Shown here: one piece after another, positions 1 to 64,000 of the stretch
Layout: each line of letters opens with the position of its first letter
Position numbering within the stretch: the stretch's first letter is position 1
NCBI GenBank assembly: GCA_026003195.1
Contig: BPGU01000001.1
Span: forward strand, 915,398-979,397
Length of the DNA: 64,000 nucleotides
Direction: 5' to 3'
Source of the DNA: Armatimonadota bacterium
GTDB taxonomy: Bacteria > Armatimonadota > HRBIN16
Program-made: the position numbers and the translations under genes
Notes under the pieces: generated by a model
The model's input: only the letters and a program-made list of their open reading frames with translations
Database searches by the model: none
Told to the model about the DNA's origin: nothing

Positions 1-714
1 ACCGACGTGACCCTCAATTACGAAGTGCCCCGCTGGTTCAGTGGGTTGCGCTGGATGCGCATTGACCCCGACTTCCGCGCCTCACTGGGGCTTATCTATT
101 TCACCGACCGGCAGGGGCTATCGTGGTACACCCGCTACAACAACGAAATACGACGGGGACCCATCCGCGAGGTGGAGACAGAAGTCTTCCTGCGCGACTA
201 TACCCACTGTGACGGCACTCCGTTTGAGAAGGGTATCCGTGCTTCCTGCGACGTGACCCTGCGTAGCGATTACCAGATTGGCATCGGGCACGAGGTAGCA
301 ACCTTCGAGGGCACGCACGACCGGGTTTACGAGGTCAGGCTGCGGGGAAACGTGAGCAACCGCTTCCGGCAGTGGGACCTCAGCTACGAGTTCGGTCAAC
401 GCTCGGATAAAAACATCCGCTTCATCGGGTTCGGCATCACGCGCCGGCTGTTCGGTAAGCTCGATGTGGGGTTGAACGGTTCCATCTTGCGCTTCGATGA
501 GAACCGCGACCAGTACATTTTGACTGTCGGCTGGGAGTTCGACGAACTGCGTGCGCTCAGCGCGCGCCTGGTGCATCAGGATGGCAACGTGAACTGGTAC
601 CTCGCGTATCGCAGTGCGGGCGGTGTAGGACAGGACCTGTACATCATTATCGGCGACCCCAACGCGGAGCGATTCACCGAACGCATTGCGCTCAAGTGGG
701 TATGGGCGATGTGA
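1..714 (+). CDS. C-terminal part of an outer-membrane-barrel-like protein (DUF5916-like), 5' truncated
   Basis: The reading frame is open from base 1, so the true start lies upstream of the window and only the last 237 codons are seen. The sequence is a run of short alternating polar/aromatic segments (for example WYTRYNNEI, WDLSYEFGQ, YILTVGWEF) and ends in strand-like segments closing with WVWAM. This pattern is typical of a C-terminal beta-barrel. The ending with an xLYIIIGDPN-type turn before the last strand resembles the barrel of DUF5916 proteins, which carry an N-terminal carbohydrate-binding family 9 domain. That domain is not in the window. Location in the outer membrane is inferred from this resemblance. 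No partner gene follows on this strand. Confidence 0.6.
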   Translation, partial: TDVTLNYEVPRWFSGLRWMRIDPDFRASLGLIYFTDRQGLSWYTRYNNEIRRGPIREVETEVFLRDYTHCDGTPFEKGIRASCDVTLRSDYQIGIGHEVATFEGTHDRVYEVRLRGNVSNRFRQWDLSYEFGQRSDKNIRFIGFGITRRLFGKLDVGLNGSILRFDENRDQYILTVGWEFDELRALSARLVHQDGNVNWYLAYRSAGGVGQDLYIIIGDPNAERFTERIALKWVWAM

Positions 715-719
715 GGCGG

Positions 720-735
720 AGGGCGAGGCTCCTCG
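720..735 (+). repeat. Short interspersed GAGGCTCCTG-type motif, copy 1
   Basis: The sequence GGGCGAGGCTCCT follows the stop of the first gene. Related copies lie near 12452-12476, 17591-17610 and, inverted, 49731-49750. All are intergenic. Function unknown. Confidence 0.35.
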
Positions 736-851
736 ATCTGGTACCTCTATTGGCATCCCGAACGGTACGACTGGTCGACAGAGCTGGTTGAGGCAGGCGC
801 TGGCGAATGTGTCCATGTGCTGGTGAGCAACTTCGGCGCGATTGAGGATGA

Positions 852-1832
852 TTAGCCTGCGCTTGCGTCCTTGCCCTCAACAGCGTGGGGGAGCGTTAAC
901 AGGCTGCCGTTTCGCAACCTCGCACCTCTTGCCCAGTCGCTTGCGTTCATGCGGGGACGGCTTTCGGGTTGCACCTCCAGAAGCTGTAGCACCGTGCTCT
1001 CGCCACACGCCACAACGAGGGATTGCCTCTCGACGCGCAGCACCGTACCGGGGGGCTGGCTGGTGTGTTCTTCTGTGGGCAGGCACCTCCACACCTTCAC
1101 CCACTTGCCATTCCAGAAGAAGCCGGCGCCCGGTTTGGGAGACATCGCCCGCACGCGACACCACGTGCGCTGGGCGGTATCGTCCCAGTGGATGAAGCCG
1201 TCTTCGCGAGTGATGGGTGGGGCGTAGGTGGCAAGGGAGTGGTTTTGTGGTCGGGGAGACACCGTCCCCTGCTCCAGGGCACGCAGGGTTTCTATCAGCA
1301 GTTCTGCGCCCAGCTCTGCCAGCTTGACCTCTAAGGTCCCTGCGTCGTCTTCGGGCAGGATGGGGCAGGCTCGCTGGGAGAGGATGGGTCCCGTATCCAG
1401 TGTGGGTTCCATCTGCATGATGGTGACCCCCGTTTCGGTCTCGCCGTTCAGCAGTGCGTGCTGGATAGGAGCGGCGCCGCGATATTTGGGCAACAGCGAA
1501 GCGTGTACGTTGATTGCCCATCCGCTGGAGGGCATTTCCAGTAACGCTTTGGGCAGAATCTGCCCGAACGCCGCCACGACGAGCACATGGGGAGCAAGGG
1601 CGCGCGCCTGTTCGACGAACTCCGCACGACGTACCTTTTCCGGCGTCCAGACGGTAAGCCCCCGCTGCTCGGCGACACGACGTACCGGGGTAGGTTGCAG
1701 ACGTAGATGCCTGCCGGCAGGTCGGTCGGGCTGGGTGACCACGACCGGCAGTTCATACCCTGCCCGAAGCAGGGCAAGCAAAGAGGGCACGGCGAACTCG
1801 CTCGTGCCGAAAAAGAGCACTCGTCGCATCAT
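852..1832 (-). CDS. fmt: Methionyl-tRNA formyltransferase
   Basis: Transfers a formyl group from 10-formyl-THF to methionyl-tRNA for translation initiation. The 326-residue product has the usual family length. It begins MMRRVLFFGTSEFAVPSLLAL and carries the hallmark SLLPKYRGAAPIQ segment of the formyltransferase fold near residues 109-121, then a C-terminal OB-like tRNA-binding part. I chose the ATG at 1832 because it overlaps the def stop in an ATGA arrangement, which implies translational coupling. The frame remains open further upstream, but that part is antisense-like sequence inside def. Downstream of the phyH and def genes, so probably the last gene of that transcript. Confidence 0.95.
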   Translation of the reverse strand: MMRRVLFFGTSEFAVPSLLALLRAGYELPVVVTQPDRPAGRHLRLQPTPVRRVAEQRGLTVWTPEKVRRAEFVEQARALAPHVLVVAAFGQILPKALLEMPSSGWAINVHASLLPKYRGAAPIQHALLNGETETGVTIMQMEPTLDTGPILSQRACPILPEDDAGTLEVKLAELGAELLIETLRALEQGTVSPRPQNHSLATYAPPITREDGFIHWDDTAQRTWCRVRAMSPKPGAGFFWNGKWVKVWRCLPTEEHTSQPPGTVLRVERQSLVVACGESTVLQLLEVQPESRPRMNASDWARGARLRNGSLLTLPHAVEGKDASAG

Positions 1833-2383
1833 TTGCCTACGGCAACCGCTTCCCGCTCTTCCTTTTCCTCCTCTGTTACCCAGCGGAGCGTGGCGGGGTC
1901 GGCACGGTCGATGAACAGAATGCCGTCCAGATGGTCTACCTCGTGCTGGATGACCCGCGCAGTCAGACCTTCCGCTTTGAACTTGATGGTCTTGCCCTGC
2001 AGGTTCACTGCTTTCACCCATATCGTTTGCGCGCGCCGCACATTGCCCATCAGCCCGGGCAGGGAAAGGCATCCCTCCGGTGGCTCTATCTGCTCGCCCG
2101 ACATTTTGAGGATGACGGGATTGATGAGTGCGTGCACCTGTGGGTTCTGTTCGTCGGACATATCGGTATAAAGGAGAAGCCGGATGGATACCCCCACCTG
2201 TGGCGCAGCGAGACCGATGCCGTTGGCGTCTGACATCGCCTTACGCATGAACGACACCAGCTGGCGTATCTCCGGCGTGATACGTTTGACCGGTTCTGCC
2301 ACCTGCCTCAGGATGGGGTCCGGGTATTTCACGATTGGGTCGCCTTCCGCTCGCGGAAAGGGCGGTAGTTCCATCGCCATCAT
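1829..2383 (-). CDS. def: Peptide deformylase
   Basis: Removes the N-formyl group from new proteins. All three metal-site motifs are present: GIGLAAPQVG (residues 55-64), EGCLS with the metal-binding Cys at about 105, and QHEVDHLDG with His147, Glu148 and His151. Several in-frame ATGs occur close together. I use the one at 2383 because a GGAGG lies seven bases upstream (2391-2395), whereas the ATG at 2389 is too close to it. The product is 184 residues. It is coupled to fmt by a 4-base overlap, the classic def-fmt pair, and starts 19 bases after the phyH stop. Confidence 0.95.
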   Translation of the reverse strand: MMAMELPPFPRAEGDPIVKYPDPILRQVAEPVKRITPEIRQLVSFMRKAMSDANGIGLAAPQVGVSIRLLLYTDMSDEQNPQVHALINPVILKMSGEQIEPPEGCLSLPGLMGNVRRAQTIWVKAVNLQGKTIKFKAEGLTARVIQHEVDHLDGILFIDRADPATLRWVTEEEKEEREAVAVGK

Positions 2384-2402
2384 CCACATACCTCCGCGAG
2401 TA

Positions 2403-3392
2403 TTATACCCTGTTTGCCACCGTTTGCACGCTCTCCATCGTACCATCCTCCATACCCATCATACGGGGAGGCACGCCAGTGTCACCCTCTGCAGGTTCCA
2501 GGAGATGTACCGGTGTGCCGAACCGGGGCGTAGCGTACGGCAGGTGTGTGCTACCACGCGCCAGAATGTGCAGGTAGTTCGCACTGTTGCCCTCGTACGG
2601 CTCGCCATGATTCCAAGGCACCCACGAGCGGGCATTGCAGTAGTGGCAAACATACGAGCGGCGGAAGCGGTCTGTCGTGCGGTTCGGGTAGGAGCGATGC
2701 AGGATGTGTCCATGGAAAAAGAGCACGTCGCCCGGCTGCATCGGCACGGGTATTGGGTCGGGATACTTGCGCACCACTTTGGTCAGGGTGTTCACCTCGT
2801 CGTCCAGATGGCTGACGTTCTGCACCCGGAACAGGTCTTCAAACACGCCCTCCGTGTGGACGAGACCGTAAGGATGGTCTGGTGGGTAGATGGGTTCGCA
2901 GTGGGAGCCGGGTATCACCCACAGGCAGCCATTTTGCTCGTCGGCGACATCCAGCGCCATCCACGCGCCGATGAGAGTGTCGGGATAGGTGGTGATATAG
3001 TAGGAATCCTGATGCCAGCCCTGTCCGCCCAAGCCTGGAGGGTTGAAAAAAAGCATACTTTGCAGGGCAAGCACGTCGGGACCGATTAACGCCTCCAGTA
3101 CATCCAGCACGCGCGGGTGTAGCAGTCCCCATTCCGCCGTCGCGTCGATGCGGTGCAGCTGGTGGATGCGCGTGTGCGTTTTGAAGACTGCCTCCAGCGG
3201 CGCCTTTTCGGACTGCTCCTGCATCGGCGTGGGCTGGCGACGGCTCTCCGCCCAGTCCAGCAGGCGTTGCACATCCTCTTTGGGGAGCAGTCCCTCTACC
3301 TTCAGGTAACCGTGCCTCTGGTAGTGCACATACTCTTCTACCTTCACGCGATACCTGTCCGGTCGCTCCGCTGCTTTGGGTATGTATGCCAT
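2403..3392 (-). CDS. Phytanoyl-CoA dioxygenase (PhyH) family protein
   Basis: A 329-residue Fe(II)/2-oxoglutarate dioxygenase of the PhyH fold. The iron-binding triad is visible: the HxD pair in GWHQDSYY (His127, Asp129) and the distal His in GHILHRSYPN (about His232). An Arg-Ser that would bind 2-oxoglutarate follows. The start at 3392 has GGAGG six bases upstream. The frame is open further upstream but lacks a ribosome site there. The substrate cannot be read from sequence. Bacterial relatives hydroxylate small molecules, and in this phylum many PhyH copies occur. It has its own promoter and lies ahead of def-fmt. Confidence 0.85.
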   Translation of the reverse strand: MAYIPKAAERPDRYRVKVEEYVHYQRHGYLKVEGLLPKEDVQRLLDWAESRRQPTPMQEQSEKAPLEAVFKTHTRIHQLHRIDATAEWGLLHPRVLDVLEALIGPDVLALQSMLFFNPPGLGGQGWHQDSYYITTYPDTLIGAWMALDVADEQNGCLWVIPGSHCEPIYPPDHPYGLVHTEGVFEDLFRVQNVSHLDDEVNTLTKVVRKYPDPIPVPMQPGDVLFFHGHILHRSYPNRTTDRFRRSYVCHYCNARSWVPWNHGEPYEGNSANYLHILARGSTHLPYATPRFGTPVHLLEPAEGDTGVPPRMMGMEDGTMESVQTVANRV

Positions 3393-3428
3393 CTTTTGCC
3401 TCCAGCGCGGTTCTTTAGCGTTGTTAAT

Positions 3429-3457
3429 AGTATAGTATAATCGGTGGGCAGATGCAA
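3429..3457 (-). promoter_or_regulatory. Promoter of phyH-def-fmt
   Basis: On the minus strand TTGCAT and TATACT are separated by exactly 17 bp. The predicted start is about 30 bases ahead of the PhyH ATG. Confidence 0.6.
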
Positions 3458-3508
3458 GGGAGTATTGCCGTCCGTCGTCCATGTTATCTCACAGGCAAAC
3501 CGTCAGCC

Positions 3509-3517
3509 GATCCCTCT
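3509..3517 (+). repeat. Target-site duplication, left copy
   Basis: GATCCCTCT directly abuts the left inverted repeat of the insertion sequence. An identical 9-mer abuts the right end at 4542-4550. Confidence 0.9.
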
Positions 3518-4541
3518 GAGGCTGTTCGAAAAATCGGTGAGTATCGGGTATAAAACATACTATGAAACACACACACTTCAGACAAACTACCCTCGCCACC
3601 ATACGGGTACGCACCATTTACAGCCTTGTCCTGCGCTTTTGCCAACTCCACCCTCTCCCCAAACGACGCGGACGACCCTGCAAATACTCCGAAGCCCTCA
3701 TCCTCACCCTCTGGCTGCTTGCCGTGCGCGAAAACGCCTCCTACCGACGCCTGCTTTTTGCGCTTGCCCCCGAAATCCTGCCCGACCACCCCCTGCCTGC
3801 CTTAGGCACGCTCGCCTACCGCTTGCAGCATCTTGCAGACAAACGCCTGCAACAACTGCTCCATTGGCTTGCCCAGCAGGGCATGGCGTCAGAGACACTG
3901 ACCTGTGAAACGCCGTGTGTGTTTGTGGATGGCACGGGCGTGGGATATGCCTCGCCGTTTTTCGCGCAGTATTTGCGAGGGGCACAGATACGTCAGCAGC
4001 GTTCGCATGTGAAGGTGGTGGCGTTGGTGTATTGGCAGGGGGGTCGGGCGTGGGTGATAGGGTTATCGTGTGGGGCGGCGTATGCGGATGAGGGGCGGCT
4101 GTTGGGGGAGTGGGTGGAGCGGTATGGTCGTGGTGGGTTGGGGTCTGGCACTTTGTTGGTGGGAGACAGGTTGTATGGGTATCGGGCGCGATTGTTGAAG
4201 CAGTTGGAGGAGGCGGGTTGGTTGCCTGTGGCGCGTGTGGAGGCAGGGTTGCATCAGCAGGTGCGTGCGGATGCGCGGTTGCGTGCGCGTTTGCGTGCGG
4301 AGGTGTATGGTTGGGCGTTGGGGGAGCGTTATCGGATAGAGCAGGTGTTTGGGAGCGTGAAGAGTGCGTATGGGAGCGTGTGGCGAGCGCGTTCGTGGGA
4401 GGGTGCGCGGGTATGGGTGTGGGGGATGTTTGTGCTATGGAACATGGTGGGTTTGGTGCGTGTGCTTGGAGATGGTTCTGATGGTTTTATTGTATGTTGT
4501 GTGTGGGTGAGGGGGGGCTGGGTGATTTTTCGAACACCCTC
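3518..4541 (+). mobile_element. Complete insertion sequence, 1,024 bp, with 18-bp imperfect terminal inverted repeats
   Basis: Left end GAGGCTGTTCGAAAAATC (3518-3535) and the reverse complement of the right end (4524-4541) differ at one base. Both ends are flanked by the same 9-bp direct repeat GATCCCTCT, so the limits are certain and the insertion is recent enough to keep a perfect duplication. The element holds one transposase. The 9-bp duplication and about 1-kb size fit IS4/IS5-superfamily elements, but I do not assign a family. The first half of the + strand is C-rich and the second half strongly G-rich. Confidence 0.93.
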
Positions 4542-4599
4542 GATCCCTCTTGACAACCTGTGCACTCTGTTTTATGCTATATCCAGCATTCTACCGTAA
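3562..4599 (+). CDS. DDE transposase of the insertion sequence
   Basis: Catalyses movement of the element. The acidic triad can be placed: Asp in FVDGTGVGY (about residue 122), Asp in LVGDRLYGYR (about 203) and Glu in RIEQVFGSVK, the last with the R-x3-E-x6-K spacing seen in the IS4/IS5 superfamily. A helix-turn-helix-like N-terminal part (KRRGRPCKYSEALI) precedes it. The frame has no stop codon inside the element: it runs through the right inverted repeat at 4541 and ends at a TAA at 4597 in host DNA, adding about 19 foreign residues. No good ribosome site precedes the ATG. Confidence 0.88.
   Translation: MKHTHFRQTTLATIRVRTIYSLVLRFCQLHPLPKRRGRPCKYSEALILTLWLLAVRENASYRRLLFALAPEILPDHPLPALGTLAYRLQHLADKRLQQLLHWLAQQGMASETLTCETPCVFVDGTGVGYASPFFAQYLRGAQIRQQRSHVKVVALVYWQGGRAWVIGLSCGAAYADEGRLLGEWVERYGRGGLGSGTLLVGDRLYGYRARLLKQLEEAGWLPVARVEAGLHQQVRADARLRARLRAEVYGWALGERYRIEQVFGSVKSAYGSVWRARSWEGARVWVWGMFVLWNMVGLVRVLGDGSDGFIVCCVWVRGGWVIFRTPSIPLDNLCTLFYAISSILP
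4542..4550 (+). repeat. Target-site duplication, right copy
   Basis: Second copy of GATCCCTCT. Its last T is also the first T of the TTGACA -35 box of the next gene, so the duplication restored the box. Confidence 0.9.
4550..4578 (+). promoter_or_regulatory. Promoter of the LuxR-HTH gene
   Basis: Perfect TTGACA, 17 bp, then TATGCT. The same promoter with the same spacing and the shared string CTTGACAACC is found at 10679-10707 in front of a decayed copy of the gene. Confidence 0.75.
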
Positions 4600-4611
4600 G
4601 AGGTATCCTGC

Positions 4612-5004
4612 ATGGCTACCGTCTGGCTGATATGTCCTGACGCAGCGTTGCGAGAACGGCTGTTGCGGTGCTTACGTGATGGGGAGCAGGTGACGGTATG
4701 CGTGAAGCCGTGCGTTGCGGATGCGGTGGTGGTAGTGCCTCCTGTGTTGACGCCGGCTCAGGTAGAGACATTGCAGGCGTATGTGGACACGGGCAGTGCG
4801 CGTGAGGCGGCGAAGCGCAGGTGCTGTTCGGAGCAGACGGTTCGGCGTCATCTGGCGGCGGCGCGAGCGCGGGTGAAGGCGCAGAACGTGGCTCAGCTGG
4901 TGCACGTGGCGTGGATGTTGGGAGTATTAACCGCTCCGTCTAGTACCAATTGGGTACAAAAATGGCAAAAATTGACTATTGACACGGGGGGGGGGACAGA
5001 GTAG
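4612..5004 (+). CDS. Small transcription regulator with LuxR-type helix-turn-helix
   Basis: A 130-residue protein. The first 45 residues are an unrecognised valine-rich segment. They are followed by a LuxR/GerE-like DNA-binding helix-turn-helix from about LTPAQVETLQ to VRRHLAAARARVKAQN (residues 46-92), where ARE-AAKRRCCSEQTVRRH matches the recognition helix. There is no receiver or ligand domain. AGAGG lies eight bases before the ATG. Its last residues are encoded across the G tract of the next promoter, so G-tract length changes would alter its C-terminus. Immediately upstream of the envelope cassette, so a local regulator is the natural inference. A deleted copy lies at about 10730-10830. 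Confidence 0.7.
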   Translation: MATVWLICPDAALRERLLRCLRDGEQVTVCVKPCVADAVVVVPPVLTPAQVETLQAYVDTGSAREAAKRRCCSEQTVRRHLAAARARVKAQNVAQLVHVAWMLGVLTAPSSTNWVQKWQKLTIDTGGGTE

Positions 5005-5007
5005 AAT
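4979..5007 (+). promoter_or_regulatory. Promoter of the envelope cassette with a G10 tract in the spacer
   Basis: TTGACA (4979-4984) and TAGAAT (5002-5007) are separated by exactly 17 bp, and 10 of those bases are one uninterrupted run of G (4986-4995). Slippage in such a tract would move the spacer away from 17 and change promoter strength, a known phase-variation mechanism in other bacteria. Whether it happens here is inference. Confidence 0.7.
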
Positions 5008-5044
5008 AGAGGTAGAAAACTCTAAAAAGGAGGTGTCAGTATCC

Positions 5045-5467
5045 ATGTCTCGATGGAGCAGTCGCAACATGTTCGTAAGCGGAGCCGTGGTTGCTGTGGG
5101 AGCTTTATCTTTAGCCCTGTTGTCAAGCGTTGTAGCAGCAAGAGACCCTATAGCTACTCCTCCGCCTCCACGAACAATTGAACAAAGTTTCTGTTCAAAC
5201 AACTACTTTACCTGTCGTGACATTGCGTGTGCTGATGCGATAGGAGGCGAGGTTCGGCTACCGGGTTATGGAGCTGCTGTCCGGGCGGGTAGTGGGAAGT
5301 TCTCTAGCACTCCCACCAAAATGTACACCTGTGAGCCGAGCTCCTTGTGGAAGCATACCTGCACGGAACGTCCTGTTCAGTGTGGCGAGTATGCGTTCTT
5401 CACTTCTTCAGGCTGTGCAGGAGCGCCCATCTTCACGCGTCCGGGGTACCAAATCTCGTGCCGGTAG
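5045..5467 (+). CDS. Small secreted cysteine-rich protein
   Basis: Not a family I recognise. The 140-residue product has a clear Sec signal: MSRWSSRNMF, then a hydrophobic segment about residues 9-30 ending VVAARD. After a proline-rich linker (IATPPPPRT) the mature domain of about 90 residues contains eight cysteines (FCSNN, TCRD, ACAD, YTCE, HTCTE, VQCGE, GCAG, SC), enough for four disulfides. The ATG at 5045 follows AAGGAGG with a slightly long spacing. First gene after the G-tract promoter, six bases before the next gene. I infer an exported, disulfide-stabilised surface or signalling protein. Confidence 0.6.
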   Translation: MSRWSSRNMFVSGAVVAVGALSLALLSSVVAARDPIATPPPPRTIEQSFCSNNYFTCRDIACADAIGGEVRLPGYGAAVRAGSGKFSSTPTKMYTCEPSSLWKHTCTERPVQCGEYAFFTSSGCAGAPIFTRPGYQISCR

Positions 5468-5473
5468 TGCCAG

Positions 5474-6460
5474 ATGCGAAGGTGCTTTACGCTCTCGATC
5501 TGCCTGGTATGGATATGGGTGCGGGGCGGTTGGGCTTCGCCCGTACCCTCTCCTGCTTTGCTCCTTGAAGCGTGGCAACAACTAGATACGGATTTCCAGA
5601 AGACTGTACGCTCGTACAAACTGGAGGGCATGGCCAGCAAAAAGCCGCACGAGGCGGACCTCCCCGCTAGCACGTTCAGATGGCGTGTCTGGCGCGATGG
5701 GGAGCGGTTTTTGTGGGAATATACAGTCAACGACACGCTCAGCGGTGGAAGAAGATATGCTTACAGCTACGATGGGGTTCGCTACGACTGCTACGTTGGC
5801 CCCTCCGCCCAAGGCTTCATTTACAAGACCGTAGAGGATCTGCCCCCATGCGAAAATGCGTTTACTGGTTTGTATCCCTTTGATATTCCCCATCTCTGGC
5901 AAAAGCCGCTGGCTGGTGGCAACTGGCAGCAAGTTCTACCTTACTATGTAACATTACTTCAGAATGTTTCTGCTTTGCACGTCAGCAGAGACGAGCATGC
6001 TCAGTCTTACATTCTTCTTCTTTCGCAGGAGGGCAAACGCAGGTTGGGATGGTTACCCGATGAGGTGCACTTTCGAGTGGAACGGGGAAGGTTCGTGCCA
6101 GTGCGCTTTATCCTGCGAGACAAAGCAGGTGGACGGTTGACGCAGACGGTGTTTGAAATCACTTCTGCACAGTGGCATAACGAGTGCTGGCTTCCTTCCG
6201 GTTACCGTTGTACATGGGTGGATGTGGCAAGCCGCCGGGTATTCATGGAAATGAATGCCACCATTCGGATGAGCGACATAAACCAACCTATTTCTGCGGC
6301 GCATTTCCGAGTTAACTTCCCAGCGGGAACACTTGTCACAGAGCAAGGAGGACAGGAATGGGTTGTTCGCGGCGTATCGATTTGGAATCTCTGGTGGGTT
6401 GTTCCTGTAATCCTTGTTGTGATGGTGGTGTTCTGGCTAGCAAAGCGATTACGTCGGTAA
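5474..6460 (+). CDS. Exported protein with C-terminal membrane anchor, function unknown
   Basis: 328 residues. The N-terminus has a signal peptide (about residues 1-22, ending GGWAS). The C-terminus has one strong transmembrane helix (NLWWVVPVILVVMVVFWLA) followed by KRLRR, so most of the protein faces outwards. The extracytoplasmic part is rich in beta-strand-like segments (FRWRVWRDGERFLWEY, RRYAYSYDGVRYD), which loosely resembles LolA-like lipoprotein-sorting folds. That resemblance is weak and I do not claim it. Three cysteines are scattered in the domain. Part of the same transcript as the Cys-rich gene and the DUF1573-like gene. Confidence 0.55.
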   Translation: MRRCFTLSICLVWIWVRGGWASPVPSPALLLEAWQQLDTDFQKTVRSYKLEGMASKKPHEADLPASTFRWRVWRDGERFLWEYTVNDTLSGGRRYAYSYDGVRYDCYVGPSAQGFIYKTVEDLPPCENAFTGLYPFDIPHLWQKPLAGGNWQQVLPYYVTLLQNVSALHVSRDEHAQSYILLLSQEGKRRLGWLPDEVHFRVERGRFVPVRFILRDKAGGRLTQTVFEITSAQWHNECWLPSGYRCTWVDVASRRVFMEMNATIRMSDINQPISAAHFRVNFPAGTLVTEQGGQEWVVRGVSIWNLWWVVPVILVVMVVFWLAKRLRR

Positions 6461-6475
6461 AGGAAGAAGATCGCG

Positions 6476-7501
6476 ATGTCCGCGGCAAGGAATGAGCGAA
6501 GGTGGCTGGTGTGGGGGTGTGTTTTAGGACTGATCGTACTCACATTACTAGCAGTTCTGTATAGCCATTCCTTACCTCCTGCTTTCAGGAGAGTGTGGTC
6601 GCTGCAGTTTGTCCCCTCTCGGCTTGTGCTGCCTGCGGATCTGCCATCCATTCACGAGACAAGCGTTTTGTTATGCAATCGTGGGACCAAGGATGAGCAC
6701 ATCCGGCTTGGCTCTTGTTGCGGAGTGAACATACAGGGAGAACTAGAACGATACGTGGGAAAGGGGCATTGTGTCAGGATACCGTTGAGCGTTGAGGTAA
6801 GATCGCCGGGGGTGTATCGCGGGGCAATATTCGTTTACGTGCCAGGCGTGCAGTCTCCTGTGACAGCCTTGCCTATTATGGCACAAGCGTATGAGAGCGT
6901 CTTTGCATCCACAGATACCAGACGTTCGCTACATTTGCCCGCACTGGTTCGCAAAGCCCCTGGTGATGCGAGTGGGGAGGCGTGCGTCACACTGTCTGTT
7001 CATAGCGGTTTTGGGATAGAGCGCATTGTATCTCCAGCAGACTGGCTATCGGTAAGTTGGCGCAAGCGGGATACGGTGGTCGACGTTTGCGCAAAGGCGT
7101 TGCCATCGGCACCTGAGGGAAAGTTCAACCTTGACCTCTTACTGATTTACAGATGTGGCAAGCGCTCTGGACGTGACTACATCAGGATTTTCGGAGAGGT
7201 AGTGTCTTTAGTATACGTCCACCCAAGCAGGCTGTCTTTCGGTGTCGTGTCGTTGCGGCAACAGCGACCGGCGTCGAAAGAGGTACAGATCATCCTGCGT
7301 GGTAGTAGAGGCAAACCGTTGAGTTTTAGGGCAACTTTCGCTGGTTGCACCACACGAGCGAAACGGTTAAAGCCGGGGGTATATGTTGTGGAGATCCAGT
7401 TCATTCCTAAACGATTGGGGGAGATACGAGGATATGTGCAGTGTCGTCAAGGAGACGACATCATCTACCTACTGCCCATAAGCGCGCTAGTACAACCATA
7501 G
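6476..7501 (+). CDS. Membrane-anchored protein with DUF1573-like (Ig/MSP-type) domains
   Basis: 341 residues. One N-terminal transmembrane segment (WGCVLGLIVLTLLAVLY, about residues 13-29) is followed by an extracytoplasmic region. Near the end, VHPSRLSFGVVSL followed by EVQIILRGSRGKPLSF is the pattern of DUF1573-type beta-sandwich domains, and the first part (FVPSRLVLPADLPSIHETSVLLCNRG) looks like another copy. Such domains are usually protein- or glycan-binding modules in the periplasm. AGGAAGAAG precedes the ATG. Sixteen bases after the previous gene and ten before the next, so clearly one operon. Confidence 0.6.
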   Translation: MSAARNERRWLVWGCVLGLIVLTLLAVLYSHSLPPAFRRVWSLQFVPSRLVLPADLPSIHETSVLLCNRGTKDEHIRLGSCCGVNIQGELERYVGKGHCVRIPLSVEVRSPGVYRGAIFVYVPGVQSPVTALPIMAQAYESVFASTDTRRSLHLPALVRKAPGDASGEACVTLSVHSGFGIERIVSPADWLSVSWRKRDTVVDVCAKALPSAPEGKFNLDLLLIYRCGKRSGRDYIRIFGEVVSLVYVHPSRLSFGVVSLRQQRPASKEVQIILRGSRGKPLSFRATFAGCTTRAKRLKPGVYVVEIQFIPKRLGEIRGYVQCRQGDDIIYLLPISALVQP

Positions 7502-7510
7502 GAGAGGCAG

Positions 7511-9451
7511 ATGGGTCGGGCGTTAGTCGCATTGATGTTGGTGGCAGTTCAGGTGTTATGGCTGTTTCCTACGTCTGGCGCTGCACAGTGGCTAGCCAGA
7601 TACACGGTTGGCAATGCCGAACAGCTCTACAGTAGTTACGGAACGTACCTTGCTTTGTGGGGCTGCTGGGCGCTGTTAGCATGGCGCATCCTCTCACTTC
7701 GTGTCGATACTCCTGCAGCGGGTTGCTTTCGGCGTGTGCTGACAGCATTCCCGTTGCTGCTAATATGGGATGGTTTGTTTTCAAGACATCCTTCTTACCC
7801 TGTGGAAGCAGCAAATGGGTTGCTTGCTTGTTGGGTCAGTGCAGCTGTTGTTTCCCTGCTTGCTACCAAGGTCCCACGCCACATCACCGATGGGTGCATC
7901 CTGATGGTGCTCGCCTCGGAATCACTATTTGCCCTACACTCATGGGATACCGAACGCCGTATCATGGGTGGTTTTTCGAGCCCTAACCTCTTCTACCCAC
8001 TGATGTTGTATGGAATGCTATGCAGCACTGAGTACGTCCTCCGCGGGCAGCAAGTGTATGACCTGGTATGGGGCATACTGGGGTGCTTGTTTGCTACAGC
8101 GCTTGGCGCCTCTGGAAGCCGTGGTGGTATGCTGGCAGGTATCGTCGCGGTATGCTGGATGATGTACAAGGTGCTGTCACGTGCTCGTTCCCATAACGAG
8201 GTTCCATTGGTGCGGTGGAAAGTGGTTACCCTGCTGGCTCTCTTAGTGCCGTTGGCAATCGGCTGGCATCTTCGCCAAGAGCAGGTAGGAGTAACCACCA
8301 TCCTGGATCGCTCGGTACACGCACGCCCCATTTTATGGTGGACAGGTCTACGGGTCGCCTGGGCATCCCATGGGCTGGGATGTGGCATTGCTAACATGAG
8401 TGCTCAGGAACAGTTGAATGACCTGCGGACGATGGTGCTGGGCTCGGGAAACATGGAGCCTAAGAACTTGCTTGTAGCGATGGTAGCCATATACGGAATG
8501 CCCGGATTATGGTACGTTCTATCTCTTATTGCGAAATCTTGGCGATTTTTTGGGCAGCAAAACGATGAACAACAATTAGCTGGCACCGCCATGTTGCTTG
8601 CACTGCTGGTTGCTGGTGCAGCGGACACCCCCATACTTATTGCCGAACGCTTAGCGCCTACCTTCTTGTGGTTGCAATGGATGATGATCAGCGTAAGCCC
8701 GCGTCCATCCATAGTAGCAGGTTTGGGCTTTGTGCGGAGTCGCACGTTGCGGTACAGAGTAGTGTTTACAGCTCTTACCGCAGTGTTGCTAACGATAGGT
8801 AGCTTTGTGGGCTATACTTACCGGGAGGCAAGGAGTTACCAGCCCTCCTTGCAGCGACTGCGAACGCTCTCAACGACCCCGTTGTCAGCCTATCCGCGCA
8901 CATTGGTTCACCTGCTTATTGAGCGCGAAGACAAGCGGTTTTGGGATCATGCGGGTATTGACTGGCGCGCCATGCACAGGGCGCTTCGTACCAACATTCG
9001 CACACTGCAGTTTGCACAAGGCGGAAGCACTATCACCCAACAGATGGTGCGTAGTATGTTGCTGGACCCCCGCTTCGCCAAAAGCAAGAGCTTGACGCGA
9101 AAAGCAATAGAACTATGGCTAGCTACTTGGGCGGAGCGTGAGCTGGGCAAGCAGAAAATACTGGAACTGTACTTGCAGTATGCATTCCGGTTGGACCTGC
9201 CTCCGGAGCGAATAGGTTTCGGGGCAATAGCTCGATACTACTTTGGCAAGCCCATTGGTCAGCTCTCACCAGATGAATGTGCGGTGTTGGTAGGCTGGCT
9301 CTCAGCACCCCCAGTAAAAGGTATAGATTGGTATCGTACGATTGCTTTGCGGAACGCAACGTTGTCTGGACTTGACCGTGAGGCATCCCCGTATTATGGA
9401 CAGCCTGTGCGGATACGGGTAGGATGCTTTGCGCAAAAGCAGAGGGAGTAA
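7511..9451 (+). CDS. Fusion of an O-antigen ligase/polymerase-like membrane domain with a GT51 peptidoglycan transglycosylase
   Basis: 646 residues. Residues 1-435 are polytopic, with about ten hydrophobic segments, and carry O-antigen ligase/Wzy signatures: GGFSSPNLFYPL (153-164), GASGSRGGMLAG (199-210) and HARPILWWTGL...GLGCG (270-292). EPKNLL (316-321) sits where ligases usually have a His-Asn pair. Residues 440-640 are a complete GT51 transglycosylase: EREDKRFWDHAGID (471-484, catalytic Glu473), QGGSTITQQ (503-511), TRKAIELWLA...ERELGK and GAIARYYFGK (571-580). No transpeptidase domain follows. The GGAGAGG site and tight spacing place it in the cassette. Role inferred: makes or ligates a lipid-linked glycan at the membrane. 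Confidence 0.85.
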   Translation: MGRALVALMLVAVQVLWLFPTSGAAQWLARYTVGNAEQLYSSYGTYLALWGCWALLAWRILSLRVDTPAAGCFRRVLTAFPLLLIWDGLFSRHPSYPVEAANGLLACWVSAAVVSLLATKVPRHITDGCILMVLASESLFALHSWDTERRIMGGFSSPNLFYPLMLYGMLCSTEYVLRGQQVYDLVWGILGCLFATALGASGSRGGMLAGIVAVCWMMYKVLSRARSHNEVPLVRWKVVTLLALLVPLAIGWHLRQEQVGVTTILDRSVHARPILWWTGLRVAWASHGLGCGIANMSAQEQLNDLRTMVLGSGNMEPKNLLVAMVAIYGMPGLWYVLSLIAKSWRFFGQQNDEQQLAGTAMLLALLVAGAADTPILIAERLAPTFLWLQWMMISVSPRPSIVAGLGFVRSRTLRYRVVFTALTAVLLTIGSFVGYTYREARSYQPSLQRLRTLSTTPLSAYPRTLVHLLIEREDKRFWDHAGIDWRAMHRALRTNIRTLQFAQGGSTITQQMVRSMLLDPRFAKSKSLTRKAIELWLATWAERELGKQKILELYLQYAFRLDLPPERIGFGAIARYYFGKPIGQLSPDECAVLVGWLSAPPVKGIDWYRTIALRNATLSGLDREASPYYGQPVRIRVGCFAQKQRE

Positions 9452-9452
9452 C

Positions 9453-10484
9453 ATGAGGCGATTTACTCTCGATACCACTATGATGGCAATAGTCGTTATG
9501 ACGCTCCTGGCACACTATCTTGTACACTACACTGCCCAAAAGCAGGTTCCTAAGAAGGAATATCTGTGGCGAGCGATTGTTTGTGTGACAGAACACTCGA
9601 CCTCCCCAAGACTCACCGCGGTATGGTGGGTCCAGGCCGGGTTAAGAGAGGCAGACGTGGTGCAAATACCTGTACAAGCACTTATTGGATATCAAACAGC
9701 AGAGAAGACGCCAACTTTAGCGTCGTTATACCAAACACCACACTTTGTAAACTATTTGCGCCGCTTTACAAGATATGCGCTTGGCTTGCCTGCACCAAAG
9801 GTTATAGAGTGTCCATTAGAGGCTCTATTAGGCCATACTGTCGGGCAGGCTCCTGTGTCCTTCTTTATACCGGAAAATACAATGCTCGTTCTGGATCACA
9901 AGAGTGTCTTCTACGGGCGTGGAACACATCGTTTGAGCATATCGGAACTGCGTGAGCTGTGGAGTGGTTACTCCTTTTGGGGTGGTGAATGGGGAAGGTT
10001 GCAAAGGCAAAGGCTCATCCTGCAAACCATTGTGCATCTCACTGCCTCCAACGAGGAACTACCCGAGCCATTGCTGTGGCTTGCATATCTACGGTATTCT
10101 CAAGTGCACTACTTCACGGTGCCGGGCAGCCGAGGCAACAGCTGGATGGGGCCCCATGATGACGTTATCCGGATATCACCTGCGTCTTTCCAGGCAACGG
10201 CACGCCGTCTCAGAGAAAAAGACAAGCGTTCAGATGTGCGAGTGCGCTTGTGCTTTTCGCCAAAGGTTCCCTTAGCCACCCAGCAGCAAATCACCGAAGA
10301 GATTTTCGATATGGGATTCTCCGTGTACGTGGACGACGGATCTTCTGGATGTCGAACAGGATCGATACGTGCCATAGAGAACCTACCGGGAGATGTGAAA
10401 CAGCTGCAGGCAGTCGTGCAAAGGCACGCTCAATGGGGTGGCTACTGCCAGCAGGGAGCGGAGGTTCTTATCATGGTGCAGTAA
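9453..10484 (+). CDS. Divergent LytR-CpsA-Psr (LCP) family protein with LytR_C-like tail
   Basis: 343 residues. One N-terminal membrane helix (MMAIVVMTLLAHYLVHY, residues 10-26). The middle resembles LCP phosphotransferases that attach glycopolymers to peptidoglycan: SFFIPENTMLVLDHK, RGTHRLSISELRELWSGY, and GGEWGRLQRQRLIL (177-190), equivalent to the conserved D-x-R-x-x-RQ segment. The first LCP motif (an R-x-D and IPRD-like stretch) is eroded: here it reads DVVQIPVQAL. The tail (DVRVRLCFSPKVPLATQQQI to DMGFSVYVDDG) fits a LytR_C domain. AGAGGGAG precedes the ATG at 9453, one base after the previous stop. Last gene of the cassette. Confidence 0.65.
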   Translation: MRRFTLDTTMMAIVVMTLLAHYLVHYTAQKQVPKKEYLWRAIVCVTEHSTSPRLTAVWWVQAGLREADVVQIPVQALIGYQTAEKTPTLASLYQTPHFVNYLRRFTRYALGLPAPKVIECPLEALLGHTVGQAPVSFFIPENTMLVLDHKSVFYGRGTHRLSISELRELWSGYSFWGGEWGRLQRQRLILQTIVHLTASNEELPEPLLWLAYLRYSQVHYFTVPGSRGNSWMGPHDDVIRISPASFQATARRLREKDKRSDVRVRLCFSPKVPLATQQQITEEIFDMGFSVYVDDGSSGCRTGSIRAIENLPGDVKQLQAVVQRHAQWGGYCQQGAEVLIMVQ

Positions 10485-10514
10485 GCGCGCAGAGTAGCGC
10501 CGCAGCGCGTCGGC

Positions 10515-10557
10515 AAGATACCGTACCTCCTCGCCTACGCGTGTCATGGGAGAAACG
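10515..10557 (+). pseudogene. Remnant of the 3' end of a DUF1559 pilin-like gene
   Basis: CCTCGCCTACGCGTGTCATGG followed by an AAACGATAAA-like string is a diverged copy of 11408-11435, the end of the pilin-like gene there (encoding GTPRPRV and stop). It marks where a similar gene once ended, just after the cassette. The rest of 10485-10678 shows nothing I recognise. Confidence 0.5.
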
Positions 10558-10678
10558 ATAAAAACCCAAACTCGGGGGATAGAGGATGCAAGCGCTGCGG
10601 GAGAAGATAGTGTTTGTGTGGCAGAGGTAAGGTGTAGTCACCCAGCCACTTCCACTGGCAAACGTTAGGGGGGGCTCC

Positions 10679-10707
10679 TTGACAACCCATGTCCCTTGTT
10701 TTATGCT
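10679..10707 (+). promoter_or_regulatory. Duplicate of the LuxR-HTH gene promoter
   Basis: TTGACA, 17 bp, TATGCT, identical in boxes and spacing to 4550-4578. A GGCAAAC string lies 15 bases upstream. At the first locus the same string (3494-3500) lies 16 bases upstream once the insertion sequence is removed. Confidence 0.65.
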
Positions 10708-10729
10708 GGATGCAATCTTGCATGTGACC

Positions 10730-10830
10730 TGGCGGCGGCTTGTGCACAGCTGGTGCAGGGGGCGTGGGTATTGGACTTATTAACCGCTGCGTATAGCAAA
10801 AATTTACCAAAAAATGGCAAAAATATACTA
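10730..10830 (+). pseudogene. Internally deleted remnant of the LuxR-HTH gene
   Basis: After the duplicated promoter, CTGGCGGCGG jumps directly to CAGCTGGTGCA, GCGTGG, TATTAACCGCTGCGT and AAAATGGCAAAAAT. These strings match 4851-4860 and 4895-4970 of the intact gene in the same order. About 250 bases of the coding region are missing and an ATG is followed at once by TGA. Confidence 0.65.
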
Positions 10831-11423
10831 CGGTGTGTCTGAACAACCTCAAGCAGATAGGACAAGCCATAGTTATGTACCGACAGGATTGGGATGGCGC
10901 AGACCCGCAGAGAGGGGTGCGTCTGACCCTGGCGCAGTTGGGGCTTCCGCCCTGGGACACATGGTTTGGCTGCAACCCTCCGCAGGGATACACCGACCCG
11001 CTTTGCGCATATATCCAGAACAAGCAAGTGTGGTGGTGCCCCAGCCGACATGCCGACCCTCGTTGGGTAGATGCACCGGGGACAGTCAGCTCCTACAGCT
11101 TCGCCTGGATTGGCATCAAGCGTCCTTTTGAGGAAGCCATCGCACTACAGCCAGACCTACCATTGGTCATGTGCAAGTTCCACGACCCTGTCTGGTGGAG
11201 CTCCGAGCCCATTTTTGATAAGGACTACCGCCTCCTAGGCGTCTCGGCGGACGGAACGGTTCGGTGGTGGAGACGAACGACCTTGCGTCCTATCTTATGG
11301 ACACGTCCATGAGGCTTGCCACCGGCTGCGCCGACGGTGGGGTGGACTGGCGACTTCTCACTTGGTCCGTTCACGGATGAGTTCATCTTTCCACCGGCAG
11401 GAACGCCTCGCCCCCGCGTGTAA
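10831..11423 (+). pseudogene. Truncated DUF1559 (pilin-like, H-X9-DG) gene
   Basis: CLNNLKQIGQAIVMYRQD is the segment that follows the N-terminal prepilin helix in DUF1559 proteins. That helix and the cleavage site are absent, because the frame joins directly to the regulator remnant. The frame then encodes a normal pilin-like body (YIQNKQVWWCPSR, LLGVSADGTVRW) to a TGA at 11310. After it the same frame continues with GLPPAAPTVGWTGDF and ends GTPRPRV at 11423. An N-terminal deletion plus a premature stop makes it a pseudogene. Intact relatives are secreted, pseudopilin-like proteins common in Armatimonadetes and Planctomycetes. Confidence 0.7.
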
Positions 11424-11461
11424 TGGAAAAACGACAAAGCACAACAGATGGAGGGTAAGCG

Positions 11462-12446
11462 ATGGCGGTTAAGATTATCGGACCCGAGCTGCCAAATATC
11501 CCCTGGGAAGAGAAGCCCAAAGGCTATTCGGGCGTGATGTGGCGTTACAGCAAGAACCCGATTATCCCTCGTAACCTGCTGCCTACTTCCAACAGCATCT
11601 TCAACAGCGCGGTGGTGGCGTACGGCAGCGAGTTTCGCGGCGTCTTCCGCTGCGATGATACCCGTCGCTACATGCAGCTGCATGCGGGGCGCAGTCAGGA
11701 CGGCATCCACTGGGAAATTAACCCCGAGCGCATTCACTTCGTGGGCGAAGCCGCGCAGGAGCTGGGCTGGGAGTACGGCTACGACCCGCGCGTGGTGTGG
11801 ATTGAAGACCGCTACTGGGTGACCTGGTGCAACGGCTATCACGGACCCACCATCGGCGTGGCGTGGACACAGGATTTTGAGACCTTCTACCAGCTGGAGA
11901 ACGCCTTCCTGCCCTACAATCGCAACGGTGTGCTGTTCCCGCGCAAGATCAACGGCAAGTACGCCATGCTCAGCCGACCTAGCGATCGCGGGACATACTC
12001 CGTGGGGCGACATGTTCTACAGCGAAAGTCCTGACATGATACACTGGGGCTGCCATCGCTTTGTGATGGCGCCTGCGGGAGGCTGGCAGAGCACCAAAAT
12101 CGGCGCGGGTCCCGTGCCGATTGAGACCACCGAGGGCTGGCTGCTCATCTACCACGGCGTGCTCACCTCGTGCAACGGCTTCGTGTACAGCGCGGGAGCG
12201 GCGTTGCTGGACCTGGACAAGCCGTGGAAGGTGATTGCCCGCACGGCACCGTACATCATCTCGCCGCAGGAGCTGTACGAGTGCGTGGGCGACGTGCCCA
12301 ACGTGGTGTTCCCCTGCGCTGCGCTGGCGGACTCGGCGACGGGACGCATCGCGGTGTACTATGGCGCAGCGGATACGGTGACAGGGCTCGCCTTCTGCCA
12401 TGTGGAGGAGCTGGTGGAGTTCACGAAACAGAACTCGCTGGTGTAA
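11462..12446 (+). CDS. Glycoside hydrolase family 130 (beta-mannoside phosphorylase-like), frameshifted
   Basis: Two frames together make one GH130 protein. The first runs [12 protein letters not shown] through [17 protein letters not shown] to MLSRPSDRG. The second continues [19 protein letters not shown], then [19 protein letters not shown], a GH130 hallmark, to the stop at 12446. The switch is at GGG 11990-11992. Removing one G restores the frame, so a sequencing or assembly error is as likely as mutation. The family breaks beta-1,4-mannosides by phosphorolysis. GGAGGGTAAGCG precedes the ATG. It stands alone between the pilin remnant and a toxin-antitoxin pair. Confidence 0.85.
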
Positions 12447-12451
12447 CGAGG

Positions 12452-12476
12452 GGGCGAGGCTCGACAGGAGCCTCGA
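12452..12476 (+). repeat. Short interspersed GAGGCTCCTG-type motif, copy 2, palindromic
   Basis: GGCGAGGCTCGACAGGAGCCTCG contains the inverted repeat CGAGGCTC/GAGCCTCG and lies right after the GH130 stop. It could fold into a transcript-end hairpin. Confidence 0.35.
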
Positions 12477-12531
12477 CCCCCATTTGAATCCCTCCTGGCG
12501 GATGTGCTACCATGAATACGGGAGGTGATGA

Positions 12532-12771
12532 ATGATGTCTGTCAAGGTCATTGAAGCCGAATACGACGGCAAGGTGCTGATACCCAAGGAACCGCTGGAT
12601 TTGCCAGTGGGTGCTCGTGTGCAGCTGAGTATCCGTCTGGGGCAGGAGGTGGAAGAACGCTTAAGAAGACTGCGTGCTCTGTGGAAATATGCGGAGGAAC
12701 ATCCTGTGGCTGCCCCTTCTGTCGACGATGAAGCCTTACGACGTGATAACCTTTACGAGGAACGTCTGTGA
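12532..12771 (+). CDS. Antitoxin of the DUF104 (AF2212-like) family
   Basis: 79 residues. The N-terminal 32 residues (VKVIEAEYDGKVLIPKEPLD, then LPVGARVQLSI) are the swapped-hairpin DNA-binding fold typical of DUF104 antitoxins. The charged C-terminal helix would bind the toxin. GGAGGTGA lies at the proper distance from the ATG at 12532. A second in-frame ATG at 12535 is also possible. The stop overlaps the PIN toxin start (GTGA). Such pairs usually repress their own promoter. Confidence 0.8.
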   Translation: MMSVKVIEAEYDGKVLIPKEPLDLPVGARVQLSIRLGQEVEERLRRLRALWKYAEEHPVAAPSVDDEALRRDNLYEERL

Positions 12772-13235
12772 AAGCAATATTGCTAGATACCAGCGTGCTT
12801 CTACGCGAGATTCATGTCCATGACGCCTATCATCAAACAGTGGTCTATTCGGTGGAGAAACTGGTAAGCACGGGCTGGATGACTTATGTTGCTCCACAGT
12901 GCCTCCAAGAATACTGGGCGGTCGCCACTCGCCCTCCTGAAGCGCGCGGGGGGTTGGGGTTGAGTGTGGAGAGAGCGGCAGAGGATATTGAGCAAATCAT
13001 TTCTGCCCATGATGTCTTGGTTGAAAACGCCGAGATCTTTCAAGTGTGGCGAAGAGTAGTGATTGACTACCGGGTGCTCGGTCGGCAGGTGTGGGATGCG
13101 CGTATTGCTGCCATTATGAAACTACATGGCATATCACATCTTCTCACTTTCAATACGCAGGACTTCCGTCGGTTTGGCTTCCTGAAAGCGTGGTCGCCTC
13201 AGGATGTGGAGCAACTCCTCGAGAACGAAGATTAG
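12768..13235 (+). CDS. PIN-domain toxin (VapC-like ribonuclease)
   Basis: 155 residues starting with GTG inside the antitoxin stop. PIN acidic residues are visible: Asp8 in ILLDTSVLL, a Glu in CLQEYWAV (about 44) and Asp in VWDARIAAIM (about 104), with NTQDF near 119 completing the metal site. The family cuts tRNA or other RNA. The antitoxin is present and intact. The stop overlaps the convergent DUF1611 stop by two bases. Confidence 0.85.
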   Translation: MKAILLDTSVLLREIHVHDAYHQTVVYSVEKLVSTGWMTYVAPQCLQEYWAVATRPPEARGGLGLSVERAAEDIEQIISAHDVLVENAEIFQVWRRVVIDYRVLGRQVWDARIAAIMKLHGISHLLTFNTQDFRRFGFLKAWSPQDVEQLLENED

Positions 13236-14279
13236 CTTTTCAGCACCGCCTCCAGCAGCTTCTCCGCGCCGTAGCGCACGGGGTCGGTACAGGGTAAACC
13301 GGTTTCAGCTTGCACCTGCTCTATCGCCTGCCGTGCTTCCTCTTCGCTCAGGTGCGCCGTGTTCAGCGCAATACCCACTACCGGTGCGGGCGCAAACGCT
13401 CCTGCCGCCGAAGCGACCATCTCGTAAAGCCGAATGACCTCCCGCAGGGGTGGAATGGGCACATGCGGATAGCTGCGGATGTGCGTCTGCCCGGCGCGAT
13501 GTACCAGAATCAGATGCGTCGGCTGCGAACCGCGTATCAGCGGTAAGGTGGCAGTGGAAGCGGGATTGAGCAAAGAGCCTTGCCCCTCGATATGCAGGAT
13601 GTCGTGTTCGCGCCCGTAGCGCAGCACTACCTGCTCCACCGCACCCGCGGCGAAATCCACTCGCACCGCATCCAGCGGCACGCCATCACCTGCGATCATG
13701 ATGCCCGTCTGCCCGGAGGCGATGAATGCCGAGCGTAGTCCCCGCCGTCAGCGAGGCACGATGTAATTCGATGCTGGTGGACATCTTGCCGATAGCCATG
13801 TCCGTGCCGACCGTGAGCACGCGCAGGCAGGGTAACTCCCGCGCGGCTCCGCTACCCAGCTGCAAGCCGGGTGGCTCGCGGCGTACATCCCAAATCCATT
13901 GCCCTTCGCGCAGCAGGGGTTTCAGGTCGGGATGCTCCGCCATCGGGGTGTGCAAGCCGTTTACCACGCACAGTCCCGCCGCAACCGCTTCCTTCACTTC
14001 CTGCCACCACGCTTCGGGGAGCATGCCGCCGGGTGGAGCGATGCCCGTCACCAGTATCTGGGGCTGGTAGTACAGCGCCTCACGCAGGGAAGCCACGATG
14101 GGCACGTCGCGCGAGATGCCTGTTAGCTGAGGTATGGAACCACCGGCGCATTCGGAGTCAATCACCGCCACAATCTGCGCCTCGCTGTAGCGCAGCAGTG
14201 CAAGCCCCGTCTTGCCGAACTGCCCGCGGATACCACCATGCTGCAGTATCGCCACGCGGTGCTCAGGAAGTATCCTCAC
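13232..14279 (-). CDS. DUF1611 family protein (DgcN-like), frameshifted
   Basis: A P-loop-like NAD/acyl-binding protein. The first frame reads VAILQHGGIRGQFGKTG, AVIDSECAGG, then VGTDMAIGKMSTSIELHRAS. It leaves frame at about 13730. The second frame continues AFIASGQTGIMIAGDG and DFAAGAVEQVV to the stop. Removing one C from the CC at 13729-13730 (plus strand) restores GTTLAFIASGQTG, the canonical DUF1611 sequence. The GTG at 14279 is preferred because GGGGG lies upstream, though an ATG at 14309 is possible. It overlaps the end of the dipeptide epimerase gene. The same gene pair (DgcN/DgcA) handles D-glutamate in other bacteria. Confidence 0.75.
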
Positions 14280-15318
14280 GGCGTTGTACCCCCAGTCCGG
14301 GCAAGTCATTCGGAACAACCCGTCCGTCCTGCAGGATTGCGCCCACGAAGGGGTCGTCCAGCAGGTTCAGGTGGCTGTCCAGGTCCAGGTGGTCGGCGAG
14401 AGGGGAGAGATGCGCCGCCGCGGTAATGGCGAGACTGCTATCGGAGTAGCAGCCGAACATCACCTGCAGCCCACACGCGCGGGCGGTATGTACGATACGC
14501 ATCGCCTCACTCAAACCACCACATTTCATCAACTTCAGGTTCACGCCATGCACCCGTTCAACCAGTTTGGGCACGTCCTTGCTGGTGAAGCAGCTCTCGT
14601 CCACGAAAATCGGCAGCGGCGATTGGCGGTGCAGCTCCGGCAGGGAATCTTCCATTCCTTTGGGCAGCGGCTGTTCCACGTACTCCACACCGCGCTCCGC
14701 CAGCCACCGGCACATAGTGATAGCGTCCTGCAAGCTCCAGCCGCCATTCGCGTCCACGCGCAGGATGACGCCTTCTGGTATCTCCTCACGCACGGCGTCC
14801 AACATGGCTTTATCTGCCTCGATGCCTTCGGGGCTGCCCAGCTTCACCTTCAGAGCCTTTGCGCCTGTCAGAGCCAGCCAGTCGCGCACACGCTGACGCG
14901 CTACGTCGGGCGGGTTGATGCCAATGGTAACGGTGGTGGGCACAATCTGTTCTCGCTCCAGTCCCCACAGTTTCCACAAAGGCAGACCTACCGCTTTGCC
15001 CAGCCAGTCGTGCAGGGCGATGTCTATCGCAGCGTGCAGAGCGCGTGGAACGTGATGTTCTTGCAGCAGTTGCTCGACGCGATGGCGTTGTAGAGGATGC
15101 AGAGGCTCCAGCAAGTTAGCCGCTTGCTCTGCCCCTTGCAGTAAAGACTCGGTGCTCTCACGGTACGTGCCAATGGAGAAGGGCGAGGCTTCACCCCAGC
15201 CCTCGATGCCTTCTGCCTCGACGCGCAGCCACAGGTTAGTCGTCTGGGCAGTGGTGCCTCGGCTGATAGTCAGTGGAAATCGCTTGTTGACCGTAAAGGT
15301 TTCATACTGCACGCGCAT
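14263..15318 (-). CDS. Dipeptide epimerase of the enolase superfamily (DgcA/YcjG-like)
   Basis: 351 residues with the muconate-lactonizing N-terminal cap and TIM barrel. Active-site elements are in order: KVKLG with the KxK acid/base pair (about residue 150), RVDANGGW, VEQPLP, VDESC, and NLKLMKCGG with the opposite-face Lys. These define epimerases acting on dipeptides or N-acyl amino acids. The ATG at 15318 fits the family N-terminus (MRVQYETFTV). Upstream in-frame sequence is only antisense of the oxidoreductase. Followed, with overlap, by the DUF1611 gene, so racemisation of N-acetyl-glutamate or a dipeptide is the inferred joint role. Confidence 0.85.
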   Translation of the reverse strand: MRVQYETFTVNKRFPLTISRGTTAQTTNLWLRVEAEGIEGWGEASPFSIGTYRESTESLLQGAEQAANLLEPLHPLQRHRVEQLLQEHHVPRALHAAIDIALHDWLGKAVGLPLWKLWGLEREQIVPTTVTIGINPPDVARQRVRDWLALTGAKALKVKLGSPEGIEADKAMLDAVREEIPEGVILRVDANGGWSLQDAITMCRWLAERGVEYVEQPLPKGMEDSLPELHRQSPLPIFVDESCFTSKDVPKLVERVHGVNLKLMKCGGLSEAMRIVHTARACGLQVMFGCYSDSSLAITAAAHLSPLADHLDLDSHLNLLDDPFVGAILQDGRVVPNDLPGLGVQRREDTS

Positions 15319-15421
15319 AGTGCATTCAGTGTTCACCAAACCCGCAATCCGTTCCTGCAGAAGGAGGTCCTGTGCGGTGAACAGAATACATCTCATAGAG
15401 CGATGGAGGAGGTGAACGGAT

Positions 15422-16570
15422 ATGCGAAAGGTCAAAGCAGCGATTATCGGTACGGGCTTCATCGGGCCGGCGCACGTGGAAGCCGCGCGTCGGCTGGGTT
15501 TCGTGGAAGTGGTGGCGCTGTGCGAGAAGGATGAGCAGACCGCCAAAGCCAAGGCGGCGCAGCTGAACATTGACCGCGTGTACTGGAATGTGGATGACCT
15601 GTTGAGCGATAAGGAGATAGAGGTCATTCACAACTGCACGCCCAACAATCTGCACTTTGAGGTAAACCGCAAGATTATCGAGGCTGGCAAGCACGTTATC
15701 TCCGAGAAACCGCTGGCGATGAACTCGGATGAGTCACGTCAGCTGGTGGAGATGGCAAAGAAGGCGGGTGTGGTCAACGCGATTAACTTCATTTACCGCT
15801 ACTATCCGCTGGTGCGCCATGCTCGCTCGATGGTGCAGCGTGGCGACGTGGGCGAAATCTACCACGCCACCGGCTCCTACACGCAGGACTGGCTGTTCCT
15901 TCCCACCGACTGGAACTGGCGACTGGTGCCGGAGCTGAGCGGCGAATCGCGTGCGGTGGCAGACGTCGGTTCCCACTGGTGCGACTGTGTGCAGTATGTG
16001 ACGGGCTTGAAGATTCAGCGCGTGTACGCCCACCTGCACACCATCCACAAAACGCGCATGAAGCCCAAGAAGGAGCTGGAGACCTACGCAGGCAAGGTGC
16101 TGCAGCCGGAAGACTACGAGCCGGTGTCTATCCATACAGAAGACTACGCCTGCGTGGCGTTCGAGTTCAACAATGGCGCGGTCGGCTCGTTTACGGTGTC
16201 ACAGTGCTTTGCCGGACGCAAGAACCGCATGTTCTATGAGGTCTCTGGCAGCAAGTGCTCGCTCGTCTGGGACCAGGAGCGACCGGATGAGCTGTGGGTC
16301 GGCTACCGCGAGAAGGCGAACGAGATTGTAATGCGCGACCCCTCGCTGCTCACTCCTGAAGCGCGTCCGTTTGCGCACTATCCGGGCGGTCACCCTGAGG
16401 GCTATCCCGACGGGTTGAAGAATTTCCTGTGGCGCGTGTACTCGGCGATCGCCGAGGGCAGCAGCGAGTGGGACTTCAGCACCTTCGAAGACGGTCACGT
16501 GGAGATGGCGATTGTGGACGCAGTGCTACAAAGCCATCGCACGAAGCAGTGGGTGGATGTGACGTACTAG
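15422..16570 (+). CDS. Gfo/Idh/MocA family oxidoreductase
   Basis: 382 residues. Rossmann motif IIGTGFIGPAHVEAARR at residues 8-24 and the family's EKPLA at about 101-105, where the Lys is catalytic. The substrate-binding C-domain includes ADVGSHWCDCVQY. It acts on sugars or cyclitols with NAD(P). GGAGGAGGTGA precedes the ATG. Divergent from the epimerase gene. A second, related protein of 388 residues is at 20180. The substrate cannot be deduced. Confidence 0.9.
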   Translation: MRKVKAAIIGTGFIGPAHVEAARRLGFVEVVALCEKDEQTAKAKAAQLNIDRVYWNVDDLLSDKEIEVIHNCTPNNLHFEVNRKIIEAGKHVISEKPLAMNSDESRQLVEMAKKAGVVNAINFIYRYYPLVRHARSMVQRGDVGEIYHATGSYTQDWLFLPTDWNWRLVPELSGESRAVADVGSHWCDCVQYVTGLKIQRVYAHLHTIHKTRMKPKKELETYAGKVLQPEDYEPVSIHTEDYACVAFEFNNGAVGSFTVSQCFAGRKNRMFYEVSGSKCSLVWDQERPDELWVGYREKANEIVMRDPSLLTPEARPFAHYPGGHPEGYPDGLKNFLWRVYSAIAEGSSEWDFSTFEDGHVEMAIVDAVLQSHRTKQWVDVTY

Positions 16571-16660
16571 AAAGAACGTGCTCCACCGTAGAGGGTGCAG
16601 AGAGCACAGAGGATTCTCTGCGTCCTCTGCACTCTCTGTGGCACCATCTTGCGGAGATGG

Positions 16661-17188
16661 TTACTTCCACTTCACGGTACAGCCCACAGGCTCCGTCTGC
16701 GCTACGGGTGGTTCCTGCCCGTTGAGCACCGCGTGGAGGGCGTCACGCAGATACTGCTGCTTCACCTCAGAAGGGTTCTCCCAGTTATCATCCAGCCGAC
16801 CGTGATAGCGCAGTACGCGGTTCTGGTCAAACACGAAGAACTCGGGCGTGCGGGTTGCGCCGTAGGACCGAGCTACCTGCTGCGACTCATCGTGCAGGTA
16901 AGGGAAGGGATAGCCTTTCTCTTGGGCACGCGCCTGCATCTTCTCGAAGCTATCCTCAGGATACTTGACCGCGTCGTTGGCGTTAATCGCCACAAAAGCC
17001 ACTTTGTCCGCAAACTCCTTCGCCAGCGCGATCGTGCGATCTTCGTATGCTCTCACGTACGGACAGTGGTTACACCAAAAAACAACTACCAGCACAGGTT
17101 TGTCCGCAAAGTCGGCGGGCGAGTAGGTCTTGCCGTCTACGCCCGGCAGATGGAACTCCACCATCGGCTTACCCAGTTCCAGAGCCAT
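16661..17188 (-). CDS. Thioredoxin-fold peroxiredoxin/redoxin-like protein
   Basis: 175 residues with an AhpC/TSA-Redoxin-type fold. VVVFWCNHCPYVRAYEDR (about residues 35-52) has the CxxC pair CNHC, and TPEFFVFDQNRVLRYHG carries the cis-Pro segment. No signal peptide, so cytoplasmic. GGAGGAGGAAAGG precedes the ATG at 17188. It overlaps the end of the upstream thiol-fold gene by 20 bases, indicating an operon of two redox proteins. Likely a disulfide reductase or peroxide-handling protein. Confidence 0.8.
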   Translation of the reverse strand: MALELGKPMVEFHLPGVDGKTYSPADFADKPVLVVVFWCNHCPYVRAYEDRTIALAKEFADKVAFVAINANDAVKYPEDSFEKMQARAQEKGYPFPYLHDESQQVARSYGATRTPEFFVFDQNRVLRYHGRLDDNWENPSEVKQQYLRDALHAVLNGQEPPVAQTEPVGCTVKWK

Positions 17189-17510
17189 GTTTCCTTTCCT
17201 CCTCCAGTGCTTTCCGAATAGTTTCCCGTAACATCGTGAGCGATGGCACGGGGGATAGCCGCCCATTTTCCAGATGGAAAGTGCGACAGGTGAGACGATA
17301 CGGCAGATGGGGCTGAGGGTCTATCTCTATCCCGTTGATGCGTATTGTGGGCGAACCAACGAAGCGGTATCGCTCCGCCTCTTGCTCGGTTTCAATGCGC
17401 ACCACCTCTATCTGCGCCTGCACGCCTTCCATCTGTATGGCTTCCCGAACCAGCTCCATCGCCCGTTCGTGCGATGGACAGTCGGGGAAGTAGAGCAGCT
17501 GTACCTTCAT
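17169..17510 (-). CDS. Small thioredoxin/glutaredoxin-fold protein with single active-site Cys
   Basis: 113 residues. MKVQLLYFPDCPSH begins a thioredoxin-like fold in which the usual CxxC is CPSH, leaving one active-site Cys. FVGSPTIRINGIEI is the cis-Pro region, and a second Cys occurs in RLTCRTF. Similar small proteins are called thioredoxin-family or mercury/arsenic-linked proteins, but no such genes are nearby. First of a two-gene operon with the redoxin-like gene. Confidence 0.65.
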   Translation of the reverse strand: MKVQLLYFPDCPSHERAMELVREAIQMEGVQAQIEVVRIETEQEAERYRFVGSPTIRINGIEIDPQPHLPYRLTCRTFHLENGRLSPVPSLTMLRETIRKALEEERKHGSGTG

Positions 17511-17590
17511 GCTCTTTTCGCTCCTTGCTGCACAGATTATACCCTGTCGCAGGAGTATTCGTTCGCCCGTCTGATTCTTGTCTTCACGCT

Positions 17591-17610
17591 GGAGGGCGAG
17601 GCTCCTGCCG
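17591..17610 (+). repeat. Short interspersed GAGGCTCCTG-type motif, copy 3
   Basis: GGAGGGCGAGGCTCCTGCCGAGC is the fullest form of the motif. It lies in the 209-base gap between the thiol-protein gene and the TldE-like gene. Confidence 0.4.
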
Positions 17611-17657
17611 AGCGTTGGTGTCCCGGCGAGTTCCACCACCTCCGTGGCGGGGACTTC

Positions 17658-17686
17658 TTGCTACCGCCATCTTATCATGATACAAT
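17658..17686 (+). promoter_or_regulatory. Promoter of the TldE-like gene
   Basis: TTGCTA, 17 bp, TACAAT, ending 33 bases before the ATG. Confidence 0.55.
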
Positions 17687-17719
17687 ACCTTCGCTCTAGG
17701 ATGCATACGGAGGGAGACG

Positions 17720-19006
17720 ATGAACGAGAAAGAAGCCCAGGAGATTTGTGAGAAAGCTATCGCCCTCAGCGAGGCGGAGCATGTGCAGGTGAACCTTTAT
17801 GGAGCGCGGGAAGCCTCTACGCGCTATGCCAACAACGAGATTACTCAGAACGTCGCCAAAAGCCAGGTAAGCTTGCGCGTTACCTGTGCTTACGGAAACA
17901 AGGTGGGGCGTTGTAGCACCAACCGACTGGACACCGATTCCATCCGCGAGGCGGTGAAGCGTGCCGAGCAGATGGCGCGCGTGGCGGAACCCGATACCGA
18001 GTTTCTTCCTCCACCTGAACCGACAACTTACCGTGCGATCCTGGCGTATGCGGACAGCACTGCGCATGCCACTCCGGAAGACCGTGCCCGCGTGGTGCGA
18101 CAGGTGATTGAGGAGGCAAAGTCGCGAGGGCTCCAAACGGCAGGCAGCTTCGCCACGAACTCCTCCGTCATGGCTGTAGCCAACAACCGAGGTCTGTTCG
18201 GCTTTCACACCGCCACGCGGGCGTCGCTGATATGCACCGTGATGGCGGAAGACAGCAGCGGCTGGGCGGAGCAGACCCACGAAGACATGACCATCATCTC
18301 GCCGAAGGTAGTTGCAAAGCGAGCCGCAGACAAAGCGGTGGCGGCGCGTCAGCCGCAGGAGGTGTCGCCTGGGGATTATACGGTGGTGCTGGAGCCGCCG
18401 GCGATAGCAGAACTGTTGGCGTACATGGCATGGAGTATGGACGCCAAAGCCGCCGACGAGGGGCGTTCCGCTTTCACCGGCAAGGAGGGAACCACCATCG
18501 GCAACGAACTGGTGACATTGCAGTCTCTGCCTGCACATCCTGAATGTCCGGCAGAACCCTTCTTTGACGACGGGATGCCTGCGCCAGACGTGACATGGGT
18601 GGAGAGAGGCGTGCTAAAGACTCTGGCGTATAGCCGTTATTGGGCGCACCAGCAAGGTAAGCCCTTTACTGGCTACCCGTCCAACTTGATTTTGCAGGGC
18701 GGGAGCCATTCGCTGGAGGAGCTGGTGGCGCAGGTGGAAGACGGCTTGCTCATCACGCGCTTCTGGTACATTCGCTTCGTAGACCCGATGCAGTTACTAT
18801 TGACCGGCATGACGCGCGATGGGGTGTACCGTATTCAGGAGGGCAAAGTGACTCATGCGGTCAAGAATCTGCGCTTCAACGAAAGCCCGCTGGTGGTGCT
18901 TCAGAACGTGCGATTACTGGGGGTCCCGCAGCGGGTGGAAAGCGACGCGCTTGTGCCGCCCGTAGTGGTGGATAGCTTCACCTTTAGCAGCACCACCACT
19001 TTCTGA
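17720..19006 (+). CDS. TldD/PmbA (TldE-like) family protein
   Basis: 428 residues of the TldD/TldE protease family. The C-terminal conserved part is clear: ITRFWYIRFVDPMQLLLTG, then HAVKNLRFNESPL. The HExxxH zinc motif of TldD is absent, so this is the TldE/PmbA type, normally the non-catalytic partner. No TldD is in the window. The pair cuts peptides such as microcin precursors and degrades antitoxins. GGAGGGAGACG precedes the ATG and a promoter lies upstream. Confidence 0.85.
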   Translation: MNEKEAQEICEKAIALSEAEHVQVNLYGAREASTRYANNEITQNVAKSQVSLRVTCAYGNKVGRCSTNRLDTDSIREAVKRAEQMARVAEPDTEFLPPPEPTTYRAILAYADSTAHATPEDRARVVRQVIEEAKSRGLQTAGSFATNSSVMAVANNRGLFGFHTATRASLICTVMAEDSSGWAEQTHEDMTIISPKVVAKRAADKAVAARQPQEVSPGDYTVVLEPPAIAELLAYMAWSMDAKAADEGRSAFTGKEGTTIGNELVTLQSLPAHPECPAEPFFDDGMPAPDVTWVERGVLKTLAYSRYWAHQQGKPFTGYPSNLILQGGSHSLEELVAQVEDGLLITRFWYIRFVDPMQLLLTGMTRDGVYRIQEGKVTHAVKNLRFNESPLVVLQNVRLLGVPQRVESDALVPPVVVDSFTFSSTTTF

Positions 19007-19075
19007 GTTGGGCACAGAAGGAGATTTCCCGTGCGTAACGAAACATGTAACGCATTAGCACATCGAGGAGGAAGC

Positions 19076-20143
19076 ATGAGAAAGTTCTGGCTCAATCACA
19101 TCACGGCTGTGCTGCTCGCGTTGGCGGTGGGTGGTACAGTATGGGCGCAGGTGAAGCCTCCAGCCCAGAAGCCCGCAGTACCGTCGAAGCCAGCGGCCAA
19201 ATCGGATCCGGCGGCAAAGCCTGCCCAACCCTCCGCACAGAACGTGGTGGGGCGTGTAGGCAATACGGTCATCACGCGTGACGAGATGCTCCGAACCATG
19301 GAGGCGTGGTACGGTCCGCAGGTGGTCGAGGAGCTGATCACGCTGAAGATTGTTGAGCAGGAGGCGAAAAAGTACGGTATCACCGCGACCAAGGCGGAGA
19401 TAGACCAGCGGTACAACGAAGCCATTGAGGGGATGCGTGCGCGCGTGCCCCCCGGCGCGGATGTGTACGCGGAGCTGGCGAAGCAGGGCTGGACTCGGGC
19501 GCATATGGAGGCGGTGCTCAAGCGCGTACTGTTGCTGGAGAAGCTGGTAGCACGTACCATACGCGATAGCGACTTCATCCAGGCTCGCCATATCCTGATA
19601 CAACCGCAGATGCCCACCATTACGCCGGACCAGAACATGAGCGCAGAGGAGCGCCAGAAGATGTTTGCCGAAGCGCGGGCGAAGGCGGAGGAAGAGGCGA
19701 AGGCAAAGGCGCAGAAAGTGTATGAAGAAATCAAGGCGGGCAAAGACTTTGCAGAAGCTGCGAAGGAGTACTCCGACGACCGCTCGAACAAAGACAAAGG
19801 CGGCGATCTGGGAGCCTTCGCGCGCGGCATGGGCATGGTGCCGGCGGAGTTGGAGCAGGCAGCTTTCGCCCTGAAGCCGGGTGAAATCAGCGAACCGGTC
19901 AAGACACCGTACGGCTGGCACATCATCAAGGTGGAAAAACTGGGCAAAGATATCCCTGCGGTGGAAAAGGCACGGCTCACACAGGGGATAGTGCGTCAGC
20001 GTATGGGGCAGTTCTATCAGGACCTGTTGAGGAAGGCGAACGCACAGAACCTGTTGCTGCCCAAGCCTTCGGCACAGGCACAACCCCAGAGACCGACGAG
20101 GGGTGCGCCGGCAGTGCCGCCACCACCGCCGCCGAACCGATAG
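19076..20143 (+). CDS. Periplasmic PpiC/SurA-type peptidyl-prolyl isomerase
   Basis: 355 residues. A signal peptide (MRKFWLNHITAVLLALAVGGTVWAQ) is followed by a Lys/Pro/Ala-rich linker, an N-terminal SurA-like helical part, then a parvulin domain. Parvulin markers: ARHILIQ (about 178-184), FAEAAKEYSDD, GGDLGAFARGMG, FALKPGEISEPVKTPYGWHIIKV. An insertion of about 35 Lys/Glu/Ala-rich residues splits the parvulin domain after ARHILIQ. The tail is proline-rich (PPPPPPNR). GAGGAGGAAGC precedes the ATG. Likely chaperone for outer-membrane or secreted proteins. Confidence 0.88.
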   Translation: MRKFWLNHITAVLLALAVGGTVWAQVKPPAQKPAVPSKPAAKSDPAAKPAQPSAQNVVGRVGNTVITRDEMLRTMEAWYGPQVVEELITLKIVEQEAKKYGITATKAEIDQRYNEAIEGMRARVPPGADVYAELAKQGWTRAHMEAVLKRVLLLEKLVARTIRDSDFIQARHILIQPQMPTITPDQNMSAEERQKMFAEARAKAEEEAKAKAQKVYEEIKAGKDFAEAAKEYSDDRSNKDKGGDLGAFARGMGMVPAELEQAAFALKPGEISEPVKTPYGWHIIKVEKLGKDIPAVEKARLTQGIVRQRMGQFYQDLLRKANAQNLLLPKPSAQAQPQRPTRGAPAVPPPPPPNR

Positions 20144-20179
20144 TGTTCCAGTAAAAAACATCCGTGAGGAGGAGCAACC

Positions 20180-21346
20180 ATGAGCAAGCGTCAGCTGAAC
20201 GTGGCGTTGATTGGCTACCAGTTCATGGGCAAGGCGCACAGTAACGCTTACCGACAGGTCGCTCGCTTCTTTGACGACCTAGAAGTGGAGCCGGTCCTGA
20301 AGGTTATTTGCGGGCGTAACGAGGAGAACGTGCGCAAAGCCGCACAGAAGTATGGCTGGGAGGAGTACGACACTTCCTGGGAGCGCGTCGTGGAGCGCAA
20401 GGACATCGACCTCGTGGACGTGTCGGTACCCGGCAACATGCATGCGCCCATCGCCATCGCCGCGGCGAACGCGGGCAAAATGGTTCTGTGTGAAAAGCCG
20501 CTGGCAAACACGCTGGCGGAGGCTCGGCAGATGTATGAGGCGGTGCAGAAGAACAAAGTGCCCCATGCGCTGTGCCATAACTACCGTTTTGCCCCAGCCG
20601 TGCAGCTTGCCAAGCAGCTGATTGACGAAGGGCGCATCGGCAAGATTTACCACTTCCGGGGCACCTATCTGCAGGACTGGATTGTAGACCCCAACTTCCC
20701 GCTGGTATGGCGATTGCAAAAAGAGGTAGCGGGTTCGGGAGCACATGGTGACCTGAACGCGCACCTGATTGACATGGCTCGCTTCCTCGTGGGAGAGATC
20801 GCCGAAGTATCAGGCATGATGGAGACCTTCATCAAACAACGCCCGAAGCTGGCAGCTTCCGATGACCGCTTGGGTGGGGTGGCCAGCAGCGAGATGGGTG
20901 AAGTGACCGTCGATGATGCCGCGCTGTTCCTCATGCGCTTCGAGAACGGAGCCATCGGCAGCATCGAAGCCACCCGCTTCGCGCTAGGGCGTAAGAACTA
21001 CAACCGCTTCGAGATTAACGGTAGCAAGGGAAGCCTCGTGTTCAACATGGAGCGCATGAACGAGCTGGAGGTCTATCTGCAGGACGACCCGCCACACATC
21101 CGAGGCTTCCGCGTGGTGCAGGCAAGCGACAGCATGCACCCCTTCATGAGCGCATGGTGGCCCGTTGGGCACATCATCGGCTACGAGCACACCTTCATTA
21201 ACCTGGTCTACACGATGCTGAAGAAATTTGACAAGGGCGAGGAGTTCAAGCCGAACTTTGAGGACGGCGTGCGCAATCAGGCGGTGCTGGAGGCGGTGGA
21301 CATCTCCAGCCAGCAAAAGCGCTGGGTGAGCATCTCGGATCTGTAG
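20180..21346 (+). CDS. Gfo/Idh/MocA family oxidoreductase
   Basis: 388 residues. [19 protein letters not shown] is the nucleotide-binding turn with G-Y-x-F-M-G in place of GxGxx[13 protein letters not shown] contains the family EKP. The region [20 protein letters not shown] (about residues 190-210) carries the catalytic-type Asp/His. This type is frequent in sugar-degradation loci of Armatimonadetes and Planctomycetes. AGGAGGAGC precedes the ATG. The deacetylase-fold gene follows about 180 bases downstream. Confidence 0.9.
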
Positions 21347-21527
21347 CTCCTCTGGCAAACGATGCTCCTGCCGAGTCTTTCGTGCTGTGGCTTCGGGTGA
21401 CTCGGCGCCCGAAGCCACTTCTCGAGAGGTGTGTCGTTTCCCTTTGGGAGCTCTGGGGCAGCAGGACTCTCTTCTCTCATCGCCGAAATAAAGGCTAACA
21501 TCACCACAAAAAAGGGGGGTGGTTCCC

Positions 21528-22259
21528 ATGGCGACCGTAGTGGTCAGCGTGGACTGCGCGGCGGCAAACCAGGGACGGTGCTACACACCCGAACTGGTGC
21601 ACGTTGCCGAAGAATTCCACGTGCCCATGACCTGGCTGATTACCGTTTCGGCGAGTGACCCCATGAGTAACGTGATGCTTTACCACGCGGAGTATCTGCA
21701 TCGTATCCCCTCCTGGCACGAAATCGGTCTGCGTGTGCATTTCCAGAGTAACGGCTCCCCGATTACCGATGGACGTGAGCGCGGAATGCTGATTCAGGAG
21801 GGCAAGGACCTGCTGAAACAATGCCACGTGAAGCCAACAGCTTTCCGCGCAGCGGAATATGCACTGCAGGTTTCGGATTTGCGCTATCTGGAGGATATCG
21901 GCATTGTGGTGGATGGTACGGTAGCACCGGGCATCGTCATCAAGGACGGGGCAGACTGGAGCGGGGTTCCCACTCAGCCTTATCATCCGGCTTATGAGAA
22001 CCTCAAGGTGCATGGTGATGCCAAACTGCTGCTAGTGCCAACGGCTACTTACGAGGGACAGGTTGTCTGCCTGGATATGGAATGGGACGTGCTCCAGAAC
22101 GCTTTAGAGTATCATCTACAGAATAGCGAGGTGCTCAGCATCGCTGCGCACGATTGGGCGAACGGGGTGGCGAACTGGCGGCGATGTGCTCAGTACCTGC
22201 GTGAACGCGGCTGTCGTTTCGTGACACTCTCGCAACTGGCTTCCGAATGGGGCAGGTAA
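21528..22259 (+). CDS. Polysaccharide-deacetylase-like (NodB-fold) protein
   Basis: 243 residues. VVVSVDCAA (residues 4-12) is the first strand with the Asp of NodB folds, MTWLITVSAS and HEIGLRVHFQ (the His-Glu-Gly equivalent) follow, and SIAAHDWANGVANW with RFVTLSQLASEW ends the barrel. The second metal His motif is weak, so catalytic activity is not certain. The ATG at 21528 is preferred over the GTG at 21519 because AAGGGGGGTGG gives a better distance. It could act on acetylated sugars. Confidence 0.6.
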   Translation: MATVVVSVDCAAANQGRCYTPELVHVAEEFHVPMTWLITVSASDPMSNVMLYHAEYLHRIPSWHEIGLRVHFQSNGSPITDGRERGMLIQEGKDLLKQCHVKPTAFRAAEYALQVSDLRYLEDIGIVVDGTVAPGIVIKDGADWSGVPTQPYHPAYENLKVHGDAKLLLVPTATYEGQVVCLDMEWDVLQNALEYHLQNSEVLSIAAHDWANGVANWRRCAQYLRERGCRFVTLSQLASEWGR

Positions 22260-22275
22260 AGTGAGGGGTGGGGGG

Positions 22276-22551
22276 CTACCACGCGATATGAAAACCGTTC
22301 TCGGTGCCTGTGGCATCCCCCCACTGCACCGAAATATCGGTCACTCGCGCGGCGGGAGGTCCCTGCCTTAACAGGGTAAGCAGCTGGTGGAGCGTCTTCT
22401 CGTCGCCTTCTGCGATAACCTCCACCTGACCAGAGGGCAAGTTACGTACCGTGCCGCTCAACCCCAGCGCACGGGCGTACCGCAGCACAAAGGCGCGGTA
22501 GCCGACATTCTGCACTCGCCCCGAGACCACGGCGACCATCTTTCTGCGCAT
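22276..22551 (-). CDS. acyP: Acylphosphatase
   Basis: 91 residues, exact family length. The catalytic Arg and Asn are in GRVQNVGYRAFV (Arg within residues 11-20) and GTVRNLPSGQVEVIAEG. It hydrolyses carboxyl-phosphates such as acetyl phosphate. It starts five bases after the stop of the HDOD gene, so it is the second gene of that transcript. Confidence 0.95.
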   Translation of the reverse strand: MRRKMVAVVSGRVQNVGYRAFVLRYARALGLSGTVRNLPSGQVEVIAEGDEKTLHQLLTLLRQGPPAARVTDISVQWGDATGTENGFHIAW

Positions 22552-22556
22552 GGCGG

Positions 22557-23438
22557 TTACATCACCCCGAAGGCAGATTGCGCCTCAAGAACCTCCTTTG
22601 CCACAGCGAGGCGTATCGGTTCATATTGTTCTTCGGGGATAGCCAGGAACTCCTTCGCGGTGACGTCCATCTCGTACTGGATGCCCGGTATCCACACACC
22701 AATCTCCGCCTGGTGCACCAGACAGTTCGCAGCATGTACGAAAGCAGCGACCTCATACAGGCTCTGTTCCGCTTGCAGAGGGGTGTGGTGCATGGCGATA
22801 CCTGTGCGGATGGCAGCAGGCAAGTTCCACTTTTCAGCGGCGAAGTCGCCCAGCTCGGTATGGGTGGTGCCCAGCACCCGGGCTTCCAGCGCCAGCAAGT
22901 CCGCCTCTGTGCCGAGAGTCATCTCAGCACTTCGCGAGATGAAGACGTCCATATCCTCCGGCAGGAACTGGTCGGCGATCAGCTTGCCGATGTCGTGAAG
23001 CAGTCCGGCGATAAACACCTCCTCGTCCCATTTAGAGCGTTTGAGGCGTGCCAGCACTCTGCCTGCGATAGCAGTCGCCAGAGAGTGCCTCCAGTACTCC
23101 TGCCGGTTGAAGCGCGAGTTGCGCTGGCGGGCGTGCACCATCGCGTGGAAGGTCAGCGACATCACGATGGTGCGGATAGTGTTCAAGCCGAGCACCGCGA
23201 TAGCCCGGCTGATACTGGATATTCTCCCGTTCCCGCCGTAGTAGGCAGAGTTTGCCATGCGCAGTACCTTGGCGGCGAGGGCGGCGTCCTGGGTAATGAC
23301 CCGTTCGAAGTCACGGGTAGACGCCCTGGGGTCGTCGATCAGCCGCATTATCTGCACGGTGACGTGTGGCAGGGGCGGGAGCCCTACCGCGCGTGATATT
23401 CGTATACCCAAAGCTTCCTTAGCGTTCACATTCTCCAT
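22557..23438 (-). CDS. HDOD-domain signalling protein
   Basis: 293 residues, one HDOD domain across most of the length: LPPLPHVTVQIMRLIDDPRA, ITQDAALAAKVLRMANSAYYG, ISRAIAVLGLNTIR and, in the HD part, AGLLHDIGKLIADQF. HDOD proteins are regulatory scaffolds related to HD phosphodiesterases, and some keep nuclease or phosphodiesterase activity. Here one H-D pair remains. No receiver or kinase domain is attached. The ATG at 23438 begins the conserved part. Confidence 0.88.
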   Translation of the reverse strand: MENVNAKEALGIRISRAVGLPPLPHVTVQIMRLIDDPRASTRDFERVITQDAALAAKVLRMANSAYYGGNGRISSISRAIAVLGLNTIRTIVMSLTFHAMVHARQRNSRFNRQEYWRHSLATAIAGRVLARLKRSKWDEEVFIAGLLHDIGKLIADQFLPEDMDVFISRSAEMTLGTEADLLALEARVLGTTHTELGDFAAEKWNLPAAIRTGIAMHHTPLQAEQSLYEVAAFVHAANCLVHQAEIGVWIPGIQYEMDVTAKEFLAIPEEQYEPIRLAVAKEVLEAQSAFGVM

Positions 23439-23576
23439 TATCGGAATCGGAGGCAGAAGTGTGCAGAGCACAACAAGGCGTTTCAGAGAGAATAACAGCT
23501 TTGGGGCTCGCGGTCTGTAGGATGTTTCCCGTGCATCGCGAATCTTGTATCCAAACTCCTTGTAAGAGGTGAGGAG

Positions 23577-24884
23577 ATGCAGCCGTCTGAAGAGGTTACT
23601 CCCAAACGCTGGTATCAGGGTTTAACTGGCTATCACTGGCTGGTGCTGTTTGTGGCATCGTGCGGCTGGTTGTTCGATACGATGGACCAGTGGCTGTATG
23701 TGCTGGCTCGCCAGCCTGCATTACGCGAGCTACTGGCACGGCAGGGCATCGAGCCCACCGATGCGAACGTCGGGTACTACTCGGGCATTGTTCAGGCTAT
23801 CTTCATCTTCGGATGGGCGACAGGGGGGTTCTTTTTCGGTATCGTGGGAGACCGATTGGGACGAACCCGCACGATGGCGTTGACGGTGTTAATGTATGCG
23901 GTCTTCACAGGTCTGAGCGGTTTGTCTCAAACGTGGGAGCAATTTGCGTTGTTGCGCTTCCTGACGGGGCTGGGCGTCGGCGGCGAATTCGCGGCAGGAG
24001 CCTCGCTGGTCGCAGAGGTGTTTCCTCCACACGCTCGCGCTACCGCATTGGGAATCATGCAGGCATCCTCTGCCTTGGGGAACATCCTGGCGGGGGTGAT
24101 TAACCTGACTGTCGCTCCGTCCTTCGGATGGCGATGGGTGTTTGCTGTGGGAATATTGCCTGCCTTTCTGGTTTTCGTCATTCGCCTTTTCGTGAAGGAG
24201 CCAGAGCGCTGGGAGCAGGCGAAGGAGCGGGCGCTCCTCGAGAAGAAGCAGCTGGGTGCGTTGAGCGAAATGTGGCACACGCCTCACCTCCGGCAAAACC
24301 TTCTGGTAGGTATCGGTCTGGGGGCCATTGGGATTATCGGCTTTTGGGGCATCAGTACCTGGTCGCCGGACCTGTTGCGCAATATCCTGAATCCTGAAAA
24401 CCTGCCGGAACTGAAGCCGGATGTAGACCGCAAGGTGAGCTGGGCTGCGATGGCGCAGAACGGAGGCGCATTTTTCGGCAGTCTGTTTGCGGCATGGTTG
24501 GCGCAGCGAGTGGGAAGACGCTTTGCCATCGGCACGGCGCTGCTGTTGTGTTTGGTCATCGCGCCAGCAACGTTCCACCTCACCCATTCCTTCCAAACCG
24601 CCCTGATTTTCTACCCGTTGCTGGGGTTCAGTATGCTCGCTTTGCTGGGGTGCTACGCGGTGTACTTCCCGGAGATTTTCCCCACACGCCTGCGAGCCAC
24701 GGGCACGGGGTTCTCCTATAACGTTGCTCGCTATATTGCGGCGATAGCACCGTGGACGTTTGGTACGCTGCGCGCGGCGTACGGCATCCAGTGGGCAGCG
24801 ACCATTATCTCACTGGTGTTCCTGCTGGGCTATGTGGTGTTGCGCTGGGCACCGGAGACGAAGGGAAAGCCATTGCCCGAGTAG
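23577..24884 (+). CDS. MFS transporter (sugar/organic acid type)
   Basis: 435 residues with about twelve hydrophobic segments. The MFS signature GDRLGRTRTMAL lies between helices 2 and 3, RFLTGLGVGGEFAAGASLVAE is the helix-4 motif of the sialate/aromatic-acid family, and VGRRFAIGTALL repeats the loop in the second half. An extracytoplasmic loop (LNPENLPELKPDVDRKVSW) is unusually long. GAGGTGAGGAG precedes the ATG. It converges with the heparinase-like gene, and the neighbouring sugar genes suggest an uptake role for a sugar acid. Confidence 0.85.
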   Translation: MQPSEEVTPKRWYQGLTGYHWLVLFVASCGWLFDTMDQWLYVLARQPALRELLARQGIEPTDANVGYYSGIVQAIFIFGWATGGFFFGIVGDRLGRTRTMALTVLMYAVFTGLSGLSQTWEQFALLRFLTGLGVGGEFAAGASLVAEVFPPHARATALGIMQASSALGNILAGVINLTVAPSFGWRWVFAVGILPAFLVFVIRLFVKEPERWEQAKERALLEKKQLGALSEMWHTPHLRQNLLVGIGLGAIGIIGFWGISTWSPDLLRNILNPENLPELKPDVDRKVSWAAMAQNGGAFFGSLFAAWLAQRVGRRFAIGTALLLCLVIAPATFHLTHSFQTALIFYPLLGFSMLALLGCYAVYFPEIFPTRLRATGTGFSYNVARYIAAIAPWTFGTLRAAYGIQWAATIISLVFLLGYVVLRWAPETKGKPLPE

Positions 24885-24886
24885 AG

Positions 24887-27211
24887 CTATGTTTTTCCCA
24901 GCAACCACCGTCTGCTGCCGCGCTGCGCCATGGCGAAGTGCGAAAACCGCCACCCACCGATGGACGCCTCTCGCGCATCGGGACGACGAATAGCCACTGC
25001 CAGAGGCGTACCATCTGCTGCGGAAGCGCGGAGGAGCAGGGCGGTGTCGTTCTCTTCTACCTCTATCTCTGGCGACGGGCGGCGCGTTTGGAGATAGGGG
25101 CGCACCACTGTCAGCGTGAACACTTCGCTGTGGCGACGGGTGGTGCTTGCCTCCACATGCCACTGGTTGGGGAAGCCTTTGTGACCGATAGAGCGCAGGT
25201 AACCGGCGTCGGGAGGAGGGTTGTAGCCATCCCACTGACGCATCCGTAGCGGCGAGGGGGCAATGTAATGGATGTATGCTCCCGCTCGCTCGCGTTCTAC
25301 CCTCAAGCGCTGCTGGCGTGCTTCTACCTCAAAGGGCACGAGTGCATGAAGCATCCATGCAAAGTGGCGAGGTTGGTCTGCGACCGCTTCGTCCACGAAA
25401 ACGATGAGATCAGGCTTGATGAATATCACATGGCGGACGTAACGGCGCAGTTTGCCCACGTAAGCCTCGGCAGCCTCTCCGGCAACATAGTCCGCGCCCG
25501 ACTGCAAATCCTCGGCGATTATCCTGCCAAAGGGGTCCGGGGAATGCGGGGTCTGTCCCTCGCCATCTACGAGCATAGCGTTCTGGGCAACGGTGCTCCA
25601 GCACCACTGCGTGTGGAACGGGCTACCGTGTATGTCTCGGTATACGCAGTTTGTCAGCAGGGATTCGCCGTACGCGTTCAGGGTGAAAGAGTTGTGGGGG
25701 TCGTGCCCATGGCTCTGCCTGCCGAAGGGACTGCTCTTGAAACGTATCTGCACGTTCTCACGAGCGTCTATGAGATTACTGTTGAGCACTGCCACCCCGA
25801 TGCCGTGAAATACTTTAGAGGGCGGCAGGTCTCGCGGCGGTTTGGGCGCTACAGCGGGCAGAGTGTTCCACAGCAGGTTGAGCACCGGTTCACTGGACTG
25901 TAGCTGGATGTTCCACTGTTGTGTCCACCATTTCCAGTAGGAGTTGCCCATTTTGTGGGCGAAGTAGGCGGCGAAGCTCCAGCCCGAGGAAGGACGCCCG
26001 TGCGACAGGTCACCGAACCCCATGTCGGGCGTTCCAGGCGGAGCGGTGTACAGGGCATAGTCACCAGCACGGGCAAAGAATGGTTTTCGGAAGGAGTCGA
26101 TGCCCAGCGCTTTCTCCGCCACCTCCGTCCACCAGACAATCTTGGACATGTATCCTGCCCAGTAGGACAACCCCTCATGCCAGCCGCCATCGTCGTCGCT
26201 CCACACGGGGTATGCGGCGAAGAACTTGTGTACGGCATAGTCCAGCCACATCTCCGCCTCGGGGATTTCTCCGAGGAAGGCAATGGCGCATTCTGCTAAT
26301 TTGTGCCAGGTACGGTTGCCATGGCTGTCGTAAGGGCGAGACAGGTGTCCATTGCCCTCTTGCACTTCCCAGCTGCGCCAGGCGTCGGTGGCACGGCGCA
26401 GCATGACGGCTCGTACCCGTTCACGCTCCTGCTCCGTGAGGACGTTGTATGCCCAGTCATAAGCGCGAGGCAAGCGGTGCAACATCGGCTTTGCTGCCTC
26501 ACAGTTCAGGGCGAAGTTGGTGGGGCCATCCGGGTCCCAGGCGGCAAGGTGCAATACCCATCGACGGGCTGGCTCCGCATAACGCTCGTCTTCCGTGAGC
26601 AGGTAGAGGAACGCCAGCAGTTCCGCCTCCATGCACGCCTTCACCGTTTGCTCACGGTTCGACCACCAGTACTGGCGTGTTTGTGGGTTGCGGGCACTGC
26701 CCAGCACGGTGGGTTCCGGGGTCGGACCGTCTCGCAGCAGCCGCTCTGCCTGTGCCAGCAGATTCTGAAGGAGCTGCCTGCCTTCACGCTGAACCCACTC
26801 TCGCAAGACGGGAAGGTCGGCAGCCCGCACGAAGAGTCGCGGATGAGCAGTGCCGATGCGCTCTTTCATCTGGGCGAGTGTTGGCTGTGGGAAGAGGGTA
26901 GCACGTGAGGTCACCGTGAATTCCCTGGTCTGGCTCCAGGGGGAGACCTCGCCGCTGCGGGTGCGTATCCGGTAGCGCCAGTAGTACTTGCCGGGCTTCA
27001 AAGGCTCGTAATGGGTGTACACGCACCATCGGTGTCTTTCCACAGTGACGGCGTCGCTCATATCGCGTCGCGTCGCCCACTGCACATCGTAGGATGCCGC
27101 CTCACGGCTATGGATCCATGTCAGTGAAGGTGGGTTCACTGCCACGGTGCTACCGTTCTCTGGTCGGTAACCCCACTCACCGGGTCTGGGTTGTCTATCG
27201 GGAGCTTGCAT
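24887..27211 (-). CDS. Heparinase II/III-like polysaccharide lyase/hydrolase (DUF4962 type)
   Basis: 774 residues. The N-terminal part (residues 10-100) is a fibronectin-like domain (PSLTWIHSREAASYDVQW, YYWRYRIRTRSGEVSPWS). Then comes an alpha/alpha toroid (about 120-440; HPRLFVRAADLPVLREWV, WYDYA-type segments) and a C-terminal beta-sandwich with RFKSSPFGRQSHGHDPHNSF, where the HGH-H cluster is the heparinase II/III hallmark. No signal peptide is obvious. It begins 13 bases after the galactonate-dehydratase-like gene, so both are one operon acting on uronate-containing polymers, by inference. Confidence 0.8.
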   Translation of the reverse strand: MQAPDRQPRPGEWGYRPENGSTVAVNPPSLTWIHSREAASYDVQWATRRDMSDAVTVERHRWCVYTHYEPLKPGKYYWRYRIRTRSGEVSPWSQTREFTVTSRATLFPQPTLAQMKERIGTAHPRLFVRAADLPVLREWVQREGRQLLQNLLAQAERLLRDGPTPEPTVLGSARNPQTRQYWWSNREQTVKACMEAELLAFLYLLTEDERYAEPARRWVLHLAAWDPDGPTNFALNCEAAKPMLHRLPRAYDWAYNVLTEQERERVRAVMLRRATDAWRSWEVQEGNGHLSRPYDSHGNRTWHKLAECAIAFLGEIPEAEMWLDYAVHKFFAAYPVWSDDDGGWHEGLSYWAGYMSKIVWWTEVAEKALGIDSFRKPFFARAGDYALYTAPPGTPDMGFGDLSHGRPSSGWSFAAYFAHKMGNSYWKWWTQQWNIQLQSSEPVLNLLWNTLPAVAPKPPRDLPPSKVFHGIGVAVLNSNLIDARENVQIRFKSSPFGRQSHGHDPHNSFTLNAYGESLLTNCVYRDIHGSPFHTQWCWSTVAQNAMLVDGEGQTPHSPDPFGRIIAEDLQSGADYVAGEAAEAYVGKLRRYVRHVIFIKPDLIVFVDEAVADQPRHFAWMLHALVPFEVEARQQRLRVERERAGAYIHYIAPSPLRMRQWDGYNPPPDAGYLRSIGHKGFPNQWHVEASTTRRHSEVFTLTVVRPYLQTRRPSPEIEVEENDTALLLRASAADGTPLAVAIRRPDAREASIGGWRFSHFAMAQRGSRRWLLGKT

Positions 27212-27224
27212 CGAATACCTCCTG

Positions 27225-28343
27225 TCACCACTCCGCTACCGAGCCGTCGTCCGCGTGGAAGAAGCCGCTGCCCGGGTCGGGTTTGGGGGAGAGAAGGTGC
27301 TCGCGCAGGTAGTTTTCGTCTACCTCAACACCCAGACCGGGCGCGTCAGGTACGTCGATGTAGCCGTCCCGCACGGTAAAGGGGTTCTTCAGGTAGCCCT
27401 CGCCCAGATGCACAAACTCCTGAATCACAAAGTTGGGCGAGCAGGTGTCTATCTGCAAGCACGCCGCAAGGTTGATTGGCCCATACGGGTTGTGCGGTGC
27501 CAGCGCGACATAGTATGTTTCCGCCATGGCTGCGATATAGCGGGTTTCTAAAATGCCCCCGCAGATACAGGGGTCCGGTTGTAGCACTCGCGCCGCTCCC
27601 TTTTCCAGCACCTGCCGGAAGCCGAAGCGGGTAAACAACCGCTCGCCGGTGGCGATGGGAATGACCGCTTTGCTGGCGACGGATGCCAGTGCGTCCACGT
27701 TTTCGGGCAGTACCGGCTCCTCGATGAAAAAGGGGCGATAGGGGCGCAGTTCGTACTCCAGCTGAGTGGCGACGGCTGGGGTAGCCCGACCGTGAAAATC
27801 CAGCAGGATGTCTACCCCGTTGCCCACCGCTTCCCGCGCGGCTGCCACCAGCTCCACCGCCTTCTCGATAGTCGCCGCGCTTTCCAGAGGGTGCAAGGCA
27901 GGCAGGGGGCAAAACTTCACCGCCGTGTAGCCTTCCGCCGCTCGCTGGCGAGCCTGCTGGGCAACCTGCGTCGGCTCGTAGCTGCCGATATGCCGGTAGA
28001 CGCGGATGCGCTCGCGCACTTTACCGCCCAGCAACTGGTAGACAGGTACTCCGAACCGTTTGCCCTGAATATCCCACAATGCCATCTCGATGCCGCTGAT
28101 GGCGGCGTTGAGCACCGGACCGCCTCGCCAGAAGGCGTGACGGTACATCCGTTGCACCAGATGGAGGATTCGCGCTGGGTCTTCGCCTCTCAGCACATGC
28201 TCGTAGGAGCGTACCGCCTCCGCGATGACGAACGCCTTGTCGCCCAGGCACTCGCCCCAGCCGATGATGCCCTCATCGGTGCTCACTTTGACGAACAGCC
28301 AGCGTGGTTCTGCTGCAAAGGTCTGGATGTCTGTAATACGCAT
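27225..28343 (-). CDS. Mandelate racemase/muconate lactonizing family dehydratase (galactonate dehydratase-like)
   Basis: 372 residues of the enolase superfamily. Metal ligands are in order: DILLDFHGRATPAVA (Asp, His), FIEEPVLPEN (Glu), IATGERLFTRFGF (Glu), and the general base His in LAPHNPYGPINLA. The dehydratase pattern DFHGR with APHNPxGP is that of the GalD/DgoD group acting on acid sugars. AGAGAG lies ahead of the ATG at 28343. In an operon with the heparinase-like gene, and divergent from the GH1 gene. Confidence 0.88.
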   Translation of the reverse strand: MRITDIQTFAAEPRWLFVKVSTDEGIIGWGECLGDKAFVIAEAVRSYEHVLRGEDPARILHLVQRMYRHAFWRGGPVLNAAISGIEMALWDIQGKRFGVPVYQLLGGKVRERIRVYRHIGSYEPTQVAQQARQRAAEGYTAVKFCPLPALHPLESAATIEKAVELVAAAREAVGNGVDILLDFHGRATPAVATQLEYELRPYRPFFIEEPVLPENVDALASVASKAVIPIATGERLFTRFGFRQVLEKGAARVLQPDPCICGGILETRYIAAMAETYYVALAPHNPYGPINLAACLQIDTCSPNFVIQEFVHLGEGYLKNPFTVRDGYIDVPDAPGLGVEVDENYLREHLLSPKPDPGSGFFHADDGSVAEW

Positions 28344-28401
28344 CGTGCTCTCTCTATGGCTGCAGTCGACAATCTCTTCCACGCGGTGAGCGATTTTCCT
28401 C

Positions 28402-28430
28402 TTGCCAGTTGCGTCTGTTTTCGGTAGAAT
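28402..28430 (+). promoter_or_regulatory. Promoter of the GH1 gene
   Basis: TTGCCA, 17 bp, TAGAAT, ending 34 bases before the ATG. Confidence 0.6.
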
Positions 28431-28464
28431 GTTTCTGAAAGGTTTAAGTAAAGGAGGACACGGG

Positions 28465-29802
28465 ATGCCTGTATGCCATTTCCCCGAGGGATTTCTATGG
28501 GGAGCTGCTACCGCTTCCTACCAGATAGAGGGGTCACCGCTGGCTGATGGTGCGGGAGCTTCTATCTGGCATCGTTTTTCGCACACGCCGGGCACCACGC
28601 ACAACGGCGATACCGGCGACGTAGCGTGCGACCACTACCGTCGCTGGCGTGAAGATGTGGCGATGATGCGCGAAATGGGCTTGAAGGCTTATCGCTTCTC
28701 CATCAGCTGGGGACGTGTGCTTCCTGAAGGCAAGGGTACGGTGAACCCGGCTGGACTGGACTTCTACGATCGCCTCGTGGATGCGCTGCTGGACGCAGGT
28801 ATTCAGCCGATGATCACCCTGTATCACTGGGATCTGCCGGGGGCGCTGCAGGATTTAGGTGGTTGGGCAAACCGCGAAATCGTCAACTGGTTCGGTGACT
28901 ACGCACAGGTTGTGGCGCAACGATTAGGCGACAGGGTGCGTTTGTGGGCGACGCTCAATGAGCCGTGGGTATTTACTTTTCTGGGTTATGTGCAGGGCTA
29001 CCACGCGCCGGGTATGCGTGACCTCTGGGCGGGGATGCGTGCGGTGCATCACAGCCTGCTGGCTCACGGCGAGGCGGTAGCGCGACTGCGGGGCGTTCTG
29101 CCCTCGGAGGCTCAGGTGGGCATTGTGCTGAACCTCGCCCCCCAGCATCCTGCCACCGACAGCGAAGAGGACAGAGCAGCCGCCGAGCGAGTGCACACCC
29201 TGAATAACACGCTGTTTGTGGAGCCGTTACTGAAAGGAAGCTATCCCGTACTGGCAGAGCAGATAGTCGGTTTTGCCTGGCCCCCCGTGCATTCGGGAGA
29301 TATGGAGCGTATTGCCCAGCCCCTCGACTTTCTCGGCGTCAATTACTACTCGCGCGGCATCATCAAAGAGGGAGAGCACGCCTACCTGCGTGCGGACTGG
29401 GTGCACAACGATCAGGCACAGTACACCGACATGGGATGGGAGATATATCCCGACGGGCTGTATGAGATACTGCAATGGCTGCATTCCCTGTCGCCACGCC
29501 TCAGCCTGTATGTCACCGAGAACGGCGCCGCTTTCCGTGACGAGGTCCAGGATGGCAGGGTGGCTGATGGGCAGCGGGTAGAGTATCTCCGTCAGCATTT
29601 CCTCTCCGCTCACCGCGCGGTACAGAGCGGTGTGCCGCTGAAAGGATACTTTGTCTGGTCGCTGATGGATAACTTCGAGTGGGCGTACGGCTACTCCAAG
29701 CGGTTCGGCATCGTGTATGTGGATTACACCACGCAACAGCGCATCTGGAAGGACAGTGCACACTGGTACCGGCAGGTGATTGCTGCCAACGCGGTGGAGT
29801 AG
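28465..29802 (+). CDS. bglA: Beta-glucosidase, glycoside hydrolase family 1
   Basis: 445 residues. FPEGFLWGAATASYQIEG is the GH1 N-terminal signature, TLNEPWVF holds the acid/base Glu (about residue 165) and YVTENGAAF the nucleophile Glu (about 352). FVWSLMDNFEWAYGYSKRFG is the conserved substrate-binding end. No signal peptide, so it acts in the cytoplasm on imported disaccharides. AAGGAGGACACGGG precedes the ATG. The symbol is by family, not by specificity. Confidence 0.93.
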   Translation: MPVCHFPEGFLWGAATASYQIEGSPLADGAGASIWHRFSHTPGTTHNGDTGDVACDHYRRWREDVAMMREMGLKAYRFSISWGRVLPEGKGTVNPAGLDFYDRLVDALLDAGIQPMITLYHWDLPGALQDLGGWANREIVNWFGDYAQVVAQRLGDRVRLWATLNEPWVFTFLGYVQGYHAPGMRDLWAGMRAVHHSLLAHGEAVARLRGVLPSEAQVGIVLNLAPQHPATDSEEDRAAAERVHTLNNTLFVEPLLKGSYPVLAEQIVGFAWPPVHSGDMERIAQPLDFLGVNYYSRGIIKEGEHAYLRADWVHNDQAQYTDMGWEIYPDGLYEILQWLHSLSPRLSLYVTENGAAFRDEVQDGRVADGQRVEYLRQHFLSAHRAVQSGVPLKGYFVWSLMDNFEWAYGYSKRFGIVYVDYTTQQRIWKDSAHWYRQVIAANAVE

Positions 29803-29824
29803 GGGCAGTTTACCCAACTGCCCC
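29802..29824 (+). terminator. Stem-loop at the end of the GH1 gene
   Basis: GGGGCAGTT and AACTGCCCC form a perfect 9-bp stem with a five-base loop directly after the stop codon. There is no T run on either side, so terminator function is only probable. Confidence 0.5.
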
Positions 29825-30180
29825 TACCGAGTGCAGAAGGGTTCAGGAGGTCTTCCCAGGGCGAACGAAGCCTGCTCGTGGTAGTCGTAGGATTCTATTC
29901 TCGCGCTACCTGTGAAGTGCTTCGCCCGCACGTGTAGATACACCGAGAACGTCCATCGCTGGTGTGTGGTAGGGAAGCCGGGCCGCGCTCCCAGCAACTG
30001 CCCACTCGTCAGGGTGTTGGATGCCTGTGGTGCGGCAGGTGGTTCGCCTGCGTCTGCTGTGCCGGATGCGAACGTACCTCCGGGACCGTTCAGCCCGCGC
30101 TGCCATGTCAGCGAGTAGGACATCATGAACGTATTGTTCGGGTTGGACGCGCCGCGCGAGTGGTATGCGCGGAAGCCCAC
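29824..30180 (-). CDS. Unassigned open frame, possibly the end of a secreted beta-rich protein
   Basis: The stretch 29825-30251 has no gene I can name. A minus-strand frame is open across it and reads like real protein (TFMMSYSLTWQRG, RWTFSVYLHVRAKHF, SARIESYDYHEQASF), but the only start is a GTG with no ribosome site and the open frame continues upstream into the cyclophilin region. It may be a fragment of a larger gene, or chance. It directly follows the cyclophilin gene on the same strand. Confidence 0.3.
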   Translation of the reverse strand: MGFRAYHSRGASNPNNTFMMSYSLTWQRGLNGPGGTFASGTADAGEPPAAPQASNTLTSGQLLGARPGFPTTHQRWTFSVYLHVRAKHFTGSARIESYDYHEQASFALGRPPEPFCTR

Positions 30181-30251
30181 CGAAACGTTGGTGCTCTCCG
30201 GTCCGCAAGAGTTGCCGAGGAGTGGATAAGCCTCTTTTCCTGCGCGATACC

Positions 30252-30858
30252 CTACAGCTGGGGTCTGGTATCCGAGATGGTGACCTCCTTCATGATGTCG
30301 TATTGCTGGATTTTGCGCACCACGTCCATGCCCTGAATCACCTTACCGAACACCGCGTACTCGCCGTCGAGCTGGTGTTGTGGTCCGAGGCAGATGTAGA
30401 ACTGGCTACCTGCGCTGTTTTTGTCGTCACCCCCGGCGAGCCATCGCCACCGCACCATCATCGTGCTTCAGCCCGGTTTCCTCGAAGGGGATCGTGTAGC
30501 CGGGTCCGCCGGTGCCGTTGTTGTTTGGATCGCCGCCCTGCACCACAAAGTCAGGCACAACGCGGTGGAAGGTCAAACCATTATAAAAGCCCTCTTTCGC
30601 CAGCTTGATGAAGTTACCTGCGGTTTTGGGTGCTTTTTCCAGATTGAGCTCGATCACGAACTTGCCTTTGCCCTCCACGTCCACGATGGCATAGGCCACC
30701 TTGCCAGGGGCGGGTGAGGTCGCTGTTTCTGCGGGCTTTTCTGACGGTGGTGGAGTGACGGTGGCAGGTTTAGGTTCCTCTTTCTTGCCGCAGCCAAGTG
30801 TCAAGAAGATAACCCCTGTCACCACAAGACAGGTGCAAGCAGTCACCAGTTGCTTCAT
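30252..30858 (-). CDS. Cyclophilin-type peptidyl-prolyl isomerase lipoprotein, frameshifted
   Basis: A lipoprotein signal ([16 protein letters not shown], lipobox Cys about residue 23) and a Pro/Thr-rich linker precede a short cyclophilin domain: [34 protein letters not shown], then, in a second frame, [14 protein letters not shown] and [14 protein letters not shown]. The break is at CCCCC 30430-30434. Removing one base gives the expected [15 protein letters not shown], so a homopolymer indel is likely. The ATG overlaps the glycosylasparaginase stop (ATGA). Last gene of a four-gene operon. Confidence 0.85.
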
Positions 30859-31751
30859 GATCGCAACCTCCCTGAATTCAGCTCCAGTGCTTCGCGCTCA
30901 TGCATCGTGAGTGATTGCCCATCATGCAGGGCATAAGGGAACTTCGCGTAGCTGGCAGAGGTACCGAAATTGCCATCTGCGCGTATCGCCAGCACGGCTG
31001 CGTGGGGTGGGGTGCCGTTCTGGTCGGAGCGTTTGCGCATCAGATAGCGAATGGCCTCGTCACATGCCTCTTGTGCGCTCCTGCCCTGTTCCATCAGAAA
31101 GACCACACGGGCGCACAGTGCCACCCGGCTAATCTCGTCACCATTACCGGTAGCGACCGCCGCGCCGACCGCTTCATCAGCGTATAACCCCGATCCGACG
31201 ATAGGGCTGTCACCGACGCGCCCGGGATACTTCCACTTCAGCCCTGACGTAGAGCAGCCCACTACCAGGGCATCAGGCGTCCAAATAATCATGCCTACCG
31301 TATCGTGATTGTCCTCCACGTCGGCGGGAGGAGCCTGTGTTTCGCGCCAAAGCAGCCACTGTTCGGATGCTTCGGATGAAAGTGTTTCTTCCTCTTCGAA
31401 GCCCTGTTCCCGGGCGAACTCTGCTGCGCCTTCGCCGACCAGCAATGCATGGGGCAGCACCTCCATCACGCGACGCGCCACCGAAATAGGGCGACGGAAG
31501 CCGCGAAGGGCAGCAACTGCTCCCGAACGATGTCCCCGTGCGTCCATGATAGCGGCGTCCAGCTCCACGTAGCCTGCGCGGTTGGGTAAGCCCCCGTATC
31601 CAACGGATTGCACACTTTCGTCCAGCTCTACGGCGTTAATGCCCGTTTCGAGGGCGTCCAGAGCAGACGCTCCCAGCTCGAGCATCTTGAAGGCACTTTC
31701 CACCGCCAGCTTGCCGAAGTTCCATGTGGCGGTCAGCAGTACCCCGTTCAT
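30855..31751 (-). CDS. N4-(beta-N-acetylglucosaminyl)-L-asparaginase / isoaspartyl peptidase (Ntn hydrolase)
   Basis: 298 residues. The autocatalytic cleavage and nucleophile site is in NHDTVGMI (Thr151). Downstream [20 protein letters not shown] and [21 protein letters not shown] are the substrate-binding and GDE motifs of glycosylasparaginases. The proenzyme self-cleaves before Thr151 into two chains. No signal peptide. Overlaps hldE2 upstream and the cyclophilin gene downstream by ATGA, so translation is coupled. Confidence 0.9.
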
Positions 31752-32260
31752 ACCATCTCTTCCTCCCGCTCTGCCAGTGCTTGCACCACGCGCTCGACCA
31801 ATCGGGTCGTAGACCGCCCCTGTACCAGGGTCACCGTGACGACCTGTCCCCCGTATGAGCGTACGAGGGGAGCCTCCACAATACTGTCGGGTTTATAGTC
31901 GCCGCCCTTCACGTAAACTTCCGGGCGCAACAGACGGATGACCGCCTCAGCAGTCAACTCATCGTAAACGGTGACGTAATCCACGCTTTCCAGCGCCGCC
32001 AGCATCTCCGCTCGCTCATCCTGCGTGACGAACGGACGCGGGTAGCCCTTCAGCTGGCGCACCGATTCGTCGCTGTTGATGGCTACCACCAGGTAATCAC
32101 CCAGTTCTCGCGCTTCCTGCAAGTAGCGAATGTGTCCGATGTGCAGGATATCAAAACAGCCGTTGGTGAACACACACCGTTCGCCTTCCCGGCGACGCTG
32201 TTGCACAATCTGCGCCAGTTCGCGCTGTTCTTTGATTTTTTCGGCGGCTCTACGTAGCAA
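31748..32260 (-). CDS. hldE2 (rfaE2): D-glycero-beta-D-manno-heptose 1-phosphate adenylyltransferase domain
   Basis: 170 residues. TNGCFDILHIGHIRYLQEA contains the HxGH nucleotidyltransferase site. AINSDESVRQLKG, DYVTVYDELTAEAVI and PEVYVKGGDY complete the RfaE2 pattern. It makes ADP-heptose for the lipopolysaccharide core. Its partner kinase is at 49774-50781, so the HldE functions are split over two loci. No ATG fits. The TTG at 32260 has GGAGG upstream and starts right after the preceding stop. Coupled to the glycosylasparaginase gene by ATGA. Confidence 0.88.
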   Translation of the reverse strand: MLRRAAEKIKEQRELAQIVQQRRREGERCVFTNGCFDILHIGHIRYLQEARELGDYLVVAINSDESVRQLKGYPRPFVTQDERAEMLAALESVDYVTVYDELTAEAVIRLLRPEVYVKGGDYKPDSIVEAPLVRSYGGQVVTVTLVQGRSTTRLVERVVQALAEREEEMV

Positions 32261-32261
32261 C

Positions 32262-34295
32262 CTAAATCTCCTCCAGATACATTTCTGTCTCTCGGACGAT
32301 GCGGTCAAACCAGCCTCCCGATGGGTCCACCAAAGGTATCCACCAGAAGGTAGGGCGGTGGTCGGTGTGCGTTAGCCCTTCGGAAGTCAGGATCGCCTGG
32401 CGCACCAGCTCCATTTTGCGCAGTTCTGCCTGTCGCTCTATTTCCGTCGCTCGCCGGCGAGCGTGCTGGTTTTGCTCACCACGCTCCAGCAGCTGGCGTT
32501 GAGGTTTCAGGCGAGCAACTTCCGCCCGGGCTTCGGCAATCCATTCTCGCCGTTGCTGCAGTTCCCTGTCGAAGCTTTTGCGATCTTCCTCATGCTGGCG
32601 AATCTGCTCGTGAATGCTTTCTACTTCCGAGCCTGTCGTGATACCCTGTTGTGCCAGCTCCCACAGCTTCTCCTTGAGGGGCTTGATCGTCTGCCGATAG
32701 TTTTCGCCTTTTGCCCGCTCAATCCTCTGGTATTCCTGCTTCCACTGCTCTATCTGTGCGTAGAGGGCATGGATGCGCTGATGAATCTCCTCTGCCTGTC
32801 GGCGCAGGTCGCGCAAGGTGCCAATATGCCTGTCGTACTCTTCACGCAGGAGATGCCACTGCTCACCTTCTCGCTGCGCAAGGAACTCCAGTACCTCGCG
32901 CGGGCTGGTCAGCTGGCGAATGGTTTCTAACAGTGCTTTCTGTTCGGCTACCACCTCTCGCCAGCGGGCGGAAAACTCGTTCGTACATATCTCACGCTTG
33001 CCAAAGGCGTTTGCCAGATGGTTGGGTAGGGTGATGTGGGCGCAGTTTTCCCCACCCATTGTATCCCAGGTGGGATAAACCAGTCGCAAGATAGGATGGG
33101 TGTTCCACTCGATGCCGTGCTGGCGCAGGTGCTGGTTCATCCTGCGCGTACGCCAGACATAGGGCGAGCCGCCTTCGTTCATCACAAACAGGAACTCCCG
33201 CGCTAGCATGGAGACCAGAGCTACCGCTTTGCCGACCAGAGTGACCCCGGATCCAAAATGCTGCTGAAGCACCTGTGCCAGATCCACGACGGAGTGCACT
33301 GGTCGCTCCAGAGGAATGGTGATAGGCTCTTCGGTTTCGATGACCAGCCACCGGTCGGTCACCCGGACAGTTCCACGTCCCTTCTGGGGAACAATCAGGT
33401 CGAACGGTATGGCGCCTTCGCCGAATCGGTCCAGTGTATAGATTTCGGAGTCTGCTACTGCGCGATTGTAAGCCTCTTCCGCAACAGGTCGAGTCTCAGG
33501 GTTCAGAAAGATATCCACCAGCTGGAAGCGAGGCAGATAGGCGGTTTCGGATGTCAGTTTCAAAAGGTTGGCTGAACAGTTGGTGCTGATGTTCTCCACG
33601 GGTGCGCCGAGCATGAGGAAGAAACGAGGGAACAACCATTGATACAGTGCGCTCAAACATTGATCCGGGTAATTCTTGGCGAACTCGCTCACCCAGCCGA
33701 GGATCCTGTCTGCCACTGCCGAACGGGCTCTTTCGCGATGCTCTGGGGAGAGCATCTTCAAACTTTCCTCAAAACCCCACTGCAGGAGGTCCTGCAGAGG
33801 CTCCAGAACATGGTTCAAGCAAACTTCGTGCACGATAACGGAGCGATACTCGGTGTGTACCAGCCCGCGCCAGCCCCAGGCTTCGGTCATACGGTCAGTG
33901 AATTGCTGCTCGCCGTCGGGATGCCATTTAGCGACCTTCTCAAAAGCGACACCAGCGTTCACGTAGCGCTGGCGGGTAGGGATCACTTCGCTGCCAAACA
34001 GGCAGGACAGCTCACCGGCTGCAGACCACAGGTCGCGCGTTGTCCCATCGTTGTGCGGTAGCGCCACGATCTTGCGGTCGCTCTGAACAGGGTGATGGAG
34101 TTTTGCAAAATAGTCTGTGCAGTGCACGCATAATAAGAATGGAAACCGAACGCCAGCCTGATGCGCCAGTCGGTTCAGCGCTGCCTTCATCGGTTCATCC
34201 CAGAAAACGGTTTGTCCGAGGGCGAGGAGGGTGACGTTCGGATAACGTTCCTGCAGTTCAGACAACACTTTCGGAACGGATGGGTGCATCTCCAT
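32262..34295 (-). CDS. Large protein of unknown function with long C-terminal coiled coil
   Basis: 677 residues, not recognised. The first 300 residues begin like an alpha/beta domain (VPKVLSELQERYPNVTLLAL, RFPFLLCVHCTDYFAKLHH). A later part has many aromatic and Arg residues (WRTRRMNQHLRQHG). Residues about 470-640 are strongly coiled coil (DRHIGTLRDLRRQAEEIHQR, IHEQIRQHEEDRKSFDREL). The end (PTFWWIPLVDPSGGWFDRIV) is hydrophobic but not a membrane helix. No signal peptide. One base separates its stop from the hldE2 start, so it is the first gene of the hldE2 operon. A cell-envelope role is possible from context only. Confidence 0.55.
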   Translation of the reverse strand: MEMHPSVPKVLSELQERYPNVTLLALGQTVFWDEPMKAALNRLAHQAGVRFPFLLCVHCTDYFAKLHHPVQSDRKIVALPHNDGTTRDLWSAAGELSCLFGSEVIPTRQRYVNAGVAFEKVAKWHPDGEQQFTDRMTEAWGWRGLVHTEYRSVIVHEVCLNHVLEPLQDLLQWGFEESLKMLSPEHRERARSAVADRILGWVSEFAKNYPDQCLSALYQWLFPRFFLMLGAPVENISTNCSANLLKLTSETAYLPRFQLVDIFLNPETRPVAEEAYNRAVADSEIYTLDRFGEGAIPFDLIVPQKGRGTVRVTDRWLVIETEEPITIPLERPVHSVVDLAQVLQQHFGSGVTLVGKAVALVSMLAREFLFVMNEGGSPYVWRTRRMNQHLRQHGIEWNTHPILRLVYPTWDTMGGENCAHITLPNHLANAFGKREICTNEFSARWREVVAEQKALLETIRQLTSPREVLEFLAQREGEQWHLLREEYDRHIGTLRDLRRQAEEIHQRIHALYAQIEQWKQEYQRIERAKGENYRQTIKPLKEKLWELAQQGITTGSEVESIHEQIRQHEEDRKSFDRELQQRREWIAEARAEVARLKPQRQLLERGEQNQHARRRATEIERQAELRKMELVRQAILTSEGLTHTDHRPTFWWIPLVDPSGGWFDRIVRETEMYLEEI

Positions 34296-34351
34296 AATGA
34301 AGTCTCCCGCAAGGTCCAGAGTTCTCTCTCGGCGACAGCAACAACGTAATG

Positions 34352-34381
34352 ATTATAGCCTATCCGAAGAGGCGCAAGCAA
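34352..34381 (-). promoter_or_regulatory. Promoter of the 677-residue gene and hldE2 operon
   Basis: TTGCTT, 18 bp, perfect TATAAT on the minus strand, ending 57 bases before the ATG. Confidence 0.55.
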
Positions 34382-34402
34382 GAGTGCCTGCGGGATGATG
34401 GG

Positions 34403-34430
34403 GGACCCCTCTCCGCGCAGGAGAGGGGAG
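34403..34430 (-). terminator. Stem-loop after the Gfo-like gene
   Basis: CCCCTCTCC and GGAGAGGGG form a perfect stem just past the stop at 34436. There is no T run in the direction of transcription. Confidence 0.4.
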
Positions 34431-34435
34431 AACTT

Positions 34436-35284
34436 TTACAGAGACACCCATGCGCCTCCCGCTTGCTGGGAACGGTTGCTGGCATCCAGAATGCGCACAA
34501 TCTCCAGCGCTTCCTGCGGAGACACCGGCGATTGCTGCGTTTTAAAGAACTGCACCACCATCTTCATCAGGTTCCGGTAGAAGCCATTGTAGTCTTTGAC
34601 GGTCTCCACATGGTAGGTGTGGCCGACCTTCGCGCCAAAGACCCAGGGGAACACGTTCCACATGTTTTCGCAGTCGTGCACTTCCACCATGGCGCGTCGT
34701 CCGTCAGCGTACTCGATAGCGAGGAAGCGGCTGGCTGGTGTGCCGATATCCGCTACTCGTGTGGCGCCAGTTCCCATCAGCCCGACGATTAACGCGACGG
34801 TATGCACGCCGTAGCCCATCCACTCGCCCATGCCGCGCGCAAAGGCTTCCGAAAGGGTGCCGGTTAGCTGCGGGCGCATCGCTTCTAATTCCACCGCGAA
34901 CCGCAGGGCACTGGAGGAAGTCATCGGTGTGCCGTGCTGGTGTGCCATCTGCACGATTTTCTGGGCGTCGGGCAGGAGGGGAGAGAGCATCTTGTCGATA
35001 AAAGTCGGCTTGCCCGCGGGCAGAACCTGTTCGCAGAGCGCAAGGTGGTCCGCCAGGTTATCCGGCGCCAGCACCATGACCGCGTCCACCGCTTCTATCA
35101 CATCCGCGATGGAGCCTTTGCGTTCCACACCGTTTTGGGCGCACCAGTCCTCTCCGGTGGGATCACTTTCCCATGCAGCGACCACTCGCACGTCTTCAGC
35201 AGCAAGGTCTTCATGAAGCAGCTTCAGGAAGGTATTGGCATGGAAGTTGTTCAGGTGATGGTCCACAAAGCCAATCTTGAGCAT
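34436..35284 (-). CDS. Gfo/Idh/MocA-like oxidoreductase, shortened
   Basis: 282 residues, about 100 shorter than the other two copies in the window. MLKIGFVDHHLNNFHANTFL replaces the GxGxxG turn, so nucleotide binding is doubtful. VMVLAPDNLADHLALCEQVL and KPTFIDKMLSP keep the fold, with FIDKM in place of EKP. GMGEWMGYGVHTVALIVGLM is the C-domain helix with the conserved His. GGAGG precedes the ATG at 35284. Divergent from the MarR gene. Could be a sugar-binding or low-activity member. Confidence 0.75.
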   Translation of the reverse strand: MLKIGFVDHHLNNFHANTFLKLLHEDLAAEDVRVVAAWESDPTGEDWCAQNGVERKGSIADVIEAVDAVMVLAPDNLADHLALCEQVLPAGKPTFIDKMLSPLLPDAQKIVQMAHQHGTPMTSSSALRFAVELEAMRPQLTGTLSEAFARGMGEWMGYGVHTVALIVGLMGTGATRVADIGTPASRFLAIEYADGRRAMVEVHDCENMWNVFPWVFGAKVGHTYHVETVKDYNGFYRNLMKMVVQFFKTQQSPVSPQEALEIVRILDASNRSQQAGGAWVSL

Positions 35285-35376
35285 ATCGTCCTCCGATTCT
35301 GTTTTGGCAAACATTCATCACTTCTGCGTTGCTGGGGTTCTCTCCTGCGGGCAGCAGATAGACTCATTCAATCTGT

Positions 35377-35405
35377 TTGCATAAGTGAGCTGGATGTGAT
35401 ATAAT
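35377..35405 (+). promoter_or_regulatory. Promoter of the MarR-cysteine desulfurase operon
   Basis: TTGCAT, 17 bp, perfect TATAAT. TTTGC at 35376-35380 and GCAAA at 35418-35422 form an inverted pair around the start site and could be an operator arm. Confidence 0.65.
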
Positions 35406-35446
35406 TTATTCAGAGTAAGCAAATCACAGAAACGGGTGAATACGCG

Positions 35447-35992
35447 ATGGGAAAAGCAGAAAAAGATTACGAGTATGCGGTGCGTGTATCGAACCTGTTC
35501 GCGCAGATCATGACGAAGAGCCTGAGCGAAAGGCTGGTAGCGGAGTTGACTCATGAGGAGATTACCCTGCCGCAGCTGCAGGCGATGCGCTATATCTGGT
35601 TGCATCGCAACGCGACGGTCGGCGAAGTGGCAGATGGGCTGGATATCAGCTATCCCTCGGCGACAAACATGCTGAATCGGCTTGTTCGCAAAGGGCTGGT
35701 TACTCGGCATGGCAACCCCGCTGACAGGCGTTTCGTAGAGGTACAGCTCACTGAAAAAGGTGAACGTTTGACGCGACAGGTCGAAGAGGAGCGCACAGCC
35801 CGTCTGATGCAGGTACTGGACGAGATGTCGCCGGAGGAACGGCAATCGCTCATCGATGGACTGACGGCATTTATCCTCGCCACCGTGGAGAAAGATAAGC
35901 AGGTGATTGAGGAAATCTGCCTGCGCTGTGGAGTTCAGGCGAACGGAAATTGCCCGATCAGTGAGGTGTATCCTTCTGTGGGATGCCGGTAG
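35447..35992 (+). CDS. MarR-family regulator with four-cysteine C-terminal tail
   Basis: 181 residues. The winged helix spans about residues 41-110 (LPQLQAMRYIWLHRN, VADGLDISYPSATNMLNRL recognition helix, HGNPADRRFVEVQLTEKG wing). After the dimerisation helix the tail carries Cys158, Cys161, Cys169 and Cys180 (CLRCG, GNCP, VGCR), a spacing able to bind a metal or Fe-S cluster. The cysteine desulfurase gene starts seven bases after its stop. I infer a regulator sensing iron-sulfur or metal status and controlling its own operon. The sensor role is not shown by homology. Confidence 0.8.
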   Translation: MGKAEKDYEYAVRVSNLFAQIMTKSLSERLVAELTHEEITLPQLQAMRYIWLHRNATVGEVADGLDISYPSATNMLNRLVRKGLVTRHGNPADRRFVEVQLTEKGERLTRQVEEERTARLMQVLDEMSPEERQSLIDGLTAFILATVEKDKQVIEEICLRCGVQANGNCPISEVYPSVGCR

Positions 35993-35999
35993 GGCGAGG

Positions 36000-37160
36000 A
36001 TGCTGTTACCTGTCTATTTGGACCACGCAGCGACGACGCCTGTAGCGCCGGAGGTGCTGCAGGCGATGGAGCCTTTCTGGGAGCGTGCCTTTGGGAACCC
36101 TTCTGCTATCTACACGCTTGGGCAGGAGGCACGCGATGCGGTAGAACGCGCCCGTGAGCAAGTTGCCATGCTCGTCCATGCCGATGCGGATGAGGTGTAC
36201 TTCACCAGCGGGGGCACCGAAAGCGATAACTGGGCGATAAAGGGTATGGCACGAGCATGGGGGAACCATAAAAATCACCTCATCACCACTCCCATCGAAC
36301 ATCATGCGGTACTGGAGGCGTGCGAATCGCTCCGCGAATGGGGATGGGAAATCACCTTTGTTCCTGTGGATAGCACTGGGCTGGTAGACCCAGAGGATGT
36401 GCGTCGGGCTATTACCCCTCGTACGGGGTTGATCACAGTCATGCACGCTAACAACGAAGTGGGTACTATCGAGCCCATTGCGGAGATTGGCGCGATCGCT
36501 CGCGAGCATGGTATCCCCTTCCACACCGACGCGGTGCAGACAGTGGGGAAGATACCTGTGGATATGGATGCGCTGAATGTGGACATGCTCACTCTCTCTG
36601 CACACAAGCTGTATGGTCCGAAGGGAGTGGGCGCGCTGGTCGTTCGTCGGGGCACGCCTATCCGTCCGTTGCTGGATGGTGGTGGTCAGGAACGGGGTCG
36701 GCGCGGTGGAACCTATAACGTGCCGGGCATCGTGGGGCTGGGCGCGGCAGCAGAACGAGCCATGCGACACGGGGCACAGGAGATGGAGTGGGTGCGTGCT
36801 CTGCGTGACCGACTGGTAAAGGGTATCGTGGAGCGCGTACCCGATGCTGTGCTGACAGGGCATCCGGTGCAACGCCTTCCGAATAACGCGCACCTCGCCT
36901 TCGCTGACGTGGAGGGCGAATCGCTGGTGCTGTCGCTGGATGCGGTAGGCATCTACTGTTCGGCAGGGGCGGCGTGCTCCTCTGGCGACACTGAACCGTC
37001 GCATGTGCTGGTGGCGATGGGGGTAGAGCGACATCTCATCGAAGGCTCCGTGCGATTCACCCTGGGCAAAGATAACACAGAGGAGCAGATAGACTACACC
37101 ATAGAGCAGGTTGTCAAGGCGGTACAGAAGCTGCGCTCGCTGAGGGTGTCGCGGTTGTGA
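36000..37160 (+). CDS. Cysteine desulfurase (NifS/IscS type)
   Basis: 386 residues. PLP enzyme that moves sulfur from cysteine to Fe-S or tRNA thiolation partners. VYLDHAATTPV, FTSGGTESDNWAIKG, HHAVLEA, HTDAVQTVGKIPVD and SAHKLYGPKGVGAL (PLP Lys about residue 204) are all present. The catalytic Cys loop is GAACSSGDTEPSHVL. Start at the ATG 36000, preceded by AGGGCGAGG. In-frame sequence upstream belongs to the end of the MarR gene. No scaffold gene (iscU) follows, so its partner must be elsewhere. Confidence 0.93.
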   Translation: MLLPVYLDHAATTPVAPEVLQAMEPFWERAFGNPSAIYTLGQEARDAVERAREQVAMLVHADADEVYFTSGGTESDNWAIKGMARAWGNHKNHLITTPIEHHAVLEACESLREWGWEITFVPVDSTGLVDPEDVRRAITPRTGLITVMHANNEVGTIEPIAEIGAIAREHGIPFHTDAVQTVGKIPVDMDALNVDMLTLSAHKLYGPKGVGALVVRRGTPIRPLLDGGGQERGRRGGTYNVPGIVGLGAAAERAMRHGAQEMEWVRALRDRLVKGIVERVPDAVLTGHPVQRLPNNAHLAFADVEGESLVLSLDAVGIYCSAGAACSSGDTEPSHVLVAMGVERHLIEGSVRFTLGKDNTEEQIDYTIEQVVKAVQKLRSLRVSRL

Positions 37161-37171
37161 ATGCAGGGGGG

Positions 37172-37537
37172 TTACTGCTCCGTGAGCGGATTTTGTCCCC
37201 AAATCGTGACGCTGTGCTCGAGCATCTTTGTCCACACGGGTAGCACCTGTTGAAACTCCTCTTCGGCAAGCACCTGTGGCTCCAGACCAACCAGCCCGAA
37301 AGTGCGCTTCACCACTGCGAAGGCATCATCCCTCGGTTTGCCCGCGTACACCACCAGCAGGTCGATGTCGCTGAAGGCGGTGTAATTGCCTTTCGCATAA
37401 GAGCCGAACAGCACCACCCATCGTACCGGCAAATGCTCCAGCAGCTGGGGCATTCTGGCACGGAGCGATTCTATCACCTCTTCTTGCGTGTATCTAGGTG
37501 AGAAGACTCTCACAGAACTCGACGACGGCTTGCGCAT
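37172..37537 (-). CDS. Minimal nucleotidyltransferase (MNT) of a HEPN-MNT pair
   Basis: 121 residues. WVVLFGSYAKGNYTAFSDID contains the GSxx(n)DxD catalytic motif of minimal nucleotidyltransferases. In HEPN-MNT modules this protein AMPylates and silences the HEPN RNase. It overlaps the HEPN gene end by 44 bases if the ATG at 37537 is used. A GTG at 37513 is an alternative that shortens the overlap. A decayed second pair is at 60928-61150. Confidence 0.8.
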   Translation of the reverse strand: MRKPSSSSVRVFSPRYTQEEVIESLRARMPQLLEHLPVRWVVLFGSYAKGNYTAFSDIDLLVVYAGKPRDDAFAVVKRTFGLVGLEPQVLAEEEFQQVLPVWTKMLEHSVTIWGQNPLTEQ

Positions 37538-37880
37538 AGTTTATGAACCTCTCTGCCTCCTTCTTCGAATAGCGCGTTCGTGGCGAACCAGAGGGCAGGG
37601 CGTCTGGATACCTCGTGGAGATATATCCCTTGTCCAGTTCTATAGCCATGTCGTACAGCTCTTCTGGAACCGAGATATGTGCAGGGAGCGCATTCAGCAG
37701 GTCTACGATGGAGTGCCCCCATGCTTCTAGCCGATGTCGCTTGAGAACCGCTTTCACCGCCTTCTCGGCAGCTTGCTGGGCGGAGAAACACGCCCACTCA
37801 TAGAAACCGTCTTGCAGGTCGTTCCGGGCATGTTGCAAGTCGCCTCGCGCCTGATCTATCCAATCGTCACTACGTTCCAT
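37494..37880 (-). CDS. HEPN-domain protein (toxin-like) of a HEPN-MNT pair
   Basis: 128 residues, all helical. SDDWIDQARGDLQHARNDL, then ACFSAQQAAEKAVKAVL, is the HEPN core. GHSIVDLL carries the conserved His. An Arg-x4-6-His RNase motif is not clear, so it may be a HEPN of the non-catalytic subgroup. The ATG at 37880 begins the conserved helix, and ATGs at 37898 and 37922 are alternatives. Encoded before the MNT gene. Confidence 0.78.
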   Translation of the reverse strand: MERSDDWIDQARGDLQHARNDLQDGFYEWACFSAQQAAEKAVKAVLKRHRLEAWGHSIVDLLNALPAHISVPEELYDMAIELDKGYISTRYPDALPSGSPRTRYSKKEAERFINYAQAVVEFCESLLT

Positions 37881-37930
37881 GTGAAATATTCCCCCCATGG
37901 AGGTGAAATAGTACTCTGCCAAACCTTTTC

Positions 37931-38093
37931 CTTAAGATGTTGGTATTGTCCCAGCGATGGAAAAACGCGGGCAACAGGGAACGAAACCTGCTTGCGCAGG
38001 TTATCCACCCCCGAAGGGGGTTTTGTGGTTGTTGCCCGCGACTTCCAGTCGCCGGGTGGTCTATAACAACATATAACCTTGACAGACTACTAG
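37931..38093 (+). repeat. Cloverleaf-forming interspersed repeat, copy A
   Basis: 163 bp nearly identical to 49488-49650 and in the same orientation. Outer stem CGCGGGCAAC (37966-37975) with GTTGCCCGCG (38031-38040). Inside are hairpins ACCTGC/GCAGGT (37986-38001) and CCCCC/GGGGG (38008-38020), with GACT/AGTC (38040-38050) beyond it. Similarity may reach back to 37921. The right end supplies the stop codon of prfA. Confidence 0.8.
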
Positions 38094-39175
38094 ACCGTCC
38101 CGACCAGCTCTTCTTGCAAACTGGCCTCTTGCAGCTTCCGGGCCTGATCCTCAGCAATCAGCGCGTCCACGAAGGGCTGGATATCGCCGTCCAGAATCTC
38201 CTGCAGATTGTAGATGGTTAATCCGATACGGTGGTCGGTCACGCGCCCCTGCGGGAAGTTGTAGGTGCGGATTTTCTCGCTGCGGTCGCCCGTGCCCACC
38301 TGCGATTTGCGCGTGGCAGTGCGTTCCGCCTCCAGTTGTTGTTGCTGCAGGTCGTACAGGCGCGTGCGCAACATGCGCATGGCTTTTTCACGGTTCTGCA
38401 GTTGCGATCGCTCGTCCTGACAGGTGACCACGATACCCGTCGGCTTGTGCAGGATGCGCACGGCGGTTTCGTTCTTCTGCATGTGCTGACCGCCTGCACT
38501 GCCCGCGCGGAAGGTGTCTATCTCCAGGTCCTCAGGGTTCATCTCCACTTCCACCTCTTCGGCTTCAGGCAGCACGGCGACGGTGGCGGCGGAGGTGTGG
38601 ATACGTCCGCTGCTTTCGGTGACGGGCACTCGCTGCACGCGATGCACGCCGCTTTCGTACTTCAGCGCGCTGTACGCCCCTTTGCCCTCGATGAGTATCA
38701 CAACCTCCTTGTAACCACCGATGCCTGTTTCCTGGACATCCAGAATCTCATACTTCCAGCCGCGACGCTCGGCATAGCGCATATACATCCGCGCCAGCTC
38801 CGCCGCGAAGAGAGCCGCTTCTTCGCCCCCTGTACCTGCGCGGATCTCCAGCAACACGTTGCGCTCATCATTGGGGTCTTTGGGCAGGAGCATGAGCTTC
38901 AGCTGGTGTTCCTGCTGCTCACGCAGCTCCTTCAGTGCGTCCAGCTCCTCCTGTGCGAGGTCGTGCATCTCGGGGTCATCCAGCAGGGACTCCGCCTCTT
39001 CGATGCGCTTCAGAGTAGTTTTATATTCGCGGAACGCCTGCACAATGGGCTGCAGCTCCGCATGTGCTTTGCCCAGCCGTTGCAGCTCCTTCGGGTCGGA
39101 AGCTACCTGCGGGTCGGCAAGAGCCTGTTCTATCTGTTCGAAACGCTTTTCAACCTCTTCCAAACGGGATAACAC
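38090..39175 (-). CDS. prfA: Peptide chain release factor 1
   Basis: 361 residues. Decoding motif in PVTESSGRIHTS (the PxT tripeptide reading UAA/UAG) and the catalytic GGQ in GSAGGQHMQKNETAVR (about residue 233). The N-terminal helical domain (residues 1-110) is complete. GTG start with AAGGAGG twelve bases upstream. The TAG stop lies in the last bases of the cloverleaf repeat, so the final residues may be newly set by the repeat. Confidence 0.95.
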   Translation of the reverse strand: MLSRLEEVEKRFEQIEQALADPQVASDPKELQRLGKAHAELQPIVQAFREYKTTLKRIEEAESLLDDPEMHDLAQEELDALKELREQQEHQLKLMLLPKDPNDERNVLLEIRAGTGGEEAALFAAELARMYMRYAERRGWKYEILDVQETGIGGYKEVVILIEGKGAYSALKYESGVHRVQRVPVTESSGRIHTSAATVAVLPEAEEVEVEMNPEDLEIDTFRAGSAGGQHMQKNETAVRILHKPTGIVVTCQDERSQLQNREKAMRMLRTRLYDLQQQQLEAERTATRKSQVGTGDRSEKIRTYNFPQGRVTDHRIGLTIYNLQEILDGDIQPFVDALIAEDQARKLQEASLQEELVGTV

Positions 39176-39239
39176 GGGTGGTTCAGTCCTCCTTCCGCAA
39201 CAGAATTATATCCCGAAAGAGAGGGAGATGCAAAGGCTG

Positions 39240-39268
39240 TTGACTCGGCAAGGTAAAGGGCGTAAAAT
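39240..39268 (+). promoter_or_regulatory. Promoter of the TPR gene
   Basis: TTGACT, 17 bp, TAAAAT, ending 70 bases before the ATG at 39339. Confidence 0.55.
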
Positions 39269-39338
39269 CGCTTTAGTAGTAACCTGTAGCGGGTACGAGG
39301 TGTCAGTACGGTTGAGACATCGTGTAGGGGGTGACGTG

Positions 39339-39749
39339 ATGGCAGACGCTCAGAAGTGGCTGGAAGAAGGGATGGAGTTTTTCAAGCAGGGGCGCTACGA
39401 AGAGTGCATCGAGCGCATGTATTGGGTTCTGCAGAAGGATGCGGAACAGTATACGGCATGGTTCTACGTAGGGGCAGCGTACGCACAGATGCATGATTAC
39501 GAGAACGCCGCACATGCTTTCTTCAAGGCTGCCGAGATACAACCTGACTCGTACCGGGCGCACTATAACCTGGGGGCAGCTTACGAAGCACTGGGGTCCT
39601 ATATGGAAGCCGAGATGGAGTACGAACAGGCGCTGCAGCTGAACCCCGAGTATGAGAATGCCAAAAAAGGGCTGATGAGGCTGCGCCAATTGCACCGGGA
39701 AACCTATCGGAAATCACCGTGGGACCAGCCTTCACAGCCGCAGGCTTAA
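39339..39749 (+). CDS. Tetratricopeptide repeat protein
   Basis: 136 residues built of about three TPR units (EEGMEFFKQGRYEECIERM, AWFYVGAAYAQMHDYENAAH, AHYNLGAAYEALGSYMEAE). No signal peptide or membrane segment. AGGGGGTG precedes the ATG at 39339. A GTG one codon earlier is possible. Stop codon overlaps that of convergent rluB by two bases. Protein-binding role only. Confidence 0.8.
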   Translation: MADAQKWLEEGMEFFKQGRYEECIERMYWVLQKDAEQYTAWFYVGAAYAQMHDYENAAHAFFKAAEIQPDSYRAHYNLGAAYEALGSYMEAEMEYEQALQLNPEYENAKKGLMRLRQLHRETYRKSPWDQPSQPQA

Positions 39750-40489
39750 GCAGATAACCCCACAGCGCGACAGAGGACGGCAACCTCCTCTTCGGTGAGG
39801 TGCCTCCATGCCCCGACGGGCAAGTTGCGCAAAGTGAGCACACCGAACCGCTCGCGGTGCAGGCGCACGACGGGATGCCCGACTGCCTGACACATCCGTT
39901 TGACCTGTCGCTTGCGTCCTTCGTGGATGGTCAGGCGGAGGAGGGTGGTTTTGCGCTCGGCAAGATACCGCACTTTCTGCACCTGCGCAGGAGCGGTCAT
40001 ACCGTCTTCCAGCGGTAATCCTTCCCGCAAGCGACGGAGGGCTTCTTCACCGACCTCACCACGCACCTCCACCAGATAGGTTTTCGGCACGCCGTAGCGC
40101 GGATGGGTGAGGCGATACGCCAGCTCGCCGTCATCGGTCAGCAACAGCGCGCCTGTGGTATCAGCGTCCAGGCGACCGACAGGGAACACAGCAGCGGTGA
40201 CGCCCTGTAGCAAATCCATCACTGTGCGCGCAGCATGCGCGTCGCGGCGGGTGGTGACTACGCCCGCTGGCTTGTGTAGCAAGATGTAGGTGTGCTGTTC
40301 TGGCAGCTGCACCCGCTTGCCATCTACCTCTATGATGTCGGTGTGCGGATCAACCTGCGCGCCCAGCTGGGTGACCACCTGCCCGTTCACGCGCACGCGC
40401 CCCTGCAAGATGATCTGCTCGCACGCCCTGCGCGAGCCGTAGCCTGCCTGCGCCAGGGTTTTCTGCAACCGTTGCTGGCGATTAATCAT
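39746..40489 (-). CDS. rluB: rRNA pseudouridine synthase (RsuA/RluB family)
   Basis: 247 residues. An S4 domain (RLQKTLAQAGYGSRRACEQ, residues 6-24) is followed by the catalytic site VGRLDADTTGALLLT (Asp about 107), then KPAGVVTT-type and YLVEVRGEV segments and HEGRKRQVKRMCQAVGHPV, matching the RsuA/RluB/RluE subfamily. It modifies a uridine in 23S or 16S rRNA. The ATG overlaps the end of the dockerin-like gene by eight bases. Confidence 0.9.
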   Translation of the reverse strand: MINRQQRLQKTLAQAGYGSRRACEQIILQGRVRVNGQVVTQLGAQVDPHTDIIEVDGKRVQLPEQHTYILLHKPAGVVTTRRDAHAARTVMDLLQGVTAAVFPVGRLDADTTGALLLTDDGELAYRLTHPRYGVPKTYLVEVRGEVGEEALRRLREGLPLEDGMTAPAQVQKVRYLAERKTTLLRLTIHEGRKRQVKRMCQAVGHPVVRLHRERFGVLTLRNLPVGAWRHLTEEEVAVLCRAVGLSA

Positions 40490-41381
40490 CGCCGGTTAAT
40501 CCAAAGTTGCGCACCAGCGCGCCAAAGTCAAACAGCGTCACCTCCGCATCGCCGTCCAAATCCGCTTCGGGGTTCCAGTGGCTGTCGCCCGGCACGCTGC
40601 CAAACGCCACCACCAACGCACCGAAGTCAAACAGCGTCACCTCGTTGTCGCCGTCGATGTCGCCGTTCACCAGCGAGGCGTTCACCCCACTCACGTTCGC
40701 TCCGTTGACCTGAACGTTGCGCACTACCTTGCGCAGCCAGTGGCTTGCCTGGAACGCCAGGTCGTAGTTGCCGTTGGGCACATCCGGCAAGGCATAGTTG
40801 CCTGCACTGTCCAGATTGAGCGTCACCGTGCGGATAGGGTTCGTGCTGCCCGCAGGGCGCAACTGCACCACGATCGGCACGGTGGTGATGTCACCGCCCC
40901 AGTCGCCCAGCTGCACCTTGCCGCTGATGGTGTAGGTGCGCACAATGGGACGTGCAGGTCCCCCAGAGGTCGTCCACCAGTCAAATACCACCCACACTTC
41001 CCAAATCCAGTCCCAGTATGCCATCTGACCCTGCATCTTCGCGCCGTTCTGGGTGATCGTTCCTTGCCACACCACGTCGGTGTTGCCCACGCCGGGGATG
41101 TTGGCGACGCCGGAGAAGGAGATGGTATCCCCATCCACCCTGCCGGAGATGGTGTATTGCCCCAGCGGGTTGTTGTTGGGTGGCAGGTATTGCACCCTTC
41201 CAGTAAACTCGCCGGTGGTGGTGTTTTGGGTGAAGAAGCGGATGTTGCCGTCAAACACCCAGCCGTAGAAGACATCGCGGATTTGCGCCGTCCAGGTGGT
41301 GTTGGAGATGTCCCAGTTAGGCGGCGCGGCGAGGGTGGGTATCGCCAGCGCGAGCACGAGAAGCCAGAGGTGACGTCTCAT
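40482..41381 (-). CDS. Secreted protein ending in two dockerin-like EF-hand repeats
   Basis: 299 residues. A signal peptide (MRRHLWLLVLALAIPTLAA) is followed by a beta-rich domain (about 20-145), a prealbumin-like carboxypeptidase-regulatory fold (YTISGKVQLG, GNYALPDVPNGNYDLAFQA) and a tail with two Ca-binding loops (NGDIDGDNEVTLFDFGALV and EADLDGDAEVTLFDFGALV). These pair like type I dockerins, yet no cohesin or scaffoldin is known in the window. Another gene ending with the same repeats is cut by the right edge at 63789. A secreted or surface role is inferred. Confidence 0.8.
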   Translation of the reverse strand: MRRHLWLLVLALAIPTLAAPPNWDISNTTWTAQIRDVFYGWVFDGNIRFFTQNTTTGEFTGRVQYLPPNNNPLGQYTISGRVDGDTISFSGVANIPGVGNTDVVWQGTITQNGAKMQGQMAYWDWIWEVWVVFDWWTTSGGPARPIVRTYTISGKVQLGDWGGDITTVPIVVQLRPAGSTNPIRTVTLNLDSAGNYALPDVPNGNYDLAFQASHWLRKVVRNVQVNGANVSGVNASLVNGDIDGDNEVTLFDFGALVVAFGSVPGDSHWNPEADLDGDAEVTLFDFGALVRNFGLTGDD

Positions 41382-41432
41382 AGTTGGAGCCTCCTTTCTC
41401 GCAGAATCATGCCGAGTTTATTGTAACACAAT

Positions 41433-41447
41433 GCCATATTATATGGC
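41433..41447. promoter_or_regulatory. Perfect 15-bp dyad upstream of the dockerin-like gene
   Basis: GCCATAT-T-ATATGGC is a perfect inverted repeat containing a TATAAT-like core, 52-66 bases ahead of the start on the minus strand. It could be an operator or promoter element. Confidence 0.35.
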
Positions 41448-41450
41448 GAA

Positions 41451-42508
41451 TCAGGTGGTTTCTACGGCGTCTACTGGTAGAGCCGATACCACCAGATAAC
41501 GCATCTGCCCCTGAATGGGCACCTCCACGAGATAACACTTCCCCATGTCGGCTTCAGGCATGTCCTTCTGCCAGAAAGAGCCGTCCACCCCGAGGTACAC
41601 ACTTTTGCCGTGCTTTGCCCAGCGCAGCAGGTGAAAGTGATAAAACGCCCAACCTGTTGACCACGCATTGCCTGCACCCCGTACATCCCTGTCATAGTGT
41701 CTTCCCTGCTCATCCACGAAATGCAGGCGAGCAAGCAGGTCATGCTGGCGATGTACTCTATTCTGTTCGGTACGCGTCGGGTCAAAAAATACTGCCCACT
41801 TGCCATTCGGGAAACCAGCAGGTGTTGTCCTGCGGGTGCGCCTTGAGGCGTTTGGGGTTGCAGCGGGGCGGTATCGGCGTATTCCCTACCATACAGTTGA
41901 CGATATAGCCGCAAAGCATGGCGAAATGCTCTTCCCATCAGACGGTCGAGCTCAGAATAGGGAAGTGCACGAGCTTCCTCTTCATCTACGGATGTGGCAT
42001 AGAATAGTTGCTCTCCTCGCCCCTGCCACACCCCGTAGACCAGGCGTTGACTGTCCGGTGACCAGAAGTAGCAGTCTGCTTTCCCCGCCAAACGCCGTGA
42101 CCGTCCGGTAGCAACCTCTACCACATGCAATCCCGACACCTGTTCATACCCTGTCGTTGCCACATATTTGCTGTTGGGTGACCAGCGCCAGTCGCCCTGG
42201 TAAGCATCTGGCGTCACCCGGCGGATAGACAGGTTGGCTGTTTCACCGATAGCCAGCGCAATCGGCTTGGGACGACCTCCCGGTGAATCGGCCCGCGGGA
42301 TGAATGACGCCGCCAGCCATTTCCCGTCAGGTGAGAGCTTTACCTGCCCCAGGTTGTACTGGTCGCCTTCGTAGCTGTTTGGAAGTGATCGCCCGCCTGC
42401 GTACCTTCCGTTGCGGAAGGTTTCCAGCCTGGTGACAGGTTGTTCACGCATAGCGCCCAGCTGATACGTGATTACCAATCCTGAGAAAGGCAGTCTGGGC
42501 ATTTCCAT
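41451..42508 (-). CDS. Beta-propeller (PD40/TolB-like) protein, frameshifted
   Basis: VKLSPDGKWLAASFIP, WRWSPNSKYVATTGYE and CYFWSPDSQRLVYGVW are typical PD40/WD40-like propeller blades. The N-terminal frame runs from 42508 to about 41815. The second frame adds FPNGKWAVFFDPTRTEQNRV, HFVDEQGRHYDRDVRGAG and a C-terminal beta domain to 41451. A missing base in the AAA run at 41812-41814 (plus strand) explains the break. No signal peptide is visible. Probably a cytoplasmic propeller of unknown target. Confidence 0.65.
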
Positions 42509-42603
42509 GACGCCTCCCTCCTCTTGATGCCTGTTGCGTTGTTCTGTTGACAGTATGCCAGTACCCTTGGTGTATCCGCAACCGCTTGCCTGCGCGCCCC
42601 GGG

Positions 42604-42885
42604 CTATGTTTCCGTATCGGGCTCCACCCGGACTGCTGTGGCAAGGTGGTGGTCAATAGCGATTTGTGTGAAGCCCACTTGCAGTACGTAGGCAGGGAAC
42701 CGTTGCACCACTTTGACACGGGTACCTGGTATCACGCCCAAAGCTATCAGTTTCTGAGCCACCGTGTGGTCGTGCAGGCGCAGCTCGCTCACATAAGCCG
42801 CCTCCCCCACACGCAGTGCCGTGAGGGGTAGAGTGCCTTCCGCAGCCTCCTCGGGATGTCCGCGCTGGCGATGGCGTTTGCGCAC
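42604..42885 (-). CDS. feoA: FeoA-domain protein
   Basis: 93 residues. LTALRVGEAAYVSELR, then AQKLIALGVIPGTRVKVVQR, is the SH3-like FeoA domain that supports FeoB ferrous-iron uptake. A basic N-terminal extension of about 20 residues precedes it. Last gene of a five-gene iron operon, three bases after the zinc-ribbon gene. Confidence 0.88.
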   Translation of the reverse strand: MRKRHRQRGHPEEAAEGTLPLTALRVGEAAYVSELRLHDHTVAQKLIALGVIPGTRVKVVQRFPAYVLQVGFTQIAIDHHLATAVRVEPDTET

Positions 42886-42888
42886 CGG

Positions 42889-43092
42889 CTATTCCCTCTG
42901 GCGTATTGCTACTTCGACAGCGCGTCGTGCCCGCCACCGGCGCAGCCACTGTACCAGCGCAGGCTCCTGAGGTTGCTCGTAACCACAGCGCGGGCATTTC
43001 GTCAGATGGCATCCCCCGAATAGACCGCATCCCTGGCATACCAGCGCGGCTTCGTCCTGCTCGTAGGTGTAGCCGCAAAAGGCGCATTTCAT
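42889..43092 (-). CDS. Small zinc-ribbon/rubredoxin-like protein in the feo operon
   Basis: 67 residues. Seven cysteines (Cys3, 6, 19, 22, 28, 33, 36; KCAFCG, CQGCG, GCH, CPRCG) suggest a four-Cys metal knuckle plus extra ligands, followed by a basic amphipathic helix (WLRRWRARRAVEVAIRQ). It occupies the place of FeoC. Its start overlaps the feoB stop by four bases (ATGA). I do not recognise a family. A metal- or iron-binding accessory of FeoB is inferred. Confidence 0.7.
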   Translation of the reverse strand: MKCAFCGYTYEQDEAALVCQGCGLFGGCHLTKCPRCGYEQPQEPALVQWLRRWRARRAVEVAIRQRE

Positions 43093-44558
43093 AGTTGCAC
43101 TCCCAGTAACTGCAGAATCAGGTTCATCATCGTTCCTACTGTGATGGCGAAGGGGAAGATGATGGCGGAAATCGCCAGAGCAGTTTTCAAGCCCCGCTCC
43201 TTCTTCATCATCAGAAATTGCGCGATGCAGGGTAGGAACAGGGTGAGCGTTATGGCGGTGACCAACAGCTGACGTCCGTTCAGCACACCGTGCTCCTGCA
43301 GGTGATACAATCCTGCCGCGCCGTAGTCACGCCGGAAGAAACCAAACAGGAAAGCGGACGCCGCCTCGTCGGGTAAGTCCATGAGATGCACCACCGGCGT
43401 GAGGGCACGCAAGGCGAGGTCGAACAGCCCCGTGATTTGCCCCAGCCATATCACCACGCTGGCAAGGATGAAGAGCGGAAAGACCTCGCGGAAGTACCAG
43501 TGCATGCGGGCGTAGGTTTTGGTGAGCACATTAGACAGTATTGGCAGGCGCATGGGCGGGATTTCGATATAGAAGGTGGCAGGAGTTCCTGGCAACACTC
43601 GCGCCGTCAGCCAGCCAATAAACAGGAAGACACCCAACAGCGTCATCGCCCATATCAGCAACGCGCCCGGGTGCGATGTCAGCAGCGCCATAATCACTCC
43701 CAGCTGCGCCGAGCAAGGAATAGCCAGCGCCAACAAGAAGGTAGCAATCAGCCGCTCACGAGGCGTTTCCAGAATGCGCGTGACCATCGTCGCCATCGTA
43801 TCACAGCCGAAGCCGAGCACCATCGGGATCACTGCTCGTCCATTGAGACCGATCTTCTTGAACAGGAGGTCAATCAGCATCGCCAGCCGTGGGAAGTAAC
43901 CGCTGTCTTCCAGGATGGAGAACATCAGGAAGAACGTGCCCACAATCGGCAGGATGAGCGCCACTGCATAGGTCACTCCCAGCGTGAAGATGCCGTACTC
44001 CCCGATGAACAGCTCCTGAATAGGTACGAAGGGGAGGAGCGTTCGGACCCAATGGGTCACGAACGGATTGATGTAGTTGCCGAACAGTCTGTTCTCCAGC
44101 AGGTCTACCAGCGTGCCTCCGCCGAAAACGCCCACGAACTGATACAGCCCATAGTAGAGCACCAGTAGCAAGATGGGAATGCCTGTCAGAGGCTGCATAC
44201 AGATTCTGCCTATCCACTCGGCGATCCCGCTGCTTGTGGTGGGTGGATAATGCACCACTTCCTGTGCCATCGATTGGGCAAGCCTCTGTCGATGGGCGAG
44301 AATCACCATGTGGAGCGGTTCGCGATAGTGCTCCTGCGCCTTCCGAATGTGTTCAGCGATGGCAGCAAAACGCTCTTCGCCCTCTCGCCGACGCACCAGA
44401 CCTTCTATCTCCTCGTCGTGCTGTAGCAACAATAAAGCCACTGCTCGTCGGCTCAGAGCGTACTCCTCGCTCAGCAGATGCTCTATAGCATCCACCGCCT
44501 TTTCAATCGGCGGTGGATAGGTGATGACTCTGTCCACTGGAAAGGTATTCACCGACAA
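43089..44558 (-). CDS. feoB: FeoB C-terminal membrane domain (separate frame)
   Basis: 489 residues. Contains the two gate repeats of FeoB (LFGNYINPFVTHWVRTLLPF, EDSGYFPRLAMLIDLLFKKI, VLGFGCDTMATMVTRIL with the conserved Cys, IPCSAQLGVIMALL) and about ten membrane helices. The GTPase is encoded by the overlapping preceding frame (56 bases shared). Possible starts are the TTG at 44558 or the GTG at 44552. A naturally split FeoB and a single-base error are both possible. The protein is otherwise complete. Confidence 0.9.
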   Translation of the reverse strand: MSVNTFPVDRVITYPPPIEKAVDAIEHLLSEEYALSRRAVALLLLQHDEEIEGLVRRREGEERFAAIAEHIRKAQEHYREPLHMVILAHRQRLAQSMAQEVVHYPPTTSSGIAEWIGRICMQPLTGIPILLLVLYYGLYQFVGVFGGGTLVDLLENRLFGNYINPFVTHWVRTLLPFVPIQELFIGEYGIFTLGVTYAVALILPIVGTFFLMFSILEDSGYFPRLAMLIDLLFKKIGLNGRAVIPMVLGFGCDTMATMVTRILETPRERLIATFLLALAIPCSAQLGVIMALLTSHPGALLIWAMTLLGVFLFIGWLTARVLPGTPATFYIEIPPMRLPILSNVLTKTYARMHWYFREVFPLFILASVVIWLGQITGLFDLALRALTPVVHLMDLPDEAASAFLFGFFRRDYGAAGLYHLQEHGVLNGRQLLVTAITLTLFLPCIAQFLMMKKERGLKTALAISAIIFPFAITVGTMMNLILQLLGVQL

Positions 44559-45066
44559 TGTTTTTCAACTCCTCAACGCCTCGCCCCGAAATCAGCGAAG
44601 CAGGAATGACCGGGATGCCCAACCGCTTTGCCAGGGCATGATGGTCGATGTGGAGATGCAGTCGCTCCGCTTCGTCCATCATGTTCAACAGCAGGATGAC
44701 CGGCAGACCGGCTTCTAACAGTTGCAGGGAGAGCGATAACATTCGGTTCAGGTTTTTGGCGTCCACCACGTGTACGACCACATCAGGACGTTCTCGAAGC
44801 AGCAACGCCCGCGCCACGCGCTCCTCTTCGGTAATCGGGGAGAGGGAGTACATGCCCGGCGTGTCGATGACCTCGCAGAGGATGCCGCCAATGCGCGTTT
44901 GTCCCCGAGCGACTTCTACCGTTGTGCCGGGGTAATTGGATACCACCACATATCTGCCTGTCAGCCGATTAAACAGCACGCTCTTGCCCACGTTGGGGTT
45001 TCCCACCAGCACCACGCGGGCGCGTGCCGTTTGATCCTGTGCTTTGTCAGGACGTGTGTGGCTCAT
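44503..45066 (-). CDS. feoB: FeoB N-terminal GTPase domain (separate frame)
   Basis: 187 residues. GNPNVGKSVLFNRLTG (G1), NYPGTTVE (G2), DTPGMYSLSP (G3) and LNMMDEAE (G4) give a full FeoB-type GTPase. Instead of continuing into the membrane domain it ends LSTAD within 56 bases of overlap with it. The ATG overlaps the DtxR stop (ATGA). Drives Fe(II) import together with the membrane part. Confidence 0.9.
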   Translation of the reverse strand: MSHTRPDKAQDQTARARVVLVGNPNVGKSVLFNRLTGRYVVVSNYPGTTVEVARGQTRIGGILCEVIDTPGMYSLSPITEEERVARALLLRERPDVVVHVVDAKNLNRMLSLSLQLLEAGLPVILLLNMMDEAERLHLHIDHHALAKRLGIPVIPASLISGRGVEELKNIVGEYLSSGQSHHLSTAD

Positions 45067-45776
45067 GTGGTCTCCTTCACCCATACGTAGCGTGCCACTT
45101 CCGGTCCAATGGTGTGCTGCATGCCGTCCACGTTAATCTGAATCAAGCCGTCGAACGGTGTTCGGCAAACTACCTCCACCTGTGCTCCCGGCACCAGCTG
45201 TAGTTCTTCGATATATTCCAGAAAATCGCGTCGCTCGTCAGTGATTTTTATCACCAGCAGGTTCATGCCTGCCTCGGCGTCGCTGAGCCGCCAGGAGCCA
45301 TCCTCAACCGTGGGGTCTATGGGGTTGCCGTGCGGACAGGTGGTAGGATTCCCCAGCGCTGTAGCGATCTTATCGGCGATTTCCGGGGCGATGTAGTGCT
45401 CCAACTTGCAGGCGAAATCGTGCACGTTGTTCCAGGGCAGTCCGATGATGTCGGTCAGCAACCGCTCGGTCAAGCGATGGATACGCAGCAGCTGGTGAGC
45501 CATGCTTTCGCCTTCAGAAGTGAGAAGGATACCCCGATAAGGCGTGTGCTCTACCAGTCCCAGTTCGGCGAGCCTCTTGAGCATGATACTGGCGGAGGCG
45601 GGGGATACGCCCATGTACTGAGCCACTTCGTTCGTGGCGACGCGCCCGACCTCTTGCTGAAGGCGGTAGATGCCTTCAATATACTCTTGCACGGTTTCGT
45701 TGACCTGCCCCTCGCGCATGGCACTGGGGCGGCACAACTCGGGCACCCGCAGCGGAATGTCGGAGCGACTGCGCAT
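45063..45776 (-). CDS. DtxR/MntR-type metal-dependent regulator
   Basis: 237 residues. Winged helix (VNETVQEYIEGIYRLQQEVG, VATNEVAQYMGVSPASASIM, LVEHTPYRGILLTSEG), then the metal-binding dimerisation domain (LTERLLTDIIGLPW, DFACKLEHYIAPE, CPHGNPIDP) and a C-terminal FeoA/SH3 domain (LQLVPGAQVEVV). The CxHG and E-H-x-I residues fit metal ligands. First gene of the feo operon, so it likely represses iron uptake when Fe(II) or Mn(II) is bound. AAAGGAA lies upstream of the ATG at 45776. Confidence 0.92.
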   Translation of the reverse strand: MRSRSDIPLRVPELCRPSAMREGQVNETVQEYIEGIYRLQQEVGRVATNEVAQYMGVSPASASIMLKRLAELGLVEHTPYRGILLTSEGESMAHQLLRIHRLTERLLTDIIGLPWNNVHDFACKLEHYIAPEIADKIATALGNPTTCPHGNPIDPTVEDGSWRLSDAEAGMNLLVIKITDERRDFLEYIEELQLVPGAQVEVVCRTPFDGLIQINVDGMQHTIGPEVARYVWVKETT

Positions 45777-45826
45777 CGGTGGTGTTCCTTTCAGGCTACT
45801 CAGATTGGATTTTTACACTCATCTAA

Positions 45827-45855
45827 ATTATGCCCTAAACATCGGTAAAAATCAA
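45827..45855 (-). promoter_or_regulatory. Promoter of the dtxR-feo operon
   Basis: TTGATT, 17 bp, CATAAT on the minus strand. Direct repeats TTTAG-N7-TTTAG overlap the -10 box and could be the repressor site, which is inference. Confidence 0.5.
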
Positions 45856-45989
45856 GATATCGCACTCTGCCGTGGGTCACTGCGGTTGGGCAACCACACT
45901 TGCAGGGTGCCACGCGTTGGGAATGGGCGGTGTTAGTGACCTGCCAACCCTCTTCCCTGAGAGGAAAGGGGGACTTTTGATGCGCGGCT

Positions 45990-46012
45990 CCCCTTTCCTT
46001 GTAGGAAAGGGG
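45990..46012. other. Perfect stem-loop between mnmE and dtxR
   Basis: CCCCTTTCC-TTGTA-GGAAAGGGG. It lies in the 268-base gap before the dtxR promoter, after the mnmE stop on the same strand. It may terminate mnmE transcription, but there is no T run. Confidence 0.45.
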
Positions 46013-46044
46013 ACGGGGGAGAGGTCTACCAAAAGGCAGCCGCT

Positions 46045-47415
46045 TCACTTGCCGATACAAAAATCGCTGAAGATGCGCTCCACAATGTCTTCTGTCACCG
46101 TCTCACCCGTAATCAGCCCAAGGGCGTCCAGTGCGCCGCGCAGGTCTACCGAAATCAGCTCGGCGGGCAGGGCGGTTTGTACGCTGTGCAACGCCTGCTG
46201 CAGGCTCTCTATCGCCCCCTGCAGAGCGATTTGATGGCGTTCGCTGGTCACGATGGCTCCTTCAGGGGTCTGCCAGTCGCTGCCCAGCAGTCTCTCCCCG
46301 ACCGTTTCCAGCAGTTGCTGGAGGTTCCAGCCTGTCCGGGCACTGATTGCCAGGGCAGGCAAGGGGACCTGCCGCGTGAGTTCTGCGATAGCCCCTTCGG
46401 AGAGCAGGTCGCACTTGTTCCACACCAGCAGGGTGCGCTCTAGAGGAACGCGAGCGAGCAGCTGTCTGTCCTCTTCGGTAAAGCCTTCCGGTGCAGAGAG
46501 CAGGAACAGGATCAGGTCGGCGTCCTGCAGGGAGCGATGTGTCCTTTCCACTCCGAATCGCTCCACCACGTCCTGGGTCTCGCGCAAGCCGGCGGTATCC
46601 CACAGCTGCACGGGGATGCCGTGTATCTGGATACTCTCCTTAATCACGTCGCGCGTCGTGCCCGGGATGTCGGTGACGATGGCTCGGTCCTCGCCGAGCA
46701 GTGCGTTCATCAGGCTGGATTTACCCACGTTGGGTCGCCCGGCGATGACCACCATCGCTCCTTCGCGGGTGAGTCGCCCGTAGCGAGCGGTGGCAAGCAG
46801 GCTCTGGCAGCGAGTAATCATCTGGTGGAGCTGCTCGCTCAGAGGGTGATAATTCATCTCCCCGATGTCGTCGGAGAAGTCCAGATATGCCTCTACCAGT
46901 GCAAGCACGCCCACCAGTTCGTCGCGGATGGCATGGATAGCGCGTGACAGTTCGCCCTCATGCTGACGCATCGCCAGGCGCTGGGCAGCCTCGGTTCGGG
47001 CACGAACGAGGTCGGCGACGGCTTCCGCCTGCGCCAGATCCAGTTGCCCATTGAGGAAGGCGCGCAGGGTAAATTCTCCCGGCTGAGCGAGTCGCGCACC
47101 GTGTCGCAGCGTGAGATTCAGCACCCGACGCAGCACCACCATCCCCCCGTGACAGCTGAACTCCACCACATCCTCGCCGGTGTAGCTGCGTGGGGCGCAG
47201 AAGGTGAGCAGTAGTGCGCGGTCGACGTGTTCCTGCGTGTCGGGGTCTATCACCGTGCCGACGTAGATACGGTGGCTCTGAATCTCCGCAGGGAGTGGTG
47301 CGAACAACTTTCGCGCAATCTCGAATGCGCGTGTGCCGCTGATTCGCACGATGCCGATGCCGCCTTCACCGGGCGGGGTTGCGATAGCAGAGATGGTATC
47401 TGTGGAAGGGAGCAT
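46045..47415 (-). CDS. mnmE: tRNA modification GTPase MnmE
   Basis: 456 residues, normal length. N-terminal TrmE domain (DTISAIATPPGEGGIGIVRIS), GTPase domain in the middle (GRPNVGKSSLMNALLG, DIPGTTRDVI, DTAGLRET, NKCD) and C-terminal CIGK with the catalytic Cys. With MnmG it adds cmnm5 to U34 of tRNAs. The gene is directly followed on the minus strand by the 268-base intergenic region, and the tRNA-Ser lies just upstream. Confidence 0.95.
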   Translation of the reverse strand: MLPSTDTISAIATPPGEGGIGIVRISGTRAFEIARKLFAPLPAEIQSHRIYVGTVIDPDTQEHVDRALLLTFCAPRSYTGEDVVEFSCHGGMVVLRRVLNLTLRHGARLAQPGEFTLRAFLNGQLDLAQAEAVADLVRARTEAAQRLAMRQHEGELSRAIHAIRDELVGVLALVEAYLDFSDDIGEMNYHPLSEQLHQMITRCQSLLATARYGRLTREGAMVVIAGRPNVGKSSLMNALLGEDRAIVTDIPGTTRDVIKESIQIHGIPVQLWDTAGLRETQDVVERFGVERTHRSLQDADLILFLLSAPEGFTEEDRQLLARVPLERTLLVWNKCDLLSEGAIAELTRQVPLPALAISARTGWNLQQLLETVGERLLGSDWQTPEGAIVTSERHQIALQGAIESLQQALHSVQTALPAELISVDLRGALDALGLITGETVTEDIVERIFSDFCIGK

Positions 47416-47438
47416 GGCGGACCCTCAAGAGGATAAGA

Positions 47439-47531
47439 TGGCGGAGCGGGTGGGATTCGAACCCACGAGGCACGTTTTGCGCGCCCACACGCTCTCCAGG
47501 CGTGCGCCTTAGACCACTCGGCCACCGCTCC
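47439..47531 (-). tRNA. tRNA-Ser(GGA)
   Basis: Acceptor GGAGCGG pairs with CCGCTCC. The anticodon loop is CTGGAGA, giving GGA. A long variable arm (GGGCGCGCAAAACGTGCCTC region) is as expected for serine. TTCGAATCC is the T loop. CCA is encoded (plus-strand TGG at 47439-47441). Confidence 0.96.
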
Positions 47532-47542
47532 TCGCACAAGCC

Positions 47543-47571
47543 ATTATATCACATCCGCCAAGAGTGTTCAA
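47543..47571 (-). promoter_or_regulatory. Promoter of tRNA-Ser
   Basis: TTGAAC, 17 bp, perfect TATAAT, ending 11 bases before the tRNA 5' end. Confidence 0.75.
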
Positions 47572-47581
47572 CGGGCGGAGG

Positions 47582-49441
47582 TCAGGAACGCACCATGAGC
47601 GTTGCCGGATAGTTCGACCCAGCAAGCGGCATCGTGCGGATGGTGATGGTGCGCTTCTGACCGGGCTGCAGGCGGATACGTGTGATGGGAAACTCTCTGG
47701 GTGGAACTGCTCTCTGCACGCCGAGCACCTCGCCGCCGATAGCGAACACGCCCCCTGCCTCGCCGCCGCTGGGCTCGAAAGCCAGCTCCACATCGCGCAC
47801 TCTGTCGGTAGGGTTCACCAGCTCCACGCGCACTTCGTAAAGGACGCCATAGTTGCCATCCAGCTTGCGCTGCTGGGTATGGTTGCTCACCGCCTGTTCT
47901 CCGATGCGGATGAACTGCCAGCGTTGCCCGACCACGTAGGTGGCAGTCAGCACCTTGTAACTGGTGGGGTAGGTATGCTCGGTGAGAGCAACCTGTTGCC
48001 GCTCTTCAGAGGTGAGGGGGCGAGGGGGGAAGAACCCCCATGCCATCGTGGTTCCTGCGAGCGGTATGGGCTGGTTCTGGTAAACCTGCATAGTCACCTT
48101 CAGCACACAGGGAGCCGCAGGCTGCGCGCCGTCTACGGGCAGCAGAAGTAACTGGAGCACGCCGCTGGCGGTGTCCAGTGGTCGGATTTTCTGTGCCAGC
48201 AGCACCACCTTGCTCTGGGGGGGAAGGGTGATGGACTGTCCGATGTTATTCATCAGGGCACGCAGGAACAGTTCGCCTGCCACATACCCCACGCGCACCG
48301 TGTCCCGAAAAGGAGTACTCGCCGCACCTGTGATGTGTGCAAGGCGCGTGGTATCGGTCGGGTTGAGCAGCTCGATTTGCAACAAGCCGTCCTGCACCAT
48401 GCCGTTCATGTGATGATAGAGCAGCCGTGCTCCCTGTGCCTCGCTCACCTCACCGGTGAACAGCGTCTGAGCTTTTTGCACTCGTTCTGGGTCGTTACTG
48501 ACCATCAACAGTACCGGCTCGTTTAACCTCAGCGGACGGTTGACCACGCTGAGTTTCAATTCCTGCTCACGCGGGATATAGCCCGGTCCGCTAGTGCGAA
48601 CCAGCACGCTGGCTGTAGTAGATTGCCCCACGTCGGGCACGCTGCCCAGACGGATGGGAGAGGTCACCTGTATTTGAGCGCCCGGCTCCAGCTGTGCCGA
48701 ACGCACAATCGCCGACTCCACCGTTTGCCTCACGAAGCTCGCCGGCAGGTTGATACCACTCACCACTACCGGCTCCGTCGGTTTGACTTCACCCGCGTAC
48801 TTGCGTACGGTGACCATCAGAGGCACCGACAACTCCCCGACAGAAACGAGCACTCGTTCGCGCCCCACCGCACGTCCGGTAATGCGCACCGTGCGCCCAT
48901 CGCCGATGACCGCGGGGTCGGCTACTCCGTCGTCCGGTGCTCCGGTAGGGGCGACGACCGCCGTGCCTTCCAGCCATCCGTTGACCCGCACGGTGCGTGA
49001 CTCGCCCAGTGGCACCAGCAGTTCGCCCGTGCTGAGGCTGAGCGGAGGGATAGAGAGGCAGTGACGTAACGAAGCCGCCCACGCCTGCGCCAGACGAAGG
49101 GGGGTGGTACCAGCAGCGCGGGCATCGGCGCGGGTCGCGTAGAGCAAAACCCCACCGCCAATGGTGACCCTCGCCCGACGCCTTTCCGCCTGAACCCCTA
49201 CGTGGCGTGCTCCGAGACCTCTAGCGACAGCTGCCTGAAGCCGTTCTGCGGCGATTTGTGCCCGTCTTTCCGGTGCGAGATCGCCGTTGGCAACGCGCAC
49301 ATGGATAGCAACCGCGCGGTTTACCATCAGTGTACTGCCTTTTACCTCCACGCGCGGCAGGATCTGCGCGTGTGCAGAAAACGCTGGTACGAAGGCGCAT
49401 AATAGAGTGATAACCAGTATACGCATATTTTCCCGTGCCAT
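47582..49441 (-). CDS. Large secreted protein of unknown function
   Basis: 619 residues. Signal peptide MRILVITLLCAFVPAFSAHA. The N-terminal part includes Arg/Ala-rich helices (RLQAAVARGLGARHVGVQAE, then HCLSIPPLSLSTGELLVPLG). Later parts contain beta-sandwich-like segments (GRTVRITGRAVGRERVLVSV, LQIELLNPTDTTRLAHITGA, YEVRVELVNPTDRVRDVELA). No family is recognised. Several Ig-like domains seem likely. GAGGAGAAAGAAG precedes the ATG at 49441. The cloverleaf repeat lies directly upstream. Confidence 0.55.
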   Translation of the reverse strand: MARENMRILVITLLCAFVPAFSAHAQILPRVEVKGSTLMVNRAVAIHVRVANGDLAPERRAQIAAERLQAAVARGLGARHVGVQAERRRARVTIGGGVLLYATRADARAAGTTPLRLAQAWAASLRHCLSIPPLSLSTGELLVPLGESRTVRVNGWLEGTAVVAPTGAPDDGVADPAVIGDGRTVRITGRAVGRERVLVSVGELSVPLMVTVRKYAGEVKPTEPVVVSGINLPASFVRQTVESAIVRSAQLEPGAQIQVTSPIRLGSVPDVGQSTTASVLVRTSGPGYIPREQELKLSVVNRPLRLNEPVLLMVSNDPERVQKAQTLFTGEVSEAQGARLLYHHMNGMVQDGLLQIELLNPTDTTRLAHITGAASTPFRDTVRVGYVAGELFLRALMNNIGQSITLPPQSKVVLLAQKIRPLDTASGVLQLLLLPVDGAQPAAPCVLKVTMQVYQNQPIPLAGTTMAWGFFPPRPLTSEERQQVALTEHTYPTSYKVLTATYVVGQRWQFIRIGEQAVSNHTQQRKLDGNYGVLYEVRVELVNPTDRVRDVELAFEPSGGEAGGVFAIGGEVLGVQRAVPPREFPITRIRLQPGQKRTITIRTMPLAGSNYPATLMVRS

Positions 49442-49487
49442 CTTCTTTCTCCTCGATCGGACTGCCAGTGGTTTGTTAAACTTGCTT

Positions 49488-49650
49488 CTTAAGATGTTGG
49501 TATTGCCCCAGCGATGGAAAATCGCGGGCAACAGGGCACGAAACCTGCTGACGCAGGTTATCCACCCCCGAAGGGGGTTTTGTCTCCGTTGCCCGCGACT
49601 TCCAGTCGCCGGGCGGTCTATCACAACATTTAGCCTTGGCAGAGTAGTAG
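49488..49650 (+). repeat. Cloverleaf-forming interspersed repeat, copy B
   Basis: 163 bp, nearly identical to copy A and in the same orientation, with the same outer stem (CGCGGGCAAC/GTTGCCCGCG) and inner hairpins. It lies in the 332-base gap between the secreted protein gene and hldE1. The remaining gap, 49651-49773, contains the palindrome CCTCCCCGC-AA-GCGGGGAGG and a copy of the GAGGCTCC motif. Confidence 0.8.
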
Positions 49651-49659
49651 CCCCACCCT

Positions 49660-49681
49660 ACCTCCCCGCAAGCGGGGAGGA
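49660..49681. other. Palindrome before the cloverleaf repeat
   Basis: CCTCCCCGC-AA-GCGGGGAGG forms a perfect stem. It lies downstream of hldE1 on the minus strand and may end its transcript. Confidence 0.35.
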
Positions 49682-49730
49682 GCATTCTATCCCCCTGCCT
49701 GCGGGGGGACAACAGGGGGGCTAATGGCTC

Positions 49731-49750
49731 GGCAGGAGCCTCGCCCTCCG
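49731..49750 (-). repeat. Short interspersed GAGGCTCCTG-type motif, copy 4 (inverted)
   Basis: The reverse complement reads GGAGGGCGAGGCTCCTGCCGAGC, identical to copy 3. It lies just downstream of hldE1. Confidence 0.4.
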
Positions 49751-49773
49751 GAAGATTGAGCGTTGACAAAGTG

Positions 49774-50781
49774 CTACTCCTCATGATGATTTTCGGCAAG
49801 CAGGCGCAGAATCTCGTCGCGTTGAGGCGGAACGACCCCCACATGACGCACCACGCTGCCAGCGGCAGCGTTTGCCAGTCGGGCGGCGGTTTGCCAGTCC
49901 GTTCCTGCTGCCAGCGCGCAGGTGAGCGTGGCGATAACCGTATCTCCGGCTCCGGCGGTATCGTACACTTCCACCGGTATGGCTGGCACGTGCAAGAAAG
50001 GATATTCTTCGGTGGAGAGAAGGATACCCTGTGCCCCCAGTGTGATCGCCAGCGCGTGTAAGCCCAGCATCTCCCGCCACGATTGCGCCATGCGGGCAAC
50101 CTGAGGCACCGCACGCAGTTCGGAATCGTTGCCCAGGCTGTTGGCAAACGTCTGCGCCTCCAGCAAGTTCATGGACGCCAGTTTCGCCCCGCTGAGATGG
50201 CGCAGGAGGGGGGGTTTCGGGTTCGCGGTGACCATCACACCTGCCGATGTGCACCGCTCGAGGACGTCCCTCACCAGCGAGGGGGTCAGTACCCCCTTCT
50301 GATAATCCGAAAGCACCACCACCTCGGCTTGTGGCAGGGCGGCTTGCAATCGACGGAGCATCTCCTCCTGCATAGAGGGCTGGAGGGGTTGGCGCTGTTC
50401 ACGGTCCAGACGCACCACCTGCTGGCTGTGGGCAATGACGCGCGTCTTACAGGTGGTCATGCGTGAGGCTTCCACCAGCACGCCCTGCACATCCGCACCG
50501 CTTTCGGTGAGGCGAGCCATCAGCAGTCGTCCCTTTTCGTCGTTGCCCACCACGCCGAACACGCTTACCCGCGCACCCAGTGCCAGCAGATTGTTGACCA
50601 CATTAGCCGCTCCGCCGGGCACGAAGCTCTCTTCCGTCCATTCTACGACGGGCACAGGTGCTTCTGGCGAAATGCGACGCACGATGCCGAACACATACTC
50701 GTCCAGCATCAGGTCGCCTACCACGATCACGCGCAAATCGGCAAAACGCTGGAGTATCTGCTCGTAGGGTTCGATAGACAC
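49774..50781 (-). CDS. hldE1 (rfaE1): D-glycero-beta-D-manno-heptose-7-phosphate kinase (HldE kinase domain)
   Basis: 335 residues, a PfkB-family sugar kinase. IVVGDLMLDEYVFGIVRRIS, GGAANVVNNLLALGA, VLSDYQKGVLT and YDTAGAGDTVIATLTCA (with the GAGD anion hole and catalytic Asp) match HldE/RfaE1. The substrate motif SPEAPVPVVE is also typical. It makes heptose-1,7-bisphosphate for ADP-heptose. The adenylyltransferase is separate at 31748-32260. Start GTG at 50781, with AGGAGAGG upstream. Confidence 0.9.
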   Translation of the reverse strand: MSIEPYEQILQRFADLRVIVVGDLMLDEYVFGIVRRISPEAPVPVVEWTEESFVPGGAANVVNNLLALGARVSVFGVVGNDEKGRLLMARLTESGADVQGVLVEASRMTTCKTRVIAHSQQVVRLDREQRQPLQPSMQEEMLRRLQAALPQAEVVVLSDYQKGVLTPSLVRDVLERCTSAGVMVTANPKPPLLRHLSGAKLASMNLLEAQTFANSLGNDSELRAVPQVARMAQSWREMLGLHALAITLGAQGILLSTEEYPFLHVPAIPVEVYDTAGAGDTVIATLTCALAAGTDWQTAARLANAAAGSVVRHVGVVPPQRDEILRLLAENHHEE

Positions 50782-50848
50782 TATCCTCTCCTGCTGCGAC
50801 GTGCTGCGCTTCGGAAAATTCGCTGTGAGAGGGTGGAATCCCTGCATC

Positions 50849-50878
50849 ACTATAGACGATTCCGCGTGGTGGGGGCAA
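50849..50878 (-). promoter_or_regulatory. Promoter of hldE1
   Basis: TTGCCC, 18 bp, TATAGT on the minus strand, in the gap after the HprK-like gene. Confidence 0.45.
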
Positions 50879-50927
50879 AGGAAGATTGTGCCTCAAGTCG
50901 CGGCGGGCAGTGTGGCGCACGGTGTGT

Positions 50928-51740
50928 TCAGGCTCTCCTTTCGGGGGGCACGAGCAGGTTCCAGAAGCCGGGATCGGGCAGGAAGTGCAGGCGGTAGGTG
51001 GGCACTTCGCGCGCGAGGGCGGAAACCACGTTCAGCATCCATTCTGCCACCTGAGCGCCCTCCGCGAACTGCAGGCTGCACTGCAAGATGGCGGTGAGCG
51101 TGTCGCGTCGGGGAAGCGGTTCCAGACGATGCTGGGTGGCGTGGCGGAGCAGGTATATCGCCTGAAGCGGGGCGCTGAGGTTCACTCCGGCGCGGGTAAA
51201 CTCGCCCCAGAAGGGCGTGCCAAACGTCCACCAGCCGGAGGGCATGTGCCGAATCGCTACCAGCTCATCGCTGAGCACCTCGGCGCGGTCGGCGAGCAGT
51301 CGGGCGACGGTGCTTTTGCCGGCGCCAGAGCGTCCCGCGAACACGTAGCCTTTGCCCCCATGGCTCACCGCCGAGGCGTGCAGTATCAGCCCTTCGTGCT
51401 GGGGCAGATACAGTGCCAGCAGGGTGCGCAGGAAGGAGTCTACCGCGTAGGCACTGCGCAGGCAGGTCACCTCCGCGCTGTCCGCCCCCGCGCTGACATC
51501 TGCCACGAAGGTATCGTATACAAAGCGCCATCCGCCTTCCGCTTGCCGGACGCTGACACTCTCCATGCGCACACGGGTGGGGGCAGAGGGCGACGGGCGC
51601 AGCACGATGCGGATATCGGTCTGTTCGTCGGGGGCGACGAAAGCGGCGTACCGCTCCTGCACCAGTTCCTGCAGGAACGTTTCGTCCGTACAGTCTAACC
51701 TCAGCGCGATGCTGGCAATAGAGAGGTTCAGGCTTTTCAT
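50928..51740 (-). CDS. HPr-kinase-like P-loop protein
   Basis: 270 residues. LILHASAVSHGGKGYVFAGR, then GRSGAGKSTVARLLA (Walker A at about residues 136-150) and LSDELVAIRHM are the pattern of HprK-related kinases. The N-terminal domain (YAAFVAPDEQTDIRIVLRPS) is not the HprK regulatory domain. Such proteins accompany peptide-modification or lasso-peptide loci in some bacteria, but no such partner is here. Twelve bases downstream of dprA, so transcribed with it. Confidence 0.75.
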   Translation of the reverse strand: MKSLNLSIASIALRLDCTDETFLQELVQERYAAFVAPDEQTDIRIVLRPSPSAPTRVRMESVSVRQAEGGWRFVYDTFVADVSAGADSAEVTCLRSAYAVDSFLRTLLALYLPQHEGLILHASAVSHGGKGYVFAGRSGAGKSTVARLLADRAEVLSDELVAIRHMPSGWWTFGTPFWGEFTRAGVNLSAPLQAIYLLRHATQHRLEPLPRRDTLTAILQCSLQFAEGAQVAEWMLNVVSALAREVPTYRLHFLPDPGFWNLLVPPERRA

Positions 51741-51752
51741 GGCATCGTGTCT

Positions 51753-52835
51753 TTATGGTACCCGAACGTAGGTGTTGCCGGGTTGTCGTCGCACGAGGTG
51801 ATGCATCTCCAGGAGGAGCAGTTCGGCGTTAATCTGGGCAACGGGCAGGTTCAGCTCGTCCGCAAGCGCGTCCACATGCTTGGGCGTGAGCGAGAGAATA
51901 CTCAGCAGTTGCTGCTGCAGGGGGGTGAGAGCGGGCATCTGCGCCGCGCGTTCGGGCGGCGGTTCGGGAGCGATACCCAGCCCGCGCACGATGTCCTCCA
52001 CGCTGTCCACCAGTGTCGCGCCGTCTTTAATCAGCCGGTGGCATCCTGCGCTCTGTGCGGTGTCGATGTTGCCCGGCACGGCAAAGACGGGCTTGCCCTG
52101 TTCCAGCGCATGGGTGGCGGTGATGAGTGCACCGCTGTCGTTCGGAGCTTCCACCACGAGCACGCCCAGCGAGAGCGCACTCACCAGCCGGTTGCGTGCG
52201 GGGAAACGCCAGGCGTCGGGCTTGGTGCCGGGGGGATACTCGGAGAGCACCGCGCCCTGTGCGGTGATGCGTGCAAACAGTCCGGCAGATTCTGGTGGGT
52301 ATGCGACGTCGATGCCGCTTCCCAGCACGGCGATGGTACGTCCACCTGCCCGGAGAGCGCCGGTGTGGGCAGCGGTATCGATACCCCGTGCGCCTCCGCT
52401 GACGATGGTCAGTCCATAGCGGCTCAGTTCACGGGCGAGGCGCTCCGCGACGGCGCGTCCGTAGGCAGTCGGTTGGCGCGTGCCCACGATAGCCACCGCG
52501 AAGCGGTCGCGTTCCTGCAGGCTCCCCCGGACGAACAGCAGCGGCGGGAAGTCCTCGATCTCGCGCAGTGTAGAGGGATAGCCGTCGTCGCGATAGGTGA
52601 TCAGGCGGGCGGAGCTGTTCATCCAGCGTTGCCATTGCTGCGGCGGGAGTTCGGGAGCGTTCAGAATGCGCTCGGCGACGGCGTCGGTCATACCTTCGAT
52701 GCGCAGCAGCTCCTGTCGGGAAGCGGCAAAGACCTCTTCGGGGTTTTCGAAATGCTCCAGCAGAGGCAATAAGCGGCGAGGAGGAAGCTCGAGGTACGCC
52801 AGCCGGAGCAGAGCGCGTAGACGAGCTTCCTCCAT
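51753..52835 (-). CDS. dprA: DNA-processing protein DprA
   Basis: 360 residues. The Rossmann-type DprA core is complete: IVGTRQPTAYGRAVAERLAR, TIVSGGARGIDTAAHTGAL, TIAVLGSGIDVAYPPES, FPARNRLVSALSLGVLVVEA, and PVFAVPGNIDTAQSAGCHRL. A SAM-like N-terminal domain and a C-terminal winged helix (LTPLQQQLLSILSLTP) flank it. It loads RecA onto incoming DNA in natural transformation. It starts 15 bases after the propeller gene. Confidence 0.95.
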   Translation of the reverse strand: MEEARLRALLRLAYLELPPRRLLPLLEHFENPEEVFAASRQELLRIEGMTDAVAERILNAPELPPQQWQRWMNSSARLITYRDDGYPSTLREIEDFPPLLFVRGSLQERDRFAVAIVGTRQPTAYGRAVAERLARELSRYGLTIVSGGARGIDTAAHTGALRAGGRTIAVLGSGIDVAYPPESAGLFARITAQGAVLSEYPPGTKPDAWRFPARNRLVSALSLGVLVVEAPNDSGALITATHALEQGKPVFAVPGNIDTAQSAGCHRLIKDGATLVDSVEDIVRGLGIAPEPPPERAAQMPALTPLQQQLLSILSLTPKHVDALADELNLPVAQINAELLLLEMHHLVRRQPGNTYVRVP

Positions 52836-52850
52836 CGATGACCTCTGGCA

Positions 52851-54500
52851 TCAATAGCCTTCGTCGCCGCGTCCGGGACCTCCGCGCCTTCCGCCACCAC
52901 CCGGCACTCCGGGCACACCCGGCTGCACGCGCTGTTGCGTGGTGGTGCGCTTGCGCAGGGTGTTATCGACGATGAAGGTCCAGGTGTATTCGGTGCGGTT
53001 GCCGCGCCAGTCCTCCGCGATCACCTTCACCGTATGGCGTCCATCGGCGAGGGGCTTCACCGTCGTCGCTCCACCCTCCTGCTGTCCTGCGGGCAACGCA
53101 GAGGCTGCCTTCGTATCCCACAGGTAGCTGATCTCTCCCTTCACGAGGTCAAACTCGTATTGGACGGGCTTGTCGTCTAGCAGGAACTGGATGGTATCGG
53201 TCTTGATGCCCGAGCCGTCGTCGCTGATGAGCGCGCGGAATCGGATAGGAGGCGCGCCAGAGATGGCGATACCTCGCGTTGGCTCCAGTTCGGTAATGGT
53301 GGGTGGAATGCTGTCAGGTGCATCGGCGCGGAAGGTGGTCAGGCTGCCGTCGTCTGAGACCACGTACAGCGTGCCGTTAGAGACCACCGGAGGCGCGGTA
53401 ATGTCGGTAAAGGAAGGACGCTCCGGGGTGGAGGAAGACGACTGCAGCAGGTATTTCCACAGGATGGCTCCGTTGGAGGCATCCAGCGCGTAGATGCCGC
53501 CTCGTGTCGTGCCGATGACGAGCACATTGCCTGCGAGGGTAGGTGGCGCAACCGGCTGGTTGGTGAACACCGGCTCTTTGGTGTTCCAGAGCAGCTTGCC
53601 GGTGATGTCGAACGCCCAGACACGTCCATCGCGCGTCAGCACATAGATCATGCCGTTGCCTGCGACAGGCTCGGTGACGATGTCATCGGGCAGGGTGCGC
53701 GCCCACAGTTCACGTCCGCTTCGCGCCTGCAGCACGTGCAGCACGTTCGAAGAGACGACGTACACGTTGCGGTCGGCGACCACAGGCGACAGAGCATACA
53801 GCGTGCCGGGCAGACGCATGCGCCACAGGAGCAAGCCTGTCGTCGCGGCGGCGGCGTAAAGTGTCTGGTCAGCGGAGATGAAGTATACCATATCGTCTGC
53901 CACAGCCACCGCGCCGTTCACCGCATCCAGCGTGCGGAACCCTCCACGCCATACCGGCTCCCCGGTTTGGGCTTGGATGGCGTACACCTTTCCGTCGGCG
54001 GATCCAAAGTACACGACGTCGTTCACCACAGTGGGTGGCGACAGAATAGCCCCCTGTGCACGGAAGGACCACAGATATTTTCCTGTCGCCGCGGAAAGGG
54101 CGTAGAGGTTGCTATCGGTCGCGCCGACGTAGACGATACCATCCGCCACTGCGGGCGTGGTGCGGAACTGCGCGCCCAGAGGCTGGTCGGTGGGGTAGCG
54201 CCATATCACGCGCCCGGTTTCCGCGTCGAGCGCGTAGAGACGGTCCCGGCAAGCGTAATAGATGGTGTTCCCGACGATAGCGGGCGCTGCCGAGTTCTGT
54301 GGCGCGGGGGAGGCAGTGTATCGCCAGTACATCGCCACCGGCATTTGGATTCCTCCCGGCGCGATACCGCCGTGCGTGGGGGAGAAGCGGTATACCACCA
54401 CATCCTGAGCGAGCACCACGGGCGCCGCCAGCAATATCCATAACACTGGCAGCGCGCGAGTCCATCTCGCAAAGATGAAGCCCTTCAAGCGCATTTGCAT
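52851..54500 (-). CDS. Secreted PQQ-like beta-propeller protein
   Basis: 549 residues. A signal peptide (about residues 1-32, WTRALPVLWILLAAPVVLAQ) is followed by an eight-bladed-type series of PQQ repeats (YALDAETGRVIWRYPTDQPL, YALSAATGKYLWSFRAQGAI, YAIQAQTGEPVWRGGF, YAAAATTGLLLWRMR, FDITGKLLWNTKEPV, YALDASNGAILWKYLL), then an Ig-like domain (TITELEPTRGIAISGAPPIR) and a Gly/Arg-rich tail (GVPGGGGRRGGPGRGDE). GAGGAGAG precedes the ATG at 54500. Possibly a BamB-like scaffold. Calcium- and PQQ-binding residues for enzyme activity are not evident. Confidence 0.8.
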   Translation of the reverse strand: MQMRLKGFIFARWTRALPVLWILLAAPVVLAQDVVVYRFSPTHGGIAPGGIQMPVAMYWRYTASPAPQNSAAPAIVGNTIYYACRDRLYALDAETGRVIWRYPTDQPLGAQFRTTPAVADGIVYVGATDSNLYALSAATGKYLWSFRAQGAILSPPTVVNDVVYFGSADGKVYAIQAQTGEPVWRGGFRTLDAVNGAVAVADDMVYFISADQTLYAAAATTGLLLWRMRLPGTLYALSPVVADRNVYVVSSNVLHVLQARSGRELWARTLPDDIVTEPVAGNGMIYVLTRDGRVWAFDITGKLLWNTKEPVFTNQPVAPPTLAGNVLVIGTTRGGIYALDASNGAILWKYLLQSSSSTPERPSFTDITAPPVVSNGTLYVVSDDGSLTTFRADAPDSIPPTITELEPTRGIAISGAPPIRFRALISDDGSGIKTDTIQFLLDDKPVQYEFDLVKGEISYLWDTKAASALPAGQQEGGATTVKPLADGRHTVKVIAEDWRGNRTEYTWTFIVDNTLRKRTTTQQRVQPGVPGVPGGGGRRGGPGRGDEGY

Positions 54501-54784
54501 AGTCGTCTCTCCTCGCCTCGGGTTTGTTTGCAGACGTACCATCCAGTGGGTACGGTATATCTTACAGCGGGGCAGGTGGAGATTCCTGCTCCACCGCTGC
54601 ATTTTAGACGGCGGTCGCGTCCACCGGGTTACCCCCTGTGGAACCTTTTGGACAGGCTAGTCGTATACTAGAGTAGCGCATGTCCTCCTTTTCACTCTGT
54701 CCATCACGTCGATGGAGCCTGCTTGACAGAGCGTTCGCCCAACCCCGACAGCTCTGGAAGCAGGCAACTTTTTTGACTCGGAAC
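54501..54784. other. Intergenic stretch without a recognised gene
   Basis: Between the PQQ propeller gene and the MgtC gene. It holds the MgtC promoter at its right end. I see no other gene or repeat. Confidence 0.5.
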
Positions 54785-54813
54785 TTGCTTGCTTTTTACT
54801 TCCACAGTACAAT
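54785..54813 (+). promoter_or_regulatory. Promoter of the mgtC-nadC pair
   Basis: TTGCTT, 17 bp, TACAAT. Confidence 0.55.
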
Positions 54814-54846
54814 AGAACCATCCTCTTTCGGGGAGGGAAAAGTGAC

Positions 54847-55503
54847 GTGTCTTCTTTGGGGGATGTGCTGACACCGTTGTTGCTGGCTTCTTTACTGGGG
54901 GCGGTGGTAGGGCTGGAGCGTGAGCTGCACGGCAGACCGGCGGGTCTGCGCACGCATATTCTGTTGTCGATGGGGGCGGCGCTGTTCGGCATGCTCTCTG
55001 TCGGCATGAAGGGTGCCAATACCGACCCCACGCGCATCGCTGCGCAGGTGGTGACGGGTATCGGTTTCATCGGAGCGGGAACGATCATCCATCTGGGAGG
55101 CACGGTGCGGGGACTGACCACTGCTGCGAGCATCTGGACGACCGCTGCTATCGGGCTAGCAGTCGGCTTGCACCGTCAGTACTGGTTGATGGCGATAGCC
55201 GCGACCGTGCTGGCTTTCTTGACGCTCGCGCTGGTACATCTGCTGGAGAGCTTTCTCAAGCTCAAGCGGCGGGTTCGGGACATGGAGGTGGTGGCGGAGG
55301 AGGGAGCGGCGGTTGTTGAACCTGTTCTGGATGTGCTGTCCGCGATGCGCGTGGAGGTGCAGTCGATCCGCACTCTACCTACTCTGCTACCCGGAACGCG
55401 CCGTTATGAGCTGTCGCTAGACCTGCCGGCTCGTGTTTCCGCAGAACTGGTGCTCGGCAGGGTAGCTCAGTGTCCGACGGTCCGGGAGGTGAAATGGGAC
55501 TGA
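54847..55503 (+). CDS. MgtC/SapB family membrane protein
   Basis: 218 residues. LLASLLGAVVGLERELHGRP, then RTHILLSMGAALF and ARIAAQVVTGIGFIGAGTII match the MgtC membrane core (four to five helices). GLTTAASIWTTAAIGLAVG is the last conserved segment. A C-terminal ACT-like tail (VEVQSIRTLPTLLPGTRRYE) follows. GTG start with GGGAGGG upstream. In other bacteria MgtC helps growth at low Mg and modulates the F-ATPase. Overlaps nadC by ten bases. Confidence 0.88.
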   Translation: MSSLGDVLTPLLLASLLGAVVGLERELHGRPAGLRTHILLSMGAALFGMLSVGMKGANTDPTRIAAQVVTGIGFIGAGTIIHLGGTVRGLTTAASIWTTAAIGLAVGLHRQYWLMAIAATVLAFLTLALVHLLESFLKLKRRVRDMEVVAEEGAAVVEPVLDVLSAMRVEVQSIRTLPTLLPGTRRYELSLDLPARVSAELVLGRVAQCPTVREVKWD

Positions 55504-56351
55504 TGCCAGCATTACTGGATATGCGCCTTGTGGACGGGATAGTGTCGCGCGCTTTGCAGGAGGATATCGGCACGGGAGATACGACCACTCAGCTCACCGT
55601 ACCCGAAGGAGTGGAGGCAGTTGGTGAGTTTCGCACTGCCCAGCCGGGTGTGCTAGCGGGAATGCCCGTGGTGGAGCGTGTCTTCGCCCAGCTGAATCCC
55701 AGGGTGCGCCTGGAACCTCTGGTGAAGGAGGGACAGCGGTTTGATGCCGGCACGGTGCTCGCAGAGGTGCACGGTGATGCGAGGTGCTTGTTAACTGGGG
55801 AGCGAGTGGCTCTGAATTTCGTACAGCGGCTCAGCGGGATTGCCACCCTGACAGCGCGTTTTGTGGAGGCGGTGAAAGGTCTTCCTGTGCGAATCTGTGA
55901 CACGCGCAAGACGACGCCCGGGCTACGCTATCTGGAGCGCTATGCGGTGCGGGTGGGGGGCGGTTTCAACCATCGCTTTGGGTTGTACGATGCGGTATTA
56001 ATCAAGGACAATCACATTGCGGTGTGTGGAGGAATCGCACAGGCGGTGCATCGCGTGCGGCATACTCTGCCCCACACGATGAAGGTAGAGGTGGAATGTG
56101 ATTCTCTCCAGCAGGTTCAGGAGGCGCTGGAGGCGGGAGTAGAAATCATCTTGCTGGATAACATGTCTCTGGATGATCTGCGCGAGGCGGTGCGAATGGC
56201 TAAAGGGCGAGCATTTTTGGAAGCTTCGGGCGGGGTGCGCCTCGACACCGTGCGCCAGATCGCAGAAACCGGCGTGGATGCTATCTCGGTAGGTGCGCTC
56301 ACGCACTCCGCGCCCGCTATCGATATCCAACTGGAGATTCGCCTGAAATAG
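55494..56351 (+). CDS. nadC: Nicotinate-nucleotide pyrophosphorylase (carboxylating), quinolinate phosphoribosyltransferase
   Basis: 285 residues. EDIGTGDTTTQ is the N-terminal family motif. LNFVQRLSGIATLTARFV, CDTRKTTPGLRYLERYAVRV and KDNHI hold the quinolinate- and PRPP-binding residues, and the end is VDAISVGALTHSAPAID. Makes nicotinate mononucleotide for NAD. Start ATG at 55494 with GGGAGGTGAA upstream, inside the end of mgtC. The later ATG at 55503 is a less likely start. Confidence 0.94.
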   Translation: MGLMPALLDMRLVDGIVSRALQEDIGTGDTTTQLTVPEGVEAVGEFRTAQPGVLAGMPVVERVFAQLNPRVRLEPLVKEGQRFDAGTVLAEVHGDARCLLTGERVALNFVQRLSGIATLTARFVEAVKGLPVRICDTRKTTPGLRYLERYAVRVGGGFNHRFGLYDAVLIKDNHIAVCGGIAQAVHRVRHTLPHTMKVEVECDSLQQVQEALEAGVEIILLDNMSLDDLREAVRMAKGRAFLEASGGVRLDTVRQIAETGVDAISVGALTHSAPAIDIQLEIRLK

Positions 56352-56357
56352 ACACTT

Positions 56358-56459
56358 TCAGACACGTCTGGCGCGCGTTCGGGCTTCACGCCGTGCGGCT
56401 TTTTGCTTTTCCTCTTTGCGCTTACGTCGTTGGCGCAGCTCTCTCTGTCTCATGCGCAT
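56358..56459 (-). CDS. 33-residue highly basic peptide
   Basis: Begins MRMRQRELRQRRKRKEEKQK and ends with TRARRV. More than half the residues are Arg or Lys. GGAGG lies seven bases before the ATG at 56459 (56467-56471), and a strong promoter is 35 bases upstream. It converges with nadC. No family recognised. The composition would suit an RNA-binding or ribosome-associated peptide. Promoter plus ribosome site make it more likely a real gene than a random frame. Confidence 0.6.
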   Translation of the reverse strand: MRMRQRELRQRRKRKEEKQKAARREARTRARRV

Positions 56460-56493
56460 AGCATCGCCTCCTTCTCAGTTTCACCAATGCGAG

Positions 56494-56522
56494 ATTCTAC
56501 AGGCAGAACAGCAAAAAGTCAA
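56494..56522 (-). promoter_or_regulatory. Promoter of the 33-residue basic peptide gene
   Basis: TTGACT, 17 bp, TAGAAT on the minus strand, giving a leader of about 28 bases. Nothing else on this strand could use it. Confidence 0.6.
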
Positions 56523-56540
56523 ATGTTTCGGGGCAACCTG

Positions 56541-56569
56541 TTGCGTTTTGGGACGGTGTGCATTATAAT
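56541..56569 (+). promoter_or_regulatory. Promoter of the CBS protein gene
   Basis: TTGCGT, 17 bp, perfect TATAAT. Confidence 0.65.
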
Positions 56570-56673
56570 GGAATTGTCACACTTTTTGCAGAGCACGCCA
56601 GAGCAGAGGAAGTAGCCTTTCCCGTAACGTGCAGATGAGTGCGGTCCAGCACACGCGAAAGGGGGGCTTTACC

Positions 56674-57051
56674 ATGCCGAAGGCGAAAGACATCATGACC
56701 ACCGATGTGGTCACCATTCAGGGCACTGCCACCGTAGCGGAAGCGGTTGCGTTGATGAAGCAGAGGGGTTTGCGCTCGCTGATTGTGGAGCGGCGCAGTG
56801 AAGATGATGCGTATGGCATCCTCACTCAGCGCGACATCGTGTACAAGGTAGTGGCAAAGGGGCTTGACCCCAATGCGGTGCAGGTGCACGAGATTATGTC
56901 CAAGCCGCTGGTGGTAGTCAATCCCAATCTGGACGTGAAGTACGTGGCACGGTTGCTGGCGAACACCGGCTTGTCACGTGCCCCGGTCATCGGGGAGCAC
57001 CGGCTGATGGGGGTGGTGTCGCTGAGCGACATCGTGAACAAGGCGATGTAA
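56674..57051 (+). CDS. Two-CBS-domain protein
   Basis: 125 residues. Two CBS motifs: AKDIMTTDVVTIQGTATVAE through YGILTQRDIVYKVV, and VHEIMSKPLVVVNPNLDV through MGVVSLSDIVNKAM. CBS pairs bind adenosyl ligands and sense energy or nucleotide state. No catalytic domain. AAAGGGGGG precedes the ATG at 56674. Alone in its transcript. Confidence 0.92.
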   Translation: MPKAKDIMTTDVVTIQGTATVAEAVALMKQRGLRSLIVERRSEDDAYGILTQRDIVYKVVAKGLDPNAVQVHEIMSKPLVVVNPNLDVKYVARLLANTGLSRAPVIGEHRLMGVVSLSDIVNKAM

Positions 57052-57090
57052 GAGTAGCAGGGGGCAGGCTGGGCTGGTCTGCCCCCTCTT

Positions 57091-58323
57091 CTAGAACTCG
57101 TAGGAATAGAATACCGCCACACCGAGCCGGCGTGCGTAATCTTCTGCGTCTGGCTCCGAAGTGATGTGCGTGACGACAATAGGCAGGATGTTCGGATAGA
57201 CCTCGCGCAGAGCATCCACCGTACGTCGCAGGAAGCGGTCAATGTCGTTCTTGGACAGCTGCGACTTGCTTTCCCCGACAAGGACGACTTGCTCTCCATC
57301 GCGTGTGGCTGTGCCGAAAATGTTCACCTCGATGTAATGCCCCGCGCTGTCTTGCACGTACTGTCTTTTGAGCCTGCCTTCCACCCGTAGACCATAGTCG
57401 CGCAGGAGCAGTTCGGGCAGCGCTTTCATCGCCTCGTTCTCCAGCACATATCCCACCGTCTGCGACAAGCCGCCAACCTGCTTTTGCAGGTCCTTGACGG
57501 TCAATGCAAGGTCGCGCAGAGCCTCCTGGGTCTGGCGCACTGTTTCAGCCAGTTCGCGGAAGCGCTCGTCTGTCTGCTTGCGATACTCCTGGAACTCGGC
57601 ATACATCTGCTGCTGTGCCTCGCGCAGTTCGCGGAACCGCTCGTCTGTCTGCTTGCGATACTCCTGGAACTCGGCATACATCTGCTGCTGTGCCTCGCGC
57701 AGTTCGCGGAAGCGCTCGTCTGTCTGCTTGCGATACTCCTGGAACTCGGCATACATCTGCTGCTGTGCCTCCGCCAGTTCACGGAACCGCTCGTCCGTTT
57801 GCTTGCGATACTCCTGGAACTCGGCGTAAGCCTTTTGCTGGAACTGAGCAAGCTCTTCGACCCTTTGCTCGGTACGTCTTTGTGCCTCAGCCAGTTCGCG
57901 GAACCGCTCGTCTGTCTGCTTGCGATACTCCTGGAACTCGGCATACATCTGCTGCTGTGCCTCGCGCAGTTCGCGGAACCGCTCGTCCGTTTGCTTGCGA
58001 TACTCCTGGAACTCGGTGTAAGCCTTTTGCTGGAACTGAGCAAGCTCTTCGACCCTTTGCTCGGTACGTCTTTGTGCCTCAGCCAGTTCGCGGAACCGCT
58101 CGTCTGTCTGCTTGCGGAACTCCTGGAACTCGGCATACATCTGCTGCTGCGACTCTACCAGGCGACTGACGGCATTCTCCAGCGATTCCAGTCGCCTGAG
58201 CACCAGGTTTTCCAGCAACCGCTCATGAGCGGAGACAATAGCCTGTGCCAGTTTCTCCGCAACTGGTTTGTCCACAACGGAGCTGAGCTCGTCTACTAGT
58301 TCAGAAAACAGTGTCGTGTTCAT
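57091..58323 (-). CDS. Coiled-coil tandem-repeat protein with PD-(D/E)XK-like C-terminus
   Basis: 410 residues. The start is helical (KPVAEKLAQAIVSAHERLLE). Residues about 60-260 hold seven repeats of KQTDERFREL with fixed surroundings (QQQMYAEFQEYRKQTDERFR, 25-residue unit, or with RRTEQRVEELAQFQQKAY inserted). A 25-residue period equals two heptads plus one hendecad, as in long coiled coils. The C-terminal domain (YIEVNIFGTATRDGEQVVLV, GESKSQLSKNDIDRFLRRTV) has E-x-K and D/E placements of the DUF3782/PD-(D/E)XK superfamily. Such proteins in thermophiles vary in repeat number. The antisense strand is also open through the repeats, which is a by-product. Confidence 0.75.
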   Translation of the reverse strand: MNTTLFSELVDELSSVVDKPVAEKLAQAIVSAHERLLENLVLRRLESLENAVSRLVESQQQMYAEFQEFRKQTDERFRELAEAQRRTEQRVEELAQFQQKAYTEFQEYRKQTDERFRELREAQQQMYAEFQEYRKQTDERFRELAEAQRRTEQRVEELAQFQQKAYAEFQEYRKQTDERFRELAEAQQQMYAEFQEYRKQTDERFRELREAQQQMYAEFQEYRKQTDERFRELREAQQQMYAEFQEYRKQTDERFRELAETVRQTQEALRDLALTVKDLQKQVGGLSQTVGYVLENEAMKALPELLLRDYGLRVEGRLKRQYVQDSAGHYIEVNIFGTATRDGEQVVLVGESKSQLSKNDIDRFLRRTVDALREVYPNILPIVVTHITSEPDAEDYARRLGVAVFYSYEF

Positions 58324-58373
58324 CTTTCCTCTCTTGTATTATACTCCCAAAGGCATGCTGCGCACAACGATAG

Positions 58374-58402
58374 TTGCCACGTTTTCTTCCTTCTGATATA
58401 AT
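58374..58402 (+). promoter_or_regulatory. Promoter of gyrA
   Basis: TTGCCA, 17 bp, perfect TATAAT. The predicted start at about 58409 excludes the ATG at 58406. Confidence 0.7.
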
Positions 58403-58456
58403 ATCATGGTGGATTCTGTCTACCATATTCTGCCCGCAGGAAAGGAAAATCCGCGA

Positions 58457-60931
58457 ATGCCTGAAGAGATTGCTGAACGACAGCCGGAGATTGAAATCGT
58501 ACCGCTGGAGGAAGAGTTAAGTCGCTCGTATCTCGGTTACGCCATGAGCACCATCATCGCGCGCGCCCTGCCTGATGTGCGCGATGGGCTCAAACCCGTG
58601 CAACGCCGAATCCTCTACGCCATGCGCGAAATGGGCGTCACCCCCAACAGTGCCCACGTGAAGTGTGCCGCCGTATGTGGTGAGACCATGAAGCGTTTCC
58701 ACCCGCACGGCAACGAGGCGTTGTACGCAACCCTCGTGCGCATGGCGCAGGACTTCAGCATGCGCTACCCGCTGATTGATGGGCAGGGCAACTTTGGGAG
58801 CGTGGATGGCGACCCTCCCGCGGCGATGCGCTACACCGAGTGCCGTCTCTCGCCTCTGGCGATGGAGATGATGGAGGATATCGATAAGGAGACGGTGGAC
58901 TGGCAGCCCAACTACGACCAGTCTACCGTGGAGCCGATGGTGCTGCCGGGTAAGTTCCCCAACTTCATCTGCAACGGCGGAAGCGGCATCGCCGTCGGTA
59001 TGGCGACCAACGTGCCCCCGCACAACCTGCGGGAGGTGGTGGATGCTATTACCTACCTCATCGATCATCCGCAAGCTTCTGTCGCTGACCTGATGAAGTA
59101 CCTGCCCGGACCTGATTTTCCTACCGCCGGCTTGATTCTGGGCACAAAAGGCATTCGCGAGGCGTACGAGACCGGGCGTGGGCAGATTATCATGCAAGCA
59201 AAGACGCAAATCGAGCCCATGGACGGCGGCAAGCAAGCCATCGTCATCACCGAGCTACCTTATCAGGTAAACAAGGCGAAGCTCATCGAACAGATTGCCA
59301 ACCTGGTGAAGGGCAAACGGGTGGAAGGCATCACCGCCATCGACGACTTTACCGACCGCACGGGGATGCGCGTGGTCATCGAACTGCGGCGCGACGTGAA
59401 CCCCCACAAGATACTCAACTTCCTGCTGAAGCACACGCCTATGCGTCTGTCGTTCGGCGTGATTATGCTCGCGCTGGAAGACGGCGTGCCGCGCGTGCTC
59501 AACCTCAAGCAGGTGCTGCAGAACTATATCCACCATCGACGGGATGTGATTATCCGACGCACCCGTTACGAGCTGTACCGTGCCCAGCAACGTGCCCATA
59601 TCCTGGAAGGGCTGCAGGTCGTGGTGCGCTTTCTGGACGAAATCATCCGCATCATCCGGCAGTCGGAGAACAGCGAGGTGGCTCGGCGCGCCCTCATGCG
59701 CCGATTCGGCTTCACGCAGATACAAGCAGAAGCCATTCTTTCCATGCAGCTGCGCCAGCTGACCGCGCTGGAGCAACAGCGGCTGGAGGATGAATACAAG
59801 AATCTGCTGCAGGAGATTGCCTATTTGGAAGACATTCTGGTGGACGAGCGGCGTGTGGCGCAGATTATCAAGCAGGAACTGAAGGAGCTCAAGGACAAAT
59901 ACGGGGACGACCGACGCACCCGCATCATCGCGCGTGAGGCAGAGGAAATCGGTGAAGAGGATATGATTCCCGAAGAGGAGATGCTGGTGACCATCACGCG
60001 CGATGGCTACATCAAGCGTCTGCCTCTGGACACCTACCGCAGCCAGCGGCGCGGCGGCAAGGGGGTGATTGCCACCACTACCAAAGAGGAGGATACCCTG
60101 GAGCATATCTTCCAGGTCAGCACGCACCACTATATTCTCTTCTTCACCGACAGAGGACGAGTGTATCGCCTGAAGGCATACGAAGTCCCGCAGGCGACGC
60201 GCCAGGCGCGGGGAACGGCGATTATCAACCTGATCCGCATCGAACCCGGCGAAAAGATAACCGCTACCGTTTCCGTTGCCGACTTCTCGCCCGACAAATA
60301 TCTGGTAATGGGCACGCGCCGGGGCGAGGTGAAACGCATTGCATTGTCCGAGTTCGCCAATCTGCGCGCGAACGGACTGTTTGCCTTTGACCTGGAAGAG
60401 GGCGATGAGCTCGGCTGGGTGCAGGTGACCTCCGGCAACGATGAACTGGTGTTCGTCACGCGCAGGGGGATGAGCCTGCGCTTCCATGAGAACGACGTGC
60501 GCTCGATGGGCAGGGGGGCGGGTGGCGTGCGCGGTATCCAACTGGGCAAGGACGATGCAGTGGTCGCTCTGGTGAAGGCGTATAAAGACCGCGACCTGCT
60601 GGTGATTTCCGAGAAGGGCTACGGCAAGCGTACGCCCTTCAGCGAGTACCGTGTGCAAGGACGCGGCGGAAAGGGTATTATCACCTTCAACGTCACCCAG
60701 CGCACGGGCATGCTGGTGGATGCGAAAGGAGTGTTGCCCGACGACCGCATCATTGCTGTCACCGCGCAAGGTAAGGCGATACGGGTGCCGGTATCCCAAA
60801 TTCGGCGTACGGGGCGGGCGGCACAAGGCGTACGCATCATGACACCTGATAATGGCGACTACGTGAACGCTCTGGCACGCATTGTGCAACGCATTGACGA
60901 TGAAGGCGTCGAGGAGAGTGAGCAGACGTGA
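58457..60931 (+). CDS. gyrA: DNA gyrase subunit A
   Basis: 824 residues. MSTIIARALPDVRDGLKPVQ starts the breakage-reunion core, AAMRYTECR contains the catalytic Tyr126, and QRRGGKG is the GyrA box of the C-terminal DNA-wrapping propeller, which separates gyrase from topoisomerase IV. In the quinolone pocket HPHGNEALYATLVRM has Asn, Glu and Ala where E. coli has Asp82, Ser83 and Asp87. I chose the ATG at 58457: the promoter start lies after 58406 and a GGAAAGG precedes it. Confidence 0.96.
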   Translation: MPEEIAERQPEIEIVPLEEELSRSYLGYAMSTIIARALPDVRDGLKPVQRRILYAMREMGVTPNSAHVKCAAVCGETMKRFHPHGNEALYATLVRMAQDFSMRYPLIDGQGNFGSVDGDPPAAMRYTECRLSPLAMEMMEDIDKETVDWQPNYDQSTVEPMVLPGKFPNFICNGGSGIAVGMATNVPPHNLREVVDAITYLIDHPQASVADLMKYLPGPDFPTAGLILGTKGIREAYETGRGQIIMQAKTQIEPMDGGKQAIVITELPYQVNKAKLIEQIANLVKGKRVEGITAIDDFTDRTGMRVVIELRRDVNPHKILNFLLKHTPMRLSFGVIMLALEDGVPRVLNLKQVLQNYIHHRRDVIIRRTRYELYRAQQRAHILEGLQVVVRFLDEIIRIIRQSENSEVARRALMRRFGFTQIQAEAILSMQLRQLTALEQQRLEDEYKNLLQEIAYLEDILVDERRVAQIIKQELKELKDKYGDDRRTRIIAREAEEIGEEDMIPEEEMLVTITRDGYIKRLPLDTYRSQRRGGKGVIATTTKEEDTLEHIFQVSTHHYILFFTDRGRVYRLKAYEVPQATRQARGTAIINLIRIEPGEKITATVSVADFSPDKYLVMGTRRGEVKRIALSEFANLRANGLFAFDLEEGDELGWVQVTSGNDELVFVTRRGMSLRFHENDVRSMGRGAGGVRGIQLGKDDAVVALVKAYKDRDLLVISEKGYGKRTPFSEYRVQGRGGKGIITFNVTQRTGMLVDAKGVLPDDRIIAVTAQGKAIRVPVSQIRRTGRAAQGVRIMTPDNGDYVNALARIVQRIDDEGVEESEQT

Positions 60932-61150
60932 GACGCCCTCAAGACTGGCTGAAGCAAGCGCAGGATGCCGACGCTGCTCTGCGATACGCTCGAGAAGCTA
61001 TCGAACCGTCCTCGTTTTGAAGATTTTCGTCGGCGGTGCTCTTTGGCTCGATGGCGAAAGGAACGTGGGTGCCTACCAGCGACTATGACCTGCTTACGCG
61101 ACGGTATCATCCAGCGCAGAGAGGGGGGTTGGAAGCTGCTGGCGGCGTGA
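60928..61150 (+). pseudogene. Decayed HEPN-MNT pair
   Basis: A GTGA overlap with the gyrA stop starts RRPQDWLKQAQDADAALRYA, the first HEPN helix, which ends at a stop after about 30 codons. Slightly downstream, another frame gives VLFGSMAKGTWVPTSDYDLL, the MNT nucleotidyltransferase motif. The rest of both genes is deleted or frame-shifted. The stretch 61151-61200 holds only the start of the archease leader. Confidence 0.65.
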
Positions 61151-61200
61151 AGAGTAGCCCTTTCGGACATGCTATCTAGTAGTATTGGAGGGAGAGAGCG

Positions 61201-61635
61201 ATGGAAGAGAGCAGGGGCTATCAGATCCTGGAACACACCGCCGACAAGGGTGTGCGCGCATGGGGCAGGACGCTGGAGGAGCTGTTCGAGAACGCCTCGC
61301 GCGGTATGTATCGGCTGGTGATAGACCCAGAGGGGAAGCAGGCGGATGTCTCCATCCCCATATCCGTAGAAGTGTCAGACCCGATAGACCGTTCAGACCT
61401 GCTGGTGAAATGGTTGCGCGAGCTGATATATCTCACCGATGTGCGGAAGGTGGTTTTTACCGATTTCACCGTGCATCGGGTGACGGAGACCACCGTAGAA
61501 GGAGAGGCGTATGGGCTGGTTGTCGGGGATAACTCTGTGCTGGATGGCGCGCCGGTGAAAGCGGTCACCTATCATGGACTGCGTTTGGAGCAAACTCCAG
61601 AGGGGTGGGTGACCGAGTTCTATGTGGATGTGTAG
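61201..61635 (+). CDS. Archease
   Basis: 144 residues. YQILEHTADKGVRAWG is the family N-terminus, with the metal-binding His-Asp. LVKWLRELIYLTDVRK and KAVTYHGLRLEQTPEGW are conserved later parts. Archease activates the RNA ligase RtcB by speeding guanylylation. RtcB is not in the window. GGAGGGAGAGAGCG precedes the ATG. Rare in bacteria outside some phyla. Confidence 0.9.
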   Translation: MEESRGYQILEHTADKGVRAWGRTLEELFENASRGMYRLVIDPEGKQADVSIPISVEVSDPIDRSDLLVKWLRELIYLTDVRKVVFTDFTVHRVTETTVEGEAYGLVVGDNSVLDGAPVKAVTYHGLRLEQTPEGWVTEFYVDV

Positions 61636-61696
61636 AGGAATACTCATTCGTTTCATCAAAGATAATCAATAAAACAAATCATACAGGTTTCTACCG

Positions 61697-62851
61697 GTGA
61701 AAAACTTTGCGTATATCACCTGTCCCGGGGTAGAAAGATACCGGTTTTCTGCCCATCATCCCTTGCGTCCTGAGCGGGTGACACTCTCTCAAGAGCTGGC
61801 TCAGATGCTGGGCGTGCTGCATGAAGAGGATGTCATTGAGGCTGTGCCAGCTTCTCCCGATCTGGTCGCAGAAGTGCATTCACCGCGCTATGTGCGGGCG
61901 GTGCAGGCACTCAGCGAAGGCAAGCCGGTACCCGATTATCATGCTTTCGGGTTTGGCAGCAGTGATAATCCACCATTTCGGGGCATGTTTGAAGCCTCGC
62001 TGGCGGTAGTGGGAGCCTCCGTGGCGGCAGCACAGGCAGTGATAGATGGAGCGCAGGTGGCAGTCAATCTGGCGGGCGGTCTGCACCATGCCCGCTACGA
62101 GGAAGCGGCTGGCTTTTGTATCTTCAACGACCCTGCCGTTGCCATCCACGTGCTGAAACAAAAATTCCGCCGGATTGTCTATCTGGATATAGACGTGCAT
62201 CACGGCGATGGCGTGCAGTGGCTGTATTATCGTGACCCACAGGTGTTGACGATATCGATACACGAATCCGGAAGGTTTCTTTTCCCTGGCACGGGGCATC
62301 CTGAGGAAATCGGGGCAGGAGAGGGGCGCGGCTATTCCGTGAACATCGCGTTGGGGCGATATGCAGATGATGACATCTGGTGGTGGGCATTCCGGCAGGT
62401 GGTTCCGCCGTTGTTCCGCTGGTTTCAACCCGAGGTGGTAGTGTTGCAGATGGGGGCTGACCCGCACTATACCGACCCATTGGCTCATGCTTCTCTGACC
62501 GCTCAGGGCTGGCTGCGTGCCGTACAGTGGGTGGCGGAGCAGGATATACCTATCGTGGCGACGGGCGGTGGCGGCTACTCGTTAACAGCGGTAACGCGCA
62601 TGTGGACACTCGCTCTGGCGACACTTAAGGGTGTGCCGGTGCCTGATCAGATACCACCGCAGTTTACTTTGTATGATGAGGTGCGGACCCTGCGCGACCC
62701 TGAGCCTCCCGCACTACCGGAGAGGTTGCGCGAGACCGCCAGACAGTTCACCGAGCAGTCGGTGAGCGAGCTGAAGCAGTATCTGCGACCGTATGTGGAA
62801 TGGGGGGATACCTGTGAGGAGAAGCAGGGGGCTGTCTCGCAACATCCATGA
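61697..62851 (+). CDS. Histone deacetylase/acetoin-utilization family protein (AcuC-like)
   Basis: 384 residues. Catalytic HDAC elements: GGLHHARYEEA (His130, His131), VYLDIDVHHGDGVQW (Asp166, His168), TISIHESGRFLFPGTG, MGADPHYTDPLAH and GGGGYS. The second metal Asp is in GADPHYTD. In bacteria this family deacetylates acetyl-CoA synthetase or acetylpolyamines. GTG start at 61697. Upstream sequence is short and AT-rich. It overlaps the following gene. Confidence 0.93.
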   Translation: MKNFAYITCPGVERYRFSAHHPLRPERVTLSQELAQMLGVLHEEDVIEAVPASPDLVAEVHSPRYVRAVQALSEGKPVPDYHAFGFGSSDNPPFRGMFEASLAVVGASVAAAQAVIDGAQVAVNLAGGLHHARYEEAAGFCIFNDPAVAIHVLKQKFRRIVYLDIDVHHGDGVQWLYYRDPQVLTISIHESGRFLFPGTGHPEEIGAGEGRGYSVNIALGRYADDDIWWWAFRQVVPPLFRWFQPEVVVLQMGADPHYTDPLAHASLTAQGWLRAVQWVAEQDIPIVATGGGGYSLTAVTRMWTLALATLKGVPVPDQIPPQFTLYDEVRTLRDPEPPALPERLRETARQFTEQSVSELKQYLRPYVEWGDTCEEKQGAVSQHP

Positions 62852-63731
62852 GATTCTGCAAATCAGCAAGGAGCTGTCTACCGACGAGGTACGTGAACTT
62901 GCTGACAAACGGTTTCGCATCGCTCTGGTGGGCAGTGCAATGCGCACGCACGATGTGGCGGAGCAGCTGCTGGAAGGCTTGCCTCTGCCTGAACGGGAGA
63001 GGTCTCGCGCGTTTCTGATGTGCTCTTCGACGGTGCCTCCCGAGCCAGTAGACATCCTCATCGACTGCGGTGGCGCAGAGGAGCCCTTGCTTGGTGAACA
63101 CTACACATGGCTATTGCCGGAGCATGGTGTGCTGGTGGTGAAACGCATCGTCAGTGACCTGCCGGGGTTGGCGATCGCACTGGCGAGGCGATTTCCCATA
63201 TTTCGTGAACCCGCGATAGAGTACCTGATTAAAGAGGCATCACGGGTCAACGGACAGATTGCCATGCTGTCAGCGATACCCGGGGTGATACCGATTGCCA
63301 GCATGTTTCTGCCCCCTGCGGCGGTAGCAGACATCGTGCTGCTGACCAAGAACCAGATCCTGTTGTTGCTCAAAATCGCCGCCGCGCTGGGGCTCTCCTA
63401 CCACACGCGCGACCGATTGAAAGAGATCGTGCCGGTGGTGGCTGGAGCAATGGGCTGGCGTTCGCTCGCGCGTGAGTTTGTGGGCATTGTACCCGGTGGG
63501 GTAGGGGTGTTGGTGAAGGGGGCTATCGCCTACGCGGGCACGTATGTGGTGGGCAAGAGCGCGTACTGGTTCTGGACAACCGGCGAGCACCTCAGCCGCA
63601 AGCAAAAGGAAAAGCTATACCGTCAGATGCTGGAAGAAGCGACCCGCATGTTGACACCACCTTCGGTGGAGAATAAACCCAACACCGAACGAGAGGAAAC
63701 ATCCGCCCCGGACCATCGCGAGGAAGTGTAG
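62814..63731 (+). CDS. DUF697-like membrane-associated protein
   Basis: 305 residues. The first half (about residues 20-115, RFRIALVGSAMRTHDVAEQL, DILIDCGGAEEPLLG) is alpha/beta without GTPase motifs. The second half (EYLIKEASRVNGQIAMLSAI, then two hydrophobic helices PGVIPIASMFLPPAAVADIV and EFVGIVPGGVGVLVKGAIAY) resembles DUF697 domains that usually follow GTPase domains. I infer peripheral or integral membrane contact. The GTG at 62814 with GGGGG upstream is preferred over an earlier GTG at 62793. Overlaps the AcuC-like gene by 38 bases. Confidence 0.6.
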   Translation: MRRSRGLSRNIHEILQISKELSTDEVRELADKRFRIALVGSAMRTHDVAEQLLEGLPLPERERSRAFLMCSSTVPPEPVDILIDCGGAEEPLLGEHYTWLLPEHGVLVVKRIVSDLPGLAIALARRFPIFREPAIEYLIKEASRVNGQIAMLSAIPGVIPIASMFLPPAAVADIVLLTKNQILLLLKIAAALGLSYHTRDRLKEIVPVVAGAMGWRSLAREFVGIVPGGVGVLVKGAIAYAGTYVVGKSAYWFWTTGEHLSRKQKEKLYRQMLEEATRMLTPPSVENKPNTEREETSAPDHREEV

Positions 63732-63744
63732 CGACCCACTCGCG

Positions 63745-63791
63745 CGCGACTTCCAGCCGCCGGGCGGTCTTTTTGCCTGGACAGAGTATTA
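63745..63791 (+). repeat. Truncated third copy of the cloverleaf repeat
   Basis: CGCGACTTCCAGCCGCCGGG and ACAGAGTATTA match the right end of copies A and B. The left two thirds are absent. As with prfA, its right end abuts and supplies a stop codon (the dockerin-like gene). Confidence 0.55.
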
Positions 63792-64000
63792 CTCGTCTCC
63801 TACCTCCCCAAAGTAGCGTACCAGGATGCTGAAATCGAACAGTGTCACCTCGTTGTCGCCGTCCAGGTCTGCATTGGGGTTCCAGTTCTCGTCGCCGGGC
63901 AAGGAACCAAACGCCTGCACCAGCTGTCCGAAGTCGAAGAGGCTGACTTCGTTATCACCATCGATATCGCCGTTCGTCAGGGCTATTTCTATCCCCGACA
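63789..64000 (-). CDS. C-terminal end of a second dockerin-like protein, cut by the window edge
   Basis: The last 69 codons read in from the right edge to a TAA at 63789. TNGDIDGDNEVSLFDFGQLV and NADLDGDNEVTLFDFSILVR are two EF-hand-like calcium loops, very close to those at the end of the gene at 40482. The catalytic or binding part lies outside the window. Likely a secreted protein. Confidence 0.75.
   Translation of the reverse strand, partial: SGIEIALTNGDIDGDNEVSLFDFGQLVQAFGSLPGDENWNPNADLDGDNEVTLFDFSILVRYFGEVGDE

Follow-up and report, generated by a model that had tools for sequence, protein, structure and literature searches.

The window analysed here is a 64,000-nucleotide stretch of an Armatimonadota genome, in which a single uninterrupted ATG frame at 7511–9451 on the forward strand encodes a protein of 646 amino acids, with an O-Lig/Wzy_C-like membrane half followed by a GT51 (Transgly) domain. 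The frame lies in a cassette of genes on the same strand, and the neighbours that recur in related cassettes are a secreted Cys-rich small protein, a LolA-fold protein, a DUF1573-like protein, a Wzy_C-like protein, a GT51 and a pseudopilin; individual cassettes need not carry every one of these members. The window cassette begins with a helix-turn-helix (HTH) gene at 4612–5004, GerE-like just under the cut-off, which belongs to the 5′ constant block of the cassettes. A secreted-looking Cys-rich small protein with eight Cys (5033–5467) and a LolA-fold protein for which a C-terminal transmembrane helix is predicted (5474–6460; AlphaFold pLDDT 82; Foldseek match to LolA 8v1k, E=2.3e-8) come next. 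The protein encoded at 6476–7501 had no Pfam match of its own and is described as DUF1573/ASH-like from its cassette position and the matches of its relatives: it was matched by neighbours in the L127, L128 and L169 cassettes (phmmer), and the L126 protein at the corresponding position matched PF07610 at 1.3e-10. Downstream of the fusion are a gene of unknown family at 9453–10484, which is comparable in size and position to genes of L122 and L123, and an H-X9-DG-type pseudopilin gene remnant at 10833–11312, in which the prepilin start is missing.

Near the pseudopilin remnant, the interval 10544–11312 also holds a piece resembling the end of a constant-type GT51 gene (10592–10628) and an HTH tail (10744–10830), and these short pieces are perhaps a recombination scar. 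A transposase-like ORF (3562–4599) lies directly 5′ of the HTH gene, and the stretch 3440–4548, containing most of this ORF, is missing from the aligned position in G005, another genome of the genus. The cassette HTH block is also found in L226 and L227 ahead of other secreted-protein genes and without a fusion, so the HTH gene may regulate several cassettes. An anti-phage defence system was considered and rejected, as seven cassette proteins gave no match to the PADLOC defence models.

Architecture of the fusion protein

The original prediction had described this frame as an O-antigen-ligase-like domain united with a complete GT51 domain, and Pfam, AlphaFold and Foldseek agree on this anatomy. 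The WaaL/Wzy_C-like membrane half spans residues 1–408 (7511–8734), the last transmembrane helix (residues 409–441 in the AlphaFold model; 8735–8833) connects it to the second domain, and GT51 occupies residues 454–601 (8870–9313). All motifs reported earlier were found, namely GASGSRGGMLAG, GGFSSPNLF, GLGCG and EPKNLL, and Glu473, QGGSTITQQ and YYFGK. The whole protein was predicted with a mean pLDDT of 89.1 and a pTM of 0.84, and the model recovered a WaaL-like and a GT51 fold; its 17 Foldseek matches in the PDB at E<=0.001 were all GT51 structures except WaaL 7TPG. Helix counting on the model would place the active sites of both halves outside the membrane.

The GT51 half matched Transgly (PF00912) with E=1.2e-38 and 132.7 bits against a cut-off of 27, and the PDB entry 3NB6 with E=1e-22 and, by fold, with E=1.9e-6 and TMt 0.78. 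Glu473 and Glu534 align with the catalytic Glu pair of the Aquifex enzyme, and both are present in the window protein together with GGSTITQQ; the L123 GT51 has lost its YFGK region. A complete GT51 domain, including the two catalytic Glu and the GGSTITQQ motif, is shared with the monofunctional and class A PBP glycosyltransferases, but the fusion has no transpeptidase domain (only about 45 residues follow GT51 at the C-terminus, with no Pfam match there) and carries a ligase-like multi-helix half instead of a single N-terminal anchor. The cassette GT51s also stand apart from those enzymes as a separate clade: all 21, fused or separate, grouped together with an SH-aLRT of 99 in a quick tree built from a short alignment.

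Relationship of the membrane half to O-antigen ligase

In the membrane half, Wzy_C (PF04932) was matched at residues 193–333 with E=3.6e-6 and 27.3 bits, short of the curated 31.7-bit threshold, whereas six homologous fusions (two in L114, and those in L115, L117, L126 and L164) scored 59–74 bits, clearly above it. These scores of the related fusions place the membrane half in the Wzy_C superfamily, with the window copy as a divergent member. A profile of 21 sequences, made from membrane halves and stand-alone relatives, matched a single PDB entry by sequence, WaaL 7TPG (E=6.4e-11), and Foldseek matched the membrane half to the same structure with E=4e-5, probability 1.00 and TMt 0.58.

With WaaL residues numbered by 7TPG chain index, Arg 191, Arg 265 and His 313 align with R204, R272 and K318 of the window protein. 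The two Und-PP-binding arginines of WaaL are thus both retained, and R150, R204, R255 and R272 are invariant in 21/21 sequences. The His at index 313 is the proposed catalytic residue, which activates the acceptor; the window protein has Lys at its position, as do most of the related sequences, and only L123, L131 and L168 among the 21 have His there. E316, as Glu or Asp, is kept two residues ahead of K318 in most of them. The usual His was therefore rightly reported as absent from the EPKNLL segment, and the catalytic position is altered, but the His is not merely missing, since a Lys substitutes for it within a largely conserved E/D-x-K/H motif.

Since a search of the alignment for the catalytic His found Lys instead, we refrain from calling the membrane half an O-antigen ligase, although it resembles one and may function like one. 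The polytopic fold, the placement of the two Und-PP arginines and the loop bearing the catalytic residues are shared with WaaL (O-Lig), while the replacement of the catalytic His by Lys in most members, the fusion to GT51 and the setting within a Cys-rich/LolA/DUF1573 cassette are not. PEP_O_lig_1 (TIGR03097), a putative O-glycosylation ligase of exosortase systems, was matched weakly in L115 and L126, at 53–63 bits and far under its cut-off of 188, and no exosortase was recognised in the cassette stretches read. The SEDS polymerase RodA/FtsW and its PBP form a team of a membrane Und-PP enzyme and a cell-wall synthase, and by analogy the fusion may pair such an enzyme with a cell-wall synthase partner, although this partner is a GT51 and not a transpeptidase. 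A SEDS identity of the membrane half itself was rejected, as no SEDS family appeared in Pfam or among the Foldseek matches at E<=0.001.

Distribution of the fusion and probable exchange of the cassette

Fusions were found in 7/10 genomes of the genus (G000, G001, G002, G004 and G005, plus partial pieces in G007 and G009), a single genome having as many as four, and also in G036 and G230 from two other Armatimonadota families. The window protein is 100% identical in G005 and has diverged homologues in G004 (46%) and G001 (41%). Given this recurrence in several independent genomes of three families, and the identity with G005 in protein and in DNA over 4948–11604, a chance join or assembly error has a practically negligible probability and was rejected; the fusion is real. 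Its architecture is unusual, as had been proposed, with related fusions in Armatimonadota and none in the samples from other phyla. At E<=1e-65 no fusion was found in 289 Verrucomicrobiota, 299 Bacillota and 299 Pseudomonadota genomes or in 284 genomes from the phylum of Deltaproteobacteria bacterium UBA796 (about 1,170 genomes from four phyla), an absence that carries little weight since 3–4 candidates were scored per genome and the samples held no positive control. No plasmid record covered 80% of the L115 protein, and the matches in the scan of genome contigs were confined to the GT51 region. None of the open-access papers searched describes an O-antigen ligase/GT51 fusion, most of the subscription literature not being searchable, and the words 'fusion', 'fused' and 'GT51' are absent from PMC10920833.

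The DNA match to G005 is perfect over 6,657 bp, from 4948, inside the HTH gene, to 11604, beyond the pseudopilin remnant. The stretch upstream of it (817–3439) is 94.8% identical to G005, and a second locus of the same two genomes is 92–93% identical, so that DNA flanking the match differs by 5–8% between the two species. A perfect match amid DNA of 92–95% identity fits a recent transfer of the whole cassette between species, and contamination seems an unlikely source because the flanks differ.

Comparison of cassettes revealed a constant and a variable part. Among cassettes a, b and c of G005, the GT51 halves are 96–98% identical and the membrane halves 25–35%; between genomes, cassettes matched by type (b, c or d) are 87–93% identical in GT51 and 41–68% in the membrane half. 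Window-type cassettes of different genomes share only 49–55% and 32–42%, respectively, and form an older branch of their own. At the DNA level, a 5′ constant block in the HTH gene (about 500–690 bp, 90–95%) and a 3′ constant block of GT51 (524–604 bp, 95–98%) and pseudopilin (99% between cassettes b and c) enclose DNA without detectable similarity. The variable segment includes the Cys-rich, LolA-fold and ligase parts, which vary together, while GT51 is constant. The DNA flanking this locus is 92–93% identical between G000 and G005, so the GT51 copies of one genome resemble each other more closely than orthologous DNA of different species does, despite the older membrane types, and homogenisation within the genome is indicated. 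The contigs of G001 and G002 terminate inside constant blocks.

Possible function of the fusion protein

Our results raise the possibility, which we favour tentatively and put at somewhat less than even, that the fusion works as a two-headed enzyme of the envelope, combining a GT51 polymerase with an Und-PP-glycan ligase whose acceptor is encoded in the cassette. The enzymatic activity, substrate, acceptor and direction of transfer that we infer would be as follows. The GT51 half would extend an Und-PP-linked glycan, most simply from lipid II, and the O-Lig/Wzy_C-like half, its conserved arginines binding pyrophosphate, would move an Und-PP-linked glycan, possibly the product of GT51 itself, onto an acceptor. 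This acceptor would most likely be the secreted Cys-rich protein or a substrate of the LolA-fold and DUF1573-like partners. Since the Cys-rich and LolA-fold genes co-vary with the ligase and GT51 stays constant, a cassette-encoded acceptor leads over peptidoglycan itself, although neither an acceptor site nor a sequon was recognised. A narrower form of this proposal, in which a peptidoglycan-type glycan built on Und-PP is ligated to the secreted Cys-rich protein, and the flanks stay constant while acceptor and ligase are exchanged as one matched unit, is doubtful.

The anatomy, the architecture and the altered His of the original prediction thus stand, and its suggestion that the fusion couples peptidoglycan synthesis to the transfer of another lipid-linked glycan is possible but not favoured over a different acceptor. 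Such LCP-like coupling, with the ligase half adding a second Und-PP-linked glycan to the nascent strand from GT51, would agree with the presence of both domains in a single chain and with the proximity of ligase and GT51 even where they are separate genes. It is nevertheless rather unlikely, as the ligase half co-varies with the Cys-rich and LolA-fold genes, and synthesis genes for a second lipid-linked glycan were not recognised beside the cassettes examined, for which ORF lists and no full annotation were used. With Lys in place of the catalytic His in the window protein and most others, the ligase half may have lost its activity or work by a different mechanism, which counts against the favoured reading. 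Together with the Wzy_C score below the cut-off, the substitution would suit a membrane half that transfers no glycan and serves as a scaffold or lipid-substrate site, placing GT51 within an envelope complex that includes the LolA-fold and DUF1573-like proteins. We hold this, too, to be unlikely: the four invariant arginines and the E/D-x-K/H motif kept in most of the 21 sequences would not have been preserved under functionless drift, and three members have His at that position. The pseudopilin that adjoins many cassettes, and the weak TIGR03097 matches, might instead point to a PglL/PilO-like O-oligosaccharyltransferase with this pilin as its substrate. That reading is quite improbable, given that the window cassette was apparently transferred recently although its pseudopilin lacks a prepilin start, and that several cassettes have no pilin in the stretch examined.

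If the two-headed enzyme is correct, the union of two Und-PP enzymes, one ligase-type and one GT51-type, in a single chain would tie glycan polymerisation physically and directly to glycan transfer. A constant GT51, a variable ligase and the exchange of whole cassettes between species suggest a fast turnover of ligase specificity, and the function of the LolA-fold/DUF1573/Cys-rich loci of Armatimonadota becomes testable; no description of the cassette's function was found in the open-access literature searched, most subscription papers not being searchable.

Related cassettes in other Armatimonadota

Ligase and GT51 are fused in L126, in L164 and in the genus of the window, and are encoded by separate nearby genes in L127, L128, L166, L167, L168 and L131, from three other families. 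The L169 and L170 cassettes have no GT51 within the stretch examined, so a neighbouring GT51 is not always needed by the ligase; this, like the lost YFGK region of the L123 GT51, speaks against the two-headed enzyme. DsbA/thioredoxin-like proteins adjoin the cassette in L166 and L131.

The separate GT51s often carry an Extensin-like C-terminal domain. This Extensin-like/M15-type domain was recognised by Pfam in L128 (7410–9665) and by eye from the sequence in L127 (8871–11081), L167 (6900–8828) and L168 (6663–8246), and the Extensin-type GT51s of L127, L128 and L167 have an additional hydrophobic N-terminal half. Another composite frame is found in L170, where 6081–8972 encodes 963 amino acids in which a middle part joins a Wzy_C-like half to a pseudopilin-like part.

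Follow-up and report, generated by a model that had tools for sequence, protein, structure and literature searches.

Phase variation of promoters and the shuffling of gene cores are best known from host-adapted pathogens, in which they are explained by immune pressure. Poly-G switches are known from some pathogens; in the phylum Armatimonadota we found no report of one, and a partial search of the literature joining Armatimonadetes with phase variation returned no paper, which is weak evidence of novelty. In the Neisseria porA promoter, a poly-G tract lies between the -10 and -35 boxes, and transcription is shut off when the 17-bp spacing is reduced (PMC7864442). Treponema pallidum, like the bacterium studied here, has several such loci per genome, with poly-G at the promoters of envelope-protein genes, the tpr genes (PMC7864442).

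We analyzed a 64-kb stretch of an Armatimonadota genome, hereafter the window, against a set of ten genomes of its genus (Armatimonadota, Chthonomonadia relatives), in which G000 is the window's own genome. An earlier note on this DNA had read 10485-11423 as the trace of an ancestral tandem of regulator and pilin-like genes, in which a cassette replaced the first pilin gene. We find instead that the interval 10485-11312 holds the remnant of further unit copies. Our main reading, to which we give a probability of roughly 0.7, is that these are copies of a multi-copy unit that forms tandems and collapses by deletion, and for which we infer promoter switching and the swapping of cores. The more interesting fact would then lie just outside 10485-11423, in a recombining, probably phase-variable operon family, of whose tandem-and-collapse dynamics the relic is a fossil.

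Unit anatomy and the relic

The features of the intact type-A unit and of the relic that follows it are, with strand in brackets:

3518-4541 (+): insertion sequence that separates the upstream leader of the unit from the regulator promoter, with a DDE_Tnp_1 transposase at 3562-4599 (PF01609, E 2.5e-12)
4550-4578 (+): regulator promoter, TTGACA-N17-TATGCT, conserved among units and repeated at 10678-10707
4612-5004 (+): HTH (LuxR/GerE-like) regulator gene, the 5' conserved end of the unit (GerE 22.6 bits)
4979-5007 (+): cassette promoter, TTGACA-(C, G10 at 4986-4995, GACAGAG = 17 bp)-TAGAAT, with poly-G in the spacer
5045-5467 (+): core gene 1, Cys-rich protein with a signal segment
5474-6460 (+): core gene 2, 328-aa protein with a signal segment and a C-terminal TM segment; homologues in every aligned core
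6476-7501 (+): core gene 3, 341-aa protein with a membrane anchor, resembling DUF1573 in position and appearance; homologues in loci L094 and L095
7511-9451 (+): WaaL/O-antigen-ligase-like membrane half fused to a GT51 peptidoglycan transglycosylase domain (PF00912, E 1.2e-38)
9453-10484 (+): 343-aa protein of a family without name, closing the type-A cassette (34-39% to its homologues in G002 and G008)
10529-10562 (+): probably a decayed copy of the host flank 5' of GH130, rather than a DUF1559 tail (score 36, shuffle maximum 23-30)
10592-10630 (+): relic, final 13 codons of a type-B WaaL-GT51 gene, counting the stop (identity to L010 and L120, 90-92%)
10678-10707 (+): relic, the second unit's regulator promoter (local alignment with shuffles)
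10744-10830 (+): relic, 3' end of a second regulator gene, up to just before the cassette -35 box (alignment)
10831-11312 (+): relic, DUF1559 fragment without pilin-like N-terminus (PF07596 14.0 bits, cut-off 23.3)
11389-11461 (+): host flank 5' of GH130, conserved whether the site is bare or occupied

The general layout of a unit is a leader, the HTH gene, the cassette promoter, a variable core, a conserved GT51 end and a DUF1559 gene, the core being made up of the 8-Cys secreted protein, MucB-like and DUF1573-like proteins and the WaaL half. Type A, found in the window and in G006, G002 and G008, encodes the Cys-rich, MucB-like, DUF1573-like, WaaL-GT51 and 343-aa proteins in this order, and in G002 and G008 a DUF1559 gene follows. 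Type B (L010, L091, L092 and others) encodes the Cys-rich protein or DUF1573, then the MucB-like, WaaL-GT51 and DUF1559 proteins, and a third kind (L011, L012 and L093) has the regulator followed by a single long secreted protein. The regulator gene occurs at four places in G000 and at five in G006 and is present in most other genomes of the genus; a regulator scan of named genomes gave no match, and an alignment scan with WaaL-GT51 gave long matches in four genus records, its other matches covering only or mainly the GT51 domain. A repeat of about 75-90 bp is interspersed in spacers (L010 7902-7991; L090 1577-1658 and 5020-5113; L092 7786-7962) and also lies directly 3' of the GT51 gene in some units.

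The GerE match of the regulator falls just under the cut-off of 23.5 bits, and a Pfam profile scan found neither a receiver nor a ligand domain. Its three further copies in this genome are 85-93% identical to it at the DNA level, with dN/dS of 0.24-0.84 between copies. The regulator is broken in four loci (L012, L090, L092 and L093), indicating that it is not needed in cis. Among the core proteins, the GT51 domain passes its curated score (PF00912, 132.7 bits, cut-off 27), the WaaL-like half reaches 27.3 bits with PF04932 (E 3.6e-6, cut-off 31.7), the L010 counterpart of core gene 3 matches PF07610 (DUF1573), and the 328-aa protein, without a Pfam family, is MucB/LolA-like by general look. Pfam and NCBIfam hold no family for the Cys-rich protein or for the 343-aa protein, whose predicted model has a pLDDT of 61. 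Eight cysteines are invariant in the six aligned Cys-rich homologues, drawn from types A and B, which have little else in common; the predicted fold (pLDDT 79) gave no Foldseek match at E 0.001, and a resemblance to the PBP5-type C-terminal domain was rejected as too weak (best VIA-align Z 2.6). A partial literature search joining DUF1573 with a cysteine-rich peptide found no paper. By their signal or membrane segments, the core proteins look envelope-directed, and our best guess, held loosely, is of a variable protein, secreted or displayed at the surface, that has assembly partners of its own.

The relic repeats parts of the intact unit. The regulator promoter at 4549-4578 recurs at 10678-10707 (local alignment score 34, shuffle mean 13.5, maximum 27), bearing out the recurrence first noticed at 10679-10707; as a putative promoter, this repeat is short and modestly above shuffles. 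The 3' end of the regulator, 4891-4978, is repeated at 10744-10830 (score 79, shuffle mean 16, maximum 28; blastn 78%, E about 1e-13), so that an alignment of 4540-4985 with 10660-10835 does give significant similarity beyond the promoter box. Of the regulator strings noted at 10730-10830, those from 10744 onward hold (78%), whereas the 11-bp match near 10730 scores 22 against a shuffle maximum of 24 and is no better than chance. About 310 bp of leader and regulator gene are absent from the relic. The order of what is left is that of the first unit, promoter, regulator 3' end and then DUF1559 sequence, the last as a fragment devoid of the pilin-like N-terminus. The homology was said to break at 4980, exactly where the cassette promoter begins; the match indeed ends at 4978, shortly 5' of the cassette -35 box, but other intact units match the first unit through the cassette promoter to about 5034, and the break is the relic's own deletion joint.

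Upstream of the relic regulator lies a scrap that the earlier note had missed. The 39 bases at 10592-10630 are the GT51 end of a different unit, with matches in L010 of this genome (92% to 7863-7899) and L120 of G009 (90% to 6100-6062). The scraps thus run WaaL-GT51 end, regulator start, regulator end, DUF1559 end, as expected for a tandem; they include parts of two unit joints, and we take the relic to derive from a tandem of regulator and cassette units and not of regulator and pilin.

The DUF1559 fragment at 10831-11312 falls below the curated PF07596 score and lacks a prepilin-like N-terminus, making it a relative of DUF1559 proteins and no intact member, whereas the DUF1559 protein encoded by the usual 3' gene of the unit, to which it is 32% identical, has a prepilin-type N-terminus and the H-X9-DG end. 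It stops at 11310-11312, the point at which a relative in G008 also ends; a parent unit for this type of DUF1559 was looked for among the relatives and not found. The 4.6-Mb genome G000 has 73 DUF1559-profile matches, so that the link to the unit is a feature of one subgroup. Elsewhere, in locus L128 (1381-2294, C13 of G003), the gene right after another DUF1559 gene encodes a small Cys-rich secreted protein of a different kind, a pair that suggests a wider link between DUF1559 and Cys-rich proteins.

A DUF1559 tail had also been placed just after the cassette, at 10515-10557. The similarity sought between 10485-10560 and 11380-11440 is real, 10529-10562 matching 11406-11438, but the sequence is host flank of GH130 and not DUF1559: 11389-11461 is intergenic, and the same flank precedes GH130 at the bare site of G001 and in G009, G003, G005 and G004, irrespective of what fills the site. 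As 10529-10562 resembles solely the G000/G006 version of the flank (score 36 versus 13-22 for the flanks of other genomes), it would be a lineage-specific duplicate or, less likely, a chance match. Beyond the flank, the GH130 gene of the window (11462-12446) is split into two frames, 11462-12034 and 11877-12446, with a one-base difference from G006 near 12000, either a frameshift or a sequencing error; beside it, at 12532-13235, a small gene overlaps a PIN-like gene in what by eye is a toxin-antitoxin-like layout.

The poly-G cassette promoter

Sixteen unit promoters consist of TTGAC(A/G), a C- or CGC-led run of 7-11 G's, a short stretch and TAGAAT, the -10 box being TATAAT in the units of G008. 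The spacing between the -35 and -10 boxes ranges from 14 to 18, with run lengths that differ between loci and species, and is 17, the optimal value, in the window. The exact promoter pattern has 15 matches in the ten genomes, all at units, and none in a reversed control, and within the 64 kb of the window no G or C run other than that at 4986-4995 reaches eight. Two orthologous loci, L012 and L093, which are 95% identical, carry runs of 10 and 11. As in porA, the homopolymer lies between the -35 and -10 boxes and its length varies among otherwise near-identical promoters, which leads us to infer that the cassettes are phase-variable; slippage in the poly-G spacer would raise or lower the expression of each unit.

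We also weighed an ordinary family of paralogous operons subject to gene conversion, in which nothing switches, the poly-G being either a constant part of the promoter or a product of assembly. Run lengths that differ between loci and species fit such a family, paralogues are homogenised anyway, and homopolymer assembly errors are a possible source of the differences. A fixed feature sits less well with a G run that every intact unit has in this spacer and that hardly occurs outside the units, with run lengths that move the spacing across the 17-bp optimum, and with the difference between the orthologous L012 and L093; we consider it a serious but unlikely explanation. A separate idea, that the poly-G switches the reading frame and thereby joins regulator and Cys-rich protein in one fusion, was dropped: this frame is open in several units of G000 and G006 and stopped in L094 and L095, so we do not claim it.

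Proposed exchange, gain and loss of units

The units form a mosaic of conserved ends and unlike cores. When the two units of L091 are compared with each other, or L092 with L091, the regulator and promoter are 87-100% identical; across the core the figure is about 40% (bins of 37-50% and one of 60%), and inside the GT51 domain it climbs back to 87-100%, a level that for L092 versus L091 is kept through DUF1559. The G+C content of the core is 0.53, against about 0.60 in the regulator and flanks. The loci at C4 of G000 and C3 of G006 share a downstream flank at 93% and carry one unit and two units, respectively, with different cores. For DUF1559, dS is 0.016 between the copies of two G006 loci and 0.31 between G000 and G006 orthologues, showing that copies within a genome are being homogenised. 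Near-identical ends would allow homologous recombination between loci and lineages to swap the unlike cores, and the set varied in this way may serve the envelope or secretion: 8-Cys secreted proteins, MucB- and DUF1573-like proteins, a WaaL-GT51 glycan polymerase and pseudopilin-like DUF1559 proteins.

From about 5000 to 11500, some 6.5 kb, the identity of the window to G006 reaches 100.0% on a background of 84-90%; the tract breaks off within the regulator gene on one side and at the GH130 start on the other. Identity is 79-90% in outlying stretches of the locus and rises once more, to 98-100%, at 1500-3000. We read the 100.0% tract as a probable recent exchange between the G000 and G006 lineages, and the relic, whose sequence is identical in G006, belonged to it. 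A chimeric assembly or mixed source material might produce the tract and the mosaic with no recombination between lineages, given that the estimated contamination of G000 is 4.82% and that several genomes of the genus are metagenome assemblies. Such a chimera is possible but would have to lie within a 1.3-Mb contig, between flanks diverged on both sides and next to an insertion sequence specific to G000, and the unit architecture occurs independently in G002, G008 and G009, making this account improbable.

Comparison of the site between the PhyH and GH130 genes supports gain and loss of whole units. The relative without the cassette that had been called for exists, as the two genes are adjacent at the bare site of G001. 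The gap in G004 contains a scar consisting of the last codons of a unit DUF1559 gene (PITQDW, stop), G009 has a type-B unit on two contigs, and G003 has a regulator at the start and a unit DUF1559 gene at the end, also on two contigs. At another locus of G001, a unit has collapsed completely: regulator codon 21 runs straight into DUF1559 codon 203, a short microhomology marking the joint, and the flanks match G006. The window relic looks like the same kind of event. On our main reading, the PhyH-GH130 site would formerly have held a type-B unit, whose GT51 end was left at 10592-10630, and another regulator copy (10678-10830) would have been fused by deletion to the DUF1559 fragment, at a site that today also carries the intact type-A unit. 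At L012 and L093, a dehydrogenase-like piece of 585 bp is duplicated (99%) on both sides of the regulator and long secreted protein (L012 2191-2774 and 5237-5820; L093 3905-4488 and 6951-7516), as if the unit were set inside a duplicated flank.

These comparisons also bear on the proposal of an ancestral tandem of regulator and pilin-like gene. A relic regulator is followed by a DUF1559 fragment and DUF1559 genes do belong to units, but at the intact loci examined a cassette or the gene for a long secreted protein comes next after the regulator, DUF1559 stands solely at the 3' end, and none has a DUF1559 gene directly after the regulator in the cassette's place. The supposed tail after the cassette is host flank, and a GT51 end 5' of the relic regulator is not predicted by this proposal. 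The idea of a tandem survives, in the two joints of the relic and in the intact tandem of G006 C3 (L091), where HTH, Cys-rich, MucB-like and WaaL-GT51 genes occur twice before a DUF1559 gene; L091 weakens the pairing of regulator with pilin, as its unit is a regulator plus a cassette with a 3' DUF1559. The cassette does come and go, as the bare site in G001, the scar in G004 and the different cassette in G009 attest, but its insertion into a pilin gene finds no support. Replacement of a first pilin gene is therefore very doubtful, and the evidence points to exchange of cores between conserved ends, together with deletion.

The insertion sequence at 3518-4541 has inverted ends GAGG(C/G)TGTTCGAAAAATC and is flanked by a 9-bp direct repeat, GATCCCTCT, at 3509-3517 and 4542-4550. 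In L090 of G006, a short element upstream of the regulator (about 4995-5181) resembles a non-autonomous relative of this insertion sequence; its ends are GAGGGTGTTCGAA / TTCGAACACCCTC-like, and the 9-bp repeat AGTCTGTGC stands on both sides of it. PADLOC gave no defence-system match at E 0.01. That the unit is itself mobile, as a transposon or as integron-like or phage-like cargo, with the relic as an earlier insertion, is most improbable: the site is occupied in some genomes and bare in others, copies are many per genome and the unit in the window has an insertion sequence immediately upstream, but that element is separate, with its own 9-bp repeat, and is missing from the same locus in G006, the upstream end of units differs between loci, no transposase, integrase or relaxase was found among the unit genes by Pfam and NCBIfam scans of their proteins, and no regulator homologue was found on plasmids or phages.

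Comparison with known systems

We give an even chance to the broader proposal that these units are an undescribed family of contingency loci, in which poly-G operons with a linked HTH gene encode hypervariable 8-Cys proteins and their envelope and glycan-polymerase partners, and in which cores are exchanged within and between lineages. If true, it raises the question of what selects for variation in an environmental genus (phage, kin recognition or competition), and a little-studied phylum gains a directly testable system of surface variation.

With porA of Neisseria meningitidis, the units share a poly-G run between the -35 and -10 boxes, a run length that shifts the spacing around the 17-bp optimum and the control of an envelope protein (PMC7864442). 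They differ in that one promoter recurs before several operons, whose cores are unlike and to which an HTH gene is linked, in an environmental Armatimonadota that is no pathogen and in which the switching would be deduced from promoter comparison. In Treponema pallidum, the run of tprL lies in the -10 region and not in the spacer, and the tpr genes are unrelated to those found here (PMC7864442). With the PF07596 family (DUF1559, prepilin-like, H-X9-DG), the 3' gene of the unit shares both the N-terminus and the end, and the window fragment is a different, truncated member. A related gene content is that of an operon in another Armatimonadota family (L250 of G184), which has DUF1573, a Cys-rich secreted protein (by eye) and MucB-like proteins in one row with a WaaL-GT51 fusion (42%) and DUF1559 (67%). 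Unlike the units described here, it has no such HTH gene, shows no poly-G promoter upstream and has a sigma-factor-like gene (by eye) in that place, which suggests that the HTH gene and the switch may be additions made within the genus.
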